Shown: in pieces, positions 1 to 64,000 of the stretch | Numbering within the stretch: position 1 is the first letter of the stretch | Layout: every line of letters begins with the position of its first letter | DNA from: Serinicoccus hydrothermalis | GTDB lineage: Bacteria; Actinomycetota; Actinomycetes; Actinomycetales; Dermatophilaceae | Assembly: GCF_001685415.1 (NCBI RefSeq) | Contig: NZ_CP014989.1 | Coordinates: 496,001 to 560,000 of the forward strand | Length of the DNA stretch: 64,000 bases | Direction of reading: 5' to 3' | The notes under the pieces: generated by a model | What the model saw: the letters and a program-made list of their open reading frames with translations, nothing else | What the model was told of the DNA's origin: nothing | Databases searched by the model: none | Program-made: the position numbers and the translations under genes

Positions 1-20
1 CGGTGCGCCGAGCGCGGAGC

Positions 21-2006
21 TCAGACCTGCACGCGGTCGCGCACCGCGGTGACGATCCGCTGGACCGCCTCGTCGACGGGGACGGCGTTCTCCTGCGAGC
101 CGTCGCGGAAGCGGAAGGAGACCGCGCCGGCCTCGGCGTCCTCGCCACCCGCGATGAGGATGAACGGAGCCTTGGACCGGCTGGCGTTGCGGATCTTCTT
201 GGGGAAGCGGTCGTCGCCGTGGTCGACCTCCACCCGGATGCCGTGCTCCCGGAGCCTGCCGGCGACGTCGTCGAGGTAGCCGTAGAAGTCCTCCGCCACG
301 GGCACCCCGACGACCTGCACCGGCGCGAGCCAGGGCGGGAGCTGACCGGCGTAGTGCTCGATGAGCACCCCCATGAAGCGCTCGACCGAGCCGAGCTTGG
401 CCGAGTGGATCATCACCGGTTGCTGACGGCTCCCGTCCGCGGCGGAGTACTCCAGCCCGAAGCGCTCCGGCTGGTTGAAGTCGTACTGCACCGTCGACAT
501 CTGCCAGGTCCGGCCGATCGCGTCGCGGGCCTGCACCGAGATCTTGGGCCCGTAGAAGGCGGCACCACCGGGGTCGGGCACGAGCTCCAGCCCGGAGTCC
601 CGCGCGACCTCCTCGAGCACGGCCGTCGCCTCGGCCCACTGCTCGTCGGTGCCGATGAACTTGTCCTTCTTCTCCCCCACCTCGTCCCGGGTGGAGAGCT
701 CGAGGTAGAAGTCGTCCAGGCCGAAGTCGCGCAGCACCCCGAGCACGAAGGTCAGCAGGTGCCGGATCTCGCCCGGGGCCTGCTCGCGGGTGACGTAGGA
801 GTGCGAGTCGTCCATCTCCAGCCCGCGCACCCGGGTCAGTCCGTGCACCACTCCGGACTTCTCGTAGCGGTAGACGTGCCCGAACTCGAACAGCCGCAGC
901 GGCAGGTCGCGGTAGGAGCGCTGCTGGCTGCGGTAGATGAGGTTGTGCATGGGGCAGTTCATCGCCTTGAGGAAGTAGCGCTGCCCGTCCTCCTCCATCG
1001 GCGGGAACATCGTGTCCTCGTAGTACGGCAGGTGGCCGGAGGTGTGGAACAACCCCTCCTTGGCGACGTGAGGGGTCCCGACGTACTCGAACCCCTCGTC
1101 GATGTGCCGCTGGCGCAGGTAGTCCTCCATGACCCGCTTCAGGACGCCGCCCTTGGGGTGGAAGACGGGCAGGCCTGCGCCCAGCTCCTCGGGGAAGGAG
1201 TAGAGGTCCATCTCCGCGCCCAGGCGGCGGTGGTCACGCTTCTCGGCCTCCGCGAGACGGTCGAGGTATGCCTTGAGCTCGTCCTTGGACGGCCAGGCGG
1301 TGCCGTAGATCCGCTGCAGCTGCGGGTTCTTCTCGCTGCCCCGCCAGTACGCTGCGGCGCTGCGCATGAGCTTGAAGGCGTTGCCGATGATCTTGGTGCT
1401 CGGCAGGTGCGGGCCGCGGCACAGGTCGCCCCAGACCGTCTCGCCGGTCCGGTCGAGGTTGTCGTAGATCGTGAGCTGGCTGCCGCCGACCTCGACGCTC
1501 GCGCCCTCGGCGGCGTCCTCGGAGGCGCCACCCTTGAGGCCGATGAGCTCGAGCTTGTAGGGCTCGGCTGCCAGCTCCTCCCGGGCGGCCTCGTCGTCGA
1601 CCTCGCGCCGGGCGAAGGTCTGCCCGGAGTTGATGATGCGCTGCATCGTCTTCTCGAGGCGCTTGAGGTCGTCGGGGGTGAACGGCTCGGCGACGTCGAA
1701 GTCGTAGTAGAAGCCGTCGCGCACCGGCGGGCCGATCCCGAGCCGGGCGTCGGGCCAGGTCTGCTGGACCGCCTGGGCCAGCACGTGGGCGCAGGAGTGC
1801 CGGAGCACGTCGAGCCCGTCGGGCTCGGTGACGAGCACCGGCTCGACGACGTCGCCGTCGACGAGCTCGTGGTGCAGGTCGCGCAGCTCGCCACCGACCC
1901 GCGCCACGACCACCTGGCGGTCGTCGGCGAAGAGGTCGCCCGCGGTCGTGCCCTGGTCGACCGCTCGCTCGCTGCCTGCGACACTGACGGTGATCTGGGT
2001 GGACAC
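21..2006 (-). CDS. thrS: Threonine--tRNA ligase
   Basis: Class II aminoacyl-tRNA synthetase that charges tRNA-Thr in the cytoplasm. About 661 residues, the usual bacterial size. An N-terminal TGS domain (about 1-65) is followed by the editing domain with HSCAH at about 70-74. The catalytic core has the zinc cysteine in NCPMHN (about 352), motif 2 [16 protein letters not shown], and motif 3 [16 protein letters not shown]. The C-terminal anticodon-binding domain is complete. I chose the GTG at 2006, giving VSTQITVSV, because GAGGAG lies 7 nt upstream and the TGS domain begins there; the open frame runs on to 2387 without homology. After motif 2 the sequence reads [10 protein letters not shown] where the family usually has a TQDD core, a point taken up in the findings. 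Function is certain. Confidence 0.97.
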
Positions 2007-2148
2007 GCTGGCGCTCCTCGGAGATGGGGTATGACGTGCGCCGCGCGCGCCCGTCGGTCGCCCAACCCTACCCGCCGGATCGCGGACGTCGGCACCGGAT
2101 ATCGGGTCGCGCACGGCGCGCAGACCGGCCCGGGGCAGAGCGCCTAGG

Positions 2149-2658
2149 GTGCTGGTCGTGGGCGCAGTCGAGGACCGGGAGCCGCCGGACGGCATCACCA
2201 AGCACTTCACCGTGGCGGTCTTCGTCGTCCACGCGGGGCACGTCCTGCTGCACCCGCACCCCAAGGTCGGCCTGTGGCTTCCGCCCGGCGGACACATCGA
2301 GCCGCATGAGCTCCCAGACGACGCGGCGCGGCGCGAGACCCTCGAGGAGACCGGCCTGGCGGTCGACCTCGTCGGCTCCCCCGGCATACCTCACGACGCA
2401 CCGGGCTCGCCCCGGCAGCTCGTGCGCCCTGAGGGCATCCAGGTGGAGGACATCTCGCAGGACCCGCCGCACCAGCACATCGACCTCATCTACTTCGCCG
2501 TCCCGCGGCCCGGTTGGGAGGCTGGCCCGGGCGGCCTGCCGCGGGTGTCGGACACCTACGGGATGATGTGGCTGGACGCCCCCGCCATGTCTGGCACTCC
2601 CCTGACGTCCGAGGTGTCGGCGTGGGCGACCAAAGCACTACATACCGTCGTAGTCTGA
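2149..2658 (+). CDS. Nudix hydrolase
   Basis: A 169-residue single-domain Nudix protein, expected to hydrolyse a nucleoside diphosphate linked to another moiety in the cytoplasm. The Nudix box is complete: G-HIEPH-E, seven residues, then RETLEETGL (about 48-70), with the metal-binding REXXEE intact. The strand before it ([21 protein letters not shown]) is typical of the fold. The start is uncertain: GTG at 2149 or GTG at 2158, the second having AGGG about 8 nt upstream. It diverges from thrS across about 140 bp. Its stop lies inside the dyad region preceding the next gene, so the two genes may be separately regulated. Substrate cannot be told from the sequence. Confidence 0.88.
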
Positions 2659-2676
2659 CTGCTACACTGTGTAGTA
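2638..2676. promoter_or_regulatory. Paired dyads and possible promoter before the DoxX-like gene
   Basis: Two inverted repeats lie at the Nudix 3' end and in the short gap before 2706. One is ACTAC-N7-GTAGT (2638-2654). The other is CTACAC-T-GTGTAG (2662-2674), with the next-but-one flanking base also pairing. TACACT at 2663-2668 preceded by TG would be an extended -10, so the second dyad would cover the promoter. The arrangement resembles a dimeric repressor operator; the regulator is not identified. Confidence 0.4.
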
Positions 2677-2705
2677 CCTAGTCGGACACGTCGAAAGTAG
2701 GCATC

Positions 2706-3236
2706 ATGAGCTCCGCCACCACCACGGCCACCCGCCTCACGGCACGGGACCACGAGGTTCTGCCCGTGGCCGGTGCCTGGATGCTGGCCATCACCCGCAT
2801 CGCCTTCGGCTTCTACTTCCTGTGGGCGTTCCTGGACAAGACCTTCGGTCTGGGCTACGCGACCCCGGGCGAGCGCGCCTGGATCAACGGCGGCAGCCCC
2901 ACCACCGGCTACCTCAGCGGTGTCGAGGGTCCGCTCGCCGGCTTCTACAACGGCATGGCCGGCATGGTCGTCATCGACTGGCTCTTCATGCTCGGCCTGC
3001 TGGGCATCGGCGTCACCCTCATGACCGGTGCCGGAGCCCGCGTGGGCGCCCTGGCAGGAGCGCTGATGTACCTGTTCATGTACGGCGCGGCGATCCCGAC
3101 CGTGACCAACCCGTTCCTGGACGACCACCTCACGGGCGCGCTGGTGCTGCTCACCATCGCCGCCATCCCGGCCGCGTGGAGCACCCTTGGGCTCGGCGAC
3201 TGGTGGGCACGGACCGCCCCCGCGGCCCTGCGCTGA
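2706..3236 (+). CDS. DoxX/DoxD-like integral membrane protein
   Basis: A 176-residue protein with about four hydrophobic helices (around 20-40, 75-100, 105-130, 140-160), starting at ATG 2706. The first helix region GAWMLAITRIAFGFYFLWAF and the overall size fit the DoxX/DoxD-like membrane family (thiosulfate:quinone oxidoreductase small-subunit relatives). No cofactor-binding residues are obvious. A catalytic role is not claimed; many DoxX-like proteins act in redox or thiol stress, which is family knowledge only. A probable operator/promoter lies directly upstream and a strong hairpin terminator directly downstream, so it is likely monocistronic. Confidence 0.75.
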   Translation: MSSATTTATRLTARDHEVLPVAGAWMLAITRIAFGFYFLWAFLDKTFGLGYATPGERAWINGGSPTTGYLSGVEGPLAGFYNGMAGMVVIDWLFMLGLLGIGVTLMTGAGARVGALAGALMYLFMYGAAIPTVTNPFLDDHLTGALVLLTIAAIPAAWSTLGLGDWWARTAPAALR

Positions 3237-3254
3237 CCAGCACGGCACCCACGA

Positions 3255-3285
3255 CGACAGCCCCGGTCCTCGACCGGGGCTGTCG
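3255..3285 (+). terminator. Strong hairpin terminator
   Basis: A perfect 14-bp GC-rich stem (arm CGACAGCCCCGGTC, 3-nt loop CTC) lies 19 nt after the DoxX-like stop codon. There is no U-tract, as is common in high-GC actinobacteria. Confidence 0.8.
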
Positions 3286-3378
3286 CATGTGGTCAGGGGG
3301 TGAGCCGCTCCCTTGCGGACGGGCCGTCCGGTGGTGCGACGGGGTCCTGGTGGCCGCTGCTGGTCGTCGCGGCCGCCG

Positions 3379-3888
3379 TCACCCCGTTGAGCTGGTGGTG
3401 GAGCGACCGGCGCTGGGGGACGCCGCCGGCTCGATGCACGCGATGGGCTCGCCGCGGACCTCGGGGCCGTCGCCGATCTGAGCCTCGGGCGGAAGGAGGC
3501 AGAGACGGAGGCCGCGGGCACGCTCCCTGCCTCCACCGAACCCGGCGCTGGTCCTCACCATGTGCGTCAGCGCCATCATGACGGGCTCCATCGGGTAGGC
3601 GTGCTGGATGCCCAGGGGACGGCAGATGTCCTCACCGTGCACACAGGCCTCGACCAGCCGGGTGGCTATGGGTGCCGGCGGACTGCAGGTGCGGTCTGCC
3701 GTAGCGCGGAACGCGTCCAGCGTCAGGACCGGGTCGGTGCCCTTGCGCTTCGCCGCTCCCTCCTCGTTCGCCCGGTCGGAGTCGAAGCGGGCGCGGACCA
3801 TCTGACGCTCGAAGCCGAACCGGGTCGTGAGGGCCGAGTCGGTGAGGTGGGCGGCGACGTCGTGCACCGACCACCCGCAGCGGTTCAT
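3379..3888 (-). CDS. Maleylpyruvate isomerase-family (mycothiol-dependent, DinB-like) protein, N-terminally short
   Basis: The frame reads MNRCGWSVHDVAAHLTDS at its start, the typical GW(T/S)VxDVxAHL helix of the TIGR03083/maleylpyruvate isomerase family. A conserved EACVHGEDICRPLG segment follows, with His/Asp/Glu metal-type residues. The protein is about 169 residues, against 200-260 for the family, and lacks the usual first helix. The C-terminus after GDGPEVRGEPI loses family character (ACIEPAASPSAGRS), and a neighbouring frame looks more like the normal tail, suggesting a frameshift near 3440. Against simple decay, its ATG overlaps the MarR stop as ATGA, so it could still be translated by coupling. 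It is either a shortened functional partner of the MarR/VOC locus or a degenerating gene. Confidence 0.55.
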   Translation of the reverse strand: MNRCGWSVHDVAAHLTDSALTTRFGFERQMVRARFDSDRANEEGAAKRKGTDPVLTLDAFRATADRTCSPPAPIATRLVEACVHGEDICRPLGIQHAYPMEPVMMALTHMVRTSAGFGGGRERARGLRLCLLPPEAQIGDGPEVRGEPIACIEPAASPSAGRSTTSSTG

Positions 3889-4361
3889 GACCGGTCCAGC
3901 ATGGTCCCATCGGGATCGATACGCCGCAGGATCGCCGTGGTGATAGCCGTCAGCTGCTCGATCTGCGTGGGGGTCAGCGCGTCGACGACGGCGTCGCGGA
4001 CGGCGGCGACGTGACCCGGCGCAGCTGCCCGGACCGCCTCCCACCCGTCGTCGGTCAGCCGGGCGTTCGTGGCGCGGGCATCCTCGGGACACGGCATACG
4101 CGACACCAGACCTCGACCCTCGAGACGCCGAACCACGTGCGAGAGCCGCGGGAGGGTGGCGTTGGTCTGGGCCGCGAGGGCGGTCATCCGCAGCGTCCGG
4201 CCGTCTGCCTCGGAGAGCATGGCCAGCGTGAAGTACTCGAAGTGGGTGAGCCCGCTGTCCCGCCGCAGCTGCGTGTCGAGCACACCGGGCAGCAGCTCCA
4301 GCACGGCTGCCATCCGGACCCAGGCCGCCCGCTCGGCATCGGTCAACCACGTCGTCGTCAT
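3885..4361 (-). CDS. MarR-family transcriptional regulator
   Basis: A 158-residue winged-helix regulator. The HTH region runs from about 45 to 105 (HFEYFTLAMLSEADGRTLRM, then TNATLPRLSHVVRRLEGRGL), with the wing CPEDARATNARLTDDG. The ATG at 4361 was chosen because the in-frame upstream extension covers the operator region. It is divergent from the VOC gene, with three copies of a GTTG-N6-CAAC palindrome between them, so it very probably represses both directions and senses a substrate of the VOC protein or a related phenolic compound (inference). The downstream maleylpyruvate isomerase-like gene is coupled through an ATGA overlap. Confidence 0.88.
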   Translation of the reverse strand: MTTTWLTDAERAAWVRMAAVLELLPGVLDTQLRRDSGLTHFEYFTLAMLSEADGRTLRMTALAAQTNATLPRLSHVVRRLEGRGLVSRMPCPEDARATNARLTDDGWEAVRAAAPGHVAAVRDAVVDALTPTQIEQLTAITTAILRRIDPDGTMLDRS

Positions 4362-4379
4362 CGCACCAGTATCACCGAT

Positions 4380-4474
4380 GGTTGACGGGACAACCTCCAC
4401 CACTGACGAGGCGGGGTCAGTTGTACCGACAACTATGCGGTGGTACGGTGGCGTAATTAGTTGACACGACAACT
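4380..4474. promoter_or_regulatory. Three phased MarR-type operators and a promoter
   Basis: Palindromes GTTGACGGGACAAC (core 4381-4394), AGTTGTACCGACAACT (4419-4434) and AGTTGACACGACAACT (4459-4474) share the GTTG-N6-CAAC core and sit 39 and 40 bp apart. A plausible promoter for the VOC gene is TTGTAC (4421-4426), a 17-bp spacer, then TACGGT (4444-4449). Box 2 would cover the -35 and box 3 the start of transcription. Confidence 0.75.
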
Positions 4475-4489
4475 TCCGAGGGCCCCACC

Positions 4490-5383
4490 ATGACCACCGA
4501 TCTCCTTCTGCCCGGCACCACCACCATGGACGCCGTCACCCTGCACGTGGCCGACCTCCCGGGCATGACGGACTACTACCGTGACGCGCTCGGCCTCGAG
4601 GAGCTGCCCGGCGACGCCGCGGGCACCGCCGTCGACCGTGGCTCCCCCGCCCTCGGGCGGGCCGACACCAGCGTCCTCGGTCGCGGACGCGACGCACTCG
4701 TCGTCCTCGTCCACACCCCCGGCCTCCCCGCCCCGGCACCCGGCCAGGCAGGCCTGTTCCACACCGCGCTGCTCTTCCCGGACCGAGCCGCGCTCGCGGA
4801 CGTCGTCGCCCGGGCCGCCCAGCACCCCCGCTCGATCTTCGTCGGCTCCGCCGACCACCTGGTCTCGGAGGCGTTCTACTTCACCGACCCCGAGGGCAAC
4901 GGCATCGAGCTCTACCGGGACCGGCCGCGCGAGCAGTGGAGCTGGCACGGCGGCCGGGTGGCCATGGACTCCCTCCCCCTGGACCCGCAGGCGTTCCTGC
5001 GCGACCACCACGTGGAGCAGGCCCCCAGCACCGCCGAGGTGGGCCACGTGCACCTCAAGGTCGGCGACGTCCCCACCGCGCGGGCCTTCTACGTCGACGC
5101 CCTCGGCTTCGAGGTCACCGCCCAGTGGAACGGCGCGATCTTCGTCTCGGCCGGTGGCTACCACCACCACATGGCCATGAACAGCTGGGGCAGCCGCGGC
5201 GCAGGCGCCCGGGCCGCCACCATCGGCCTCGGGCAGGTCTCCATCGTGGTACCGACCACCCAGGACGTCGACGCACTCGCCGAGCGACTCCGCCACCACG
5301 AGATCCCCGCCCAGCACGACGGCCGCACCCTGCGCTTCGAGGACCCCTGGCGCAGCCTCCTCGAGGTCAGCGCCGCGACGTGA
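4490..5383 (+). CDS. VOC-family (glyoxalase / extradiol dioxygenase-like) protein
   Basis: A 297-residue protein made of two vicinal-oxygen-chelate modules, about 12-140 and 180-297. The first opens with VTLHVADLPGMTDYYRDALG and ends with the metal-type glutamate in GNGIELYRD. The second opens with GHVHLKVGDV (His) and carries HHHMAMNSW. This two-module layout matches CatE-like catechol 2,3-dioxygenases of Gram-positive bacteria; the exact substrate is unknown. ATG 4490 follows GAGGG at 8 nt. It is divergent from a MarR gene with three shared operators, so expression is likely derepressed by an aromatic or quinone-type ligand, as for MhqR/CatR-type systems (family knowledge). Confidence 0.82.
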   Translation: MTTDLLLPGTTTMDAVTLHVADLPGMTDYYRDALGLEELPGDAAGTAVDRGSPALGRADTSVLGRGRDALVVLVHTPGLPAPAPGQAGLFHTALLFPDRAALADVVARAAQHPRSIFVGSADHLVSEAFYFTDPEGNGIELYRDRPREQWSWHGGRVAMDSLPLDPQAFLRDHHVEQAPSTAEVGHVHLKVGDVPTARAFYVDALGFEVTAQWNGAIFVSAGGYHHHMAMNSWGSRGAGARAATIGLGQVSIVVPTTQDVDALAERLRHHEIPAQHDGRTLRFEDPWRSLLEVSAAT

Positions 5384-5483
5384 CGCGATGACAAGCCCCA
5401 CAGGCGACAGCCGCCAGCCACGCCGAACGCTCCTCGACCGCGTCTCCGCAGGCTAGGGGCCTCATACCGCACCTCGAACCGGG

Positions 5484-5557
5484 TGGACGTGAAGGGACTC
5501 GAACCCCTGACCTCTCGCGTGTGAAGCGAACGCTCTAACCAACTGAGCTACACGTCC
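5484..5557 (-). tRNA. tRNA-Val (CAC)
   Basis: The minus strand folds as a full cloverleaf. The acceptor GGACGTG pairs with CACGTCC, and the D-arm is GCTCAGTTGGTTAGAGC. The anticodon stem TTCGC/GCGAG encloses loop TTCACAC with anticodon CAC, and the T-arm is AGGGGTTCGAGTCCCCT. CCA is not encoded. Confidence 0.95.
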
Positions 5558-5568
5558 GGACGTGCCCG

Positions 5569-5604
5569 CGGGCACGAGGAGGCAGTCTAGCCTCCCCGTG
5601 CCCG
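5569..5604 (-). terminator. Hairpin between the peptidase pseudogene and tRNA-Val
   Basis: 15-bp arms (CGGGCACGAGGAGGC and its complement with one mismatch) flank a 6-nt loop. It lies just downstream of the minus-strand pseudogene and upstream of the tRNA, so it probably terminates the former. The loop read on the minus strand is TAGACT, a possible tRNA -10. Confidence 0.6.
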
Positions 5605-5631
5605 AGCGAAGAAATCGCCTCGGCTGGTGAC

Positions 5632-6101
5632 TCAGCTGGTGCTGGCAGCGGTGTAGACCTGCTGCTCGACGTTCCCGAGGTAGGGGCCGTACATGACGTC
5701 CCGCTCCCCCTGGTAGCCGAAGGAGTTCACCCAGTTGAGGACGCCGCCGGTGATCCAGCCACCCCCGCTGGACCGCCGGTCATCGAGCACGGCAGACGGT
5801 GGTCGGTGGTGCCGCGCGTGTCCGGTCCGGCGACCCCGGAGCAGCGCCACAGCTCCTCCCCGTCGTAGGGGCTGGCCGCCGGGTAGCCGAAGGCGTCGAA
5901 GGTCAGGCCGTAGTCCGTGGTCACCACGTCGCCGTTGGCGCTGTCGGTCGCGGTGCCCGAGCACACGTAGTTGGCGCCGCCGCAGGGCCACGGCACCGGT
6001 GCTGATGAGGGCCAGAGTGCGCTTTCCAGCAGGACGCACACGTCTACTCCTCGTGAGAGGGACGGACGCCGTCGCTGACGTGTTCCTTCGAACGTAGCCA
6101 C
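5632..6101 (-). pseudogene. Trypsin-like serine peptidase, multiply damaged
   Basis: Remnant of a secreted chymotrypsin-fold peptidase. The frame reads GGANYVCSGTATDSANGDV, the strand that normally leads into the catalytic TAGHC. It then jumps to YGLTFDAFGYPAASPYDG from the domain's second half, so roughly the His/Asp-bearing middle is missing. The active-site block reads CSMTGG and then shifts frame near 5771, with SSGGGWITGGVLNWVNS continuing in the other frame. One lost T would restore GGSSGGG around the catalytic serine. The C-terminus ends at 5632. No signal peptide is recognisable upstream. Internal deletion plus frameshift make function very unlikely even if the single-base change were a sequencing error. 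Confidence 0.7.
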
Positions 6102-6141
6102 GCTCCCGTGCGGTTGTCACCGCTGACAGGTCAGGTCTCCG

Positions 6142-7077
6142 TCAAGGATCGAGGGTCCGCGCGGCCCGCTCTGCGAAGACCCGCAGGGCCCGCTGCGCCA
6201 TCGGGCCGGGCTGTCCCCCCAGGTCACGAGGGGTCAGCCCGGGCACGGCCAGCTCTTGACCGCTGGTCAGCAGCACCGGGTCGTGGACGTCCAGCCGGTG
6301 CAGCGCGGTGATGTCGCGGATGCTGCTCGAGAGCCAGATCTCGTCGGCCTCGCCCAGCACCGACAGCGGCAGCGCCTCCTCGACCACGTCGACGCCGTCC
6401 TCGCGCAACCACTCGACGACCAGCCCGCGGGTGACCCCGGCCAGCGGTCCCGAGCCGAGGCCGGGGGTGCGCACGGTGTCGCCGGTCACGACGAAGACGT
6501 TGGTGCCGGTCCCCTCGCACAGCATCCCCGCGGTGTTGGCGAGGATCGCCTCGGAGTGCCCGCGCGCCTTCGCCGCCGCGAGCGCGACGACGTTCTCCGC
6601 GTAGGACGTCGACTTCACCCCGGTGAGCGCCCCCCGCTCGTTGCGGACCCAGGGCACCACGAGCGCGGAGGTCGTCGCCGGGATGGGGTCCTGCTCGACC
6701 GCGGTGACGACATACGTCGCGGCTCCCGGGACCCGGTCGCTGCCCAGCGGCCCGAGCCCGGCGGTGACGGTGTAGCGCAGGCGGCCGAACGGCATACCTC
6801 CCTCGGCGAGGACCGCAGCGATGCCCTCCCCGACCCGGTCCCGGTCCAGCGGCTCCAGGCCGAGCGCCGCGAGCGACCGGTCCATGCGGTCGTGGTGCCG
6901 CGTGAGCGCGAAGACCTCCCCGTCGACCACCTTGCACGTCTCGAACACCCCGTCGCCGACGGTGATCCCGTGGTCCAGCGCCGGCACCGAGCCCTCCGGC
7001 CCGACGAGGGCGCCGTCGACCCACACCCGCACCGCGGAGAGTCCACCGGCAGCGGTCAGCGAGCTCGACGTGTCCAT
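6142..7077 (-). CDS. Aminotransferase class IV (aminodeoxychorismate lyase-like)
   Basis: A PLP-dependent fold-type IV enzyme of 311 residues. It contains VWVDGALVGPEGSVPALDHG near the N-terminus and GVFETCKVVDGEVFALTRHH. The PLP lysine is in GVKSTSYAENVVALAAAKA (about 155), followed by EAILANTAGMLCEGTGTNVF and a C-terminal RGLVVEWLREDG segment. This layout suits 4-amino-4-deoxychorismate lyase (PabC) or a short branched-chain/D-amino-acid aminotransferase. No pabA/pabB is adjacent to decide. ATG 7077 has no clear ribosome site and lies 35 bp from the divergent pta start, so one or both may be leaderless. Confidence 0.85.
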   Translation of the reverse strand: MDTSSSLTAAGGLSAVRVWVDGALVGPEGSVPALDHGITVGDGVFETCKVVDGEVFALTRHHDRMDRSLAALGLEPLDRDRVGEGIAAVLAEGGMPFGRLRYTVTAGLGPLGSDRVPGAATYVVTAVEQDPIPATTSALVVPWVRNERGALTGVKSTSYAENVVALAAAKARGHSEAILANTAGMLCEGTGTNVFVVTGDTVRTPGLGSGPLAGVTRGLVVEWLREDGVDVVEEALPLSVLGEADEIWLSSSIRDITALHRLDVHDPVLLTSGQELAVPGLTPRDLGGQPGPMAQRALRVFAERAARTLDP

Positions 7078-7111
7078 GGACGCAGCGTAAGGCGTGGCTA
7101 TCGTGGGACCC

Positions 7112-9205
7112 GTGAGCACCTCCCTGTATGTCGCGTCCGCCGAGCCCCGGTCCGGCAAGTCGGCGGTGGCAGTCGGGCTGCTCGCCCAGCTGTGCGCCCT
7201 CGGCGGCCGGGTCGGCGTCTTCCGCCCCGTCGTGCAGGACCGGGAGCACGACCCGCTCCTGCACCTGCTGCACCCGCTCTCGACGTCGACGTCGGCCATC
7301 GAGGACGCCGTCGGGGTGACCTACGACGACCTGCACCACCAGCACGACGCGGCCATCGGCGACATCGTCGACCGGTTCCACCGGTATGCCGCCGAGCACG
7401 AGCGGGTGCTCGTCGTCGGCTCGGACTACACCGGGGTCACCGCCCCCACCGAGTTCTCCACCAACGCCGGCATCGCCGCCCACCTCGGCGCGCCCATGCT
7501 GCTCATCATCCCCGCCGCCGGCCGCAGCGTGGAGGACACCGCGACCGCCGCGGCCGTCACCGTGCAGGAGGCTCTGAGCCGGCACGCGGCGGTCGCGGGC
7601 GTGCTCGCCAACCGCGTCGACGACGACCTGGACGAGATGTCCGCGGCGGTCCGCGACGCGGTCGCCGAGCAGGTGGCCGGCGGCGGCAGCGACCCGGTCG
7701 TCCTCGCGATGCCCGCCGACCCGCTGCTCGCCGCCCCGACGGTCGGCGACCTCATGGCCGCGACCGACGGCATACTCCGGGCGGGTGACGAGACCCTGCT
7801 CGAGCGAGAGGCGACCGGGCTCATCATCGCCGGGATGACCATGCCCAACGTCCTGGACCGGCTGCGCGAGGGCAACGTGCTCATCTGCCCCGGCGACCGC
7901 GAGGACGTGCTGCTGGGCGCCATCCTCGCCCACCGGTCCTCGACCTTCCCCTCGCTCGGGGCCATCGTCCTCAACGGTGGGCTGCGCCCCAGCGAGCAGG
8001 TGTCTCGGCTCGTCGAGGGCCTCGCGGTGGAACTGCCGATCATCGGCTGCGAGGGCGGGACCATGCGCACGGCGATGACCATGGACGACGTCGTCGGCCG
8101 CATCACCCCCCGCTCGCAGCGCAAGATCGAGCACGCCCGGTCCCTGGCCCAGCAGCACGTCGACCTCACCCGGCTGCTCCCCGTCGAGGACGACACCGGT
8201 CGCCGGTCCGGCGTGGTGACCCCGCTCATGTTCGAGCACGAGATCATGGCCCGGGCGCGGGAGACGGGCGCGCACGTGGTGCTGCCCGAGGGCGGGGAGG
8301 ACCGGATCCTGCGGGCGGCCGACACCGTGCTCGCCCGCGGGGTCGCCCGGCTCACGCTGCTCGGTGACGAGGCGCAGGTGCGTGAGCGGGGGGCGGCGCT
8401 GGGCCTGCGGCTCGACGCCGCCGAGGTCGTCGACCCGCTCACCAGCGACTGGCGCGAGGACTTCGCCCGGACGTATGCCGAGCTGCGGGCACATAAGGGC
8501 GTCACCCTCGAGCAGGCCCAGGACATCGTCACCGACCCGGCCTACTTCGGCACCCTCATGGTCAAGACCGGGCGGGCCGACGGCATGGTCTCCGGGTCGA
8601 TCACCACGACCGCGCACACCATCAGGCCGGCGCTGGAGGTTATCCGCACCTCCCCCGGTGTCTCGGTCGTCAGCTCGGTGTTCTTCATGTGCCTGGCCGA
8701 CAAGGTCCTCGTCTACGGCGACTGCGCCATCAACCCCGACCCGGACGCCGAGCAGCTCGCCGACATCGCGATCTCCTCGGCCGCGACGGCCGCCCAGTTC
8801 GGCGTCGAGCCGCGGGTGGCGATGCTGTCCTACAGCACCGGCGGCTCGGGCAGCGGGGCCGACGTCGACAAGGTGCGCACGGCGACCGGCCTCGTGCGCG
8901 AGCGGGAGCCCTCGCTCCTGGTCGAGGGGCCGATCCAGTACGACGCCGCCGTCGACCCCTCCGTCGCGGCCACCAAGCTCAAGGACTCCCCCGTCGCCGG
9001 ACAGGCCACCGTGCTCGTCTTCCCCGACCTCAACACCGGCAACAACACCTACAAAGCGGTGCAGCGCAGCGCCTCCGCGGTGGCGGTCGGACCGGTGCTG
9101 CAGGGGCTCAACGCCCCGGTCAACGACCTGTCCCGAGGCGCGACGGTCCGCGACATCATCAACACCGTCGCCATCACGGGGATCCAGGCGGGGGCGGGCC
9201 GATGA
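7112..9205 (+). CDS. pta: Phosphate acetyltransferase
   Basis: Converts acetyl-CoA and phosphate to acetyl phosphate. About 697 residues, the long form: an N-terminal P-loop-like domain (SAEPRSGKSAVAVGLL at about 6-20), a DRTGG domain in the middle, and the catalytic PTA_PTB domain from about 375 (ETGAHVVLPEGGEDRILRAA) to the end. The catalytic domain contains GTLMVKTGRADGMVSG, MLSYSTGGSGSGADVDKV and FPDLNTGNNTYKAVQR. GTG 7112 fits where homologues begin; GTG 7094 in frame is an alternative. Its stop overlaps the ackA start as ATGA, giving the classic pta-ackA overflow/acetate activation operon. Confidence 0.96.
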   Translation: MSTSLYVASAEPRSGKSAVAVGLLAQLCALGGRVGVFRPVVQDREHDPLLHLLHPLSTSTSAIEDAVGVTYDDLHHQHDAAIGDIVDRFHRYAAEHERVLVVGSDYTGVTAPTEFSTNAGIAAHLGAPMLLIIPAAGRSVEDTATAAAVTVQEALSRHAAVAGVLANRVDDDLDEMSAAVRDAVAEQVAGGGSDPVVLAMPADPLLAAPTVGDLMAATDGILRAGDETLLEREATGLIIAGMTMPNVLDRLREGNVLICPGDREDVLLGAILAHRSSTFPSLGAIVLNGGLRPSEQVSRLVEGLAVELPIIGCEGGTMRTAMTMDDVVGRITPRSQRKIEHARSLAQQHVDLTRLLPVEDDTGRRSGVVTPLMFEHEIMARARETGAHVVLPEGGEDRILRAADTVLARGVARLTLLGDEAQVRERGAALGLRLDAAEVVDPLTSDWREDFARTYAELRAHKGVTLEQAQDIVTDPAYFGTLMVKTGRADGMVSGSITTTAHTIRPALEVIRTSPGVSVVSSVFFMCLADKVLVYGDCAINPDPDAEQLADIAISSAATAAQFGVEPRVAMLSYSTGGSGSGADVDKVRTATGLVREREPSLLVEGPIQYDAAVDPSVAATKLKDSPVAGQATVLVFPDLNTGNNTYKAVQRSASAVAVGPVLQGLNAPVNDLSRGATVRDIINTVAITGIQAGAGR

Positions 9206-10464
9206 GCGCGCACCAGGGCGCTGGGGCGGGCGGCCGGAGCGGCGCGGGGCGCGGCGCTGGGAGCGGCGCCGCGGGAGGCGACCCGGTCGTGCTCGTCGTC
9301 AACGCCGGCTCCTCGTCGGTGAAGTACGAGCTGCTCGACCCGCACACCGGGGCCTCGCAGGCCAAGGGGCTGGTGGAGCGCATCGGCCTGAGCGACGGGG
9401 TGGCGCGCCACACCGTGGGCGGGAGGACCCACGAGCAGGTCCTCGACGTGCCCGACCACGCGGCGGCGCTGCAGCTGGCGACCCGCGCCTTCCAGGAGCA
9501 CGGCCCCACCCTCGCCGACGTCGACCTGCTCGTCGTGGGGCACCGGGTCGTGCACGGCGGCGCGGAGTTCGCCGACCCCACGCTCATCACCCCGGAGGTC
9601 ATCGCGACCGTCGAGCGCCTCGTGCCGCTCGCACCGCTGCACAACCCCGGCAACCTCGCGGGTATCGCCGCCACGCAGGAGGCGTTCCCCGATGTGCCCC
9701 AGGTCGCGGTCTTCGACACCGCCTTCCACCAGGGCATGCCGGAGGCCGCCGCGACCTACGCCGTGCCCCGGCAGTGGCGCGAGGAGCACCGGGTGCGGCG
9801 CTACGGCTTCCACGGCACCTCCCACGCCTACGTCTCCCGACGGGCCGCCGACCTCCTGGGCCGTCCGCTGGAGGAGGTGCGCAGCATCGTGCTGCACCTG
9901 GGCAACGGGGCCAGCGCCGCTGCGGTCGACGGCGGCCACAGCGTCGACACCTCGATGGGCATGACCCCGCTGGAAGGGCTGGTCATGGGCACCCGTCCGG
10001 GTGACCTCGACCCCGGGGTCGCCGGGCACCTGGGCCGGGTGGCCGGGCTGTCGACCGAGGAGGTCGAGCGTGCGCTGGCCAAGGAGTCCGGGCTGCTCGG
10101 GCTCACCGGCTCGGCGGACTTCCGGCAGGTCATGGCGCGGCGGGCGGACGGGGACCCGGCGGCGGTGCTGGCCTTCGAGGTGGTCGTGCACCGGCTGCTG
10201 CGCTACGTCGGCGCCTTCGCCGCGGTGCTCGGCGGGCTCGACGCGCTGGTCTTCACCGCGGGGGTGGGCGAGAACAACGTCGAGCTCCGCGCGGCCGTCC
10301 TGCAGCGACTGGCCGGGTTCGGTGTGCTCCTCGACGCACCCGCCAACGCCGCTGCCGACGGCGAAACCCTCATCACCACCGCGGACAGCCGGGTCGCGGG
10401 CTACGTCATACCGACGGCGGAGGAGTGGGAGATCGCCCGGCAGGCCGCCGCCCTCGTCTCGTGA
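9202..10464 (+). CDS. ackA: Acetate kinase
   Basis: Makes ATP and acetate from acetyl phosphate and ADP. About 420 residues with the family landmarks VVNAGSSSVKYELLD, VVGHRVVHGG, FDTAFHQGMP, RRYGFHGTSHAYVS, VLHLGNGASAAAVDGG and TAGVGENN. The ATG at 9202 overlaps the pta stop (ATGA), so translation is coupled. The first 28 or so residues are a Gly/Ala/Arg/Ser low-complexity leader before the conserved VVLVVNAG strand and are absent from most family members; no later start has a better ribosome site. A hairpin follows between this gene and convergent galK. Confidence 0.97.
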   Translation: MSAHQGAGAGGRSGAGRGAGSGAAGGDPVVLVVNAGSSSVKYELLDPHTGASQAKGLVERIGLSDGVARHTVGGRTHEQVLDVPDHAAALQLATRAFQEHGPTLADVDLLVVGHRVVHGGAEFADPTLITPEVIATVERLVPLAPLHNPGNLAGIAATQEAFPDVPQVAVFDTAFHQGMPEAAATYAVPRQWREEHRVRRYGFHGTSHAYVSRRAADLLGRPLEEVRSIVLHLGNGASAAAVDGGHSVDTSMGMTPLEGLVMGTRPGDLDPGVAGHLGRVAGLSTEEVERALAKESGLLGLTGSADFRQVMARRADGDPAAVLAFEVVVHRLLRYVGAFAAVLGGLDALVFTAGVGENNVELRAAVLQRLAGFGVLLDAPANAAADGETLITTADSRVAGYVIPTAEEWEIARQAAALVS

Positions 10465-10485
10465 CGCCAACCCCACCGGACGCCC

Positions 10486-10556
10486 ACTCTGGCGGCCGGC
10501 CCCCGCCAGACTGGACGCTCGGTCGCTCGGACGCGGCGCCAGACCGGACGCTCGGT
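10486..10556. repeat. Hairpin and direct repeat between ackA and galK
   Basis: A stem TCTGGCGG/CCGCCAGA (10488-10495 with 10503-10510) makes a bidirectional terminator for the convergent genes. Overlapping it, CCAGACTGGACGCTCGGT (10506-10523) is repeated with one change at 10539-10556, 33 bp on. Confidence 0.6.
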
Positions 10557-10564
10557 GGGGGCGG

Positions 10565-11761
10565 TCAGCTGACGCGGCGGGCCGGCGCGCTCGGCGTGGC
10601 GGTGAGGAGGTGGGGGGCCTCCAGTCCCTCCGCGGCGAAGACCTCGGCGACGGCGGTCGCGACCTCCTCCTCCCGCCCGCGGGGCACCAGCGCGATCGCG
10701 GACCCGCCGAAGCCGCCGCCGGTCATCCGCGCGCCCAGGGCGCCTGCCGCCTCCGCCGTCTCGACGGCCAGGTCGAGCTCGTGGCAGGAGACCTCGTAGT
10801 CGTCGCGCAGCGAGGCGTGCGAGGCGCTCATGAGCCGCCCCACCTCGTCCGCCTCCCGCTCGGCCAGCGCGGCCACGAGGTCCAGGACCCGGGTGTTCTC
10901 GGTGAGCACGTGCCGCACCCGCCGCACCGTCTCGGCGGCGTCGCCCAGCCGGGCCAGCACCTCGTCGACGTCCTCCCCGTCGACCTCCCGCAGGCTCGCC
11001 ACCCCGAGCACCGAGCAGGCGCGCTCGCAGGCCGCGCGGCGGGAGGCATACTGCCCGTCCGCCAGGCTGTGGTGCGCCCGGGTGTCGATGACGAGGATCT
11101 CGTGCTCGGGCAGCGTCCAGGCGACGGGTGTGAGCCTGAAGTCACGGCAGTCGATGAGCAGCGCGTGCTCGTCCACGGCCCGCAGCGAGACGCTCTGGTC
11201 CATCCCGCCCGTCGCCGCCCCGGCGACCTCGTTCTCCGCCCGCACGCAGGCCGCGGCGAGCGCCGCCCGGTCCAGGCCGGCGAGCTCCGGCACGAGGTCG
11301 TGCAGCGCCAGCGCCACCGAGCAGGACAGCGCCGCCGAGGAGGACAGGCCCGCACCCAGCGGCACGTGCCCGTCCACCAGGACGTCCGCGCCGAGCGCGT
11401 CCGGCCCCACTTGCTCGCCCAGGACCGCGGCGACCCCGGCGACGTAGGATCCCCAGCCCCCCGGCTGCTGCGGGCCGACCTCGGCCACGGACCCCTCCCA
11501 CGCCTGGCCCGAGGCCTGCCGGGAGGCGATCCGCAGCCGGCCGTCGTCGCGCCGCCGCACCGCGACATACGTGCGGTGGGCCAGAGCGAAGGGCAGGCAC
11601 CAGCCGCCGTTGTAGTCGGTGTGCTCCCCGATGAGGTTGACCCGGCCCGGTGCAGCCCAGACCCCGTCCGGCACCCCACCGAGCTCGGCCCCGAAGGCCT
11701 CCACCAGAGCGCGCGCCACCTGCGTGTCCTCGGCCGGCAGCGACCAGATCGGCTGGCTCAT
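10565..11761 (-). CDS. galK: Galactokinase
   Basis: GHMP-family kinase that phosphorylates galactose at C1. 398 residues. The galactokinase signature APGRVNLIGEHTDYNGG is at about 37-54, the ATP-binding GHMP motif VPLGAGLSSSAALS at about 138, GGMDQSVSLRA at about 185, and the C-terminal GARMTGGGFGGSAIALV motif. It lies downstream of aldO (46 bp gap) and galA on the same strand, so it probably ends a galA-aldO-galK operon. No galT, galE or galM is present in the window. Confidence 0.95.
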   Translation of the reverse strand: MSQPIWSLPAEDTQVARALVEAFGAELGGVPDGVWAAPGRVNLIGEHTDYNGGWCLPFALAHRTYVAVRRRDDGRLRIASRQASGQAWEGSVAEVGPQQPGGWGSYVAGVAAVLGEQVGPDALGADVLVDGHVPLGAGLSSSAALSCSVALALHDLVPELAGLDRAALAAACVRAENEVAGAATGGMDQSVSLRAVDEHALLIDCRDFRLTPVAWTLPEHEILVIDTRAHHSLADGQYASRRAACERACSVLGVASLREVDGEDVDEVLARLGDAAETVRRVRHVLTENTRVLDLVAALAEREADEVGRLMSASHASLRDDYEVSCHELDLAVETAEAAGALGARMTGGGFGGSAIALVPRGREEEVATAVAEVFAAEGLEAPHLLTATPSAPARRVS

Positions 11762-11807
11762 GCGTCTGGCTCCTCAGGGGGTTCGGTCGGGTGCGGACGA
11801 CCCCGAC

Positions 11808-13061
11808 TCAGATGCCCAGGCGGTCGAGGAAGTCGTTGCGCAGCGCGCCCCGCGGGTCGAGCCGCTGCCGGAGCAAGGCTAGTCGCCCCACCTCGGGGTA
11901 GGCCTCCCCGACCCGCCGCGCGAGCGCCGCCTCGTCGAAGAGCTTGCCCCAGTGCGGGCGCGCACCCAGCGGCGTCAGCCCCTCCTCGATCCGCGGGAGG
12001 AGCGCCTCGACCGCCGCCTGGTCCGGCGCCCACGTGAAGTGGAAGGCCACGCAGTCCTCCTGCGCCAGCGAGAGCCACTGCGCCCCGGCCGACACGGTCC
12101 GCATCTCGCACGCCTTCGTCAGCGGCCCGAGCGAGCCCGCCATCCCCCGGAGCCAGTCGATCGCCTCCCCCGCACGGCGACGCGGCAGCAGCCACTCGGA
12201 CTGCACCTCGGCCCCGTTGGAGGGGGTGAAGTCGAGCCGGAAGTGCGGCAACCGGTCCAGCCACGGCCCGGGTATGCCCTCCTGCCGGGTGCAGCGCTCG
12301 CCGGGCACGTCGCGCTGCATGTGCCGCTGCCCGTCCGCCGGCCGCAGCCCCAGCGCGGCCGGGTCGCCGCCGGGGCGGTCGGTACGCTGCTTGACCCAGA
12401 CCTGGTGCGGCGCCTCGGCGTCGCGCCAGTCGGTGAAGACCGACACGCTCGTGCCCAGGCCGGTCACGGCGTCGACGTCCTGCGCCACGGTGTCCCAGGT
12501 CAGCCCCTCGTAGACGGTCTGGGCCACGTCGTAGGTCGGCTCCACGTCCAGCTCCAGCGCGACCACGGCCCCGAGCGTGCCCAGCGAGACCACGGCGCCG
12601 CCGAAGTCGTCCTCGCCCCGCTCCAGCCGCACCCGCTCGCCGGTGGTCGTCACGAGCTCCACCGCCGCGACCCCTTCCGCCAGCGACGATATGCCGTCGC
12701 CCGAGCCGTGCGTGTCGGTCGCCACCGCCCCCGCGACCGTGATGTGCGGCAGCGAGGCCATCGCGTGCAGGCCCTGGCCCAGCTCCTGCAGCCGCCGGGC
12801 GACCGCGCCGTAGACGGCGCCCCCCTCGACCCGCGCCAGGCCCCGCTCCCCGTCGACGCTGACGTCCACGGGCAGCCGGCCCAGCCCGACCATCGTCCCG
12901 GTGGTGTCCGCGATCCGGTTGAAGGAGTGCCGCGACCCCAGCACGCGCACCGCCTCGGCGGAGGCCATCACCTCGGCGAGCTCGTCGAGGCTGCCCGGCT
13001 CGACCAGGTCGGTCGCCGAGTAGGCGAGGTTCTTGGCCCAGGTGGTCCCGACGGCGCTCAT
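11808..13061 (-). CDS. aldO: FAD-dependent alditol/xylitol oxidase
   Basis: A vanillyl-alcohol-oxidase-fold flavoprotein of 417 residues. The N-terminal FAD domain has AKNLAYSATDLVEPGSLDEL and VRVLGSRHSFN, whose His is the covalent FAD site in Streptomyces AldO. ASLPHITVAGAVATDTHGSG and GGAVVSLGTLGAVVALELDV follow. The substrate domain contains TEFTPSSG-like DFTPSNGAEVQSEWL, and the C-terminus has ARPHWGKLF. This matches alditol oxidases, which oxidise xylitol, sorbitol and glycerol with O2, giving H2O2. ATG 13061 is the first Met after the stop-free galA overlap region. It sits 20 bp after galA and before galK, which suggests a role in consuming the alditol part of an alpha-galactoside (inference). 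Confidence 0.88.
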   Translation of the reverse strand: MSAVGTTWAKNLAYSATDLVEPGSLDELAEVMASAEAVRVLGSRHSFNRIADTTGTMVGLGRLPVDVSVDGERGLARVEGGAVYGAVARRLQELGQGLHAMASLPHITVAGAVATDTHGSGDGISSLAEGVAAVELVTTTGERVRLERGEDDFGGAVVSLGTLGAVVALELDVEPTYDVAQTVYEGLTWDTVAQDVDAVTGLGTSVSVFTDWRDAEAPHQVWVKQRTDRPGGDPAALGLRPADGQRHMQRDVPGERCTRQEGIPGPWLDRLPHFRLDFTPSNGAEVQSEWLLPRRRAGEAIDWLRGMAGSLGPLTKACEMRTVSAGAQWLSLAQEDCVAFHFTWAPDQAAVEALLPRIEEGLTPLGARPHWGKLFDEAALARRVGEAYPEVGRLALLRQRLDPRGALRNDFLDRLGI

Positions 13062-13081
13062 GCCGTCATCGTAGGCGCGCG

Positions 13082-15238
13082 TCAGCCCCGCGGCCCGACC
13101 GCGACGGCCCGCCAGACCTGGCCGTGCTCGGGGTTCATCGGCTGCACCGGCAGCCCCGTCTCGGCGAGGACGCGCCCAGGCAGGGCGATCCCGTCGACCG
13201 CCCACGGCACCACGCCGCGCCCCGCGGTGAGTGGCTCCGCCCCCGGCCGCTCGAGCGTGACCCGGTAGCGCAGCGCCGGGTCCAGCCCGGGCAGCCGCAC
13301 CCGGCCGGGTCCGGTGGTGACCGGCCGCCGCAGCGAGGCGACCTGGTAGAGCGCCTCGGACCGGTCCTGCGCGACGGTCCCGTGCACCCAGGTCGCGTCG
13401 TCGTGGTGGTCCCCGTTGACGACGCGGCCGGTGTGCAGCAGCTCCCGGTGCACCTTGTGGAAGGCCACCCAGTCGCCCAGCTCGGCGAGCTCCTCCTCGG
13501 AGCAGGTGGCGAGGTCCCACTCGATCCCGAGGTGCCCCCACAGCGCCGTCCCCGCACGGAAGTCGAGGTCGTGCCGGCGGCCGGTGGTGTGCGACTCCCC
13601 CGAGGCGATGTGCGTGCCGACCAGCTCGGGCGGCACGAGCAGCATCGTGCCGCGCTGGATCTGCTGCCGCTCCAGCGGGTCGATGCAGTCCGAGGCCCAG
13701 ACCCGGACCGTGCGCTCCAGCACCCCGAGGTCGACGCGTCCGCCCCCGGCCGAGCACGACTCGATCTCCAGGCCGGGGTGGGCGGCCAGCAGCTCGTCCA
13801 TGAGCCGGTAGACCGCCAGCGTGTGCGCCCGGACGCCGGGCTCGCCGCCCGGTGTGTGCCCGGCGTCGTTGAGGTAACGGTTGTGGTCCCACTTGAGGTA
13901 GGCGATGTCGTAGCGGTCGAGCAGGGCGAGCAGCTGGTCCCGCACGTGGGCGTATGCCCCTTCGTGGCCGAGGTCGAGCACGTGCTGCTGGCGCGACTCG
14001 AGGCCGCGGCGCCCCCCGGCGGAGAAGATCCACTCCGGGTGCGTCCGGGCCAGGTCGGAGTCCAGGCTCACCATCTCCGGCTCCACCCAGAGACCGAACT
14101 CCATCCCCGCGGCGTGGACGTGCTCGATCAGCGGCTCGAGCCCGTCCGGCCAGACGTCCTCGGAGACCACCCAGTCCCCCAGGCTGGTCGTGTCGTCCCG
14201 CCGCCCGCCGAACCACCCGTCGTCGAGCACGAAGCGCTCGGCCCCGACGCGGGCGCCCCGGTCCACCAGGTCCGTCAGCCGCCCCAGGTCGTGGTCGAAG
14301 TAGGTCGCCTCCCAGTTGTTGAGCGTCACCGGCCGCGGCCGGGTCGGGTGCTGGGGACGGCTGCGCAGCCACGCGTGGAAGCGGCCGGCGACCTCGTCCA
14401 GCCCGGTGGCGTGCGCGGCATACGTCCAGGGCGTCGTCATGCTCTCCCCCGCAGCCAGCCGCAGCTCGCCGTGCTCCAGCCGCTCCCCCGAGCCCAGGAC
14501 GCGCGAGCCGTTGAAGAGGCGCTCGGCATACGTCGTCTGGTTGCCGCTCCAGCCCAGGTGGACCGCCCACACCTGGCCGTGGCCGAAGCCGAAGCCCGGC
14601 TCGCCCGCGCAGAGCAGGTGCACGGCGTCCAGCCCGGTCCGCCCGGTGCGCACCTCGCGGCTGTGCAGGCCGATGTCGAAGGGCTGGCGCTGCGGGACGC
14701 GCTCCATCGTGTGCCGCCCGGCGAAGTCGAGCAGCTCGGTGGCGCGCTCGGGCACGGGCAGCGCCGTGCGGACCGCGCCCACGTCGTAGGGCTCCTCGCC
14801 GCTGTTGGTCAGCGTGGTGCGGGTGCGCAGCAGACCGCCCGGGTGCAGCTCGATCTCCACCTCGACGGCGAGGTATGCCGTCGCATCGGTCGCGCGCACG
14901 ACCACCCGCCGCGTGCCGTCGCGCTCCGTGGTCACCGTCGCCGGGTCGTCCCCGCTGGTGCGGAACGCCGGCGACCAGTCCCGTCCTGACCGGGAGCCCT
15001 CCACCCCCGGCCGGCCGAGCCACCCGCGGGCGTGCTCGGGCAGCATGCTCACCTGGTCGGCGCTGTCGAACGGGGTGTCACCTGGCGCGACCCGGCTCGC
15101 GACCACGAGCTCCTGCAGGTCCTGCTCCCCCAGCTCCCCCAGGTCCGCGCCCCAGTGGCGCACCACGGGCAGCAGGTCGTCGGCGAGGTCCAGGACGAGG
15201 GAGGTCCCTGCGGAGCGCAGGTGCAGCAGCTGGGTCAC
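13082..15238 (-). CDS. galA: Alpha-galactosidase, GH36
   Basis: About 718 residues with the GH36 layout: N-terminal beta-supersandwich (1-300), TIM barrel (about 300-620) and C-terminal beta domain. Landmarks are RPRPVTLNNWEATYFDHD, ERFVLDDGWFGGRRDD, GLWVEPEMVSLDSDL, the nucleophile region YLKWDHNRYLND, ESCSAGGGRVDLGVLERT, and the acid/base region VWASDCIDPLERQ. It hydrolyses terminal alpha-1,6-galactosides or alpha-galactosyl-polyols. No signal peptide is visible, so the enzyme is cytoplasmic and needs a transporter. The GTG at 15238 follows GGGGTGGTGG; the frame is open further upstream but without homology. It is the first gene of galA-aldO-galK and diverges from the glycerophosphodiesterase across a LacI-type operator. 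Confidence 0.93.
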   Translation of the reverse strand: MTQLLHLRSAGTSLVLDLADDLLPVVRHWGADLGELGEQDLQELVVASRVAPGDTPFDSADQVSMLPEHARGWLGRPGVEGSRSGRDWSPAFRTSGDDPATVTTERDGTRRVVVRATDATAYLAVEVEIELHPGGLLRTRTTLTNSGEEPYDVGAVRTALPVPERATELLDFAGRHTMERVPQRQPFDIGLHSREVRTGRTGLDAVHLLCAGEPGFGFGHGQVWAVHLGWSGNQTTYAERLFNGSRVLGSGERLEHGELRLAAGESMTTPWTYAAHATGLDEVAGRFHAWLRSRPQHPTRPRPVTLNNWEATYFDHDLGRLTDLVDRGARVGAERFVLDDGWFGGRRDDTTSLGDWVVSEDVWPDGLEPLIEHVHAAGMEFGLWVEPEMVSLDSDLARTHPEWIFSAGGRRGLESRQQHVLDLGHEGAYAHVRDQLLALLDRYDIAYLKWDHNRYLNDAGHTPGGEPGVRAHTLAVYRLMDELLAAHPGLEIESCSAGGGRVDLGVLERTVRVWASDCIDPLERQQIQRGTMLLVPPELVGTHIASGESHTTGRRHDLDFRAGTALWGHLGIEWDLATCSEEELAELGDWVAFHKVHRELLHTGRVVNGDHHDDATWVHGTVAQDRSEALYQVASLRRPVTTGPGRVRLPGLDPALRYRVTLERPGAEPLTAGRGVVPWAVDGIALPGRVLAETGLPVQPMNPEHGQVWRAVAVGPRG

Positions 15239-15321
15239 CCCACCACCCCACTGCACCGGCCGGTCCGATGTCCAGTCGGGGTGCGGACCGCCTTCGGCCG
15301 GACCCACGCACCGGCGCACCA

Positions 15322-15350
15322 TTGCGCGTCTTAAACGATTTAGATACAGT
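15322..15350 (+). promoter_or_regulatory. LacI-type operator inside the glpQ-like promoter
   Basis: TTGCGC (15322-15327), a 17-bp spacer, then TACAGT (15345-15350). The spacer holds CTTAAACGATTTAG at 15330-15343, two bases after the -35. The same operator with one change is at 20938-20951 in the same promoter position. It also lies about 90 bp upstream of divergent galA and could affect it. Confidence 0.75.
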
Positions 15351-15377
15351 GTTGGCACCCTACGGACGGAGCGAGCA

Positions 15378-16622
15378 ATGACGCACTCGGCCCCCCGCAC
15401 CAGGACCGCCCTCTGGGTGGGCGCCCTCGGAGCGAGCCTGACACTGGTCGGTCCCCCGGCCCTGGCCGCCGACACCACCGGGACTCCACCCTCCGACTCC
15501 GGTGGGTGCGCCGCGCCGGAGGTCGTCGGCCACCGGGGCTCGGGCGGCACCAGCCCGGAGAACACCGTCGCCAGCATCCGCGACGCCCGCCGCAGCCACG
15601 CCGCCTCGATCGAGATCGACGTGCAGCTGTCCGCCGACGGCACCCCCTTCATCTTCCACGACGCCACCGGGACCCGGACGACGGACGTCGGCGAGGTCTA
15701 CCCCGACCGTGCGAGCTCCCCGATCGTCGACTTCACCTGGGCCGAGCTGCAGCAGCTGGACGCGGGCAGCTACTTCTCGCCGCGCTACGCGGGCGAGGGC
15801 ATACCGCACCTCGACGACGCCGCGAGGGCGCTCGGGGGCGGCCGGACGACGCTCAACATCGAGATCAAGAGCCCGGAGGACTCCCCCGGCGTCGAGGCGG
15901 TGCTCGCCGAGGCACTCACGCAGGACCGCCGCTGGCAGCGCCTCGTCGCCCGGGACCGGGTCGTCGTGAGCTCCTTCGACGAGGCGTCGCTGACCGCCTT
16001 CCACGAGCTGGCGCCCCAGATCCCGGTCCTGCAGATCGGCGACATCCCGGCCGACGACGCCACCCTGGACCGGTGGGCAGGCTTCGCCGACGGCGTGGTG
16101 ACCAACTACCGCATCCTCGACCCCGCCGACATCGACCGGGTCCGCGCCCGCGACCTGGAGCTCGGCCTCTACACGCTGAACTCGCCGGAGGCCGTCGACG
16201 CGGCCGCCGACCTGTGCGTCGACGAGGTCATCACCGACTTCCCCACCGAGATGGTCCGGCTGCTGCGCGGGCGCGACCCGCTCCCGCGCGCGAACGGCAT
16301 CGAGGTCAGCGAGGTCGTGGCGAACCCCGACGGCGACGACCTCCAGCCCGAGACCGGCGAGCACGTCGTCCTCACCAACACCTCCCGGCGCACCATCGAC
16401 GTGAGCGGCTACCAGCTGCAGGACGCCGTCATCAACCGGCTCGTGGTCGGCGAGGGCTACACCCTGGCGCCCGGCGCCGAGCTGCGCGTCTACACCGGTC
16501 CCGGCACGGACACGCCGGACCGGTTCTACAACGACCTGGGCCGCAACGTCCTCAACAACACCGGTGACTCGGTGGCCGTGCTCGCCCCCCGGCTCCGCCT
16601 GCTGGACCTGTATGCCTACTGA
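15378..16622 (+). CDS. Secreted glycerophosphodiester phosphodiesterase with lamin-tail domain
   Basis: 414 residues. A Sec-type signal peptide (about 1-30, ending PPALAA) is followed by a GDPD TIM barrel. The barrel has catalytic HRGSGGTSPENT (about 49), the metal-binding IEIDVQLSADGTPFIFHD (about 74-92) and LNIEIKSPED. The C-terminal 95 residues (GIEVSEVVANPDGDD to the end) look like a lamin-tail (LTD) beta-sandwich, often a surface or adhesion module in secreted enzymes. It would cleave glycerophosphodiesters outside the cell to glycerol-3-phosphate and an alcohol. ATG 15378 follows CGGAGC. It heads a run with a phosphate transporter, a PhoU-like protein and a phosphoesterase, behind a LacI-operator promoter. 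Confidence 0.9.
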   Translation: MTHSAPRTRTALWVGALGASLTLVGPPALAADTTGTPPSDSGGCAAPEVVGHRGSGGTSPENTVASIRDARRSHAASIEIDVQLSADGTPFIFHDATGTRTTDVGEVYPDRASSPIVDFTWAELQQLDAGSYFSPRYAGEGIPHLDDAARALGGGRTTLNIEIKSPEDSPGVEAVLAEALTQDRRWQRLVARDRVVVSSFDEASLTAFHELAPQIPVLQIGDIPADDATLDRWAGFADGVVTNYRILDPADIDRVRARDLELGLYTLNSPEAVDAAADLCVDEVITDFPTEMVRLLRGRDPLPRANGIEVSEVVANPDGDDLQPETGEHVVLTNTSRRTIDVSGYQLQDAVINRLVVGEGYTLAPGAELRVYTGPGTDTPDRFYNDLGRNVLNNTGDSVAVLAPRLRLLDLYAY

Positions 16623-16637
16623 TCTCCGGGCCGGCCG

Positions 16638-17618
16638 GTGAGCTGGCCCCTGCTCGTGGCCGCGGTGGCCTTCGCCCTCGTCAACGGCGCCAACACCGGC
16701 GCCACGCTGCTGTCGGTCACGCACACCCTGGACTCCGTCGGGCACCTGCTGGCGCTGCTGCTCCTCGCCCTGGGCGTCATGGCCGGCCCGTGGCTCTTCG
16801 GCACCGCGGTGGCCGCGCGCTTCGCCCAGAAGCTCCTGCCCGGGGGCGGCGGCGAGCGCTCGGAGCTGAGCATGCTGGTGGCTGTCGTCACCACGCTGGT
16901 GGTCGTCCTGGCGCTGACCAGGATGAGCGTGCCCACCGGACTCACCCTCGCCTTCGTCGGCTCGCTGGCCGGCGTCGGCGCCGCCTCGGGCGCCGGCGTG
17001 CCCTGGGGCTCGGTCCTCGTCGTCCTCGGGACCATGGCCCTGGCGCCGGTGCTCGGTGCCCTCATCGCCGCAGCGGTCGTCGCGGGACTCGCGCGGCGGC
17101 TGCACTCGCGCCACGTCAGCCGCAGCCTGGGGCGGGTGCACGCCGTCTGCTTCCCGGCCCTGGCCCTGGGCTACGGCGCCAGCGACGGGCAGAAGATGCT
17201 CGCCATCGCGGCCGTGGCCCTGGGGCTGAGCAGCAGCGCCGGCGGCGACGCCGTCCCCGCACCGGCACCGCTGCTCGTGGCGACCGGAGTGCTCTTCGCC
17301 CTGGGCAGCGCGATCGGGCACCGCCGCATGTCGCGGCGGCTGGGTCGCGGGCTGCTCCCGGTGCGGCCCCTGTATGCCGTCACCTCGGAGATCGCCACCA
17401 CCGGCGCCCTGCTCGGGTCGGCCGGCGTGGGGGCGCCGGCGGGGGTCGCCCAGACCCTCACCGGCTCTCTCGTCGGCGCCGGGGCGAGCCAGGGCCTGGG
17501 GCGGGTGCGCTGGCCGCAGGTCTCCGCGATCGCCGTGGCCTGGCTGGTGACCCTGCCCACCACCTTCGGGCTGTCCGCCGCCGTCACCGGTGGCCTGCGG
17601 GTCGGAGGTGTCTGGTGA
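16638..17618 (+). CDS. PiT-family inorganic phosphate transporter
   Basis: A 326-residue, roughly ten-helix membrane protein. The PiT inverted-repeat signatures are recognisable as VNGANTGATLLSVT (about 15-28) and LGYGASDGQKMLAIAAVAL (about 177-195), with ATTGALLGSAGVGAPAGVAQT and GLGRVRWPQVSAI in the second half. It imports phosphate (or metal-phosphate) with protons or sodium across the cytoplasmic membrane. GTG 16638 is 15 bp after the secreted phosphodiesterase. Its stop overlaps the next GTG (GTGA), the standard coupling with a DUF47/PhoU-like partner. Confidence 0.88.
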   Translation: MSWPLLVAAVAFALVNGANTGATLLSVTHTLDSVGHLLALLLLALGVMAGPWLFGTAVAARFAQKLLPGGGGERSELSMLVAVVTTLVVVLALTRMSVPTGLTLAFVGSLAGVGAASGAGVPWGSVLVVLGTMALAPVLGALIAAAVVAGLARRLHSRHVSRSLGRVHAVCFPALALGYGASDGQKMLAIAAVALGLSSSAGGDAVPAPAPLLVATGVLFALGSAIGHRRMSRRLGRGLLPVRPLYAVTSEIATTGALLGSAGVGAPAGVAQTLTGSLVGAGASQGLGRVRWPQVSAIAVAWLVTLPTTFGLSAAVTGGLRVGGVW

Positions 17619-18235
17619 GGCTGTCCCGGGTCCTCAACCGCCGGCCGGACCGGGCGCTGGTCGACCTCCTGGTGGCCCAGGTGGGCAGCGCCATCGCCGG
17701 GGTGCAGGTGGCGCGGCAGGCCGTGACCCAGAAGCTGACCCCGGAGCAGGCGCGACCGCTCATGGCCGAGGTGGAGCACGAGGGCGACCGGCGTCGGTCG
17801 GCCACGGTGACCAGGCTGGCCAACGCCTTCGCGAACCCGATCGACCGCGAGGACCTCTTCCGGCTCTCGCGCTCCATCGACGACATCCTCGACAACCTGC
17901 AGGACTTCGTCCGCGAGCTCGACCTCTTCGCGGTGACCCCGGACCCCGGGCTGGACACGGTGCTCCAGGCCGTCGGGGAGGGCCTCGCCGACCTCGAGGT
18001 GGCGATCAGCGCCATCGCGGACAACCCGCTGCAGATCCGCGCCCGCTCCCTGGCCGTCCGCAAGAACGAGATCCGCCGGCGCTACCAGGTCGCGGTCGCC
18101 GAGACCCTCAGCGGCGCACCGGACGAGACCACGTTGAAGAACCGGGAGCTGCTCCGCCGCCTCGACGTCGTCGGGCTGCGCCTGGGCGAGGCCGCCGACG
18201 CCCTGGCCGACGGCGCGGTCAAGCGCAGCCACTGA
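17615..18235 (+). CDS. DUF47/PhoU-like phosphate transport regulator
   Basis: A 206-residue all-helical protein of the DUF47 (PhoU-like) family. It has characteristic EVEHEGDRRRSATVTRLANA and IDREDLFRLSRSIDDILDNL segments, the acidic metal-binding EXXxD pattern of PhoU bundles. Members sit next to PiT transporters and are thought to control them. GTG 17615 overlaps the transporter stop and is preceded by GGAGG at 6 nt. Confidence 0.9.
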   Translation: MRLSRVLNRRPDRALVDLLVAQVGSAIAGVQVARQAVTQKLTPEQARPLMAEVEHEGDRRRSATVTRLANAFANPIDREDLFRLSRSIDDILDNLQDFVRELDLFAVTPDPGLDTVLQAVGEGLADLEVAISAIADNPLQIRARSLAVRKNEIRRRYQVAVAETLSGAPDETTLKNRELLRRLDVVGLRLGEAADALADGAVKRSH

Positions 18236-18269
18236 CCGAGCACCGACCACACCGACCCTTGGGAGCCTC

Positions 18270-19871
18270 ATGAACGCCGACGCCGCCGACGCCCACGGCC
18301 TCGACCACCGCGGCCCCCTGGACCGCCCGGTGGTCCGCGGGGAGGTCCTCACCCAGGGCAGCCGCGCCGCCTTCCACGGCCTGTCCGCCGGGGCGCGCGA
18401 GCACCACGTCGTGCGGACCGACCTCACGAGCGGGACCCTGTCCTCGCGTCCGCGCAGCCTGTGGCACGTCGCCCACCTCACCGACGTCCAGCTCATCGAC
18501 GCCCAGTCCCCCTCCCGGCTGGAGGCGGTGCACGCGCTGGGTCGGCGCCCGGAGACCCGGCTCATGCTGCCGATGCAGCGCCCGCAGGAGCTGCTCGCCG
18601 CCCACGCCACCGAGATGCTCGTGCGCCGCATCAACGAGCACCACGGCTCCCCCGTCACCGGTGCACCGCTGCAGGCCGTGATGACCACCGGCGACAACGT
18701 GGACAACATGCAGCACAACGAGCTGGTCGCCTTCCTCCGGCTGCTCAGCGGCGGCACGGTCGACCTCGACTCCGGGGGTGCGGCATACCAGGGCGCCCAG
18801 GACGGCAGCGTCGACTGGGCGTGGGCGCCGGAGGACCCGCACAACCGCTGGGGCCGGGACCACGGCTTCCCCACCGTCCCCGGCCTGCTGGCCCGCGGCC
18901 TCGAACCGTTGGCGGCCAGCGGTCTCGAGATCCCGTGGCTCACCTGCTTCGGCAACCACGACGGCCTCATCCAGGGTCGGGTCCCGGCGAGCCCGGAGCT
19001 GCGGCAGATCACCCTGGGTCACCGGAAGGTGAGCAGCGTCCGGGCCGAGGACGTCGCCGACTTCACCGGGGACCCGCTGCCGGCCTTCACCTCCCTGACC
19101 TGGCCGGTCGAGGCCGACCCGGAGCGGCGCCCGTTCAGCCGCGAGGAGTACGTCGCCGCGCACTGGGACCGGGGCCTGCCCGACGGGCACGGCTTCACCC
19201 GGCGCAACGTCGAGGACGGGACCGCCTACTACTCCTACGACGGCTTCGAGGGGCTGCGCCTCGTCGTGCTCGACACGACCAACCCGGCGGGCGTCTTCGA
19301 GGGGAGCATCGACCGGGAGCAGCTCTCCTGGCTGCGCGAGCAGCTCGACCAGGCGGCGGCGCAGGACCTCCTGGTGGTCGTCGCCTCGCACCACCCGCGC
19401 ACCTCGATGACCAACGACCTGCTCGCCCCCGGCGCGGACCCGCAGCAGGAGGCCAGGGTGCTCGGCGAGGAGGTCGCCGACCTGCTCCTGGGCCACCCCC
19501 ACGTCATCGCCTGGTTCAGCGGGCACATCCACCGCAACCGGGTCGCGGCCCACGTGGGCGCGGACGGCCGGGGCTTCTGGGAGGTGAGCACCTCCTCGGT
19601 CATGGACTGGCCGACCCAGGGTCGGCTGGTCGAGCTGGTCGACCACGGGGCGGGTCTGCTCTCGCTCCGGCTGACGATCCTCGACCACGACGGCCCGCTG
19701 CGTCCCCGCTCGGTGGAGACGGTGGCCGACCTGGCCGGCTGGCACCGTGCCCTGGCCGCCAACGACCCGTACGGGGTGGGCGGCTTCGAGGCGCACGGGT
19801 CCACGGTCGACCGCAACGTCGAGCTGCTGCTGCCCGACCCCCGGCGCGGCACCTCAGGGGCCGCCGGGTGA
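18270..19871 (+). CDS. Calcineurin-like metallophosphoesterase (TIGR03767-type)
   Basis: 533 residues with the dimetal phosphoesterase motifs in order: AHLTDVQLID (about 70), TTGDNVDN (about 139), CFGNHDG (about 230), ASHHPRTS (about 372) and FSGHIHRNR (about 415). Length and the WHVAHLTDVQ opening match the actinobacterial TIGR03767 family, members of which often carry a Tat signal; none is visible here, so this one may be cytoplasmic. GGGAG precedes ATG 18270. Position after GDPD, PiT and DUF47 suggests it releases phosphate from an imported or generated phosphoester (inference). It converges on the LacI gene with a 5-bp gap. Confidence 0.87.
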   Translation: MNADAADAHGLDHRGPLDRPVVRGEVLTQGSRAAFHGLSAGAREHHVVRTDLTSGTLSSRPRSLWHVAHLTDVQLIDAQSPSRLEAVHALGRRPETRLMLPMQRPQELLAAHATEMLVRRINEHHGSPVTGAPLQAVMTTGDNVDNMQHNELVAFLRLLSGGTVDLDSGGAAYQGAQDGSVDWAWAPEDPHNRWGRDHGFPTVPGLLARGLEPLAASGLEIPWLTCFGNHDGLIQGRVPASPELRQITLGHRKVSSVRAEDVADFTGDPLPAFTSLTWPVEADPERRPFSREEYVAAHWDRGLPDGHGFTRRNVEDGTAYYSYDGFEGLRLVVLDTTNPAGVFEGSIDREQLSWLREQLDQAAAQDLLVVVASHHPRTSMTNDLLAPGADPQQEARVLGEEVADLLLGHPHVIAWFSGHIHRNRVAAHVGADGRGFWEVSTSSVMDWPTQGRLVELVDHGAGLLSLRLTILDHDGPLRPRSVETVADLAGWHRALAANDPYGVGGFEAHGSTVDRNVELLLPDPRRGTSGAAG

Positions 19872-19876
19872 GCGGG

Positions 19877-20869
19877 TCAGCGCGGCGGAGCCGTCGAGGA
19901 GCGCACCACCAGCTCGACCGGCTCCACGTGGTCGGAGGTGTCGGCGCCAGGCCGGAGGCGCTGCACGATGGCCCGTCCGAGCTGGAACCGGTCCAGCCGC
20001 ACCGTGGTCAACGGCGGGTCCAGGAGCTGGGAGGTCGCCAGGTCGTCGTGCCCCACCACCGACAGGTCGGGTCCGACCCGCACCCCGTGGTCGCGCGCCG
20101 CGCGGTAGACGGCGTGGGCGGTGAAGTCGGAGTTGGTGACGATGGCCTGCGGCGGGTGGGGGCCGCGGAGCAGGTCCGTCGTCACGCGGTATGCCTCGTC
20201 CAGGTTGAGCGCCGTCTCCACCGGGTGGGGCGTGACGCCACGCTCCCCGCAGCGCTGGAGGAAGCGCTCCAGGCGGTCGTGGTCGGCCATGACGCCCGCC
20301 GGTGCGGAGTAGAAGGTGATGTGCCGGTGGCCGAGGTCGTGCAGGTGGTCGACCGCCAGGTCCACCGCCGCGACGTTGTCCGGGCCCACCCTGGTCACCC
20401 CGTCCTGGTGCGCGACGGCGTTGACCACGACCGTGGGGCGACCGGGGCACAGCTCGTGCCACAGGTCCACGGCGTCGCCGGAGCCCACGGGCGCGATGGC
20501 GAGGCCGTCCACCCGCTGCTGTGCCAGCCGGCGCACGTGCTCGCGCTCGCGCTCCACCGAGTAGGCGGAGTCCACGGCGAAGACCGTGCCGCCGCTCTCG
20601 GAGGCGGCGTCCTGGGCGCCCCGCAGCACCTCGAGGAAGTAGGGGTTCTGCATGTTGCGGACCAGGACCCCGTAGCTCCCGCTCAGCCCGGTCCGCAGGG
20701 CCCGTGCGGTGGGGTCCGGCCGGTAGCCCAGCTCGGCGGCCACCTTGAGGATCCGCGCCTTGGTCTCCTCCGCGACCCCGTCGCGGTCGTTGAGCGCGAA
20801 GCTCGCCAGGGCCGACGACACCCCCGCCTGCTCCGCCACGTCGCGGATGCTCGGTCGTCCAGGGCCCAT
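19877..20869 (-). CDS. LacI-family regulator of the phosphodiester/Ugp island
   Basis: 330 residues. The N-terminal HTH is PSIRDVAEQAGVSSALASFA (about 5-24) with hinge YRPDPTARALRTG. The periplasmic-binding-protein-like sensor domain follows, with YGVLVRNMQNPYFLEVLRG and the usual VVGHDDLATSQLLDPPLTTV near the C-terminus. ATG 20869 has GGAGGAG 5 nt upstream. It is divergent from the Ugp-like ABC operon. The operator CTTAATCGATTTAG between them and its near-copy before the GDPD gene are the natural targets. The ligand is presumably glycerol-3-phosphate, a glycerophosphodiester or a galactosyl-glycerol type compound (inference). Confidence 0.93.
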   Translation of the reverse strand: MGPGRPSIRDVAEQAGVSSALASFALNDRDGVAEETKARILKVAAELGYRPDPTARALRTGLSGSYGVLVRNMQNPYFLEVLRGAQDAASESGGTVFAVDSAYSVEREREHVRRLAQQRVDGLAIAPVGSGDAVDLWHELCPGRPTVVVNAVAHQDGVTRVGPDNVAAVDLAVDHLHDLGHRHITFYSAPAGVMADHDRLERFLQRCGERGVTPHPVETALNLDEAYRVTTDLLRGPHPPQAIVTNSDFTAHAVYRAARDHGVRVGPDLSVVGHDDLATSQLLDPPLTTVRLDRFQLGRAIVQRLRPGADTSDHVEPVELVVRSSTAPPR

Positions 20870-20929
20870 CGCCGCTCCTCCACCGTGTCCTGCCCGACTG
20901 TCGTCCCTACGTGGCACCAGGATGCCCTG

Positions 20930-20958
20930 TTGACGATCTTAATCGATTTAGATAGCGT
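20930..20958 (+). promoter_or_regulatory. LacI-type operator inside the ugp-like promoter
   Basis: TTGACG (20930-20935), a 17-bp spacer, then TAGCGT (20953-20958). CTTAATCGATTTAG occupies 20938-20951, starting two bases after the -35 exactly as in the promoter at 15322. Binding would occlude RNA polymerase. Confidence 0.78.
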
Positions 20959-21018
20959 GCGTCCATCGGCGGCGTGCACCGGCGCGCGACTCCCCCGACG
21001 GCTGAGCATGGAGGCCTG

Positions 21019-22107
21019 ATGTCCGAGGTGCAACTGAGCGGCGTGACCAAGTCCTTCCCGGACGGGCACGGGGGTCGCACCGACGTCCTCCACGGCGTGG
21101 ACATCCTCGCCCCCTCCGGCGAGTTCGTGGTCCTCCTCGGTCCCTCGGGGTGCGGCAAGTCCACCTCGCTGCGCATCATCGCCGGCCTCGAGTCCGCCAC
21201 GGGCGGCGACGTCCTCATCGACGGCGAGCGGGTCAACGACGTCCCGGCGGCGAAGCGCTCCATCGCGATGGTCTTCCAGAACTACGCGCTCTACCCGCAC
21301 CTCAGCGTCATGGAGAACATCGTCTTCGGGCTGCGGGTGCGCCGGGTGGGGCGGGCCGAGCGCCAGGAGCGCGGCCTGGAGGCCGCCCGCAAGGTCGGGC
21401 TCGAGGCCTACCTCGACCGCAAGCCGAGCCAGCTCTCCGGCGGGCAGCGGCAGCGGGCCGCCCTCGCCCGGGCCCTGGTCTCCGACGCCAAGGTCGTGCT
21501 GATGGACGAGCCGCTGTCCAACCTCGACGCCAAGCTGCGCCACCAGATGCGGATCGAGCTGCGCACGCTGCAGCGCGAGCTCGGTCTCACCGTGATCTAC
21601 GTGACCCACGACCAGGTCGAGGCGATGACGATGGCCGACCACGTGGTGGTCATGCGCGACGGCTTCGTGGCCCAGGCGGCCGCCCCGGTCGACCTCTACA
21701 CCGAGCCGGCCGACACCGACGTCGCCTCCTTCATCGGCTCGCCCCCGATGAACCTTCTACCCGCCCGCGGGAGCGACGCGGGGCTCACCGTGTCCGGCCA
21801 CCCCCGGCCGTGGTCGCTGGACGCCCCGGTGGACACTGACGTCGTCGTCGGCATCCGGCCCGAGTCCCTGGCCCTCGACGGCACCGGGCCGCTGGAGGTG
21901 CTGGGCCGGGTGCGCACCGCGGAGGTCCTGGGCGCCGAGACGCTGCTCACCCTCGAGGGGCCGGGGGGCGACACCTTCGTGGCCCGCCTGCCCGGCATCT
22001 CGCGCATCGGCACCGGCACCGACGTCCGGCTCACCACGACGCCCGACGACCTCCGCTTCTTCGACCCGCGCACGGGCCGGAGCCTGACCACCCCGGCATC
22101 CGCCTAA
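21019..22107 (+). CDS. ugpC: ABC transporter ATP-binding protein, UgpC/MsmK type
   Basis: A 362-residue CUT1-family ATPase. Walker A GPSGCGKSTSLRIIAGL (about 41), Q-loop VFQNYALYPHLSV, signature QLSGGQRQRAALARAL, Walker B VVLMDEPLSNLDAKLR, and H-loop YVTHDQVEAMTMAD. A C-terminal TOBE-type regulatory domain covers about 240-362. It energises the adjacent permeases. GGAGG lies 5 nt before ATG 21019. Shared MsmK-type ATPases look alike, so the Ugp name rests on the binding protein and the neighbouring GDPD gene. Confidence 0.88.
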   Translation: MSEVQLSGVTKSFPDGHGGRTDVLHGVDILAPSGEFVVLLGPSGCGKSTSLRIIAGLESATGGDVLIDGERVNDVPAAKRSIAMVFQNYALYPHLSVMENIVFGLRVRRVGRAERQERGLEAARKVGLEAYLDRKPSQLSGGQRQRAALARALVSDAKVVLMDEPLSNLDAKLRHQMRIELRTLQRELGLTVIYVTHDQVEAMTMADHVVVMRDGFVAQAAAPVDLYTEPADTDVASFIGSPPMNLLPARGSDAGLTVSGHPRPWSLDAPVDTDVVVGIRPESLALDGTGPLEVLGRVRTAEVLGAETLLTLEGPGGDTFVARLPGISRIGTGTDVRLTTTPDDLRFFDPRTGRSLTTPASA

Positions 22108-22126
22108 CCCCAGAGAGGTACCTGTC

Positions 22127-23428
22127 ATGTCTGCTCCTCGCCGCACCCTCGCCCTGGCCGCCACCCTGTCCGCCGGCGCGCTCGTCCTCACCGCCTGCGG
22201 CGGTGGCGGTGGCGCCGGCTCGGACGGCTCGGTGGACCTGACGATGTACTACCCCGTGGCCGTCGGCGGGCCCCTGACCGACGTCGTCGACGACCTCATC
22301 GCCTCCTGCACCGAGGAGAACGAGGGCATCAGCGTCGAGGCGGTCTACAGCGGCACCTACGCCGACACCATGACCAAGGCCCAGACCGCCTCCCGCAGCA
22401 ACCAGGGCCCGGACCTCGCGGTGCTGCTGACGACCGACCTCTACACGCTCATGGACGGCGAGCTCATCGTCCCGCTCAGCACGCTCGACGACGACCTCTC
22501 CTGGACCGAGGACCGCTTCTACCCGGCATACCTCGCCTCCGGGCAGGCGGAGGACGAGCTGTGGAGCCTGCCCTTCCAGCGGTCGACGATCGTGCAGTAC
22601 CACAACAAGGACGTCTTCGAGGAGGCCGGGCTGGACCCCGAGGCCCCGCCCACCACCTGGGACGAGCTGGAGGAGCAGGCGGCCACGATCCAGGACTCGG
22701 GGGCGGCGGAGTACGGCCTGGAGATCCCCTCGACCCAGTTCGGCAACTGGATGTTCCAGGCCATGGCCATCCAGAGCGGGGTGGAGGACACCGCGGGCGT
22801 GGACGGCATCGTCGACTACCTGGACGCACCCGGGTCGGTCGAGGCGCTGGAGTGGTGGCGGTCCATGACCGAGAGCGGCATCATGCCCAGCGGCACGACC
22901 GAGTGGGCCTCGACGCCGGAGGACTTCCTCCAGGGCAGGACCGGCATCATGTGGCACACCACCGGCAACCTCACCAACGTCCGCAGCAACGCCGACTTCG
23001 ACTTCGGGGTCTCGATCCTGCCGGCCAACACCCAGCCCGGCTCGCCCACCGGCGGCGGCAACCTCTACGTCTTCGACCGCGGCGACGAGGAGACGCGGGC
23101 GGCGGCCTACACGATCGCGCGGTGCCTCACCGAGCCCGAGCGCGCGGCCGAGTGGTCGATGCGCTCAGGGTACGTCGCGACCGGCCCCGAGGCGTGGGAG
23201 ACCGACACGATGGTCGACTACGCCGAGGAGTTCCCGCAGGCCGCGGTCGCCCGGGACCAGCTGGAGGTGGCGGTCGGCGAGACGACGTCGCACGAGAACG
23301 GCCGCGTCTCGCAGATGATCAACGACACCATCGCGGCGGTGCTGACCGGCCAGGCCGAGCCGGAGCCGGCGCTGACGCAGCTGCAGAGCGACATCGACGG
23401 CGTCCTGGCCCCCTACCAGGGACGATGA
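22127..23428 (+). CDS. ugpB: Glycerol-3-phosphate/phosphodiester-type ABC solute-binding lipoprotein
   Basis: 433 residues, with a lipoprotein signal (lipobox LVLTAC at about 19-24) and a cluster-D extracellular binding protein fold. Similarity to UgpB is visible in YSGTYADTMTKAQTASRSN, LWSLPFQRSTIVQYHNKDVF, EEAGLDPEAPPTTWDELEEQ and GRTGIMWHTTGNLTNVRSN. UgpB captures glycerol-3-phosphate or glycerophosphocholine, which fits the secreted GDPD encoded upstream; an alpha-galactoside ligand linked to galA remains possible. The stop overlaps the next ATG (ATGA). Confidence 0.82.
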   Translation: MSAPRRTLALAATLSAGALVLTACGGGGGAGSDGSVDLTMYYPVAVGGPLTDVVDDLIASCTEENEGISVEAVYSGTYADTMTKAQTASRSNQGPDLAVLLTTDLYTLMDGELIVPLSTLDDDLSWTEDRFYPAYLASGQAEDELWSLPFQRSTIVQYHNKDVFEEAGLDPEAPPTTWDELEEQAATIQDSGAAEYGLEIPSTQFGNWMFQAMAIQSGVEDTAGVDGIVDYLDAPGSVEALEWWRSMTESGIMPSGTTEWASTPEDFLQGRTGIMWHTTGNLTNVRSNADFDFGVSILPANTQPGSPTGGGNLYVFDRGDEETRAAAYTIARCLTEPERAAEWSMRSGYVATGPEAWETDTMVDYAEEFPQAAVARDQLEVAVGETTSHENGRVSQMINDTIAAVLTGQAEPEPALTQLQSDIDGVLAPYQGR

Positions 23429-24315
23429 CGGCGACGACCCCCGCCGCCCGCCGGGGCGGGCGGCGGCTGGGCGACCAGGCCTTCGCCTGGGCTCTGCTGG
23501 CGCCCGCCTTCGTCGTGCTGATCGCGTTCACCCACTACCCCATCATCCGGTCGGCGTGGTCCTCGGCCCACGGCCGCAACGGGGACCTGGGGACGGCGCA
23601 GTACGAGCGGCTGGTGCAGGACCCCGTCTTCTGGCAGGTGTTGCGCAACAACCTGTGGTTCGCCGTGGGAACGGTGCCGACGTCCATGGCGCTGGCGATC
23701 CTCATGGCGGTGTGGGTCAACAACAAGCTGGTGGGCAAGTCCTTCGTCCGGCTGGCCTACTTCACCCCCACCATCCTGCCCATGGTCGCGGTCGCCAGCA
23801 TCTGGCTCTTCTTCTACTCCCCCGGCATCGGGCCGATCGACCAGGTGCTCTCGGCGCTCGACATACCCACGAGGAACTGGTTGGGCAACCCCGACACGGT
23901 CCTGCCTGCGCTCATGGTGATGATGATCTGGAAGCAGGCCGGCTTCTTCATGATCTTCTACCTCGCCGGGCTGCAGAACCTCTCGCCCGAGCTGGAGGAG
24001 GCCTCGAAGCTCGAGGGCGCCTCCCGGTGGTACCACTTCCGGCGGGTCACCTTCCCGCTGCTCATGCCGACGACCCTCTTCGTCTTCGTGGTGGCCCTGA
24101 CCGACGCCTTCAAGATCATCGACCACCTGTTCATCATGACCGGCGGCGGACCCAACAACGCCTCCAACCTGCTGCTCTTCTACATCTACGACACCGCCTT
24201 CTCCTTCTTCGACCCCAACTACGCGGGCGCGCTGACGATGGCCCTCGTGGTCATCCTCGGGCTGGCGGCGATCCTGCAGTTCACCGTGCTCGAGAGGCGG
24301 GTGCACTACCGATGA
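23425..24315 (+). CDS. ugpA: ABC transporter permease, UgpA type
   Basis: 296 residues, six predicted membrane helices, MalF/UgpA family. The coupling EAA loop reads EEASKLEGASRWYHFRRVTF (about 193-212). It forms the channel with the UgpE-type partner. It overlaps both neighbours by 4 bp, so expression is strictly coupled in the operon. Confidence 0.88.
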   Translation: MTATTPAARRGGRRLGDQAFAWALLAPAFVVLIAFTHYPIIRSAWSSAHGRNGDLGTAQYERLVQDPVFWQVLRNNLWFAVGTVPTSMALAILMAVWVNNKLVGKSFVRLAYFTPTILPMVAVASIWLFFYSPGIGPIDQVLSALDIPTRNWLGNPDTVLPALMVMMIWKQAGFFMIFYLAGLQNLSPELEEASKLEGASRWYHFRRVTFPLLMPTTLFVFVVALTDAFKIIDHLFIMTGGGPNNASNLLLFYIYDTAFSFFDPNYAGALTMALVVILGLAAILQFTVLERRVHYR

Positions 24316-25157
24316 GTGCCGACGTGGACACCGTGCCCGGCCGGGGCGGCCTGCGGATCGGTCGCGGCCTGGAGACCCTCGGGGCCTGGCTCCTGGGCAT
24401 CCTGTGGCTGCTGCCCCTGCTGTATGCCCTCTGGGCCTCCGTGCACCAGCGCGAGGCGGCGACGACCTTCGACCTCACGGCCCCGCTGACCTTCGACAAC
24501 TTCGTCTCGGTCTGGCAGGGGGCGCCCTTCGGTCGCTACTACGTCAACACGATCCTGCTCGTCAGCGGGATCCTCGTGGGCCAGCTGGTGCTCGGCGTGC
24601 TGGCTGCCTACGCCTTCGCCCGGTTCCGCTTCGTCGGCAGCAACATCGCCTTCGCCCTGGTGCTCGTTCAGCTCATGATCGCCCCGGACATCCTCATCTC
24701 GGAGAACTACACGACGATGGCCTCGCTGCAGCTGGTGGACACCATCCCGGCCATCGGCCTGCCCTACATCGCCAGCGCCTTCGGCATCTTCCTGCTCCGG
24801 CAGACCTTCAAGTCGATGCCCATCGAGCTGGACGAGGCCGCCGAGATCGAGGGAGCCGGACGACTCGGACGGTTGTGGCGGGTCTACGTTCCCCTCGCCA
24901 AGCCGACGCTGGTCGCCTACGGGCTGGTCTCGGTGAGCACCCACTGGAACAACTTCCTGTGGCCCCTGGTCATCACCAACAGCGTCAACGCCCGACCGCT
25001 CACGGTGGGGCTGGCCGTCTACAACGGCACGGAGTCGGGCATCGACTGGACGTTGCTGTCCGCGGCCACGATCCTCGTGGTGGCACCCCTGCTGGTCGCC
25101 TTCCTCATCTTCCAGCGCCAGTTCGTCCAGAGCTTCATGCGCGCGGGCATCCGCTGA
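24312..25157 (+). CDS. ugpE: ABC transporter permease, UgpE type
   Basis: 281 residues with six helices, MalG/UgpE family. The EAA loop is DEAAEIEGAGRLGRLWRVYV (about 177-196), followed by NNFLWPLVITN, which is typical of UgpE. It starts in the stop of the preceding permease. It is the last gene of the transporter operon; only a weak imperfect dyad (about 25169-25196) follows before the next small gene. Confidence 0.88.
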   Translation: MSADVDTVPGRGGLRIGRGLETLGAWLLGILWLLPLLYALWASVHQREAATTFDLTAPLTFDNFVSVWQGAPFGRYYVNTILLVSGILVGQLVLGVLAAYAFARFRFVGSNIAFALVLVQLMIAPDILISENYTTMASLQLVDTIPAIGLPYIASAFGIFLLRQTFKSMPIELDEAAEIEGAGRLGRLWRVYVPLAKPTLVAYGLVSVSTHWNNFLWPLVITNSVNARPLTVGLAVYNGTESGIDWTLLSAATILVVAPLLVAFLIFQRQFVQSFMRAGIR

Positions 25158-25209
25158 CGTTCACGTCGCGTCCACCCCGCTGTCACCCGGGCGGACTACG
25201 TTCGGCCGG

Positions 25210-25413
25210 GTGGCCAAGGAGCTGGAGTTCATCAAGGGCGTCGACAAGCTGCACGCGTTCTACACCGAGCACGTGCGGATGCTGGCGCACGCCTACGACC
25301 TGAGCGACGAGGACGCGGCGCGGATCCTGGACCGCTTCGACTTCAAGAACGTCTCCCGCTCGATCCTCGCCCCGGCGCGCGTGGACCTCTTCGCGGCGCC
25401 GCCCGAGCTCTGA
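25210..25413 (+). CDS. Small conserved-looking protein of unknown function
   Basis: A 67-residue soluble, mainly helical protein (KELEFIKGVDKLHAFYTEHV, then SDEDAARILDRFDF). I do not recognise a family. TACGTT at 25197-25202 ends 7 nt before GTG 25210, so it is probably transcribed from its own promoter as a leaderless message. It converges on the isomerase gene with a shared hairpin over both stops. Confidence 0.55.
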   Translation: MAKELEFIKGVDKLHAFYTEHVRMLAHAYDLSDEDAARILDRFDFKNVSRSILAPARVDLFAAPPEL

Positions 25414-25429
25414 GCGGGCGGGCTCAGAG
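25408..25429. terminator. Bidirectional terminator
   Basis: An 8-bp perfect stem CTCTGAGC/GCTCAGAG with a 6-nt loop spans the stop codons of the two convergent genes. Confidence 0.65.
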
Positions 25430-26338
25430 GGAGGGCTCGACCAGCTCGACGTAGCGCCGGGCCATCGTGGCGACGACGTCGGCACCTGGTGCGGCCCACA
25501 CGTCCGCGTGGAAGATCTCGACCTCGACGTCGCCGGTGTAGCCGGCGGCGCTCACCTGGGCGGTGATCCCGGGGAAGTCGATGTGCCCGTCGCCCATCAT
25601 CCCGCGGCTGAGCAGGGCGTCAGCGGGGAAGGGCGTGATCCAGTCGCACACCTGGTAGCTCGCGATCCGTCCGGCGGCGCGCGCGATCTGTTGCTCGAGG
25701 CCCGGCTCCCACCACACGTGGAAGGTGTCGACCACGACGCCGACGGTGGCGGGGTCGAACTCCTCGGCGATGTCCAGCGCCTGCCCGAGGGTGGACACGA
25801 CACCGCGGTCCGCGGCGAAGATCGGGTGCATCGGCTCGATGGCGAGCAGGACGCCGTGGTCGGCAGCCACCGGCGCGAGCGCGGCGATCGCCTCCACGGC
25901 GCGCTCCCGGGCCGCCGGCAGGTCCTTGTCGCCCTCGGGCAGGCCACCCGGCACGAGGACCAGGGTGGCGGCCCCGAGGGCGGCCGTCTCCCGGACCGCC
26001 TCGACGTTGGACGCGTGCGCGGCCGCGAAGGCGTGCGGGTCGCTGACGGTGAAGAAGCCGCCCCGGCAGACCGAGGACACCCGCAGGCCGGCCTCCCGGA
26101 CCCAGCGCACGGCCGTGTCCAGGCCGACCTCGGCCACCGGCTCGCGCCAGACGCCGATCGAGCCCAGCCCGGCCGCCACGCACCCGTCGACCGCCTCGCG
26201 CAACGACCACCCGGCGCACGTCCGCTGGTTGAGCGAGAGCCGCCGGAGGCGCGGGTCCCCCGGCTCCGGGGTGGGGATCGTTGCCGGCCGGCCGGACGGG
26301 ACGTCGAGGGCGGGCGCGGCCTGCGCGACCGAGGTCAT
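25424..26338 (-). CDS. Sugar phosphate isomerase/epimerase-like TIM-barrel protein
   Basis: 304 residues of the xylose isomerase-like AP endonuclease 2 fold. Visible metal-site elements are LLAIEPMHPIFAADRG (Glu), VGVVVDTFHVWWEPG (Asp, His), MMGDGHIDFPGITAQV (Asp, His) and VEVEIFHADVWA (Glu). Such proteins isomerise or epimerise keto-sugars and cyclitol derivatives. The ATG at 26338 overlaps the DUF993 stop (ATGA). It is the last gene of the Liv-Gfo/Idh-DUF993 operon. The exact substrate is unknown. Confidence 0.85.
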   Translation of the reverse strand: MTSVAQAAPALDVPSGRPATIPTPEPGDPRLRRLSLNQRTCAGWSLREAVDGCVAAGLGSIGVWREPVAEVGLDTAVRWVREAGLRVSSVCRGGFFTVSDPHAFAAAHASNVEAVRETAALGAATLVLVPGGLPEGDKDLPAARERAVEAIAALAPVAADHGVLLAIEPMHPIFAADRGVVSTLGQALDIAEEFDPATVGVVVDTFHVWWEPGLEQQIARAAGRIASYQVCDWITPFPADALLSRGMMGDGHIDFPGITAQVSAAGYTGDVEVEIFHADVWAAPGADVVATMARRYVELVEPSL

Positions 26339-27534
26339 GGGCGCAGCCCTGCTCCCGCGAGCCAGGTGAGCATCCGCTCCGCGGCGAGGTCCGGGTCCGG
26401 CAGCAGGCGGGCCTCGTTCGCCAGCTCGAAGACCCGGGCGAGGTGAACCGGGCTGCGGGCGGACTGCATACCCCCGACCATGACGAAGCCGGGCTGCTGG
26501 CCGGTGAGCCAGGAGAGGAAGGCGATGCCCGTCTTGTAGTGGAAGGTCGGGCTCTCGAAGATGTGCCGGGACAGCGCCACGGTCGGCGCCATCTCCCGGT
26601 CGTAGGTCCCCAGGTCGCCCTCGTCCAGCGCGGTCAGCGCCGCCGACGCGGCCGGCGTGATGGCTGCGAAGGCCCCCAGAAGCGCGTCCGAGTGGTGCTC
26701 CCCGTCGCCCCTGATGAGCTCGGGGTAGTTGAAGTCGTCGCCGGTGTAGAGCCGGACCCCCTCGGGCAGCGCTGCCCGCAGACCGACCTCGTGCTCGGCC
26801 GAGAGCAGGGACACCTTGACCCCGTCGATGTCCTCGGAACGCTCGTGCACGAGGCGCAGGAAGGCCTCGGTCGCGGCCGGGACGTCGGGGCTCCCCCAGT
26901 AGCCGGCCAGCGCGGGGTCGAACATCTCCCCCAGCCAGTGCAGGATCACCGGCTGCTCGGCGCGGTCCAGCACGGGGTCGAGGACGGCGCGGTAGTCCGC
27001 CTCGCCCGAGGCGGTCGCCGCGAGCTGGCGCGAGGCCATGACGATGACCTGCGAGCCGGTGCCCTGCACGAAGTCCACCTCCTCGAGGTAGGCGTCGCGC
27101 ACCGCCCCGAGGCTCGAGGCGTGCGGGGCGTGGTCGGTCCCGGCGCCGCTGGCGATCCGGGCGCCGAGCTCAGCCGCTTGGGCCGCGCTGCGCGAGACCA
27201 GCTGCTGCACCGCGACCCAGTCCAGGCCCATGTTGCGCTGGGCGGTGTCCATGGCCTCGGCGACGCCGAAGCCGTAGCGGAACAGCCCCCGACGGAAGGC
27301 CAGGGTGGAGTCCCAGTCGACACCGGCCGGCGACCCCGGCGTGTTGTCGGCATACGGGTCGGCCACGACGTGCGCCGCGGCGAAGGCGACCCGGCTGGAA
27401 TAGGGCTCCGGGTGGTCGGCCCAGTCCCGGGGCTCGTGCAGCCGCACCGGGCGCCACCGTCCGTCCGCGCCGGGGAGCCGGATCGCGGTCGAGGTCGTGC
27501 CCGCCGGCGCGGTCTGCGCCGTCGCCGTGCTCAC
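26335..27534 (-). CDS. DUF993 family protein (dihydrodipicolinate synthase-like barrel)
   Basis: 399 residues. The pattern RDWADHPEPYSSRVAFAAAH, PAGVDWDSTLAFRRGLFRYG, GTDHAPHASSLGAVRDAYLE and HWLGEMFDPALAGYWG is that of DUF993. This is an uncharacterised TIM-barrel family related to class I aldolases/DHDPS and usually found beside Gfo/Idh and sugar isomerase genes. IDGVKVSLLSAEHEV may carry the Schiff-base-type lysine (inference). It is coupled to both neighbours by GTGA and ATGA overlaps. A retro-aldol or lyase step in the catabolic pathway is the best guess. Confidence 0.85.
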   Translation of the reverse strand: MSTATAQTAPAGTTSTAIRLPGADGRWRPVRLHEPRDWADHPEPYSSRVAFAAAHVVADPYADNTPGSPAGVDWDSTLAFRRGLFRYGFGVAEAMDTAQRNMGLDWVAVQQLVSRSAAQAAELGARIASGAGTDHAPHASSLGAVRDAYLEEVDFVQGTGSQVIVMASRQLAATASGEADYRAVLDPVLDRAEQPVILHWLGEMFDPALAGYWGSPDVPAATEAFLRLVHERSEDIDGVKVSLLSAEHEVGLRAALPEGVRLYTGDDFNYPELIRGDGEHHSDALLGAFAAITPAASAALTALDEGDLGTYDREMAPTVALSRHIFESPTFHYKTGIAFLSWLTGQQPGFVMVGGMQSARSPVHLARVFELANEARLLPDPDLAAERMLTWLAGAGLRP

Positions 27535-28721
27535 GCGACCGGCTCCGGGGTGCGCACCGGCTCGGGTGCGGGGGCCGCGACCTCGGCCAGGTCGACGGTG
27601 CGACGCTCCTGCGAGGAGCGCAGACCGGCCTCGACCAGCTGCAGGCCCCGCACGCCCGCCGCGAAGTCGTAGGGGTGCGGGCGACCGGCGTGCACGTCGG
27701 CGAGGAACTGCTCCCACTGGGCGCGGAAGCCGTTGCCGAACTCGGTGTTGTCGGGGATCTGCTCCCACTGGGCGCGGAAGTCCTCCTCGGTCGGCAGGTC
27801 CGGGTTCCAGACCGGCTTGGGCGTGCTCACGCTGGGCTGGATGCGGCACCCGAACAACCCGGCGACAGCCGATCCCCGGGTGCCGTCCACCTGGAACTCG
27901 ACGAGCTCCCCGCGGTCCACGCGCACCGCCCAGGAGGAGTTGACCTGGGCGATGACGCCGCCCTCGAGCTCGAAGATGGCGTAGGCCGCGTCGTCCGCCG
28001 TCGCGCGGTACTCCCGGCCCTGCTCGTCCCAGCGGGTCGGGATGTGGGTCACGGCGCGCGCCGTGACCGCCTCGACCGCGCCGAAGAGGTTCTCCAGCAC
28101 GTAGTTCCAGTGGCAGAACATGTCGAGCACCATGCCCCCGCCGTCCTCGGCCCGGTAGTTCCAGCTCGGGCGCTGGGCGGGCAGCAGGTCGCCCTCGAAG
28201 ACCCAGTAGCCGAACTCCCCCCGGACCGAGAGGATGTCCCCGAAGAAGCCGGAGTCGATGAGCCGCTTGAGCTTCATGAGGCCGGGCAGGTAGAGCTTGT
28301 CGTGCACGACGCCGTTGATGACGCCCGCCGCGGCGGCCGCGTCCACCATCTCCTGGCCGTCGGCGACGCTCTCGGCGATGGGCTTCTCGGTGTAGATGTG
28401 CTTGCCGGCGGCCATGGCCTTCAGGATCGCGTCCTTGCGCCGGCTGGTGACCTGCGCGTCGAAGTAGACGGTGGCGCTGTCGTCGGCGAGGGCGGCGTCG
28501 AGGTCGGTGGTCCACTCGGCGACGTCGTGCCGGCGGGCCAGCTCCTCCAGCTTCTCGGCGTTGCGGCCCACGAGGATCGGCTCGACCTGGAGGCGGTCGC
28601 CGGAGGGCAGCTCGACCCCCCCGGCGTCGCGGATCGCGAGGATGGACCGCACCAGGTGCTGGCGGTAGCCCATGCGGCCGGTCACGCCGTTCATGACGAT
28701 GCGGATGAGATGGGTGGCCAT
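27531..28721 (-). CDS. Gfo/Idh/MocA family oxidoreductase
   Basis: 396 residues, an NAD(P)-dependent dehydrogenase of sugars or cyclitols. Rossmann motif RIVMNGVTGRMGYRQ at the N-terminus, the family's EKP motif in HIYTEKPIAESVADG (about 110), and the substrate-domain signature GGGMVLDMFCHWNYVLE (about 195). AAAGGA precedes ATG 28721 and the gene starts 5 bp after livF. Placement between a transporter and isomerase/aldolase-like genes suggests it performs the first oxidation of the imported compound. Confidence 0.9.
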   Translation of the reverse strand: MATHLIRIVMNGVTGRMGYRQHLVRSILAIRDAGGVELPSGDRLQVEPILVGRNAEKLEELARRHDVAEWTTDLDAALADDSATVYFDAQVTSRRKDAILKAMAAGKHIYTEKPIAESVADGQEMVDAAAAAGVINGVVHDKLYLPGLMKLKRLIDSGFFGDILSVRGEFGYWVFEGDLLPAQRPSWNYRAEDGGGMVLDMFCHWNYVLENLFGAVEAVTARAVTHIPTRWDEQGREYRATADDAAYAIFELEGGVIAQVNSSWAVRVDRGELVEFQVDGTRGSAVAGLFGCRIQPSVSTPKPVWNPDLPTEEDFRAQWEQIPDNTEFGNGFRAQWEQFLADVHAGRPHPYDFAAGVRGLQLVEAGLRSSQERRTVDLAEVAAPAPEPVRTPEPVA

Positions 28722-28725
28722 GGTG

Positions 28726-29538
28726 TCAGGTCCTTTCGGGGGCGGTCGTGGTGAGCTGGTCCGGACGCCTGTCGTCGCTGTCCGGGGTGGGGTCCGAGGG
28801 ACCGGTGTCGCGCTGGCCGCCGCCGAGGTAGAGCTCGGCCAGCTGGGGGTCCCGGAGCAGCTCCGGCGCGGGACCGGTGATGTGGACCCGTCCCAGGTCG
28901 AGGACGCAGCCGATGTCGGCGGTCTCCAGGGCGCGGCGGGCGTTCTGCTCCACGAGCAGCACGGCGATGCCGGCCTCGCGCATGCGCACGACCTGCTCGA
29001 AGACGACCGACGTGGTCTTGGGGTCCAGCCCCATGCTCGGCTCGTCCAGCAGCACCACCTTCGGGCTCACCATGAGCGAGCGCGCGAACTCGACCTGCTT
29101 CTGCTGCCCGCCGGACAGGGCACCGGCCAGGGCGGCCCAGCGGTCGGCGACGACGGGGAAGAGGTTCTTGACGAACTCGGTGCGCTCCTGGACGGTCGCC
29201 CTGTCCTTGACTGTGTAGGCCCCGAGCGCGACGTTCTCCGCGACCGTCATCTCCTTGAAGACGCTGTGCCCCTGGAGCACGTGCGAGAGACCGTGCCGGA
29301 TCATCATCTGCGGCCCGGAGCCGGTCACCTCCTCGCCGTCGACGACGATCGACCCCGAGCGCGGGGTGAGCATGCCGCTCGCGACCTTGAGGACGGTGGA
29401 CTTGCCGGCCCCGTTGGGGCCGACAAGGCAGACGACGGAGCCGGCCGGCACCTTGACCGTGAGCCCGCGCAGCACCAGCGCCGCGCGGCCGTAGCCGGCC
29501 TCGATGTCGTTGAGCTCGAGAAGGTTGTCAGACGCCAA
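28726..29538 (-). CDS. livF: Branched-chain amino acid-type ABC ATPase, LivF-like
   Basis: About 270 residues. Walker A LVGPNGAGKSTVLKVASG, signature ALSGGQQKQVEFARSL, Walker B VVLLDEPSMGLDPKTT, H-loop VLLVEQNARRALETAD; the last is the LivF hallmark. I placed the start at TTG 29538 because GGAGG lies 6 nt upstream and this gives the normal N-terminus (LLELNDIEAGYGR) with an 11-bp overlap with livG. The C-terminus has a 30-residue polar tail. Confidence 0.88.
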   Translation of the reverse strand: MASDNLLELNDIEAGYGRAALVLRGLTVKVPAGSVVCLVGPNGAGKSTVLKVASGMLTPRSGSIVVDGEEVTGSGPQMMIRHGLSHVLQGHSVFKEMTVAENVALGAYTVKDRATVQERTEFVKNLFPVVADRWAALAGALSGGQQKQVEFARSLMVSPKVVLLDEPSMGLDPKTTSVVFEQVVRMREAGIAVLLVEQNARRALETADIGCVLDLGRVHITGPAPELLRDPQLAELYLGGGQRDTGPSDPTPDSDDRRPDQLTTTAPERT

Positions 29539-30280
29539 GGTAGGCCTCCAGCACTCGGGGGTCCTGCTGGACCTCGGACGGCGTGCCCTCCGCGATGGGG
29601 GCACCTCGGTCGAAGACGACGATGTGGTCGGACAGGCTCATGACCATGTCCATGTTGTGCTCGACGATGATGAAGGTCCGACCCTCGGCGTTGAGCTCCT
29701 GCACCAGCGTGCCGATCCGGCCGATGAGGGCCGGGTTGACGCCGCCCGCCGGCTCGTCGAGCAGGATGGTGTCGGGGTCGCCCATGAGCACGCCGGCCAG
29801 CTCCAGCAGCTTCTGCTGCCCGTAGGAGATGTCCTGCGCGAGGGAGTCCTCCAGGTGGTCGATGCCGACGCGTCGCAGCAGCTCGCGGGCCCTGGCCACC
29901 TGGGCGCGGTTCATGCTGGAGCCGACCAGCTGGCCCCACCCGGTGGGGCGGACCGCGACCAGGAGGTTCTCCAGGACGGTCATCCGCGGGAAGGTCCGGC
30001 ACAGCTGGAAGCTGCGTCCGATGCCGGCCGCGCAGATCCGGTGCGGCGCCCGGCGGGTGATGTCCCGGCCCCGGAAGCTGACCCTGCCGGAGTCCGGGGC
30101 GATCATGCCGGTGACGATGTTGAAGAACGTCGACTTGCCGGACCCGTTCGGGCCGATGAGGGCGTTGACCTTGCCGTCGTGGAAGGTCACGCTCGCGCCG
30201 TTGACCGCCTGCACGCCGCCGAAGGCCTTGGAGAGCCCCTCGGTCTGCAGGCTGGGGCGCACGTCCTGCTGCACGCTCAT
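29528..30280 (-). CDS. livG: Branched-chain amino acid-type ABC ATPase, LivG-like
   Basis: 250 residues. Walker A LIGPNGSGKSTFFNIVTG, the insert typical of LivG (FQLCRTFPRMTVLENLLVAV), signature DISYGQQKLLELAGVL with Tyr replacing the usual Ser, Walker B ILLDEPAGGVNPALI, and H-loop FIIVEHNMDMVMSLSD. It starts inside the livM stop (ATGA). Confidence 0.9.
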   Translation of the reverse strand: MSVQQDVRPSLQTEGLSKAFGGVQAVNGASVTFHDGKVNALIGPNGSGKSTFFNIVTGMIAPDSGRVSFRGRDITRRAPHRICAAGIGRSFQLCRTFPRMTVLENLLVAVRPTGWGQLVGSSMNRAQVARARELLRRVGIDHLEDSLAQDISYGQQKLLELAGVLMGDPDTILLDEPAGGVNPALIGRIGTLVQELNAEGRTFIIVEHNMDMVMSLSDHIVVFDRGAPIAEGTPSEVQQDPRVLEAYLGV

Positions 30281-31527
30281 GCTCGTCCCTTCCCGGTGCT
30301 CGCGTGGGGCACCTCGCGGTCGCCCGCATCGGTGCCTGAGTCGGTATGCCCGTCCGCGGCCTCGTCGGTCGCGGCCCGGCGCTGGGCGTCGATCGCGCGG
30401 TTGCGCTCGAGCAGGTCCGCGGCGGTCTCCTCCCGGATGGAGGTGGACGCGGGCCGGAAGCGGTGCACCAGCCCGAGGAGCGCGGGCACCACGCCCTCGG
30501 GCATGAAGAGCACGACGACGGCCAGCAGCAGCCCGAGCGCGACCAGGTGGAACTGGCTGTCGCCGTACTGCGCCTTGAAGACCTCCATGGCGTAGCCGAC
30601 GACGACCGCACCCACCACCGGCCCGACCAGCGAGCGGATGCCGCCGAAGAGGGACATGAGCACCATGTAGGAGCCGGTGAGGATGGAGAACTGGAAGACC
30701 GGGTCGAGGTTGCCGAACCACAGCGCGTACAGGCCTCCGGCGAGGCCGGTGAAGAAGGCGGAGATGACGAAGACCACCAGCTTGTAGCGGAACGTCGGCA
30801 CCCCGAGCGCCTCGGCCTTGTCCTCGTCCTCGCGGATCGCCTTGAGGCCGGCCCCGAACTGGGAGCGGTCGATGAGCCACCACACGAGCAGCGCGAGGCC
30901 GATGAGGACGAGGAAGAGGAAGTAGAAGCGGGTGTGCTGCTCCGGGCGGAGCACCGAGCTGTCGAACGGACGCGGCACGCGCAGCCCCTCCGACCCGCCG
31001 GTCACCGACGCCCAGCTCTGGAAGACCAGCAGCAGGATGAGGACCAGCGCGATGGAGACGATGACGAAGGACGCGCCGCGGACCCGCAGCGAGGCGATGC
31101 CGATGGGGATCGCGAGCAGCGCCACCGCCACGGCCCCGAGCACCAGCGCGACCCAGGGGTTGACCCCGGTGTGCGTGGTGAGCAGCGCGACGGCATACCC
31201 GCCGAGGCCGGAGTAGGAGGCGTGGCCGAGGGACATGTAGCCGGTGAATCCGCCGACGAAGTTCCAGCCGACGGCGAGCGCCGCGTAGCTGGCGATGACG
31301 ACGGCCACCGAGAGGATGAAGGCGTCCGGGGCCAGCCAGGGCACCATGAGCGCGAGGACGAGGGCCACGACCCCGAGCCCCACCTTGGCCCAGCGCAGCC
31401 GGGTGTCGAAGCGTCGGCCGGCGCTGTCGTCCGGGCGGGACGGCGCGGCGGGCTGGCTGGTGGCGGTGGTCGAGGACGTCGACGCGGACGATGACGCGGA
31501 CGTCGCGAGGTCAGAAGCGTTGGGCAA
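30277..31527 (-). CDS. livM: Branched-chain amino acid-type ABC permease, LivM-like
   Basis: 416 residues. A Ser/Thr/Ala-rich cytoplasmic N-terminus (about 40 residues) precedes about ten helices. Family segments are GYMSLGHASYSGLGGYAVAL and AIREDEDKAEALGVPTFRYK, the EAA-like loop. The C-terminus adds about 60 polar residues. The start is TTG 31527 with GGAGG 5 nt upstream, overlapping livH by 17 bp. Confidence 0.88.
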   Translation of the reverse strand: MPNASDLATSASSSASTSSTTATSQPAAPSRPDDSAGRRFDTRLRWAKVGLGVVALVLALMVPWLAPDAFILSVAVVIASYAALAVGWNFVGGFTGYMSLGHASYSGLGGYAVALLTTHTGVNPWVALVLGAVAVALLAIPIGIASLRVRGASFVIVSIALVLILLLVFQSWASVTGGSEGLRVPRPFDSSVLRPEQHTRFYFLFLVLIGLALLVWWLIDRSQFGAGLKAIREDEDKAEALGVPTFRYKLVVFVISAFFTGLAGGLYALWFGNLDPVFQFSILTGSYMVLMSLFGGIRSLVGPVVGAVVVGYAMEVFKAQYGDSQFHLVALGLLLAVVVLFMPEGVVPALLGLVHRFRPASTSIREETAADLLERNRAIDAQRRAATDEAADGHTDSGTDAGDREVPHASTGKGRA

Positions 31528-32392
31528 GGCGACCTCCGAAGAACCCCTGCGGGCGGACCATCAGGGTGAGGAACAGGGCGACGTAGAAGACCGTCTGGGC
31601 CCAGGTGGTGCCCATCGGGATCTGGAGCAGGCTCTGGCCCAGGCCGAGGACCATCGCCGCGATCGCGGCACCCGGGATGCTCCCGAGACCGCCGACCACG
31701 ATGATCGCCATGAGCGGACCGATCCAGTGCCAGTGCAGGGACGGGTAGATGGTGGAGTCCAGGGCCAGCGCCGTCCCGCCGACCGCAGCGGTCGCCAGGC
31801 CGAGCCCGAAGCCGTAGCCGGCGACCTTCTCGGTGTCGATCCCGAGCAGCGCCGCGGCCTCCTTGTGCTGGATCGTCGCGCGCAGCGCCTGCCCGAAGCT
31901 CGTCGCCTTCATGAGCAGGTAGAGCGCCAGCAGGCTGACCGCCGCGAGCCCGAAGACCACGAGCTTGACCACCGCGACGTTGGCCCCGAGGACCTCGAAG
32001 CTGGCGGTCGAGTAGCTCAGGCTGATGCGCCGCTGGGTGCCGGTCCAGACGAAGCCGAGCATCCCCTCGATGATGAGGGCGATGGCGAAGGTGAGCAGCA
32101 CCGACATCATCGTGAGCGTCGCCGGCTTGAGCCGGGAGAGCAGGAAGCGCTGCATCACCACGCCGAGCACGAAGAACAGCGGCACGCTCGCGACGAGCGA
32201 GAACAACGGGTCGATGCCGGTGGCCCGGTGGAAGGCCCAGGCCAGGTAGGCGGCCAGGATGAGGAACGCCGAGTGGGCGATCATCACCACCCGCATGACC
32301 CCGAAGTAGAGGGTCAGTCCGGCGGCGAGGAGGGCATACAGGCCCCCCAGCAGGATCCCGAGGATCACCGCCTGGGTGATCAGAGCCGTCAC
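31511..32392 (-). CDS. livH: Branched-chain amino acid-type ABC permease, LivH-like
   Basis: 293 residues, about eight to nine helices. Typical segments are GLYALLAAGLTLYFGVMRVV near the N-terminus and ALRATIQHKEAAALLGIDTE for the ATPase-contact loop. GTG 32392 follows AAGGG. It is located 49 bp after the binding-protein gene. Confidence 0.9.
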   Translation of the reverse strand: MTALITQAVILGILLGGLYALLAAGLTLYFGVMRVVMIAHSAFLILAAYLAWAFHRATGIDPLFSLVASVPLFFVLGVVMQRFLLSRLKPATLTMMSVLLTFAIALIIEGMLGFVWTGTQRRISLSYSTASFEVLGANVAVVKLVVFGLAAVSLLALYLLMKATSFGQALRATIQHKEAAALLGIDTEKVAGYGFGLGLATAAVGGTALALDSTIYPSLHWHWIGPLMAIIVVGGLGSIPGAAIAAMVLGLGQSLLQIPMGTTWAQTVFYVALFLTLMVRPQGFFGGRLAQRF

Positions 32393-32441
32393 GGGGTCAT
32401 CCCTTCTGTGGTGGGGTGGGGCAGGTGGTCATCGGTGGTGC

Positions 32442-33764
32442 TCACCAGTCCTGCTTGGGGTAGCTGAGCTCGGCGTCGCTGGTGTCCTCGGGCAGCACGA
32501 TCCGGATCTCCCCGTCCTGCCACTGCTGGATGAGGTGGGCGGCCTGCGGGCGGCCCTCGGCGTCCCAGGAGAGCGGGCCCACGACGGTGTCGACCGTGTT
32601 CTCGCGCAGCCAGTCGATCATCGACTGCTGGCACTCGGGGCTGGGGTCGGCGCACTCGTTGGCCTCGGCGGCGGCCGCGACCACCTGCATCGTGGTCCAG
32701 GCGTTGGCCTCGTCCTCGTTGGGGGCGTTGCCGTGTTTGTCCGTGTAGAACTCGACGAACTCGGCGTTGGTCGGGTACTCCGCCTCCGGGGTGTAGCCGG
32801 TCGGCGAGATGATCCCCTCCGTCTGGTCCCCGATCGCCTCCGGGAACTCCGGGTTGGTCGGGGCGGTGGAGAAGGCGGCCAGCTGCGGCTGGTAGTCCAG
32901 CTGCTGCAGGGCCACGATGAGGTTGACCGCGTCCTGGTACTGCGTGCCGCCGACGAGGATGTCGGCGTCGCTCGCCGCGATCTTGTTGGCGATGCTGGAG
33001 AAGTCGGTCGTGTTGGGCGGGTAGACCTCGTCGGCCACCGTCTCGATGCCACCCTCCTCGAGCTTCTCCTTGAGCCCGTATGCCGTGCCCTGGGCGAAGG
33101 GGTCGTCCATCGAGGCGTAGGCCGCGGTCGTGGGCCGCTCGTCCTCGGGCATGGCGAGGATGTAGTCGGCCAGGTAGTTGTAGTGGTCGTTGGCGATGGC
33201 CGGCGCGGCGTAGAAGAGGTTGTCGAAGCCCTGGGTGAAGACCTCCTCGGCGGCACCGGCCGGCTCGACGAAGAGGAAGCCGTAGTCCTGGGCCACCTGG
33301 GCCGCGGGCACCACCAGACGCGTGGAGAAGGGACCGACGACGATGTCGACCTGGTCCTGGTTGATGAGCTTCTCGTAGTCCGAGGCGACCCGGTCGGCGT
33401 TGGACTGGTCGTCGTAGATGGTGAGCTCGACGTCGCGCCCGAGCAGCCCGCCGTTGGCGTTGGTGTACTCCGCCCAGGCCTCGTAGCCGCGCTGCACGCC
33501 TTTGCCGGGCTCGGAGAAGTCGCCGGTCAGCGGCAGCGAGATGCCGATGGTGACGGGACCCTCATCCTCGCCCCCCTCGCCTCCGCCGCCGCCGGCGGAG
33601 GCGCCACCACCGCCGCCGAGCCCGCAGGCGCTGAGCGTGAGCGTCCCGGCGGCGGCCAGGGCGACCGCTGCGCGGCGCGGTGCAGGGCGGGGTCCGTGGG
33701 GCCGGACCCCGGTGACCCGGTCGGCTCCGGACGTCGTGACGGATGTGCGGCTGCTGTGCTTCAT
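32442..33764 (-). CDS. LivJ/LivK-type ABC solute-binding lipoprotein
   Basis: 440 residues. An arginine-rich N-terminus, hydrophobic stretch and lipobox LTLSAC (about 43-48) are followed by a Gly/Ser/Glu linker. The type I periplasmic binding fold begins VTIGISLPLTGDFSEPG and includes IYDDQSNADRVASDYEKL and VVGPFSTRLVVPAAQVA. It feeds the LivH/M/G/F complex. The ligand is unlikely to be a branched-chain amino acid given the operon partners; a sugar acid, polyol or cyclitol is more plausible (inference). GGAG is 9 nt before ATG 33764. Confidence 0.9.
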   Translation of the reverse strand: MKHSSRTSVTTSGADRVTGVRPHGPRPAPRRAAVALAAAGTLTLSACGLGGGGGASAGGGGGEGGEDEGPVTIGISLPLTGDFSEPGKGVQRGYEAWAEYTNANGGLLGRDVELTIYDDQSNADRVASDYEKLINQDQVDIVVGPFSTRLVVPAAQVAQDYGFLFVEPAGAAEEVFTQGFDNLFYAAPAIANDHYNYLADYILAMPEDERPTTAAYASMDDPFAQGTAYGLKEKLEEGGIETVADEVYPPNTTDFSSIANKIAASDADILVGGTQYQDAVNLIVALQQLDYQPQLAAFSTAPTNPEFPEAIGDQTEGIISPTGYTPEAEYPTNAEFVEFYTDKHGNAPNEDEANAWTTMQVVAAAAEANECADPSPECQQSMIDWLRENTVDTVVGPLSWDAEGRPQAAHLIQQWQDGEIRIVLPEDTSDAELSYPKQDW

Positions 33765-33800
33765 CTGGCGGCTCCTTTGCGGCCCACGGGTCTGGGTCAC

Positions 33801-33865
33801 CGTTTACGCAAACGTTTGCACAAACGATTGCGCTGTACGATAACGTCCTCCTGCGCCGTTGACAA
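33801..33865 (-). promoter_or_regulatory. Promoter with overlapping LacI-type operators for the Liv/Gfo operon
   Basis: On the minus strand, TTGTCA (33865-33860), a 17-bp spacer, then TATCGT (33842-33837) form a good promoter. Just downstream of the expected start, CGTTT-N4-AAACG occurs twice in overlapping register (33801-33814 and 33813-33826), with GCAAACGTTTGC (33808-33819) at the junction. A LacI protein bound here would block initiation or early elongation. The divergent LacI gene is the obvious source. Confidence 0.75.
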
Positions 33866-33957
33866 GTGACGGCCCGCCGCGAGTCCTCCGGGCCCGCGGC
33901 GCAGGTAGGTTGAGCGCCGGAGGTCTCGGGAGACGAGCCCTCGGGGAGGAGTCGAGG

Positions 33958-34986
33958 ATGACCGGAGCCGCACCACGGTTGGTGGACATCGCCGAGTCCG
34001 CGGGCGTCTCCGTGGCCACGGCGTCCCGGGCGCTGAGCGGTCGTGAGGGCGTGAGCGCCGCCGTCGCCGAGCGGGTCAAGCAGATCGCCGAGTCCCTGGG
34101 CTACATCGCCAACGTGCACGCCCGGTCGCTGGCGGGGGGCACCACCTCCAGCGTCGGCCTGGTCATCCACGAGGTCGCCGACCCCTACTTCTCCGAGATC
34201 GCGAGCGGCGTCATGCGCGTGGCCGGCCGACAGGGGCTGTCGGTGCAGATGTGCCACAGCGGCCGCGACCCCCAGATCGAGCTGCGCCAGCTGCGCACCC
34301 TCATCGCCAACCGGGTCGGCGTCATCGTCGTGGCCGGCTCGGGATACCTCGACCAGGAGGCCGAGCGCAGCATCCACCGCGAGCTCACCCGCTTCACCCA
34401 GGCCGGGGGCCGGGTCGTCGCCATCGGGCGGCACCAGCACGCGACCGACGCGGTGCTGCCGGCCAACACCGACGGCGGGCACGCCGTGACCCGGCACCTG
34501 CTCGAGCTGGGGCACCGGCGCATCGCCGTCATCGCGGGGTCCCTGGGGCTGACCACCGTCGCCGACCGCCTCACCGGGGTGCACCGCGCCCTGAGCGCCG
34601 CCGGGCTGGGCGAGCAGGATGTCCCGGTCGTGGAGGCGCCCTTCACCCGGGAGGGCGGCAAGGCCGCGACCCTCGAGCTGCTGGAACGCTACCCCGACCG
34701 CACCGCCGTGCTCGCGCTCAACGACGACATGGCCATCGGGGCGCTGTCGGTCCTGCGGTCCCGGTCGTTGCGGGTGCCGGACGACATGTCGGTCACGGGC
34801 TTCGACGACGTCCCGGTGGCCGCGGACCTCTCCCCCTCGCTGACGACCGTCCGGCTGCCGATGCAGCAGATGGGCGAGAAGGCGCTGGAGCTCGCGCTGC
34901 GCCCGCCCGCCAAGCGCCCCCGGCGGGTCGTCATGCCCGCGACCCTCGTGGAGCGCGGCTCCAGCGGTCCCCCGCGCTCCTCCTGA
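33958..34986 (+). CDS. LacI-family regulator of the Liv/Gfo-Idh operon
   Basis: 342 residues. HTH RLVDIAESAGVSVATASRAL (about 7-26) and hinge YIANVHARSLAGG, then the sensor domain with VGLVIHEVADPYFSEIASGV and the C-terminal TGFDDVPVAADLSPSLTTVR. ATG 33958 has GGAGGA 9 nt upstream. It diverges from the transporter/catabolic operon with the overlapping CGTTT/AAACG operators between them, so autoregulation and repression of the operon are likely. A very long hairpin follows. Confidence 0.93.
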   Translation: MTGAAPRLVDIAESAGVSVATASRALSGREGVSAAVAERVKQIAESLGYIANVHARSLAGGTTSSVGLVIHEVADPYFSEIASGVMRVAGRQGLSVQMCHSGRDPQIELRQLRTLIANRVGVIVVAGSGYLDQEAERSIHRELTRFTQAGGRVVAIGRHQHATDAVLPANTDGGHAVTRHLLELGHRRIAVIAGSLGLTTVADRLTGVHRALSAAGLGEQDVPVVEAPFTREGGKAATLELLERYPDRTAVLALNDDMAIGALSVLRSRSLRVPDDMSVTGFDDVPVAADLSPSLTTVRLPMQQMGEKALELALRPPAKRPRRVVMPATLVERGSSGPPRSS

Positions 34987-35070
34987 CCCGGACTGCGGTC
35001 AGCCTCCTGCAACCTCCATCGCGCTGTAGGGCGATGGAGGTTGCAGGATGGCGACCGCACTCCGGGTCAG
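34983..35070. terminator. Unusually long two-tier hairpin after the LacI gene
   Basis: Inner arms TCCTGCAACCTCCATCGC (35005-35022) and its exact complement (35031-35048) form 18 bp with an 8-nt loop. After a 4-nt internal bulge, outer arms (about 34983-35000 with 35053-35070) pair over about 17 bp with one mismatch. It separates two convergent genes and includes the LacI stop region. Confidence 0.75.
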
Positions 35071-35100
35071 GGGCGGGCGAGGGTCAGGGGCGGGCCAGGG

Positions 35101-37624
35101 TCAGGAGCAGCTCACCGCCTCGTGCTCCACCTGGTAGCGCTGGTAGTGCCCGACGCCGTCGTAGAAGGCGTAGCCCGCCACGGTGAGGGTGCCGGCCTCG
35201 ACGTCCGCGCTTCCGGAGCGGAAGCCGTGGTAGACGGCCTGGCCGTCGGCCACACCGCTCCACTTCTTGTCGGCGAGCGAGGTCGTCGCGCGGATGTCGG
35301 CGCGGTGACCGTCCTGGTTCACGACGTGGACGGCCACCACGGCCTCCTCGCCCCAGCACTGGGCGCGGGCCGAGACGCGCAGGTCCACCCGGTCGGTCAC
35401 CGGCGGTGACACGACCCGCACCGACTCGGTGTCCGAGGCGTTGCCGTGGCCCTTCGAGCGCACCGACACCTTGATCGTGTAGTCACCGGGCTCGAAGGCC
35501 GAGACGTCGAAGGACGTCGCGAAGGTGCCGTCGGTGACCGGGACCTCGCGCCCGACGACCTTGCGACCCTCGGAGTTCTGCAGCTCGGCATACACCGCCT
35601 CGACGTCCTTGCGCCACCCGGTGCTTCCGGGGTCGGCCTCACCGGTGACGTCGACCGTCTCCTCGGTGGTGACCTCGCCACCACCGCCGGTGATCGTCAC
35701 GCTCGGCTGCACCACGGGCTCCTGCGCCGGGTCGCCGGTGACCGTGACGCCGCGGATCCGGCCGGTGTTGTCGAAGGAGCCGAAGCCCGCCCGGCCGGAG
35801 TCGCGGTTGTGGTCGTAGGCCGCCACCGGGTAGGTGAAGAACTGCTCGGCGTCGTCCTCGGGCAGCGGGAAGATCTGCCGGTTCTGCGCCACGAACGGTC
35901 CCTCGCGGTCGGACCAGCCGAAGTTGTCGCCCGGCTCCACGGCATACACCGACTCGACCTGTCACTCGCCGATGTGGCCGAGGTACATCGTGTGGTCGCC
36001 CTCGGGGTCCCAGCTGATGCGGTGCGGGTCGCGCATCCCGACGGCATAGATCTCGCCGAGCGCGCCCTCCGTGCCGACGAACGGGTTGTCGGCCGGGATG
36101 CCGTACTGGCCGTTGTCGCTGTCGTCGCCCAGCGGGTCGATCCGGAAGATCTTGCCGTGCGGCGTCGCGAGGTCCTGCGGGTTGTCGTTGCCGACCCCGT
36201 TGCCACCGTCGCCGGACAGGATGTAGAGCATCCCGTAGTCGGGGTCGCCGGGGCTGACGGTCAGGTTGAACGCGATCTGCTGCAGGGTGTGTACGCGACC
36301 CGCGAACGGCACCCGCATGAGCTCGCGGCTGGTGCCGGAGAAGACCTCGGCCGCGGGGTCGTCGGCGGTCCACTCGGTGACGACGCTGTGGTAGTTCACG
36401 CCACCGTAGGCGGGGAAGTGCGGCTCGTCCTCGGTGAGCGCGCTGCCGGCCTCGGTGTGGACCGTGTAGAAGATCCCGTTCTCGGCGTACTCCGGGTGGT
36501 GCTCGACGAAGCCGAACCCGGTGCCGAGCCCCGCGTGGTTGTGGAAGTTGTCGACGAAGCGCTCACGGACGTCGAGGTACGGGGTGTAGTCCCCGGTCTC
36601 CTTGTCCACCATGTAGAGCATCGCCTTCATGTCCGGGACCGCGAGACGACCGGAGCCGTCCGGGACCTCGTCGAGGTGGGTGATGCGGTTGTGCCGGATG
36701 AGCCGCTGGTCGCTCGCGGCCGGGGTGGTCGAGGACTCCGGGAGCTGGACGAGCTCCTCCACCTCGATGCCGAGGGTGGAGGGCTCCGGGTCGGGCAGCG
36801 GGTTCAGCAGCGGCTGCTCGGGGATCTCCCCGGCCTCGCAGTCGGCGGGGTTGCCGCTGGGGATGGCGAGGTTCTTCCCCGCGGTGTCGATGCCCACGTC
36901 GTCCAGGTAGAGGTCGCCGGGGCTGCGCGAGCCGTTGATCCAGAAGAAGCGGTCCAGGCCGCGGGAGACCGGCACCCGGAAGTCGAACTGCTCCTCGGCG
37001 CCGTCCGGGAGCCGGGTCTGCTCCTCGTAGGGACCCCCCTGGCTGTAGACGCTGACCTGGTCGCTCGCGTTGTCCGCGACGATCCAGACGCACTGCCACG
37101 AGTCCTTCCCCCACGTTGCCGATCGACGCGAACGCGCCGCCGTCGCGGGCCCGCAGGATGTCGTCGTTCTGGTTGTTCACGTAGGCCCGGCTGTCCGTGT
37201 AGGTGCCGCGGACGTCCACGTCGGTGATGCCGAACGAGGTGTCGACGGTCTCGGTGCGCAGGAACCGGAAGAACAGCGTCCCCGTGTCCCCGTCCTCGAT
37301 CGCCGGGATCTCCCAGTATGCCTTCTCCCCCGGGCCGTTGAGCTGGCCGACGAAGTTGTTCTGGTTGAGCGGGTCCTGCACGACGGCCGCGGCGGCCGAG
37401 CCGACCCACCCGTCCTGGCCGTCCAGGCCCCCCAGGGTGTAGGTCTCGAAGTCGAGCAGGGTGGTGAAGTCGGCGGCGGCCTCCTGGGCGAGGTCGTCAC
37501 CGCCCTCGTCCGGGGCGGCCGGGGCCGCGACCGCGGCGGGCGCGAGCCCGGTGATGCCGAGCGTCGTCGCGAGCGTGAGGGCTGTCCATCTCCGGGACCG
37601 GTGTGGTCGGAGCCGTGACATCAT
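35101..37624 (-). pseudogene. Secreted PQQ-type sugar dehydrogenase (glucose/sorbosone family) with C-terminal Ig-like module, interrupted
   Basis: One gene split into three open segments. It starts MMSRLRPHRSRRWTALTLAT with a signal peptide (to about residue 33, GGAGAG upstream). A beta-sandwich-like region (DFETYTLGGLDGQDGWVGS) runs to a frameshift in a run of five C at 37108-37112; removing one base continues as KDSWQCVWIVADNASDQ. The middle part is the quinoprotein beta-propeller (NFHNHAGLGTGFGFVEHHPE, YGMLYILSGDGGNGVGNDNP, EIYAVGMRDPHRISWDPEGD). It ends at TGA 35962-35964 after GHIGE where Trp is expected; the same frame then resumes QVESVYAVEPGDNFGW. The C-terminal part carries Ig/CARDB-like modules. 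Either a recent pseudogene or two consensus errors; product function when intact would be periplasmic or cell-surface sugar oxidation. Confidence 0.75.
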
Positions 37625-37738
37625 TGTCTCTCCTCAAGATGCGTCAACGTTCGCGTGCCTGGCCAGGTGAAGGTCAACGTGGAGGGGCCTCACAAGGGTT
37701 TGCGTGAAATTACGTCCGGGAAGGCCGCGGGGAGTCCC

Positions 37739-38920
37739 TCACCGGGGCGGCGTCGCACCGGCCGGGCGGGCCCCTGCACGCAGGAGGAGGACCACCCCGA
37801 CCGTGGCAGCCCCGAGCGCCACGAAAGCGCTGGCCAGGCCCCGTCCTTGGGCCAGGAGCCCCAGCACGAGCGGGCCCGCCCCGAGACCGACGTCCACGAG
37901 CACCCCGAAGGTCGCACCGACCGCACCGGGCCGCCCGTCGGGCAGGCGTTCGGTGAGCAGCCGGAAGAAGGCGGGGGTGAGCAGGACGGCCCCGAGGGCC
38001 AGCACGACGGTCCCGGCCGCGAAGGCCCACGCGCCTCCCGCAAGGCCGAGCAGCACCAGCCCTGCCCCGCTCAGGACCAGGGCGGCCGCGGAGAGCCGCG
38101 TCGCGGCATACCGGTCGGTGAGGCGTGCCAGGAGCAGGCGGCCGGCCACGACGACGCCGCCGTAGAGGGCCAGCGGCCACCCGGCCCCGTCGAGACCGAC
38201 CTCCCGGGCCCGCAGGGCCGCGAAGGCGAGGAAACCCGCCGACCCCACCATCCCCACCACGAACGCCAGCCCGGGCAGCCGCACCGCGCGGGGGAAGAGC
38301 GGCGCGGCGCCGTCCGGCGGCTCCTCCGGCCGGGCGCCCGGCAGCGCCGTGCCGACGGCCGCGGCCAGCACGCCGAGGGCGGCGACGCCGAGCCAGGCGG
38401 TGCGGTAGCCGCCGAGGTCCACCAGCCGCTCACCGAGCGCAGGACCCAGCGCGATGCCGACGAAGAGCGACAGCGAGCTGTAGCTGAGCGCCTCACCGCG
38501 GCGCTGCCGCGGCGCGACGTGGAGCAGAACTGCCATGCCGGCGACGAAGACGATCGCCTCGGCGACCCCGGTGAGCGCCCGGAGCAGCAGCAGCACCGGC
38601 ACGCTGCCGGCCTGGGTGTGCGCGACCAGCACGACCGCCAGCAGCAGCGAGGCCCCGACGAAGGGACGCCGCGGTCCCCACCGGTCCACCACCCGGCCGG
38701 CGGCCGGTCGCAGCACCAGCGCGGTGAGGCTGAAGGTGGCGACCGTGAGGCCCACCACGAGGGGGCCGGCTGCCAGGCGGTCGGCCGCGTAGACCGGGAC
38801 GAGGGGGATGAGCGCGCCGATGCCCACGAAGTAGGCCAGCTCGGCGAGGACCAGGGCGAGGAAGGGCCCCGTCAGGAGGCGAGCACCCGACGGCGGGCCG
38901 TCCCCTGGCGCCGCAGCCAC
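37739..38920 (-). CDS. MFS transporter
   Basis: 393 residues, about 12 helices. The MFS motif A equivalent is RPAAGRVVDRWGPRRPFVG between helices 2 and 3; helix 4 holds LLLLRALTGVAEAIVFVAGM and helix 5 begins ALSYSSLSLFVGIALGPALG. It is likely a drug/metabolite efflux protein of the DHA1 type; no substrate can be read off. I use GTG 38920, without a clear ribosome site; the upstream in-frame extension has no membrane character. Divergent from the HAD gene by 105 bp. Confidence 0.85.
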   Translation of the reverse strand: MAAAPGDGPPSGARLLTGPFLALVLAELAYFVGIGALIPLVPVYAADRLAAGPLVVGLTVATFSLTALVLRPAAGRVVDRWGPRRPFVGASLLLAVVLVAHTQAGSVPVLLLLRALTGVAEAIVFVAGMAVLLHVAPRQRRGEALSYSSLSLFVGIALGPALGERLVDLGGYRTAWLGVAALGVLAAAVGTALPGARPEEPPDGAAPLFPRAVRLPGLAFVVGMVGSAGFLAFAALRAREVGLDGAGWPLALYGGVVVAGRLLLARLTDRYAATRLSAAALVLSGAGLVLLGLAGGAWAFAAGTVVLALGAVLLTPAFFRLLTERLPDGRPGAVGATFGVLVDVGLGAGPLVLGLLAQGRGLASAFVALGAATVGVVLLLRAGARPAGATPPR

Positions 38921-39025
38921 CCGGCGATGGTAGCAGCGGGACGCCGCGCGGAGCCGGTGTCGACCGGTGGGCCTGCGACCCCGCCCAGGGCCGGTCGGGC
39001 ACCCGGCCCTGGGTAGGCTCGCTGG

Positions 39026-39703
39026 GTGGAGACCGCCCGCCGCCTCGTCGAGGACGCCCGGACCCTGCTCGTCGACTTCGACGGGCCCCTCGCCCGGCTC
39101 TTCCCTGGGGCCCGGTGGGCCGAGCTGGGCGACCGGCTGCGGGCGGAGGCACGCAGGCTCGGCGGCTCCGAGCTGGCGCAGCGGCTGGAGGGCGAGGCGG
39201 ACCACGTGCAGTGCCTGAGGCTGGTCGGTGACCACTCGCCCCGGCTGCTGGAGGCCCTGGAGGCCCTCGTCACCGAGCTCGAGCTGGAGGCCGCCGCCCG
39301 GGTGTCCCCCCGGACCGGGGCGGTGGCTCTCGTCGAGCACACCCTGGGTCGAGGTGCCTCCGTCGCCGTGGTCACCAACAACACCCCCGCCGTCGTGGCG
39401 GGCGTGCTGGACCGCGCCCGCCACGGCGTCACCGCGCGCCTGCATGTCGTGGGCCGGTCGGCGGGGCAGGTGGCCGACCTCAAGCCGCGGCCCGACCTCC
39501 TGGTGCGGGCGCTGGGGCTGACCGGATCGCGCCCCGAGGAGTCGGTCTTCCTGGGGGACTCGGTGACCGACGTGCAGGCGGGCCGTGCGGCGGGAATGGC
39601 CGTCGTCGGGGTCGCCGAGGAGGAGGGCCGACGCCACGAGCTGCTCGCCGCCGGCGCGGTGGGTGCGGTGGACGGGGTCGACGCCCTCGTGCCCCCGCGG
39701 TAG
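39026..39703 (+). CDS. HAD-family hydrolase
   Basis: 225 residues. Motif I LLVDFDGPLARL has Asp nucleophile and the second Asp. The helical cap covers about 25-90, motif II is VAVVTNNTPAVV, motif III DLKPRPDLL, and motif IV VFLGDSVTDVQAG. It is a phosphoglycolate phosphatase-like small-molecule phosphatase. Annotated from GTG 39026, which directly follows GCTGG with no strong ribosome site. Substrate unknown. Confidence 0.88.
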   Translation: METARRLVEDARTLLVDFDGPLARLFPGARWAELGDRLRAEARRLGGSELAQRLEGEADHVQCLRLVGDHSPRLLEALEALVTELELEAAARVSPRTGAVALVEHTLGRGASVAVVTNNTPAVVAGVLDRARHGVTARLHVVGRSAGQVADLKPRPDLLVRALGLTGSRPEESVFLGDSVTDVQAGRAAGMAVVGVAEEEGRRHELLAAGAVGAVDGVDALVPPR

Positions 39704-40011
39704 GACGGGCGTTCAGCCGGACGCCACCGCGACGACCACCAGCAGGACCAGCACGGCGACCGGGACCGGGGCGGTCTCGACCCGGTCGAGGAGGAGCATC
39801 GTGCGGCGACGGGCAGGGCCGCGACCACCCCCAGGACCGTCGAGGCCACCCGCAGGCCCAGGGCCAGCACCACCCCCACGAACGGGTGCGGGTTCCTTGC
39901 GGCTCCGACCCTCGGAGGCCCGACGGACCCATTCTGTCACCTGTCTCACCTCCAGCACTCCTCGTCGACACGCTGCTCGCCCCTCCGCAGGAGAAGATCG
40001 CCGGTCACGAC
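39704..40011. other. Intergenic stretch with possible membrane-protein remnant
   Basis: No convincing gene. On the minus strand two hydrophobic segments in adjacent frames (VGVVLALGLRVASTVLGVV, then VPVAVLVLLVVVAVASG ending near 39713) could be a small two-helix membrane protein broken by a frameshift near 39805. The support is weak. Confidence 0.3.
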
Positions 40012-40017
40012 CATAAT
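40012..40017 (+). promoter_or_regulatory. -10 element of a likely leaderless promoter
   Basis: CATAAT matches five of six -10 consensus bases and ends 7 nt before ATG 40025, which suits a leaderless transcript for the ribA-fusion operon. No good -35 is seen at 17 or 18 bp. Confidence 0.5.
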
Positions 40018-40024
40018 GTGGAGG

Positions 40025-41416
40025 ATGGCTGAGCAGGCGAGAACCGCACCGCGGCAGGTCGAACGGGTGGCCGACACCCGGCTCCCGACCGACCACGCGA
40101 CCTTCCGGATGACGGCATACCGCGACGACACGGGGACGGACCACGTCGTCCTCAGCCTCGGGGTCAGCGACGACGACGGCCCGGACCTTCCGCCGCCGCT
40201 CGTGCGCGTGCACTCCGAGTGCCTCACCGGCGACGCGCTGGGGTCGCGGCGCTGCGACTGCGGGGAGCAGCTGCAGCATGCGCTGCAGCTGGTCGCGCGG
40301 ACGGGGCGCGGGGCCGTGGTCTACGCCCGCGGTCACGAGGGGCGGGCGATCGGCCTGGCCGAGAAGCTGCGTGCCTACGCCCTGCAGGACCGCGGCGTCG
40401 ACACCGTCGACGCCAACCTGGCCCTGGGCCACCCCGCCGACGCCCGCACCTACGACCACTGCGCCGCCATGCTGCTCGACCTGGGGATGCGACGCGTCCG
40501 GCTCCTGTCCTCCAACCCGGCCAAGGAGCTGGCATTGAGCGCGCTCGGCATCGAGGTCGTAGAGCGCGTGCCGCTGGTCGTGCCGGACCGGGAGGAGAAT
40601 GCCTTCTACCTCGCCACCAAGCGCGCCCGCATGGGCCACGACGAGGCCGACCAGGACGAGTGGGACCAGCTGCTGGCCGGGCGCATCCCGGCGGCTGGTG
40701 AGCTGGCCCAGCGCTACGGCGACCTGAACCGTGCGGACGGGCCGCGCGTGCTGGCCCAGCTCGGGCAGAGCCTGGACGGCTTCATCGCGAGCCGGACCGG
40801 CGACGCGGCCTTCGTCACCGGTGAGCTCGACCGTGAGCACCTGCACCGCCTGCGGGCGCTGGTGGACGCCGTGGTCGTCGGCGGGGCGACGGTGGCCTGC
40901 GACGACCCGCAGCTGACCGTCCGCGCGGTGGACGGCCCGCACCCGACCCGGGTCGTCCTCGACCCGCGCGGGACCACACCGGCGGACGCCGTGGTGCTCA
41001 CCGACGCCACCTCCCCCACCCTGTGGGTCGTCGGGGCCGACGCCCGGGTCCGTCCGGTCGGCGACCACGTGGAGGTCGTCCGGTGGCCGGACGCGGGCCC
41101 GATGGAGCCCCGCGCCGTCCTCGACCTGCTGGCGGCCCGCGGGCTGCACCGGGTGCTCGTCGAGGGCGGCGGACGGCTGGTGTCGGCCTTCGTCCGGGCC
41201 GAGGCCGTGGACCGTCTCTACCTCACGACCGCGCCGGTGCTCATCGGCGACGGGGTGCCCGGGCTGCGGGTCGACGGTCAGGACCGGCTCACCGACGCCC
41301 TGCGTCCTACCGCCCGCCGCTACCGCCTCGGCGACGACGTCGTCACCGAGCTGGACCTGCGGCCGCTCACCGCCACGGCGCCGACCCTCGCCGACGACGT
41401 GCAGGACGCCAGCTGA
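40025..41416 (+). CDS. GTP cyclohydrolase II fused to a RibD-type reductase domain
   Basis: 463 residues. Residues about 15-205 are GTP cyclohydrolase II. The zinc cysteines are in VHSECLTGDALGSRRCDCGE, the catalytic segment is VYARGHEGRAIGLAEKLRAY, and LLSSNPAKELALSALGIEVV follows. Residues about 240-450 form a RibD C-terminal (dihydrofolate-reductase fold) domain: RVLAQLGQSLDGFIASRTGD, DAVVVGGATVACDDPQLTVR and HRVLVEGGGRLVSAFVRAEA. The fusion would open GTP to the diaminopyrimidine ribotide and reduce its ribose, two non-consecutive riboflavin steps that need a deaminase in most bacteria. The start MAEQ at 40025 is chosen from the -10 at 40012; ATG 40016 is possible. It leads a seven-gene operon with a pterin-synthase homologue, so general riboflavin synthesis is not the obvious role. 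Confidence 0.85.
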   Translation: MAEQARTAPRQVERVADTRLPTDHATFRMTAYRDDTGTDHVVLSLGVSDDDGPDLPPPLVRVHSECLTGDALGSRRCDCGEQLQHALQLVARTGRGAVVYARGHEGRAIGLAEKLRAYALQDRGVDTVDANLALGHPADARTYDHCAAMLLDLGMRRVRLLSSNPAKELALSALGIEVVERVPLVVPDREENAFYLATKRARMGHDEADQDEWDQLLAGRIPAAGELAQRYGDLNRADGPRVLAQLGQSLDGFIASRTGDAAFVTGELDREHLHRLRALVDAVVVGGATVACDDPQLTVRAVDGPHPTRVVLDPRGTTPADAVVLTDATSPTLWVVGADARVRPVGDHVEVVRWPDAGPMEPRAVLDLLAARGLHRVLVEGGGRLVSAFVRAEAVDRLYLTTAPVLIGDGVPGLRVDGQDRLTDALRPTARRYRLGDDVVTELDLRPLTATAPTLADDVQDAS

Positions 41417-41438
41417 TGGCGGCGCCGTCGAGGACCCC

Positions 41439-42170
41439 ATGACACCGACGCGCACCGTCGGTCCGCTTGACGCACGGCGCGGATCCACGGGTGGGGTCGA
41501 GTCCGCGGTCGTGCTGCTGCCGATCGGGGTGTGCATCGGCCTCCTCGCCCTCGTCTGGCCCTCGCCCGGCGTCACCACCCTCGCGCTCGCAGCGGGCCTC
41601 CTCGTGCCGGGCGTGGCGACCGCGGCCCTGCTCCGCCGACGCCCGCGTCCGGTCACCGCGGCGGATGTGGTCACCCTCGGACGGGTGGCGCTGACGGGGG
41701 TCGTCGCCACGGCGACCGTGCTCGTCCTGGCCGGGGAGCTCCCCGGCCGCGGCTGGGCCCTGGCGGCCGCGGTCGGGCTGGCCCTGGCGCTCGACGCCGC
41801 CGACGGGTACGTCGCCCGTCGGACCGGGACCGCGAGTGAGGCAGGGGCACGGTTGGACATGGAGTCCGACGCCGCGCTGCTGCTGGTGCTGTCCGTGCTC
41901 GCCGGCCCGACGCTCGGGTGGTGGGTGATCGCGATCGGGGCGATGCGCTATCTCTTCGTCCTCGCGTCGTGGGTCCGGCCGGCGCTGCGCGGGCCGCTCG
42001 CGCCGCGAGGGTGGCGCCGGGTCGTCGCGGCGCTGCAGGGGATCGCCCTCGTCACCGTCCTCGTGCCGGTCGTGCCGGTCGCCCTGGCCGGCACCGCCTG
42101 CGTGGTCGCGCTCCTGCTCCTGGCCGGCTCCTTCACGCGGGACGTCGTGGACCTGGAGACACGAGCGTGA
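41439..42170 (+). CDS. CDP-alcohol phosphatidyltransferase-family membrane protein
   Basis: 243 residues with about six hydrophobic segments. The family motif D-x2-DG-x2-AR-x8-G-x3-D-x3-D is complete around DAADGYVARRTGTAS and GARLDMESDAAL (about 126-150), and VVTLGRVALTG precedes it. These enzymes transfer a phospho-alcohol from a CDP-activated donor to an acceptor alcohol in the membrane. The gene starts 22 bp after the ribA fusion with GAGG upstream. Its stop overlaps the next start (GTGA). In this operon it may attach the product to a lipid or inositol-like alcohol (inference). Confidence 0.85.
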   Translation: MTPTRTVGPLDARRGSTGGVESAVVLLPIGVCIGLLALVWPSPGVTTLALAAGLLVPGVATAALLRRRPRPVTAADVVTLGRVALTGVVATATVLVLAGELPGRGWALAAAVGLALALDAADGYVARRTGTASEAGARLDMESDAALLLVLSVLAGPTLGWWVIAIGAMRYLFVLASWVRPALRGPLAPRGWRRVVAALQGIALVTVLVPVVPVALAGTACVVALLLLAGSFTRDVVDLETRA

Positions 42171-43174
42171 GCACCGCAGCCCCCGGGACGGCGCAGGCAT
42201 ACTGGGCCACCGCGCCGGGCGAGGGCGAGGTGCGCACCGAGCCGCTGCGCGCCCCGGGACCCGACGAGGCGCTCGTGCGGGCGCTGGTCAGTGGCATCAG
42301 CCGCGGGACCGAGCTGCTCGTCCGTCGCGGCGGGGTGCCGCCCTCCCAGGCGAGGAGGATGCGCGCGCCGTTCCAGACGGGCGACTTCCCCTTCCCGGTG
42401 AAGTACGGCTACCTGTCGGTCGGCGTCGTCGAGCAGGGCCCCCACGACTGGACCGGGGCCCGCGTCTTCTGCCTGCACCCGCACCAGGACCGGTATGTCG
42501 TGCCCGTCACCGCGCTGACCCGGGTCCCGGATGCCGTCCCCACCGCCCGCGCCGTGCTGACCGGCCCGGTCGAGACCGCGCTCAACGCCCTGTGGGACGC
42601 ACCGCCGTGTGCGGGCGACCGGGTGGCGGTCGTCGGGGGCGGGCTCATCGGCGGCGCCCTCGCGCTGCTGCTGCGGCGGTTCCCGCTGTCGCGGCTGCAG
42701 GTGGTCGAGGCCGACCCCGATCGACGCGACCGCCTCGTCGCCGCCGGTCTCGACGCCGTGGACCCCGACGTGGCCCAGGGCGACTGCGACCTGGTCCTCC
42801 ACGCCTCGACGACGGCACCTGGCCTGGCGCTCGCCCTGCGGCTGGCCGGCGACGACGCCCAGGTGGTCGAGCTGTCCTGGTTCGGCTCGGCGGCACCGCA
42901 GGTGCCGCTCGGCGAGGACTTCCACTCCCGTCGCCTCACCCTCGTCGGGAGCCAGGTCGGACGGGTGGGCGCCGCCCGGCGACACCGCCGCGACCCGGCG
43001 GAGCGGCTGCGGGTCACCCTGGACCTGCTCGCCGACCCCGCCTTCGACCTGCTCCTCGGCGCGCAGCGCCCGTTCACGGGCGTCGTGGCCGCCGTCGAGG
43101 AGCTGGCTCGACGGCCCGACCTCACCGGGTGCGTCGTGCTGACCTACCCCGAGCCGGGCGACCCCCGGCCCTGA
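42167..43174 (+). CDS. Medium-chain dehydrogenase/reductase lacking zinc ligands (BchC-like)
   Basis: 335 residues. The GroES-like half contains VSGISRGTELLVRRG and FPVKYGYLSVGVVE, where zinc-type enzymes have a Cys and a GHE motif; both are absent. The Rossmann half starts VAVVGGGLIGGALALLL and VVEADPDRRDRLVAAG. SGISRGTE and KYGY are typical of the BchC/zinc-free alcohol dehydrogenase branch. It would oxidise or reduce a hydroxyl or keto side chain with NAD(P). Coupled by GTGA to the preceding gene. Confidence 0.82.
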   Translation: MSTAAPGTAQAYWATAPGEGEVRTEPLRAPGPDEALVRALVSGISRGTELLVRRGGVPPSQARRMRAPFQTGDFPFPVKYGYLSVGVVEQGPHDWTGARVFCLHPHQDRYVVPVTALTRVPDAVPTARAVLTGPVETALNALWDAPPCAGDRVAVVGGGLIGGALALLLRRFPLSRLQVVEADPDRRDRLVAAGLDAVDPDVAQGDCDLVLHASTTAPGLALALRLAGDDAQVVELSWFGSAAPQVPLGEDFHSRRLTLVGSQVGRVGAARRHRRDPAERLRVTLDLLADPAFDLLLGAQRPFTGVVAAVEELARRPDLTGCVVLTYPEPGDPRP

Positions 43175-43190
43175 CCCTCGAAGGAGCACG

Positions 43191-43583
43191 ATGTTCGGAC
43201 TCACCGTCACCGATCACGTCATGGTGGCGCACAGCCTGCCCGACCCGTTCTTCGGCCCGGCCCAGGGTCTGCACGGGGCGACGCTGGTGGTCGAGGCCAC
43301 CTGGCGGCGGCGCGAGCTCGACGCGCACGGCGTCGTCGTCGACATCGGGGCCGCGTCGCAGGCCCTGTCAGAGGTGCTGGACCCGCTGCGCTACGCCAAC
43401 CTCGACGAGCATCCCGACTTCGCGGGCCGGTTGAGCACCACCGAGGCGGTGGCCGCGCACGTGGCCCACGCCCTGGCCGAGCGGGTCCGGGCCGACCCGG
43501 ACGCCGACCTCGACGGCCTCGGCGTCGTCGTGCGGGAGCACCCCGGGGCGTGGGTGACCTATGACCTGGACCTGCGAGCGTGA
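43191..43583 (+). CDS. Divergent 6-pyruvoyl/6-carboxy-tetrahydropterin synthase homologue
   Basis: 130 residues of the QueD/PTPS fold. The first zinc His is in VMVAHSLPDPFFG. The usual HGH reads LHGATLVVEA, so the third zinc ligand is Ala, and the catalytic Cys four residues before HGH is missing. The rest of the framework is kept: RYANLDEHPDF, STTEAVAAHVAHAL (the PTxE element) and VREHPGAWVTYDL with the pterin-anchoring Glu. AAGGAG lies 4 nt before ATG 43191. Missing ligands mean it may act on a different substrate or bind pterin without the standard reaction. Next to GTP cyclohydrolase II, not I, which is odd for a PTPS. Confidence 0.82.
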   Translation: MFGLTVTDHVMVAHSLPDPFFGPAQGLHGATLVVEATWRRRELDAHGVVVDIGAASQALSEVLDPLRYANLDEHPDFAGRLSTTEAVAAHVAHALAERVRADPDADLDGLGVVVREHPGAWVTYDLDLRA

Positions 43584-44631
43584 CCGTGGCCGGTCGCCCG
43601 CCCTGGTCGTCCCGGCCGACCTGGCGGGCCCCAGCGGGGGCACCCGCTACGACGAGCGCATGATCACCGAGCTGGCCGAGACCGGTCTCGACGTCACCGC
43701 CGAGCCGGTGCCCGGCGCCTGGCCGTCCCCCACGGAGGACGACCGCGCGGCCCTGCGGCACGCGCTCGGGCGGCACGACGAGGTGCTCGTCGACGGCCTG
43801 ATCGGCTCGGCCGCACCGGAGGAGATCGAGCAGGCGCGGGCGCGGGGTGCGCGGGTCGGGGTGCTCGTGCACCTGCCGTTGCCCGCCGAGGGCGGTCTCG
43901 ACGAGCGGGAGCGGGCACGCCTCGCCGCCCTCGAACGGCGGGCCCTGCACGCGGCGGGCACGGTGGTCGCGACCAGCGGCTGGGCCGACGCCGACCTGCG
44001 GGAGCGCTACGGCCTCACCCATGTCCACGCGGTCGCCCCCGGCACGGACCGGGCCGAGACCGCGACCGGCAGCACGCCACCGCACCTGCTGGCCCTGGGC
44101 TCGATCACCCCGCGCAAGAACCCGCTCGGCCTGCTGGAGGCGCTCGGCGGGCTGCAGGACCGCCACTGGAACTTGTCGCTGGTCGGACCACGAGGGTCCG
44201 ACGAGGGGTATGTCCGTGCCGTGACCGCGCGGGCGGAGGCCCTGCAGGGTCGGGTCCGGATGCCGGGGAGCCTCGAGGGCGACGCGCTCGAGGCGCTGTG
44301 GCGCACCGTCGACCTGCTCGTCCTGCCCTCCCAGACCGAGACCTACGGGATGGTCGTCACCGAGGCGCTGGCGCACGGCATACCAGCTCTGGTGCCTTCC
44401 GGGACCGGCGCCGTCGAGGCGCTGCACGGCTCGGGCGAGCGGGACGGCCTGCCCGGGGCCGGGGCGGTCGTGGCGGGGACGCGCGAGGAAGGATGGGCGG
44501 AGGCCCTGCGGGGTTGGCTCGACGACCCCGGGCTGCGGGACCGGTGGCGCCGTGCCGCCGCCGGGCACCGGGACCGGCTCCGCGGGTGGGACACCGCCGC
44601 GGCCGAGCTCCGGGCGGTGCTGCGGTGGTGA
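43561..44631 (+). CDS. GT4-family glycosyltransferase
   Basis: 356 residues, GT-B fold retaining glycosyltransferase. The C-terminal donor domain has HLLALGSITPRKNPLGLLEA, LSLVGPRGSDEGY and the E-x7-E motif in PSQTETYGMVVTEALAHGIP (about 262-281). The N-terminal acceptor domain is Asp/Glu-rich with LVVPADLAGPSGGTRYDERM. ATG 43561 overlaps the pterin-synthase gene by 23 bp. No signal or membrane helix: it glycosylates a cytoplasmic or membrane-face acceptor, presumably the operon's product. Confidence 0.87.
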   Translation: MTWTCERDRGRSPALVVPADLAGPSGGTRYDERMITELAETGLDVTAEPVPGAWPSPTEDDRAALRHALGRHDEVLVDGLIGSAAPEEIEQARARGARVGVLVHLPLPAEGGLDERERARLAALERRALHAAGTVVATSGWADADLRERYGLTHVHAVAPGTDRAETATGSTPPHLLALGSITPRKNPLGLLEALGGLQDRHWNLSLVGPRGSDEGYVRAVTARAEALQGRVRMPGSLEGDALEALWRTVDLLVLPSQTETYGMVVTEALAHGIPALVPSGTGAVEALHGSGERDGLPGAGAVVAGTREEGWAEALRGWLDDPGLRDRWRRAAAGHRDRLRGWDTAAAELRAVLRW

Positions 44632-45464
44632 GCCGCCCTGTGCCCGCCGACTGGCTGGCGCTGCGCCGCGCCGCCGACCACCGGGCCCGGGAGCGCGCCG
44701 CCGGGCTGCTGCGCCGGCTCGGCGACCACGTCGGCGAGCGGACGGGTCAGGAGCTCGTCGTGCTCGACATCGGCGCGGGCACCGGCTCCAACCAGGCCTG
44801 GCTGGCGCCACGGCTCCCGGGGCCGCAGCGCTGGGTCCTGGTCGACCACGACCCCGACCTCCTCGGGCAGGCGGGCGCTGCCGTGCCCGGCGCGGACGTC
44901 ACGACCCGCCGCGCCGTCGCCACGGTGGAGGAGGTCCACTCGCTCGTGCCCTCCGGCGGGGAGGTGCTGGTCACCTGCGCCGCGCTGCTCGACCTGCTCA
45001 CCGTGGCGCAGCTCAACGCGCTCGCCGACGTCATCGCTCCAACGGGCCGACCCGGGGTGGCCGCGCTCCTGAGCCTCACGGTGACCGGCGACGTCGAGAT
45101 CTCCCCGCCCCACCAGGCGGACGCCGCCGTCACGGCGGCCTTCGACGACCACCAGCGCCGTGAGGACCGGCCCGGGCCCAAGGCGACGGAGGCGATGGCC
45201 GCCGCGCTGCGCCGCCGGGGCGCGGACGTCGAGCTGGCCGCGACCGACTGGGAGCTGGACGCCTCGGACGAGTCGCTGGTGCGCCGCTACCTCCAGGACC
45301 GGGCGGCCGTGGCGGTGGAGCAGGACGCCACGCTGGCACCCCTCGCCCGCGAGTGGTTGGCCGCGCGCGAGGGCTCGCTGATGGACGGCTCGCTGCGGGT
45401 CAGGGTCGGCCACCTCGACCTGCTCAGCCTGCCCAGCGAGCCGGGGAGCGGGTCGGGTGGCTGA
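44628..45464 (+). CDS. Class I SAM-dependent methyltransferase
   Basis: 278 residues. SAM motif I VVLDIGAGTGSNQAWLAPRL (about 45-64), acidic end of strand 2 in WVLVDHDPDLLGQA, and motif-IV-like EVLVTCAALLDLLTVAQL. The C-terminal part is family-specific (WELDASDESLVRRYLQDRAA). GTG 44628 overlaps the glycosyltransferase stop. Acceptor unknown. Confidence 0.85.
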   Translation: MSRPVPADWLALRRAADHRARERAAGLLRRLGDHVGERTGQELVVLDIGAGTGSNQAWLAPRLPGPQRWVLVDHDPDLLGQAGAAVPGADVTTRRAVATVEEVHSLVPSGGEVLVTCAALLDLLTVAQLNALADVIAPTGRPGVAALLSLTVTGDVEISPPHQADAAVTAAFDDHQRREDRPGPKATEAMAAALRRRGADVELAATDWELDASDESLVRRYLQDRAAVAVEQDATLAPLAREWLAAREGSLMDGSLRVRVGHLDLLSLPSEPGSGSGG

Positions 45465-46422
45465 GACGGCGGTGGGGCCCCGGCCCAGGGTCGCGTCCTC
45501 CTCGCGAGGTCTGCAGGTGGTGTTGGTCGCCTCGCTGCAGGTGCTCGTCACCGTCGGGGTGCTGGGCTTCGTCGTCGCGCGGTGGGGGCTGGAGCCCATC
45601 ACCACCGCCCTCGGCTCGCTGCCCTGGTGGGCGCTCGCGGGAGGGCTCGTGCTCGGGGCCGCGGGCGTGCTGGTCCAGGCGCTGCGCTGGCGGCTGGTCG
45701 CCCACCACCACGGCATCCGGCTCCCGGTCGGACCCGCCGTCGCCCGCTGCTGGCAGGCGTCCTTCCTCAACAGCCTGCTGCCCGGCGGGCTCGCGGGAGA
45801 CGTCCTGCGGGCCGCGGACGACAGCAGCGACGCCGAGGTGAGCGCTGGTCGCCGGGCTCTGGCCAGCGGCTTCGCGGCCGTGGCCGCCGAGCGCCTGTGC
45901 GGCACGACCGTCGTCCTGGTCGCCGCCTCGGCCGCCCTCGCGCCGCACCGGCCGCTGCTGGCGGCGCTCTGCCTCGCCGGTGGCGTCGTCACGGCTGCCG
46001 TCGCGTGGCGCTGGCTGCGCCGGCTGCCCGCGCGGGACCTGCTCGGTGTCGGGATGCTGTCGGTGGTGGGGTGGGTGGCCTTCGCCGGCATCTTCGCGCT
46101 CGCCCTGGTCGCGGTGGCGCCCTCGACCGACCCGCGGCTCGCGCCGGGTCTCGCCGCCGTCTCGATCGCGGGCATGTCGGTGCCGGTCGGCGTCGGCGGC
46201 TGGGGAACGCGGGAGGCGGCCACCGCCTGGGTCTTCTCGGTCGTCGGGCTCGACCCGGCCGCCGGGGTGGGGGTTTCGGTGGGGTATGGCGTCCTCGCCC
46301 TGGTCTCCACGCTGCCTGGTGCCGTGGTGCTGGCGGCGCGGCTCGCCCCACGGGTGCGGGAGGTAGGTCGCTCCCGCGACCGACGCCATGCCCGGGCCGG
46401 GCGCGAGCACGCCGGCGCGTAG
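45457..46422 (+). CDS. Lysylphosphatidylglycerol synthase/AglD-type (UPF0104) membrane flippase
   Basis: 321 residues, about eight helices. Family landmarks: VQALRWRLVAHHHGIRLP, FLNSLLPGGLAGDVLRAAD (loop with the conserved PGG...GD/DxxR), AAERLCGTTVVL and VPVGVGGWGTREAATAWVFS. Members flip or retain lipid-linked molecules. It overlaps the methyltransferase by 8 bp and ends the operon, which supports a membrane-associated or exported product. Confidence 0.86.
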   Translation: MAETAVGPRPRVASSSRGLQVVLVASLQVLVTVGVLGFVVARWGLEPITTALGSLPWWALAGGLVLGAAGVLVQALRWRLVAHHHGIRLPVGPAVARCWQASFLNSLLPGGLAGDVLRAADDSSDAEVSAGRRALASGFAAVAAERLCGTTVVLVAASAALAPHRPLLAALCLAGGVVTAAVAWRWLRRLPARDLLGVGMLSVVGWVAFAGIFALALVAVAPSTDPRLAPGLAAVSIAGMSVPVGVGGWGTREAATAWVFSVVGLDPAAGVGVSVGYGVLALVSTLPGAVVLAARLAPRVREVGRSRDRRHARAGREHAGA

Positions 46423-46436
46423 GCCGGCCGCGCGGC

Positions 46437-46688
46437 TCAGATCACGAGCGTGATCCGGGCGCTCCCCTCACCCGGGACCAGCACCGTGCACCGGCCGGAC
46501 CCAGCCTCGCCGTGGGCGGTGACGGCATACTCCCCCGCACGGGGGACGTCGAGCGAGAAGGTGCCGTCCTCGCCGGTCAGCAGCGCAATGTCGGGCAGCG
46601 GCACGGGCCCCGCCTCCAGCGCCACGCGAGCGCCGGGGACGGGGCTGCCGTCGGCATCGGTGACGATGCCGTGGATGCGTGCCGTCAT
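46437..46688 (-). CDS. Small carboxypeptidase-regulatory-like (beta-sandwich) protein
   Basis: 83 residues, a single CarboxypepD_reg-like fold: IHGIVTDADGSPVPGARVAL, then LTGEDGTFSLDVPRAGEYAV. No signal peptide and no linked catalytic domain. It lies 9 bp downstream of the V8-like peptidase gene on the same strand and is probably co-transcribed. It may be a partner, inhibitor or structural module. Confidence 0.7.
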   Translation of the reverse strand: MTARIHGIVTDADGSPVPGARVALEAGPVPLPDIALLTGEDGTFSLDVPRAGEYAVTAHGEAGSGRCTVLVPGEGSARITLVI

Positions 46689-46697
46689 GCGGTGCGC

Positions 46698-47627
46698 TCA
46701 GCCCTTCCAGAGCTTGAGGTTGTCGAACACCGGCTTGTTGATGCGGGTGCCGCTGTTGCTGCCGGACCCACCGTAGGCGTGGATCGCCACGGCATACCGT
46801 CCGCCATCCTTGATGACGTAGACCCCGCCGCCGCTCTGGCCGCCGGCGGTGTCCAGCGTGTAGTAGACCTTCCGCGCGCTGAGCGAGGCGACGCCGCTCC
46901 AGTGATACCACTGGGTGCCGGTGGGCTTGTCGCCCGGGTAGCCGGACATGTTGAGGGTCGTGCCGTCGAGCGTGGCGTCGGACCAGTTGGCGAAGCCGAG
47001 CCAGCCCGTCTGGTTGCCCTTGGGCTCGGTCAGCACCATCGCGCCGTAGTCGTACTCGTGGTTCGGGCTGCTGGTCCAGCCGTGCACGCTGCGCAGCTGG
47101 GCACGGGGCACGACGAACTTGCCGTAGGGCAGGCTCGCGCCGTTGCGACCGGGCATGACCTCGACGCTGCGCACCCAGCCGTGCCGCTGCGTGCCCGGGT
47201 TGTGGATGAAGACGCAGTGGCCGGCGGTGATGATGCTCTTCGGGCCGTTGAACCAGCCGGTGCCGATCCACTTGCTGCCGTCGTTGGCGGTGATGAGCAG
47301 CGAGCAGTGGACCCGCCACGGGTAGCTGCTCGTCGCGGTGATCTGGATCCGGTTGTCCGGGCCCTGGACCGACTCGGTCGAGGGGTCCGGCGGACCGTAG
47401 GTGGCCTCGCCGACCGGCCGCAGGCCGGAGGTGTCCGGGGCGGTCTCCTCGACCGCGAAGGCCTCCGTCATCGCGGCGGCAACCGGCTCGATGTCCCCGT
47501 CGACGCCCTGCTCGGTGCTTCCCTCGCCCGCCTGCGGCGCCTCGGTGAGCTCCTCGGTGCCGACCTCGTCGGCGGCTTCCGGCTCGGGGCCGACCGGCTC
47601 GTGGGGGTTGGTGGTGTCGTGCGACAT
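46698..47627 (-). CDS. V8-like (glutamyl endopeptidase family) serine peptidase with acidic N-terminal region
   Basis: 309 residues. The first 95 or so are Glu/Ala/Pro-rich and probably disordered, without any hydrophobic signal segment. The chymotrypsin-fold domain carries the full triad: IITAGHCVF (His), HEYDYGAMVL (Asp) and TAGGQSGGGVYV (Ser). MSHD at 47627 is chosen because GGAGAAG lies about 5 nt upstream; the upstream frame to 47948 is unrelated. Relatives with this catalytic domain are normally secreted, so the lack of an export signal is notable; the acidic region could be a propeptide or targeting sequence. Confidence 0.82.
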   Translation of the reverse strand: MSHDTTNPHEPVGPEPEAADEVGTEELTEAPQAGEGSTEQGVDGDIEPVAAAMTEAFAVEETAPDTSGLRPVGEATYGPPDPSTESVQGPDNRIQITATSSYPWRVHCSLLITANDGSKWIGTGWFNGPKSIITAGHCVFIHNPGTQRHGWVRSVEVMPGRNGASLPYGKFVVPRAQLRSVHGWTSSPNHEYDYGAMVLTEPKGNQTGWLGFANWSDATLDGTTLNMSGYPGDKPTGTQWYHWSGVASLSARKVYYTLDTAGGQSGGGVYVIKDGGRYAVAIHAYGGSGSNSGTRINKPVFDNLKLWKG

Positions 47628-47772
47628 GTGCTTCTCCTCTGTGCTGCGCACCGGCCCCTGCGCCGGTGCGTCGAGGAGGGAGAGGCGCGGGTATGCCCTC
47701 AGATACCTTCGCGCTGCTCCAGCACGACCATGGCGTCGAGGAAGCGCGGGCCGGGGCCCTGCGCGGCCAGCA

Positions 47773-48299
47773 CTCAACGCCGGACGGAGCCTGGGCGGCT
47801 CCTTCCTCGACACCGACATCGAGGGCGAGCTGGCCAGGATCTCGCTCAACATCACCTCCCAGGTCCTGCTCGCCAAGCACGTCAGCGCCGCCATGGCCGA
47901 GCAGGACCAAGGCCGGATCCTCATCACGTCCTCGCTGTCCGCGCTCACCCCGACCCCGTACGAGTCGATCTACGGCACGACGACGGCCTTCATGCTGAGC
48001 TTCGCCCAGGGCCTGCGCGAGGAGATGCGCGAGTACGGCGTCTCGGTCACGGCGCTGCTGCCCGGTGCGAGGGCGACCGACTTCCACCAGTCGGCGGGGA
48101 TGGGCAACACGGTGTTCGGCTCCAACGACTGGAAGAACGATCCGGCACAGGTGGCGCGCCAGGCGTGCAGGCGCTGATGCGGGGCAGGGCCCAGGTGGTG
48201 GGTGGCGACCTGGCGACCCGTAGGGGTGCTGCCCTTAACGCGGTGCTCCCCGGCGAGGGGAAGGCACGTCGGATCGCCCGGAGCAGCAGGCCCGACTGA
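47773..48299 (+). pseudogene. Short-chain dehydrogenase fragment, frameshifted
   Basis: Begins within the SDR NAG motif (LNAGRSLGGSFLDTDI). It continues with VLLAKHVSAAMAEQDQGRIL, the catalytic Ser/Tyr region ITSSLSALTPTPYESIYGTT and a typical C-terminus (VSVTALLPGARATDF). The N-terminal coenzyme half (TGxxxGxG) is absent, the sequence is followed by a frame loss near 48162, and GVQALMRGRAQVVGGDL resumes in the next frame. Truncated at one end and shifted at the other. Confidence 0.7.
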
Positions 48300-48354
48300 G
48301 GTCGCGCACGCTTGTCTTACGCGGCCACGGAGCGTGCCCGCAGGACGCACGACA

Positions 48355-48390
48355 AAGCCCCTGACCGGCATACCTGCAGGTCAGGGGCTT
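48355..48390 (-). terminator. Terminator of the tRNA operon
   Basis: A 12-bp perfect stem AAGCCCCTGACC/GGTCAGGGGCTT with a 12-nt loop, 8 bp past the tRNA-Val 3' end, followed by a short T-containing tail on the minus strand. Confidence 0.8.
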
Positions 48391-48397
48391 GCTGTGC

Positions 48398-48472
48398 TGG
48401 TGGACGATACTGGGATCGAACCAGTGACCTCTTCCGTGTCAAGGAAGCGCGCTACCGCTGCGCCAATCGTCC
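48398..48472 (-). tRNA. tRNA-Val (GAC)
   Basis: Full cloverleaf on the minus strand. Acceptor GGACGAT/ATCGTCC with encoded CCA end, anticodon stem CTTCC/GGAAG, loop TTGACAC (anticodon GAC), and T-arm ACTGGTTCGATCCCAGT. Last of three tRNAs. Confidence 0.95.
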
Positions 48473-48497
48473 CTGCGCGATGAAGATCGCGAGTGCG

Positions 48498-48568
48498 AGG
48501 TGGAGACGGGATTCGAACCCGTGTATACGGCTTTGCAGGCCGCTGCCTCGCCTCTCGGCCACTCCACC
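48498..48568 (-). tRNA. tRNA-Cys (GCA)
   Basis: Acceptor GGTGGAG/CTCCACC, anticodon stem GCGGC/GCCGT with loop CTGCAAA (anticodon GCA), and T-arm ACGGGTTCGAATCCCGT. CCA is not encoded. Confidence 0.95.
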
Positions 48569-48595
48569 GTGAGGCATCTGGTGGTGGTGCCTCAG

Positions 48596-48668
48596 AGCGG
48601 ATGACCGGGCTCGAACCGGCGACCTCAACCTTGGCAAGGTTGCGCTCTACCAACTGAGCTACATCCGC
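48596..48668 (-). tRNA. tRNA-Gly (GCC)
   Basis: Acceptor GCGGATG/CATCCGC, anticodon stem CAACC/GGTTG with loop TTGCCAA (anticodon GCC), and T-arm GCCGGTTCGAGCCCGGT. First tRNA of the cluster. Confidence 0.95.
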
Positions 48669-48700
48669 CTGCTCCGCTGCTACCAGCGGCGCGAGGCAAA

Positions 48701-48730
48701 ACACTAGCCGACGGCGGCGGGCGTTTCCAA
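48701..48730 (-). promoter_or_regulatory. Promoter of the Gly-Cys-Val tRNA operon
   Basis: Minus strand TTGGAA (48730-48725), an 18-bp spacer, then TAGTGT (48706-48701), about 33 bp before the tRNA-Gly 5' end. Confidence 0.6.
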
Positions 48731-48758
48731 ATCACCCCCACGGCGCGTCACCCGCCCC

Positions 48759-49817
48759 TCAGCGCGGCCCCGGTATGCCGTCCATCGCCACCAGCCGCCG
48801 CTCCTCCTCGTCCACGGACTCCGCGTCCCGGGCCCGCAGCTCCTCCTGCTCAGCCCGGCGCAGCTCGCGGTGCGCACGGCGCTCCTCCCACCACTCGTTG
48901 ACCCGCGCCGTGGGACCGCGGTACTCCGGCGGCGGCCACAGGCGGCGGATCCCCGCGTTGAGCGAGGCGCCGACCAGGACGGCGAAGGAGAGGAAGTAGA
49001 GGTAGACCATGAGGATGATCGGGGCGGTGAGCGGGCCGAAGACGGAGAACCCGCCGGCCGCCAGCTCGGCCCAGCGCCGGATGAGGACCGAGCTCACCAC
49101 CCAGAGGACGACGGTGAGCAGGGCGCCGGGCAGGTCCCGCCAGAACGGCGAGCGAGCCGGCGTCGCGACGTGGAAGAGCCCGGTGAGGCTCATGATCCCG
49201 AGCACGCCGACCAGCGGCCAGTAGAGCTCGACGAGCATGTCCATGCGCTCAGGCAGCCAGCGCAGGAGATAGCCCGGTCCGATGAGCAGCAGCGGCAGCG
49301 TGAGCCCCATGACCACCACCGAGGCGAAGTATGCCGTGAGCGACAGTACGCGCGCACCCACCGGACCGCGGTCCCCGCCCTGGCCGTACATGATCGAGAT
49401 CGCGTCGAGGAAGATGTGCAGCGCCCGCGAGCCGGACCACAGGGCGATGATGAAGCCGACCGACAGGTAGTCACCCCGACGGGCCGTGAGGGTCTGCTCG
49501 AAGGTCGGCATGATGACGCCGTCGACCGCCTCCGGGGTGAGGAAGGTCAGCGACCACCGCTCCAGAGCGCTGCTCATCCGCATGAGCGTCTCCGGCCCGA
49601 GCCACTCCGAGGCGAAGCCCGCCCCGGCGACCAGGGCCACGAGCAGCGGTGGCAACGAGAGCAGCGTGAAGAAGGCCGCCTCCGCCGCGAGCCCGGTGGC
49701 GCGGTAGCGGAAGGCCACGACGGCCGTCTCGGCGGTCAGCCGGACCAGCGGGACCGCCCCCGGGACCGGCGCCAGCACCCGGCGCAGGCTGCGCCGGAAG
49801 GTGGGTGCCGTGGTCAC
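48759..49817 (-). CDS. YihY/BrkB-family integral membrane protein
   Basis: 352 residues, about six helices. Family features are RYRATGLAAEAAFFTLLSLP near the N-terminus, GFIIALWSGSRALHIFLDAI in the centre, and LTAPIILMVYLYFLSFAVLV followed by the conserved GASLNAGI. The C-terminal 60 residues are a charged Arg/Glu helix. Role is envelope-related; the historical ribonuclease BN label for this family is not supported. GTG 49817 is preceded by GAAGG; the longer frame to 49850 adds nothing recognisable. Confidence 0.87.
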   Translation of the reverse strand: MTTAPTFRRSLRRVLAPVPGAVPLVRLTAETAVVAFRYRATGLAAEAAFFTLLSLPPLLVALVAGAGFASEWLGPETLMRMSSALERWSLTFLTPEAVDGVIMPTFEQTLTARRGDYLSVGFIIALWSGSRALHIFLDAISIMYGQGGDRGPVGARVLSLTAYFASVVVMGLTLPLLLIGPGYLLRWLPERMDMLVELYWPLVGVLGIMSLTGLFHVATPARSPFWRDLPGALLTVVLWVVSSVLIRRWAELAAGGFSVFGPLTAPIILMVYLYFLSFAVLVGASLNAGIRRLWPPPEYRGPTARVNEWWEERRAHRELRRAEQEELRARDAESVDEEERRLVAMDGIPGPR

Positions 49818-49970
49818 ACCTTCGACGGTAGCCCCGCCCGGGCCGCGCACCGGCGCGACGTGCCGGGAGGTGCCGAACCCTGCGGCGGCGAGGGCACGGC
49901 ATACACTGAGATGTTGGTGACACCGCGGTCAGCCTTCCGTGAACCCCTGACAGAAAGGCCCGCACCCCCC

Positions 49971-52100
49971 ATGGAACTCTGGCCCGGATCGGCCTATCCC
50001 CTCGGCGCGACCTTCGACGGCCGAGGCACGAACTTCGCCCTCTTCTCCGAGCACGCGACCGGCGTGGACCTCTGCCTCATCAACGACCGCGCGATCGAGA
50101 CGACGGTGCCGCTCACCGAGGTCGACGCCCACGTCTGGCACGGCTACGTCCCCAACTGCCAGCCGGGTCAGCGCTACGGCTTCCGGGTGCACGGGCCCTA
50201 CGAGCCGTCCGAGGGCCACCGGTTCAACCCGCACAAGCTGCTCATGGACCCTTACGCGAAGGCGGTCGCCGGCCAGATCCGCGGCCACCAGGGTCTGTTC
50301 GCCTACGACTTCGGCGACCCCAGCTCCTACAACACCGACGACTCGGCGCTGCACACCATGACCTCGGTCGTCATCAACCCCTTCTTCGACTGGGGCCACG
50401 ACCGGCCGCCCCAGCACGCCTACCACGACAGCGTCATCTACGAGGCGCACATCAAGGGCCTGACGATGAACCACCCCGAGGTGCCGCCGGAGATCCGCGG
50501 CACGTATGCCGGCGTCGCGCACCCGGCCGTGGTCGACCACCTCGTCAAGCTCGGGGTGACCGCGGTGGAGCTGCTGCCGGTGCACCAGTTCGTCGACGAC
50601 CCCCACCTGCAGGACCAGGGGCTGTCGAACTACTGGGGCTACAACACCATCGGCTTCCTCGCCCCGCACAACGGCTACTCCGCCTACGGCCACCGCGGCC
50701 AGCAGGTGACCGAGTTCAAGTCGATGGTCAAGACGCTGCACGAGGCGGGCATCGAGGTCATCCTCGACGTGGTCTACAACCACACGGCGGAGGGCAACCA
50801 CCTCGGCCCGACGCTGTCCTTCCGCGGCATCGACAACGCCAGCTACTACCGGCTCGTCGACTTCGACAAGGCGCACTACTACGACACGACGGGCACCGGC
50901 AACAGCCTGCTCATGCGCAGCCCGCACGTGCTGCAGCTCATCATGGACAGCCTGCGCTACTGGGTCACCGAGATGCACGTCGACGGCTTCCGCTTCGACC
51001 TCGCCGCCACTCTGGCCCGGCAGTTCCACGAGGTCGACAAGCTCTCGGCCTTCTTCGACATCGTCCAGCAGGACCCGGTGATCTCGCAGGTCAAGCTCAT
51101 CGCCGAGCCGTGGGACCTCGGCGACGGGGGCTACCAGGTCGGCAACTTCCCGCCGTTGTGGACCGAGTGGAACGGCAAGTACCGCGACGTCGTCCGCGAC
51201 TACTGGCGCGGCGCCCCGGCGACGATGGGCGAGTTCGCCTCCCGCATCACCGGCTCCAGCGACCTCTACGAGCAGAGCGGCCGCCGCCCGTATGCCTCGA
51301 TCAACTTCGTCGTCGCGCACGACGGCTTCACCCTCGCCGACCTCGTGACCTACAACGAGAAGCACAACGAGGCCAACGGCGAGGGCGGCAACGACGGCGA
51401 GGACCACAACCGCTCGTGGAACTGCGGCGTCGAGGGGCCGACCGACGACCCGCAGGTCCGGGCGCTGCGGCTGCGGCAGCAGAAGAACTTCCTGGCCACG
51501 CTCATGCTCAGCCAGGGGGTCCCGATGCTCGCGCACGGCGACGAGATGGGGCGCACCCAGGACGGCAACAACAACGTCTACGCCCAGGACAACGAGCTCG
51601 CCTGGATGGACTGGGACCTGGACCCGGACCAGGCCGAGCTGCTGGAGTTCACCTCACGGCTCATCGAGCTGCGTCGCGAGCACCCCGCCTTCCGGCGTCG
51701 TCGCTTCTTCGCCGGGGACGCCGGGCACGGTGGTCAGAGCGAGCTCGGTGACATCCAGTGGTACGCCCCCGGCGGCGAGGTCATGACCGAGGAGCGCTGG
51801 CACAGCCGCGAGCAGGCGGTCATGGTCTTCCTCAACGGCGAGGCCATCAGCGAGCGGGACGAGACCGGCCGCCCGGTCACCGACGACCACTTCCTGCTGC
51901 TCTTCAACGGCCACCACGAGGCGGTCGACTTCACCGTGCCGGACGGGATGAACACCCCGACCTGGCAGGTCGTCGTCGACACCAGCGGCGACGACCTGGA
52001 CGACGAGGTGCCCTGGGAGACCGGCGGCACCCACCAGATGCCGGCCCGGGCCGTGGTGGTCCTGCAGGCCACGCCGCAGCCCGGGCTCTCCGGGGACTGA
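49971..52100 (+). CDS. glgX: Glycogen debranching enzyme GlgX
   Basis: 709 residues, GH13 isoamylase-type. An N-terminal CBM48 (PLGATFDGRGTNFALFSEHA) is followed by the barrel with VILDVVYNHTAEGNHLG. The nucleophile is in HVDGFRFDLAATLAR, the acid/base in LIAEPWDLGDGGYQVG, and the third acid in FVVAHDGFTLADLVTYNEKH. It hydrolyses alpha-1,6 branches of glycogen limit dextrins. ATG 49971 begins the CBM48 directly; the frame is open about 1.1 kb further upstream, antisense to the BrkB gene, and that part is spurious. TACACT at 49902-49907 may be its -10. Confidence 0.96.
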   Translation: MELWPGSAYPLGATFDGRGTNFALFSEHATGVDLCLINDRAIETTVPLTEVDAHVWHGYVPNCQPGQRYGFRVHGPYEPSEGHRFNPHKLLMDPYAKAVAGQIRGHQGLFAYDFGDPSSYNTDDSALHTMTSVVINPFFDWGHDRPPQHAYHDSVIYEAHIKGLTMNHPEVPPEIRGTYAGVAHPAVVDHLVKLGVTAVELLPVHQFVDDPHLQDQGLSNYWGYNTIGFLAPHNGYSAYGHRGQQVTEFKSMVKTLHEAGIEVILDVVYNHTAEGNHLGPTLSFRGIDNASYYRLVDFDKAHYYDTTGTGNSLLMRSPHVLQLIMDSLRYWVTEMHVDGFRFDLAATLARQFHEVDKLSAFFDIVQQDPVISQVKLIAEPWDLGDGGYQVGNFPPLWTEWNGKYRDVVRDYWRGAPATMGEFASRITGSSDLYEQSGRRPYASINFVVAHDGFTLADLVTYNEKHNEANGEGGNDGEDHNRSWNCGVEGPTDDPQVRALRLRQQKNFLATLMLSQGVPMLAHGDEMGRTQDGNNNVYAQDNELAWMDWDLDPDQAELLEFTSRLIELRREHPAFRRRRFFAGDAGHGGQSELGDIQWYAPGGEVMTEERWHSREQAVMVFLNGEAISERDETGRPVTDDHFLLLFNGHHEAVDFTVPDGMNTPTWQVVVDTSGDDLDDEVPWETGGTHQMPARAVVVLQATPQPGLSGD

Positions 52101-52108
52101 TTCCCCGG
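52090..52108. terminator. Short hairpin between convergent glgX and ppk2
   Basis: A 7-bp stem CCGGGGA/TCCCCGG with a 5-nt loop covers the glgX stop and the 10-bp gap. Confidence 0.5.
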
Positions 52109-52110
52109 GC

Positions 52111-53034
52111 TCAGAGGTCGGCCAGGCGCTCCTGCTGCTCGGCGACGTCGAAGTCGGCCTCCGGCCAGGCGAGGTCGAGCCCGCGCAGGTGCTCCAGGAG
52201 CAGCTGCTGGACGGCGAGCCGGGCATACCACTTGCGGTCGGCGGGCACGACGAACCACGGTGCGTGCCCGGTGCTGCACCGCTCCAGCAGCACCTGGTAT
52301 GCCTCCTGGTAGTCCTCCCAGTGGGCCCGCTCGTCGAGGTCGCCGGGGTTGAACTTCCAGTGCTTGTCCGGGCGGTCGAGCCGCTCGGCGAGGCGCTCCT
52401 TCTGTTCCTGCGGCGAGATGTGCAGCATGACCTTGATGACGGTCACGCCGTCGGCGGCGAGCTTCTCCTCGAAGGAGTTGATCGTGGCGTAGCGCCGCTT
52501 CCACTGCCCCGGCGGCACGAGATCGTGCACCCGGACGACGAGGACGTCCTCGTAGTGCGAGCGGTCGAAGACGCCGATCATCCCCGGCCCGGGGAGGGCC
52601 TTGCGGATGCGCCAGAGGAACGGGTGCTTCTTCTCCTCCGCGGTCGGCACCTTGAAGGCGGTCAGCTCCAGGCCCTGGGGGTCGACGGCCCCGACGACGT
52701 GCCGCATGATGCCGCCCTTGCCGGAGGTGTCCATCCCCTGGACCACGAGAAGCACCCGCTTGCGCCCGCCCGCCCTGGACTCGGCGTAGAGCTTCTCCTG
52801 CAGCGCGTCCAGCTCGTCGTCGGCGGCGGCCAGCGCGTCCTTGCCGGCCTGCTTGTCACCGGAGAAGTGGGGCGTGGAGCGCGGGTCGACGTCGGCGAGG
52901 ACGAAGCCGTCGGTGACCTGGAGCGCCTCGGTGAAGGACGAGGTCGACGACGACGAACCCTTCCTCGCCTTGTCCTTCTGCTTCTTCTTGTCCTTGTCCT
53001 TCTTGCCTGCGGACTTCTTCGACTTCTTCGCCAT
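52111..53034 (-). CDS. ppk2: Polyphosphate kinase 2 family protein
   Basis: 307 residues. A lysine-rich N-terminus (MAKKSKKSAGKKDKDKKK) and Ser-rich linker precede the PPK2 domain. Walker A LLVVQGMDTSGKGGIMRHV (about 95-113), lid and Walker B region GVFDRSHYEDVLVVRVHD, and KVMLHISPQEQKERLAERL. It transfers phosphate between polyphosphate and nucleoside mono- or diphosphates. Single-domain; the exact class (I, II or III) is not settled. Confidence 0.92.
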   Translation of the reverse strand: MAKKSKKSAGKKDKDKKKQKDKARKGSSSSTSSFTEALQVTDGFVLADVDPRSTPHFSGDKQAGKDALAAADDELDALQEKLYAESRAGGRKRVLLVVQGMDTSGKGGIMRHVVGAVDPQGLELTAFKVPTAEEKKHPFLWRIRKALPGPGMIGVFDRSHYEDVLVVRVHDLVPPGQWKRRYATINSFEEKLAADGVTVIKVMLHISPQEQKERLAERLDRPDKHWKFNPGDLDERAHWEDYQEAYQVLLERCSTGHAPWFVVPADRKWYARLAVQQLLLEHLRGLDLAWPEADFDVAEQQERLADL

Positions 53035-53046
53035 CGCCGCAGTCTG

Positions 53047-53682
53047 TCACGCCCCCAACCGCAGCCGCAGCAGCAGATCGCCCTCCCACTCCAGCAGGTG
53101 CGTGGCCCGGCCCAGGAGCTCGGGCAGCCTCACGTCGGCCGGGAGCAGCGAGGGACCCTCCCCGCCGGCGATCACCGGCCGGACGGTGAGGCAGAGCTCG
53201 TCGACGGCCCCCGCCGCGACCCAGGCCCCGAAGAGCGCCGGGCCGCCGTCGACCACCACCCGGTGCAGGCCCCGCTCCCCGACCGCCTCCAGCACCCGCG
53301 CCGGGGTCACCTCGTCGCCGTCGCCGCCGACCACGAGGACGTCGGGGTGGTCGCGCAAGGACTCCGGCACCTTCCCCGAGCGGGTGACGACGACGAGCAG
53401 GCACCCCTCGAGCGGCCCGTAGCCCTCGCTGCGCGCGGTGCCGGCCCCCACCACCACCGCCTGCGCCCAGCGACGCTGCGTCCCGAAGGCGGCGTGGTCC
53501 CCCGCCGAGCCCTCGTTGAGCCCGCCGCTGAGACCGTCCGGTCCGGTGACCCTGCCGTCCAGCGTGGCGATGAAGCTGCCGCGCACCCAGCGGGCACCGG
53601 GATCCGCGTCGTCCGGCACGGCATACCAGTCGTCCAGCTCGCCCTCGGTGAGCGGCCCGCGGGCGAGCTCGAGGGCGGTCAT
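53047..53682 (-). CDS. Stand-alone RibD C-terminal/dihydrofolate reductase-fold protein
   Basis: 211 residues. RGSFIATLDGRVTGPDGLSG near the N-terminus, AVVVGAGTARSEGYGPL, and HRVVVDGGPALFGAWVAAGA with VDELCLTVRPVIAGG. These are the NADPH/substrate elements of RibD-C reductases, with no deaminase domain. GGGAGC precedes ATG 53682. It resembles the reductase half of the fusion at 40025. It may be a paralogous pyrimidine reductase or a general flavin/pterin-type reductase. Confidence 0.83.
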   Translation of the reverse strand: MTALELARGPLTEGELDDWYAVPDDADPGARWVRGSFIATLDGRVTGPDGLSGGLNEGSAGDHAAFGTQRRWAQAVVVGAGTARSEGYGPLEGCLLVVVTRSGKVPESLRDHPDVLVVGGDGDEVTPARVLEAVGERGLHRVVVDGGPALFGAWVAAGAVDELCLTVRPVIAGGEGPSLLPADVRLPELLGRATHLLEWEGDLLLRLRLGA

Positions 53683-53696
53683 CGCTGCTCCCGTCG

Positions 53697-54923
53697 TCAG
53701 CGCACGAAGGAGGCGACGAGGTCCTCCCAGAGCGAGGGGTTGGTGTTCCACTCCTGGCAGTGCCGGGCCTGCGGCCAGACGAAGGTCTGGACGAGCCCCG
53801 GGCGGCGCCGGGCCAGGTCCTGCGAGGGCCCGTAGGGGACCGTCTCGTCGGTCATCGAGTGGATGATGAAGATCCGGTGGCTGACCTCGTCGGCCCGGTC
53901 CACCCAGTTGGTCGCGGCCACGTCGACAGGCTCCGCGACGCGCAGCAGGTGGCGGGAGGCCTTGCTGCGCAGCAAGCTGCGCGCGAGCTGCTCGATCGGG
54001 CGGGGGATGAAGTGCAGGTCCGCCTGGTGCGCGAGCACCGAGCCCCAGTCGATGACCGGGCCGTTGAGCACGACCCGCTGCACCCGGTGCGCGACGTCCG
54101 AGCGGTTGAGCGCCTGCAGCACGATCGCGCCGCCCATCGACCACCCGAGGAGCACGAGGCGGCGGGCGCCGTGGGCGAGGGCATACCGCATCGCGGCGTC
54201 GATGTCGCGCCACTCCGAGAGCCCGAGGCTGTAGCGGCCGTCGGACGACGGCGGTGCCCCGATGTCGTTGCGGTACATCGGGATCAGGCAGGTGTAGCCC
54301 AGCCGGTGCAGGACCGGAACGGCACGCAACGTCTCGCCGCGCTGGGCGCTGCGCCCGTGCACGAGGATCGCCCAGTCCTCGCCGTGGGCGCCCGCCGGGT
54401 CACCGGGCACCCGCCACGCCGGCAGGTCGCCGATGTCGGAGGCGACCAGCACGTCCTCGTGCTCCAGCCCGAGCGAGCTGCCGGGGTCGCCGCAGTAGAA
54501 GTACTTGTTCCACCGCGCGGGGCCGGGCACCATCTCGCCGGCGTCGACCCCCAGCAGCCGGCGGGTCACGACGGTATGCCGCCGCTGCCCCCGGCCGTGC
54601 TCCTCCGGCTCGGTGCGGGCCGGCCCGACCACCTCGCCGAGCCGGGCGTGCCCGCGCCCGTGGTCCAGCCACAGCCCGTAGCGCCCGGCCGAGGTCGTCT
54701 GCGGGTCGGCCCGCAGGGTCACCGTGCCCGCATCAGCGTCCACCGACACGACGGTGACGTCGTCCTTCTTCTCGTGCTCCGGGGTGATGATGCGGTGGGC
54801 GAAATAGGTCGCGGTGCCCATCGACACCGCCCCGCCCAGGGCCGCTCCCCCGGCGACGGCCGTCCCCACCGCCGCCGCGCGGCTCGCGGTGCTCGTCATC
54901 CGCGTCACGTCAGGCCCCCTCAC
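53697..54923 (-). CDS. Membrane-anchored alpha/beta hydrolase
   Basis: 408 residues. One N-terminal hydrophobic segment (AVGTAVAGGAALGGAVSMGT) probably anchors it. The hydrolase domain from about 180 has DWAILVHGRSAQRGETLR (oxyanion strand), the nucleophile elbow LLGWSMGGAIVLQAL, and the catalytic Asp region FIIHSMTDETVPYG, His in ARHCQEWN. The GTG at 54923 overlaps the ligC stop as GTGA, which favours this start over later ones. Esterase or peptidase of unknown substrate. Confidence 0.83.
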   Translation of the reverse strand: MRGPDVTRMTSTASRAAAVGTAVAGGAALGGAVSMGTATYFAHRIITPEHEKKDDVTVVSVDADAGTVTLRADPQTTSAGRYGLWLDHGRGHARLGEVVGPARTEPEEHGRGQRRHTVVTRRLLGVDAGEMVPGPARWNKYFYCGDPGSSLGLEHEDVLVASDIGDLPAWRVPGDPAGAHGEDWAILVHGRSAQRGETLRAVPVLHRLGYTCLIPMYRNDIGAPPSSDGRYSLGLSEWRDIDAAMRYALAHGARRLVLLGWSMGGAIVLQALNRSDVAHRVQRVVLNGPVIDWGSVLAHQADLHFIPRPIEQLARSLLRSKASRHLLRVAEPVDVAATNWVDRADEVSHRIFIIHSMTDETVPYGPSQDLARRRPGLVQTFVWPQARHCQEWNTNPSLWEDLVASFVR

Positions 54924-55999
54924 TCCCCCACCACGGGCGCGCCCAGCACCTGCGCCAGCGGGTAGTCGACCGGCTGGTCCAGCTGGTCGTAGGTGCAGCT
55001 GCGCGGCTCACGGTCCTCCCGCCACCGCAGGAACTGCGCGGTATGCCGGAACCGGTCACCCTCGAGGTAGTCGTACTTGACCTCGACCACCCGCTCGGGC
55101 CGCAGCGGGGTGAAGGACAGGTCCTTGCCCGCCGCCCAGCGCGAGCCCTCGCTCTTGCGCGGCGTGTCCGCCTGGAGCTGGGCGGCCCAGTCCCACGGGT
55201 GACCCTCGAAGTCGGTCACGAGCGGCTGCAGCTCGGTGAAGAGCTCCCGGCGCCGGGCCATGGTGAACGAGGACGAGACGCCCACGTGCGCCAGCCGACC
55301 CTCGTCGGTGTAGATCCCCAGCAGCAGCGAGCCGATCGCGTCGTCGCCCGACTTGTGCGTGCGGTAGCCGGCGACCACGGTGTCGGCGGTGCGGGTGTGC
55401 TTGAGCTTGGTGAGGACGCGCTTGTTGGGCTGGTAGGTGGCCTCCGGGTCCTTGCCGATGATGCCGTCCAGGCCGGCGCCCTCGAAGTCGGTGAACCACC
55501 GCATCGCTTCCTCCGCGTCGTCGGTGAGCGGCGACAGGTGCACCGAGCCCTCCGAGACGGCCGGCAGGATCGACTCCAGGCGCGCGCGGCGCTCGCGGAA
55601 GGGCATACCGGTGAGGTCGTCGTCACCCAGGGCGAGCAGGTCGAAGGCGACGAAGGCGGCCGGGGTGCTCTCGCTGAGCATGCGCACCCGCGAGGCGGCC
55701 GGGTGGATGCGCTGCCCGAGCGCCTCGAAGTCCAGGCGGGAGCCGTCCGGCGAGGCGAGGACGATCTCGCCGTCCACGACGCACCGCTCCGGCAGCTCGG
55801 CGAGGGCCGCCACCACGAGCTCGGGGAAGTAGCGGGTCATCGGTTTCTCGTTGCGCGAGCCCAGCTCGACCTCGTCGCCGTCCCGGAAGACGATCGAGCG
55901 GAAGCCGTCCCACTTCGGGTCGTAGCTCCATCCCGCGGGCAGCGTGGCGGCCGGCTTGGCCAGCATCGGCTTGACCGGGGGCATCACGGGCAGGTCCAC
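54920..55999 (-). CDS. ligC: ATP-dependent DNA ligase, LigC type
   Basis: 359 residues, with adenylation and OB-fold domains only. The adenylated lysine is in SYDPKWDGFRSIVFRDGD (motif I). Motif III-like RCVVDGEIVLASPDG, motif IV LDGIIGKDPEATYQP and motif V VLTKLKHTRTADTVVAGY follow. The start VDLPVMPPVKPMLAKP at GTG 55999 matches mycobacterial LigC, which joins nicks in repair together with a stand-alone LigD-like polymerase. Such a polymerase gene is at 57396, with manA inserted between. Confidence 0.92.
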   Translation of the reverse strand: MDLPVMPPVKPMLAKPAATLPAGWSYDPKWDGFRSIVFRDGDEVELGSRNEKPMTRYFPELVVAALAELPERCVVDGEIVLASPDGSRLDFEALGQRIHPAASRVRMLSESTPAAFVAFDLLALGDDDLTGMPFRERRARLESILPAVSEGSVHLSPLTDDAEEAMRWFTDFEGAGLDGIIGKDPEATYQPNKRVLTKLKHTRTADTVVAGYRTHKSGDDAIGSLLLGIYTDEGRLAHVGVSSSFTMARRRELFTELQPLVTDFEGHPWDWAAQLQADTPRKSEGSRWAAGKDLSFTPLRPERVVEVKYDYLEGDRFRHTAQFLRWREDREPRSCTYDQLDQPVDYPLAQVLGAPVVGE

Positions 56000-56021
56000 G
56001 GCGTCAGTCTGCCTGATCCCA

Positions 56022-56054
56022 CCGACAGGCGTCCGCAGCACCGACGTCTGTCGG
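56022..56054. promoter_or_regulatory. Inverted repeat between ligC and manA
   Basis: CCGACAG (56022-56028) and CTGTCGG (56048-56054) form a widely spaced dyad in the divergent region. Possible regulator site, no known consensus matched. Confidence 0.3.
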
Positions 56055-56142
56055 AGGGGGAAGGCATACTGGCGGGCCAGACCGGGAGGACCGGTCGGGA
56101 CCGCACGACCGACCCCAGGACCGCACGACGAAGGACGGTGGC

Positions 56143-56192
56143 ATGTCGGAGGACCTCATCCGCCGGCTCGAGGAGCAGAGCGGGGCCGCCTC

Positions 56193-56196
<4 letters not shown>
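56143..56196 (+). CDS. 17-codon upstream frame coupled to manA
   Basis: MSEDLIRRLEEQSGAAS, preceded by AAGGA about 7 nt from ATG, the best ribosome site in this region. Its TGA overlaps the manA GTG as GTGA. The manA start has no ribosome site of its own, so manA is probably translated by ribosomes finishing this frame. Confidence 0.5.
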
Positions 56197-57386
<1,190 letters not shown>

Positions 57387-57395
57387 CCTGCGGCG

Positions 57396-58472
57396 TCAGC
57401 CCTTCTCGACCCGGTTGCCGTGCTCGTCCCAGTGCTCGGCCACCTTCTTGCTCGGCTGCACCCGGGGCGGCTCCCCCGGCATCTTGGGGTGGTCGGGCGG
57501 GAAGTTGAGCTCACCCAGGCCACGCTCCAGGTCGGCCTCCCACAGCGCGTAGGCCCCGTCGATCGTGCCGGGCTCCTCGTGCAGGCCCGCCCACGCGTCG
57601 CCGTGCTCGGCCAGGAAGTCCGGCACCGTGTGCAGGGTCAGCGCAGCCGGGTCGACCTCGCCCAACTGCTCCCAGGTCAGCGGCACCGACACGGGAGCGC
57701 CGGGCAGGATCCGGGTGCTCCAGGCCGCCGCGAGCGTGCGGTCGCGGGTGGCCTGGTTGAAGTCGACGAAGATCCGCTCCCCCCGCTCCTCCTTCCACCA
57801 CGCCGTCGTCACCAGCTCAGGCATCCGCCGCTCCAGCTCGCGGGCGATCCCGATGACCGCGTGCCGCACCTCGAGGAACTCCAGCCGCGGCTCGATCGCG
57901 GCGAAGACGTGCACGCCGCGGTTGCCCGTGGTCTTGACGAAGGGCGTGAGCCCGACGTCGCTCATCACCTCGCGCAGCCCCCGCGCCGCCTCGACGACGT
58001 CGCCGAATCCGCGTCCCGGCTGTGGGTCCAGGTCGATCCGCAGCTCGTCCGGGTGGTCGTTGTCGCCGCTGCGCACCGGCCACGGGTGCCATGTCACGGT
58101 GCCCATCTGCGCGGTCCACAGCAGGGTGGCGAGGTCGATCTCGTCGATGACGAGCTGCGGGTGGCTGCGGCCGGAGGGGTACGTGCACACGGTCGTCCGG
58201 GACCACTCGGGCACGCCCTTGGGCGGGTTCTTGGAGTAGAACTCCTCCCCCTCGATGCCGCCCCGCACGCGCTGCAGGGTCACCGGGCGGTCCGCGAGGG
58301 CGCGCAGCATGGGCTCGGCCACGGCCTGCAGGTATGCCGCCAGGTCGGCCTTGGTGATCGCCGCACCCGCGTCCGTGGCCGGCCACACCACCTTGTCCGG
58401 GCTGGACAGGCGCACCTGCCGCTCCTGCCCGTCGGGGCCGGGGGCGGTCAGCGTCTGGGCGTCGGCGGGCAT
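57396..58472 (-). CDS. Stand-alone LigD-type polymerase/primase domain
   Basis: 358 residues, an archaeo-eukaryotic primase-fold PolDom without ligase or nuclease domains. Metal Asp pair in [17 protein letters not shown], nucleotide-binding [18 protein letters not shown], third carboxylate in [20 protein letters not shown], and 5'-phosphate region [14 protein letters not shown] near the N-terminus. It acts in gap filling or RNA-biased synthesis at DNA breaks with LigC or Ku-LigD. Equivalent to mycobacterial PolD1, which is encoded beside ligC. No Ku gene is in this window. Confidence 0.92.
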
Positions 58473-58549
58473 ACCGCGAATCTAGCGCGACCCTGCGTGT
58501 CAGGGGCGAGGTCAGGAAGCATCAGGGGCGTTCGGTCGTTGTCCTGTGC

Positions 58550-59005
58550 ATGAGGCATCACAGCACCCCCGCGACCGACGCGACCCAGCCCGACGCCACG
58601 GCATACCAGAGCGCCAAGAGCGAGCAGGAGTGGCGCGACCAGCTCTCCCCCGCGGAGTACAACGTGCTGCGCGAGGCCGGCACCGAGCGGCCTTTCGTCG
58701 GGGAGTACACCAACACCACGACCGAGGGCGTCTACGCCTGCCGCGCCTGCGGCGCGGAGCTCTTCCGCAGCGAGACGAAGTTCGAGAGCCACTGCGGCTG
58801 GCCGAGCTTCTACTCCCCGCTGGCCGAGGACCGGGTGGAGTACCTCCGCGACGACTCCCTCGGCGCGAGCCGCATCGAGGTGCGCTGCGCGTCCTGCGGC
58901 TCCCACCTCGGGCACGTCTTCGAGGGCGAGGGCTACGACACCCCCACCGACCAGCGCTTCTGCATCAACAGCATCGCGATGACGCTGGAGCCCAAGGCCG
59001 GCTGA
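58550..59005 (+). CDS. msrB: Peptide-methionine (R)-S-oxide reductase
   Basis: 151 residues. Two zinc CxxC pairs (ACRACGAEL and [10 protein letters not shown]), substrate element [11 protein letters not shown], and catalytic Cys in [10 protein letters not shown]. Repairs R-methionine sulfoxide. ATG 58550 has no clear ribosome site. The 3' end is partly duplicated after the stop and followed by a perfect palindrome. Confidence 0.95.
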
Positions 59006-59058
59006 GGCTTCCGCCCCGCTGACCCTGGAGCTCGGGGCCCGCTGAGGCTTCCACCCCG
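58985..59058 (+). repeat. Imperfect tandem duplication of the msrB 3' end
   Basis: CTGGAG...GCTGAGGCTTCCGCCCCG (58985-59018) recurs 40 bp on as CTGGAG...GCTGAGGCTTCCACCCCG (59025-59058), including the stop codon TGA. The two copies differ mainly in the middle. Confidence 0.65.
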
Positions 59059-59109
59059 AATTCGACCTCTCGAAACGTCGCCATGGCGACGTTTCGAGAG
59101 GTCGAATTC
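59058..59109. terminator. 52-bp perfect palindrome without spacer
   Basis: From GAATTC to GAATTC, centred on CCATGG at 59083/59084, every base pairs (26-bp arms, no loop in DNA). It lies 10 bp from the convergent ProC-like stop and 50 bp after msrB, so it can serve as a bidirectional terminator. Its length and perfection are exceptional here. Confidence 0.85.
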
Positions 59110-59118
59110 ATGCGTGGC

Positions 59119-59919
59119 TCAGCCGTCGGAACTATCTGCCTCGTAGGCGCCGCCGGTCTGCCGGCGGAAGATCTCGTCGAGGCCGGCCCGGGTCGCCTCC
59201 GGCACCCCCGCCTGGCGCAGCAGCGTCGCGAGCTGCTCGTTGCCTCCGCCCGGGGTGGCATGGCCGCGCAGGAGCTCCTGCATGTCGAGGCCGTCCTGCG
59301 CCAGCGGCGCCGCGACGTGGGCGAAGCTCTGGCCGAGCAGCCGGTCGGCGTCAGCCTGCGGCATACCGTGGTCGACGAGGAAGCGCGCCACGGTGGCGAG
59401 GTAGTCGAAGAAGGGGGCGACCGTCCCGAGCGCCGTGGCGACGGCATCGAACTGCTCGTCGCTGCCGACGGCCACGACCCCGCCCGTGCGCTCGAAGACC
59501 TCGCGCGCAGCCGGCAGGTCCGGACGCAGCGGCGTGGCCCAGGCCCGTTGCGCCGTCGCGACCATCGGGACGGCCCGGGCGACCTGCGACGCGGGCGCGA
59601 CAGCGGCAGCCAGATCCGCGCCGGTCAGCCCGGCGACCGCGCTGACGACGGTCTGCCCGGGGCGCCAGTCGAGGTCCGCCAGCAGGTCCGCGTCCCGCAG
59701 CCGCAGGCAGACCAGCACCACGTCGGCCCGGTCGAGGACCTCCTGGTTGTCGCCCGCCACCACGACGGAGGGGTATGCCTGCGTCAGCCGGGCGCCCGCC
59801 TCCGCGCCGCGGGGCGAGAGCACGACCGGTGGCGCGTCGTCCACGCCCTCGCACAGGCCGGTGACGACGGCGGAGGCGAGGGCGCCGACGCCGAGGACGC
59901 CGATGGTGAGTGGGGGCAT
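59119..59919 (-). CDS. Pyrroline-5-carboxylate reductase-like NAD(P)-binding protein
   Basis: 266 residues. Rossmann start LTIGVLGVGALASAVVTGL, then VVLSPRGAEAGARLTQAYPS (NADP-type Arg), ADVVLVCLRLRDA and VARAVPMVATAQR. The ProC-like C-terminal dimer domain is present but divergent (QSFAHVAAPLAQDGLDMQEL, HATPGGGNEQLATLLRQAG with the family's TPGG). ATG 59919 gives the normal N-terminus. It may be a genuine ProC or an oxidoreductase relative; canonical ProC is usually more conserved. Confidence 0.78.
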   Translation of the reverse strand: MPPLTIGVLGVGALASAVVTGLCEGVDDAPPVVLSPRGAEAGARLTQAYPSVVVAGDNQEVLDRADVVLVCLRLRDADLLADLDWRPGQTVVSAVAGLTGADLAAAVAPASQVARAVPMVATAQRAWATPLRPDLPAAREVFERTGGVVAVGSDEQFDAVATALGTVAPFFDYLATVARFLVDHGMPQADADRLLGQSFAHVAAPLAQDGLDMQELLRGHATPGGGNEQLATLLRQAGVPEATRAGLDEIFRRQTGGAYEADSSDG

Positions 59920-59943
59920 ACCCCTAGGGTGGTCGTCCATCGG

Positions 59944-60014
59944 GACCTGGGCAAACTTGTGCACCGGACGCGGCGTCGAGAGAGCTGCATCAGGTGCACA
60001 ACCTTGCCCAGGTC
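59944..60014 (-). terminator. Large imperfect hairpin after chdC
   Basis: 22-nt arms (59944-59965 and 59993-60014) pair with two adjacent mismatches around a 27-nt loop. It lies 47 bp past the chdC stop and just upstream of the ProC-like start, so it is a terminator or attenuator. Confidence 0.6.
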
Positions 60015-60060
60015 GCCCAGGTGGGCTGCCGGTCGGGTAGGCCTTCCCCCGGCCCTCCCC

Positions 60061-60783
60061 TCAGGGGAGCGAAGCGACGATCTGCTCCACGCCGACGCGC
60101 GGGCCGGTGAAGAAGGGGATCTCCTCACGGACGTGCAGCCGCGCCTCGGTGTTGCGCAGCTCGCGCATGAGGTCGACGATCCGGTGCAGCTCGTCGGCCT
60201 CGAAGGCCAGCAGGAACTCGTAGTCGCCCAGCGCGAAGCTCGCGAGCGTGTTGGCCAGCACGTCCTTGTAGTCCCGCGCCGCCATCCCGTGCTCGCGCAG
60301 CATCCGGGAGCGGTCGTCGGCGTCCATGACGTACCAGTCGTAGGACCTCACGAACGGATAGACGCAGAGGTATGCCTTGGGCTCGGCCCCGGAGAGGAAG
60401 GCCGGCACGTGCCCCCGGTTGAACTCCGCGGGCCGGTGGATCGCGACGTTGCTCCACACCGGAGCCAGGTGCTGGCCGAGGTCGGTCTGGCGGAAGCGCT
60501 GGTAGGCCCGCTGCACCGTCTCGACCCGCTCGGCGTGCCACCAGATCATCAGGTCGGCGTCGGCGCGCAGCGCGGACACGTCGTAGACGCCGCGGACCAC
60601 CAGGCCCTCATGCTCCATCTCCCGGAAGACCTGCTCGACCTGCGCCACGAGGCTCGCCCGTGCCTTGCCCTGCGGCAGTGGCGCGGCGGAGCGGAAGACG
60701 GAGTAGGCGGCATACCGGATCGAGGCGTTGATCTCCTCGGCCTGCTCGGGGGTGGGGTGGGTGTAGTCGGCCATGCCCCTCAT
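60061..60783 (-). CDS. hemQ: Coproheme decarboxylase (HemQ/ChdC)
   Basis: 240 residues, chlorite dismutase family. [13 protein letters not shown] near the N-terminus, the catalytic Tyr region [15 protein letters not shown] (about 143-157), [16 protein letters not shown] where the heme-proximal region lies, and the terminal [20 protein letters not shown]. Last step of the coproporphyrin-dependent heme pathway, peroxide-driven decarboxylation of coproheme. ATG 60783 overlaps the hemY stop as ATGA; ATG 60774 (MADY) is a possible alternative. Confidence 0.95.
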
Positions 60784-62198
60784 TGTGCTGGGTGCAGCTG
60801 CGCGACGGCACGGCGGGCCGAGGCGATGCAGGCCGGCACCCCGACCCCGTCGTAGGTCGCGCCGCAGACCGCGAGGCCCGGCACCTGCGCGACCGACGCG
60901 CGCACGTCCGCGACCAGGTCGACGTGGCCCACGGCATACTGAGGCAACGCCCCGCCCCAGCGCTGGACGTGGGCGTCCACCGGCTCCGGCAGCCGCCGCC
61001 CGAGGATGCCGCCGAGGTCGTCGAGGGCGGTGGCGAGGAGGTCCTCGTCGGCCCGCTGCAGGGCGGTCTCCTCCCGGTGCCGGCCCACGGACGCGCGCAG
61101 CAGCGTGAGGTCGGACCCGCCCGGCCCGGCGCCGTGCCCGAGCTCACGCACCCAATCCCACTTGGTGGCGCTGAAGGTGGCGGCCTTGATCGTGCGCCCC
61201 TCGACCGGCGGCACGAGGACGCCGGAGCCGCTCAGCTCCCCCAGCTCGGCGGTGTCGAGGGCGAAGGTCAGGACGGCGGTCGACGCCGTCTCGACCGAGG
61301 CGAGGCGACCGGCGGCGTCGGGGGCGACCTCGCGCAGCAGCCGGGCGGTCGCCGCGGCCGGGGTCGCGAGCACCACCCGGTCGGCGCGGTATGCCGTCGG
61401 CCCGGGCCGCGGGCCGGTCACCACCTCGAAACCCCCGTCCGTATGGTGGCGCAGCTCGCGCGTCAGGGTGCCGGTGCGCACCTGTCCCCCGGCGGCGCGG
61501 ATCCGCTCGGCGGCGGCCTGCGGCAGCCGGTGCAGCCCGCCCGACACCGTCGCGAAGACGGGGGCGCTGCCCTGCGACTGGGTGCCGTCCGAAGGTGCGG
61601 GCAGCGCCCGGGCGGCGGCGTCCTGGAGTCGCTCACCGGCCTGCGCGGCCCGCAGCAGCGCGGGCAGGGCCGCCCGGGCCGAGATGAGGTCGGCGTGACC
61701 CGCGTAGACCCCGCCGAGCAGCGGCTCCACGAGCCGCTCGGTGACGGCACGGCCGAGCCGGTCGCTGACGAGGTCCCCGATGCTGGCGTCCTCCGCCGCG
61801 AGGGTCTCGGCCCGCTCGTCGAGCGCCCGCGCGACCTCCTCGGCCGTGAGCAGACCCCCGAGCGCGGCCGGGTCGGCCGGCACCCCCATGAGGGTGCGGC
61901 GCGGGAGCGGGTGCACCACGCCGCGGCTCCACACCTGGGCCGCAGCCCGCGTGGGGTGGACGATGCTCTCGGCCAGCCCGACCTCGCGCACGAGGTTCAC
62001 CGCCTCCGGCCGGCGCGCGAGCACCGCCTCGGCCCCCACGTCGACCTCGCACCCCGCGACCCGGGCACCGCGCAGCTTGCCCCCGGCCCGGTCGCTGCCC
62101 TCCAGCACCGTCACCGCCGCGCCGGGGTCCTGCTCGAGCACCGCCAGCGCCGCCGCGAGACCGCTGATGCCGCCACCGATGACCAGCCAGGACGTCAT
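60780..62198 (-). CDS. hemY: Coproporphyrinogen/protoporphyrinogen III oxidase
   Basis: 472 residues. FAD-binding [19 protein letters not shown] and [16 protein letters not shown] at the N-terminus, the PPO segment [35 protein letters not shown] and the C-terminal [19 protein letters not shown]. With hemQ directly coupled and hemE divergent, it is the oxygen-dependent CgoX step making coproporphyrin III. Confidence 0.94.
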
Positions 62199-62224
62199 AC
62201 CGCCCAGCGTCTCATCACTCGTAC

Positions 62225-62271
62225 GTCACCACGTCGTGACCCCGGCCCGGCCATCGTGACGCGATCGTGAC
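62225..62271. promoter_or_regulatory. Clustered TCGTGAC repeats upstream of hemY
   Basis: TCGTGAC occurs at 62234-62240, 62254-62260 and 62265-62271, and GTCAC-N6-GTGAC forms a dyad at 62225-62240. It could bind a regulator of hemY-hemQ or of the divergent lipoprotein-hemE unit. Confidence 0.4.
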
Positions 62272-62363
62272 CCGAGGGGTGGAACGTCCCGCCAGGACGA
62301 TGCCGTCGCAGGGGCAGTGCCGCAACGGCCAGCGTGCGGGCGAGACGGAGGGAAGGCGGGACC

Positions 62364-63296
62364 ATGAGGACCAGGACGATCACGGCGATGGTGCTGGTGC
62401 TGCTGATGCTGCTCGTGGGCGGTTGCAGCATGAGCGGGGGCACCGACTCAGCAGGGGGTGACGCCGCGGATCAGGCTCCCGCCGGGGACGAGGCGGTCGG
62501 GGAAGAGGCGGCCGGCGACGACGGTGGGGGCGAGGCCGGCAGCGAGGCCGCTGAAGCCGCCGCGCAGATCGGCGAGGGATCGGTCGCCGCCGACAGTGAA
62601 GCACCGCTCATGGTGCGTCGCGTCGAGCTGGAGGTCGTCGTCGAGGACGTCGGTGCCGCCGTCACCCGGGCCCGCGCCACCGCGACCGGGGTGGGTGGCT
62701 ACGTCTCCTCCGAGGACGTGCGACCCGGGACGCCGGAGCGCGACGGCTACGGATCGGTGGTGCTCCGGGTGCCCTCGGCCGAACTCGACGCGGTCGTGAC
62801 CAGCCTCGGCGAGCTCGGCGAGGTGCAGTCGACGAGCAGCAACGCCGAGGACGTCACCACGGAGTACCGCGACGTCGAGGCCCGGATCGCCACCCTGGAG
62901 GCCGGAGCGACCCGGCTGCGCGACCTCGTCGAGGAGGCCCCCGACGTCGAGTCGATCGCCGCCCTGGAACGCGAGCTGTCCACCCGCGACTCCGAGCTGG
63001 ACGCGCTCAAGGCGCGGATGCAGGTGCTCTCGGACGACGTGGCCCGATCCACCATCACCCTGCACCTGGCGGAGGGGTCCGCGGACCTGGCCGAGGTCGC
63101 TTCCGACTCCGGCTTCGTCGCCGGGCTGGCCCAGGGGTGGTCGGCCTTCACCACCTCGGTCACCGTACTGCTCACGGCGCTCGGGGCGCTGCTCCCCTTC
63201 CTGGTCCTCGCCTCCGTCGTCCTCCTCCCGGTGCTGGTGTGGCGCCGTCGTCGCAAGGCCGGCGCCGTCCCCGACCGTGGGACAATCGAGGGGTGA
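62364..63296 (+). CDS. DUF4349 lipoprotein
   Basis: 310 residues. Lipoprotein signal with lipobox LVGGC (about 17-21), then a Gly/Ala/Glu-rich linker to about 85. The DUF4349 core starts [20 protein letters not shown], has GGYVSSEDV, and continues through a long coiled-coil hairpin ([20 protein letters not shown], then [20 protein letters not shown]). A membrane helix ([20 protein letters not shown]) and RRRRK end the protein. GGAAGG precedes ATG 62364. Function unknown; envelope associated. It overlaps hemE by 4 bp. Confidence 0.88.
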
Positions 63297-64000
63297 CCTC
63301 ACCCTCGACCCCCACGCTCGACCCGCACCGCGCCACCTCCGACAGCACCCTGGTGCGGGCCGCCCGGCAGCTCCCCACGACGCACACCCCGGTGTGGTTC
63401 ATGCGGCAGGCGGGACGGTCGCTGCCGGAGTACCGCGAGGTGCGCCGGGACGTGCCCATGCTCACCGCCTGCCGCACGCCGGAGCTGGTCACCGAGATCA
63501 CGCTGCAGCCGGTCCGGCGGCACGGCGTCGACGCGGCGATCTTCTTCAGCGACATCGTCGTGCCGCTCATGGCGGTGGGCGTCGACCTCGACATCGTCGC
63601 CGGCACGGGGCCGGTCATCGCCGAGCCGATCCGCACCCGCGCCGACCTCGACCGCCTGCCGGAGCTGACCCCGGAGCACGTCCCCGACATCGCGGAGTCG
63701 GTGCGGCTGCTCGTCGGCGAGCTGGGGCATACCCCGCTCATCGGGTTCGCCGGCGCCCCCTTCACCCTCGCGTCCTACCTCGTCGAGGGCGGCCCGTCGA
63801 AGAACCACGAGCGCACCAAGGCGCTCATGCACGGCGACCCGCAGCTGTGGAGCGACCTGTGCGCGCGGCTGGCGCAGATCTCGGGCGCGTTCCTGCGGGT
63901 GCAGGCCGAGGCGGGCGCGAGCGCGGTGCAGCTCTTCGACTCCTGGGCGGGGCACCTGTCGCGCGCGGACTACCTGCGCCACGTCGAGCCGCACAGCCGC
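63293..64000 (+). CDS. hemE: Uroporphyrinogen decarboxylase (5' part)
   Basis: 236 codons are present before the window ends. N-terminal signature [18 protein letters not shown], substrate Asp in [36 protein letters not shown] and [17 protein letters not shown]. It decarboxylates uroporphyrinogen III to coproporphyrinogen III, feeding hemY and hemQ encoded on the opposite strand. GTG 63293 overlaps the DUF4349 stop (GTGA). Confidence 0.96.

Follow-up and report, generated by a model that had tools for sequence, protein, structure and literature searches.

Cyanobacteria make their pterin glycosides by a route whose first enzymes are GTP cyclohydrolase I and an active PTPS. To our knowledge, two proteins of Streptomyces coelicolor have remained orphans: one is a T-fold protein, solved by crystallography but assigned no reaction, and the other is a GTP cyclohydrolase II which stops half-way. 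Spoonamore et al. reportedly showed in 2006 that the GTP cyclohydrolase II SCO6655 goes no further than the formyl compound, FAPy, and from the same work a switch tyrosine is said to be required for full conversion to APy; SCO6655 is presumably a RibA without this tyrosine. The locus described here shares with the cyanobacterial systems the idea of a glycosylated GTP-derived heterocycle, but has GTP cyclohydrolase II and a T-fold protein lacking the catalytic motif. Its likeness to the bacterial and archaeal riboflavin pathways (RibA, RibD; ArfA/ArfB; BrbF), as described in PMC9478397, extends to the first one or two reactions and to the logic of the deformylase; according to the same text, the creatininase-family protein BrbF of S. 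meliloti deformylates FAPy. Unlike these pathways, the locus ends in a glycosyltransferase, a methyltransferase and a CDP-alcohol phosphatidyltransferase (CDP-OH), and Pfam detected no RibB, RibH, RibE or deaminase domain among the proteins of the operon. Among the titles and abstract openings found by searching the open-licence PMC literature, none describes this gene set.

The analyzed window is a stretch of 64,000 nucleotides from Serinicoccus hydrothermalis. Open reading frames and Pfam matches located seven genes in positions 40016-46422, all in the + strand, encoding in order a RibA-RibD_C fusion, a CDP-OH enzyme, a zinc-less MDR oxidoreductase, a PTPS-like T-fold protein, a GT4 glycosyltransferase, a class I SAM-dependent methyltransferase and a UPF0104 membrane protein. 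The successive junctions are a gap of 22 bp, an overlap of 4 bp, a gap of 16 bp, an overlap of 23 bp (shared by the PTPS-like and GT4 genes) and overlaps of 4 and 8 bp. This confirmed the seven-gene coupled operon of the original prediction, with two corrections: all six junctions, and not five, are overlaps or gaps shorter than 25 bp, and the initial ATG is located at 40016, four bases further on than the 40012 given earlier. A HAD-superfamily phosphatase gene (39026..39703, + strand, 225 aa; PF00702/PF13419) lies 312 bp upstream of the operon. This gene was overlooked in the earlier reading, as were the solved relative SCO6650 and SCO6655. The dN/dS values of all eight genes were 0.10-0.48 in the relatives compared, demonstrating purifying selection. 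Scanning for promoters and terminators, which is uninformative for a GC-rich actinobacterium, found no signal, and a sulfatase-like neighbour had neither a significant solved relative nor an NCBIfam match.

The fusion protein (40016..41416; PF00925 + PF01872, NCBIfam) carries GTP cyclohydrolase II at residues 16-186 and a putative pyrimidine reductase at residues 243-421, with no deaminase domain. Its RibA domain scored 204.7 bits with PF00925 and passed TIGR00505 (221.3 against a cut-off of 205.85); the zinc Cys triad is intact and the switch residue is Tyr121. The RibD_C domain exceeded the cut-off of PF01872 (126 bits) and scored 121.8 with TIGR00227 (cut-off 150.15) and 105.6 with TIGR01508 (cut-off 186.45). 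Like the UPF0104 protein and the creatininase-family proteins of related loci, it thus stays below the scores which NCBIfam requires in its curated models of particular functions. A canonical riboflavin operon was rejected: the fusion holds only the two domains and its neighbours belong to other families. A complete second rib operon is present about 2.5 Mb away (PF00383+PF01872, PF00677, PF00926+PF00925, PF00885), encoding RibD with its deaminase, RibE, RibBA and RibH. Twelve genomes from g31, a genus which we take for Streptomyces, were picked for a cluster without RibD_C and searched, and none of the 12 has a cluster-type RibD_C elsewhere: the best match reached 42 bits, compared with 301 and 470 in two genomes having it. 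This weakened RibD_C as a candidate obligatory step.

The PTPS-like protein (43191..43583; PF01242) is an apparent orthologue of SCO6650, matching the solved structure of that protein (3d7j) over its length (residues 1-125, E 1.3e-31). We compared 162 sequences, namely the window and loci with at least 130 bits, drawn from 167 loci. The anchoring glutamate (Glu116) was kept in 161 of the 162, while neither HGH nor a Cys at residues 20-28 was found in any. The COG0720 PTPS/QueD enzymes belong to the same T-fold family and have the anchoring Glu as well, but are characterized by CxxxHGH, CxxxxxHGH or ExxHGH, as given in PMC5041015. Since HGH occurs in 0/162 sequences, none of these three motifs is present, and the loss of the zinc HGH and the catalytic Cys rules out a canonical PTPS/QueD identity. 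In the wording "pterin- or pyrimidine-based" the pterin part is not supported as it was put: the pterin-synthase motif is gone from the PTPS homologue, RibA makes a pyrimidine, and a pterin can only be conjectured.

Of the genomes sampled, 45 of 296 from the window's class contain a PTPS-like gene, as do 36 of 289 from Alphaproteobacteria (E below 1e-40). Neighbourhoods were taken for 40 of the 45 non-own class matches (G182, G045, G074, G051 and G260 being left out), and a genome scan supplied the best 80 of at least 584 stretches encoding relatives. Presence was counted only where the sequence extended at least 8 kb to both sides of the PTPS gene, which left 34 of 40 loci in the class draw, 28 of 35 in the alphaproteobacterial draw and 64 of 80 in the scan. 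Neighbour clustering employed 59 of the 80 scan loci (again the best 80 of at least 584), with 21 Arthrobacter-group loci left out. In 24 of the 34 class-draw loci all seven families are represented no more than 8 kb from the PTPS-like gene, and the seven genes occur in four different orders. As a control, the family HMMs were applied to 20 further stretches, each of 19.7 kb, from class genomes: nothing scored above threshold in any of the 20, except GT4 in one. Compared with the 24/34 loci, this rules out chance juxtaposition. Parts of the set were also found in Alphaproteobacteria, Bacteroidota and Planctomycetota. For the weaker PTPS matches neighbourhoods were taken from six genomes (L198-L203), and much of the set persists in two distant loci from Bacteroidota (PTPS E 8.5e-17 and 9.5e-14): L199 has the methyltransferase, GT4, PTPS, MDR, RibD_C and RibA together, and L198 has the same genes without GT4. 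The co-occurrence search by which the original prediction was to be checked thus demonstrated a conserved gene block common to bacteria of several phyla.

The steadiest core of the block consists of MDR, PTPS and GT4, with the methyltransferase nearly as steady in two of three samples. GT4 was present within 8 kb in 34/34 class-draw, 27/28 alphaproteobacterial-draw and 61/64 scan loci (the last from the best 80 of at least 584 stretches), and it is on this that the predicted glycosylation is based. MDR-PTPS-GT4 alone, with or without a weak HAD match, accounted for 17 of the 64 scan loci (best 80 of at least 584) when the two commonest orders only were counted. RibA was found within 8 kb in 11 of the 28 alphaproteobacterial-draw loci. 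Of 19 same-genus loci, 10 have a HAD match upstream of RibA-RibD_C (L233-L238, L241, L243, L249, L250), and so do L041, L059 and L120.

The Streptomyces loci L081 and L094 and 14 g31 loci contain the set together with a creatininase-family gene and resemble the SCO6650-SCO6655 locus of S. coelicolor. They differ from the window in having a stand-alone Met-type RibA and the creatininase-family gene, whereas in the window RibA is of the Tyr type and fused to RibD_C, a HAD gene is present, and Pfam found no creatininase family among the proteins of its operon. RibD_C is present in both L081 and L094 and in two of the 14 g31 loci. Among 61 RibA loci, the creatininase-family gene accompanies 31 of 32 non-Tyr RibA and none of 29 Tyr RibA (Fisher p 1.4e-16, uncorrected for descent). 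Counting on an MDR tree (75 of 76 RibA loci, the weak match L167 being left out) gave few independent changes, 2 and 5, and one independent pair on supported branches. In three alphaproteobacterial loci Tyr and the creatininase-family gene occur together; with so few independent events, a universal rule linking the two was rejected. The creatininase-family protein of L080 scored 199.7 bits with PF02633, and that of L130 scored 32.2 with NCBIfam ArfB (cut-off 180) and 127.1 with MftE (cut-off 172). The co-occurrence of this family with non-Tyr RibA and the described activity of BrbF suggest that such proteins may act as FAPy deformylases.

The MDR protein (42167..43174) is weakly BchC-like, with 34.0 bits for NCBIfam bchC, which is under the cut-off, and had no Pfam match when searched from residue 12. 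Ser45, conserved in 159 of 162 relatives (the other three having gaps), presumably occupies the place of the Cys in zinc ADHs. Residues W238, H253, R256 and Q263 are conserved in 162/162. For GT4 (43561..44631, ATG start by frame check; PF00534) the best solved chains, 3c48/3c4q, which we take to be C. glutamicum MshA, cover query residues 156-352 only. The methyltransferase (44628..45464) scored 30.1 bits with PF13649 and its model (pLDDT 94.6) has a generic methyltransferase fold. A fold search returned generic class I matches, uninformative as to substrate, and searching the solved structures by sequence brought no significant match.

In the CDP-OH enzyme (41439..42170; PF01066) the motif DxxDGxxAR(x8)GxxxDxxxD is complete (D119-D122-G123-A126-R127-G136-D140-D144), each position being at least 90% conserved in 91 sequences. 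Its model (pLDDT 90.8) has PGP synthase PgsA (7drj) as the best solved fold match, at a Foldseek E of only 0.024 (TM 0.72 by target length and 0.56 by query). It shares the CDP-OH motif with PgsA but is 17% identical to it and has a longer N-terminal part. The UPF0104 / LPG_synthase_TM protein (45457..46422), a possible flippase, scored 80.9 with PF03706 (cut-off 33.4) and 32.4 with TIGR00374 (cut-off 43.2). Within 8 kb, CDP-OH was present in 29/34 class-draw versus 10/28 alphaproteobacterial-draw loci, and UPF0104 in 30/34 versus 0/28, though in the scan (best 80 of at least 584 stretches) 4 of the 11 alphaproteobacterial loci do have UPF0104. CDP-OH matches occur in Alphaproteobacteria as well, with weak ones in Planctomycetota and Bacteroidota. 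A membrane link of the product is thus plausible: the intact motif and the PGP synthase fold speak for the "membrane-linked" of the original prediction, and the locus counts show that it is not universal.

On balance, this is probably, though far from certainly, a dedicated biosynthetic operon diverting GTP off the riboflavin route, by way of a diaminopyrimidine ribotide which is then reduced or oxidized, into a glycosylated, methylated and often lipid-anchored product. On family-level evidence, the RibA domain would open GTP to 2,5-diamino-6-ribosylamino-4(3H)-pyrimidinone 5'-phosphate (APy/DARoPP), and the fused RibD_C would reduce the ribosyl to a ribityl group, a step which is not universal; the 2-amino group would stay because no deaminase is present. 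In relatives, RibA without the switch Tyr is expected to stop at FAPy, which the creatininase-family hydrolase of the cluster would deformylate, and therefore both versions of the cluster would reach one intermediate. In the next step the diaminopyrimidine could be converted by the MDR together with the T-fold protein, whose role would have changed and which may grip the 2-aminopyrimidinone edge via Glu116; an N8-ribityl pterin might result, or the product of some other carbonyl condensation. GT4 would add a sugar and the methyltransferase a methyl group. Finally, in Actinomycetota above all, the polyol phosphate may serve as acceptor for the CDP-OH enzyme, which would attach that phosphate to a lipid activated with CDP, much as PGP synthase treats glycerol phosphate; the lipid-linked product may be trimmed by a phosphatase, in the window the HAD protein, and carried across the membrane by UPF0104. 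The original prediction is supported as to a dedicated and conserved gene set which consumes GTP, and in part only as to its chemistry.

The product could instead be soluble: a pterin-like or pyrimidine compound, glycosylated and methylated, which serves as a pigment, UV screen, cofactor or signal. RibA/RibD_C supply, MDR, T-fold protein, GT4 and methyltransferase would then form the core, with CDP-OH and UPF0104 as accessories. We regard this as possible yet rather unlikely. It agrees with the steadiness of MDR, PTPS, GT4 and, nearly, the methyltransferase, and with the alphaproteobacterial draw, where CDP-OH is missing within 8 kb from 18 of 28 loci and UPF0104 from all 28; it accords poorly with the high frequency of both genes in the class draw, with the UPF0104 genes of the alphaproteobacterial scan loci and with the CDP-OH matches in the other phyla. 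The fold of the CDP-OH enzyme and the nearness of GT4 to 3c48/3c4q would also suit an operon for the head group of an ordinary phospholipid or glycolipid, made up of CDP-OH, GT4 and UPF0104 and lying by chance next to unrelated redox genes, but the RibA, MDR and T-fold genes remain with the set in all four arrangements and MDR-PTPS-GT4 is kept at loci without CDP-OH, making this improbable. Slighter still is the chance of an auxiliary riboflavin supply operon, in which the fusion, with its two predicted riboflavin-pathway activities, only boosts the precursor. This reading is rejected because a complete separate rib operon exists; moreover, the later riboflavin enzymes are missing from the operon and the partners elsewhere are MDR, T-fold protein, GT4 and methyltransferase. 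With conserved co-occurrence across phyla and the separate riboflavin operon, the refuting conditions set for the original prediction did not overturn it.

Relatives of both S. coelicolor orphans, the T-fold protein and the half-way GTP cyclohydrolase II, are now placed in one gene set, and therefore the product can be searched for directly in laboratory strains. A half-way RibA may be tolerated owing to the creatininase-family gene beside it. More tentatively, we put forward a multi-phylum route from GTP, via GTP cyclohydrolase II and not I, to a polyol phosphate of the ribityl-pterin or diaminopyrimidine type, glycosylated, methylated and mounted on lipid by a PGP-synthase-like enzyme, in which the T-fold protein might have exchanged its zinc chemistry for a condensation of a new kind. 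Should the membrane reading hold, the product would represent an undescribed class of lipids.

The seven-gene coupled operon of the original prediction was confirmed: all seven genes lie on the plus strand at 40016-46422 with tight junctions (in order, a gap of 22 bp, an overlap of 4 bp, a gap of 16 bp and overlaps of 23, 4 and 8 bp). Pfam matches were GTP_cyclohydro2 and RibD_C for the RibA-RibD_C fusion, CDP-OH_P_transf for the CDP-OH gene, PTPS for the PTPS-like (T-fold) gene, Glycos_transf_1 for GT4, Methyltransf_25 for the methyltransferase and LPG_synthase_TM for UPF0104; the MDR protein, searched from residue 12, had no Pfam match. NCBIfam agreed with this picture, TIGR00505 (GTP cyclohydrolase II) scoring above cut-off for the fusion and the specific models for RibD_C, MDR (BchC), PTPS/QueD and UPF0104 below theirs. 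The GT4 gene starts at ATG 43561, GTG 43580 being out of frame, and a HAD phosphatase gene (39026-39703) is located 312 bp upstream of the operon.

Analysis of loci centred on the PTPS-like gene in other genomes bore out the predicted co-occurrence. Presence was counted within 8 kb of this gene at loci flanked on either side by 8 kb or more: 34 of 40 in the class draw, 28 of 35 in the alphaproteobacterial draw and 64 of 80 in the genome scan, which was limited to the 80 best of 584 or more matching stretches. All seven core families were found together at 24 of the 34 class-draw loci, and of 20 control stretches taken from class genomes, one had a GT4 above the threshold and none had any other core family above it. 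MDR, PTPS and GT4 were present at all 34 loci, UPF0104, methyltransferase and RibA at 30 each, CDP-OH at 29, a creatininase-family gene at 22 and RibD_C at 11. The full set occurred at 16 of 64 loci from the best 80 of the genome scan (MDR 64, GT4 61, CDP-OH 39, methyltransferase 35, UPF0104 29, RibD_C 24, RibA 23) and at none of 28 alphaproteobacterial loci, where four to six of the seven were usual (MDR and PTPS 28, GT4 27, methyltransferase 26, RibD_C 22, RibA 11, CDP-OH 10, FkbM 6, creatininase 5, UPF0104 0). Unsupervised clustering of neighbour proteins at 59 of the 80 genome-scan loci (again the 80 best of 584 or more) gave nine clusters common to most loci, namely this operon's families with MDR split into three; the CDP-OH cluster also took in 12 other proteins, some sulfatase-like.

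The 24 full class-draw loci fell into four arrangements, the dominant one at 16 loci and that of the window at six; a separate tally of 16 gene orders also counts differences in gene content. Since the families stay co-located despite changes of strand and place, this is strong evidence that they share a function. Many Arthrobacter-group loci carry MDR-PTPS-GT4 alone, which counts against completeness of the set. Single loci retained MDR alone (L191), GT4 and methyltransferase alone (L192) or distant GT4 and MDR matches alone (L197), and none of the operon families was found at L200-L203, which came from weaker matches. In Nesterenkonia (L067, L068, L070, L072) MDR-PTPS has several more GT4 genes next to it, as well as a CDP-OH gene of another kind that matches weakly; this may be a variant cluster. 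Reading frames of some cluster genes are split in L237, L249, L250, L251, L048 and L065, reflecting either sequencing errors or decaying copies.

The window PTPS-like protein had matches in 45 of 296 sampled genomes of its class and in 26 of 58 near relatives. With a 30-row alignment as query, 48 of 289 genomes in the class of the Rhodobacter genome matched at E <=0.001 (36 of them at E <1e-40), as did 70 of 246 in the planctomycete genome's phylum (six at E <1e-36) and 27 of 247 in the Saprospiraceae genome's phylum (two at E <1e-43). These counts include the centre genomes (the window's, G308, G309 and G310), and the weaker matches were not accepted as orthologues. In the genome scan, the 80 best-matching stretches (out of 584 or more) represented Actinomycetota, Saprospiraceae, Planctomycetota and Alpha-, Beta- and Gammaproteobacteria.

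Within the genus, eight of 19 loci (L233-L239, L249) keep the window order, ten carry the set, complete or in part, in a different order, and L242 has MDR-PTPS-GT4 alone; a HAD match precedes RibA-RibD_C at ten of the 19. Substitution ratios were below 1 in all eight genes (0.10-0.48; three to five relatives' loci compared). Against L233, the stretch 39026-41416 is highly similar (HAD 97% identical, dS 0.11; RibA-RibD_C 94%, dS 0.19), and CDP-OH to UPF0104 are 62-88% identical with dS 0.59-0.89. This sharp break at the RibD_C/CDP-OH junction looks as it might after recent recombination.

The fusion could be thought merely to supply riboflavin, a reading that was not borne out. The host genome (one contig, 3,597,394 bases) has a second riboflavin operon near 3.01-3.02 Mb, where a 6-kb stretch encodes, by Pfam, RibD (deaminase and RibD_C), RibE (lumazine-binding), RibBA (DHBP synthase and GTP cyclohydrolase II) and RibH. 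The fusion is therefore an extra copy that is unlikely to serve riboflavin supply. The seven-gene operon holds the only PTPS-family gene of this genome. In nine genomes searched with the fusion (those of L035, L036, L037, L042, L044, L046, L056, L067 and L070) a RibA/RibD_C pair was always present on one contig, and five had a further RibA or RibD_C match above 60 bits. A second short RibD_C-like match to the fusion (37.2 bits) lies on the minus strand of the window at 53113-53361.

Spoonamore et al. 2006 reportedly found that SCO6655, a GTP cyclohydrolase II of S. coelicolor, converts GTP to the formyl compound FAPy because Tyr is replaced by Met; the window RibA has Tyr121 here. Among 61 loci with RibA out of 120 examined, 29 Tyr-type loci lacked the creatininase-family gene and none had it; 31 non-Tyr loci had it and one lacked it (Met 20, His 6, Leu 4, Gln 1, Ile 1), the exception being L092, where the contig breaks off within UPF0104. 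With Alphaproteobacteria and further phyla included there were 76 RibA loci among 167: 3 Tyr loci with the gene and 40 without, and 31 non-Tyr loci with it and two without, one of the latter being L167, a weak distant RibA match. On a 75-locus MDR tree, two changes are required for the non-Tyr state and five for the creatininase gene, with one independent pair of changes on supported branches; the association is therefore strong but hardly replicated by descent. BrbF, a creatininase-family protein, deformylates FAPy in S. meliloti, according to PMC9478397, whose main text has no occurrence of 'Streptomyces'. We read the creatininase-family gene as completing the half-reaction where RibA is non-Tyr, and the window, with a RibA of the Tyr type, as having no need of it. 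One cluster protein (L130) scored below cut-off with both NCBIfam ArfB (32.2, cut-off 180, a weak match) and, less far below, MftE (127.1, cut-off 172), so the creatininase-family proteins are putative FAPy deformylases at most.

SCO6650 (3D7J) was the sole significant solved relative of the T-fold protein in a single-sequence search; a profile search matched canonical PTPS and QueD weakly. The 3D7J paper is said to describe a protein that has lost zinc and the catalytic triad and retains a pterin-like pocket. In an alignment of 162 sequences (the window and loci at >=130 bits) the HGH motif never has its second His, which is replaced by Ala, Val or Cys, and Cys is absent from residues 20-28. 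At the position of the catalytic His, 149 sequences have Tyr, 8 have Phe and 3 have His; 161 retain the anchoring Glu, the remaining one having a gap there. None of the three PTPS subfamily motifs defined in PMC5041015 fits the window protein.

The CDP-OH motif is complete in the window and conserved in 91 sequences; the predicted model (pLDDT 90.8) has its closest fold match in PGP synthase 7drj (prob 1.00, E 0.024, TM 0.72 by target length), an enzyme whose acceptor is a phosphorylated polyol. MDR Trp238, His253, Arg256 and Gln263 are invariant in 162 of 162 sequences, and Ser replaces Cys at what we take to be the zinc site of ADH. The methyltransferase model has a generic class I fold, and the C-terminal half of GT4 is nearest to 3c48/3c4q. 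Recurrent neighbours at 167 loci were sulfatase-family proteins (32), FkbM methyltransferase (15) and an inositol-monophosphatase-like protein (4). A sulfatase/alkaline-phosphatase-superfamily-like protein adjoins the CDP-OH gene at L124, L125, L129, L131, L136, L150-L154 and L156; that of L156 had no significant solved relative.

No published description of this gene set was found in the open-access literature searched; two S. coelicolor members of the set are known as orphans. Locus L133, from the genus taken as Streptomyces, has the order PTPS, GT4, methyltransferase, UPF0104, creatininase, RibA, by which SCO6652 would be the methyltransferase. For SCO6652, PMC3610822 gives a rise of 4.3 log2 units at 48 h and of 4.1 at 72 h of the second mycelium. 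SCO6655 is in a list of genes that correlate negatively with predicted flux (PMC2853524), but the list also has SCO2687, a further GTP cyclohydrolase II, so this is not special to SCO6655.

Overall, sequence comparison shows a dedicated conserved gene set, with RibA and CDP-OH motifs intact and the T-fold protein altered, and a Tyr/creatininase split in Actinomycetota. The original interpretation stood in part, its glycosylation, lipid anchoring and flipping remaining putative. The pathway would pass through the diaminopyrimidine ribotide APy and then its ribityl form. In 12 of 12 genomes of the presumed Streptomyces genus tested for it, the cluster had no RibD_C and no cluster-type copy was found elsewhere; therefore, in clusters of this kind, either housekeeping RibD would carry out the reduction or the ribosyl form would be used. 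MDR and the T-fold protein may act in this pathway, a sugar and a methyl group would be added, and the product may be anchored to lipid and then flipped.
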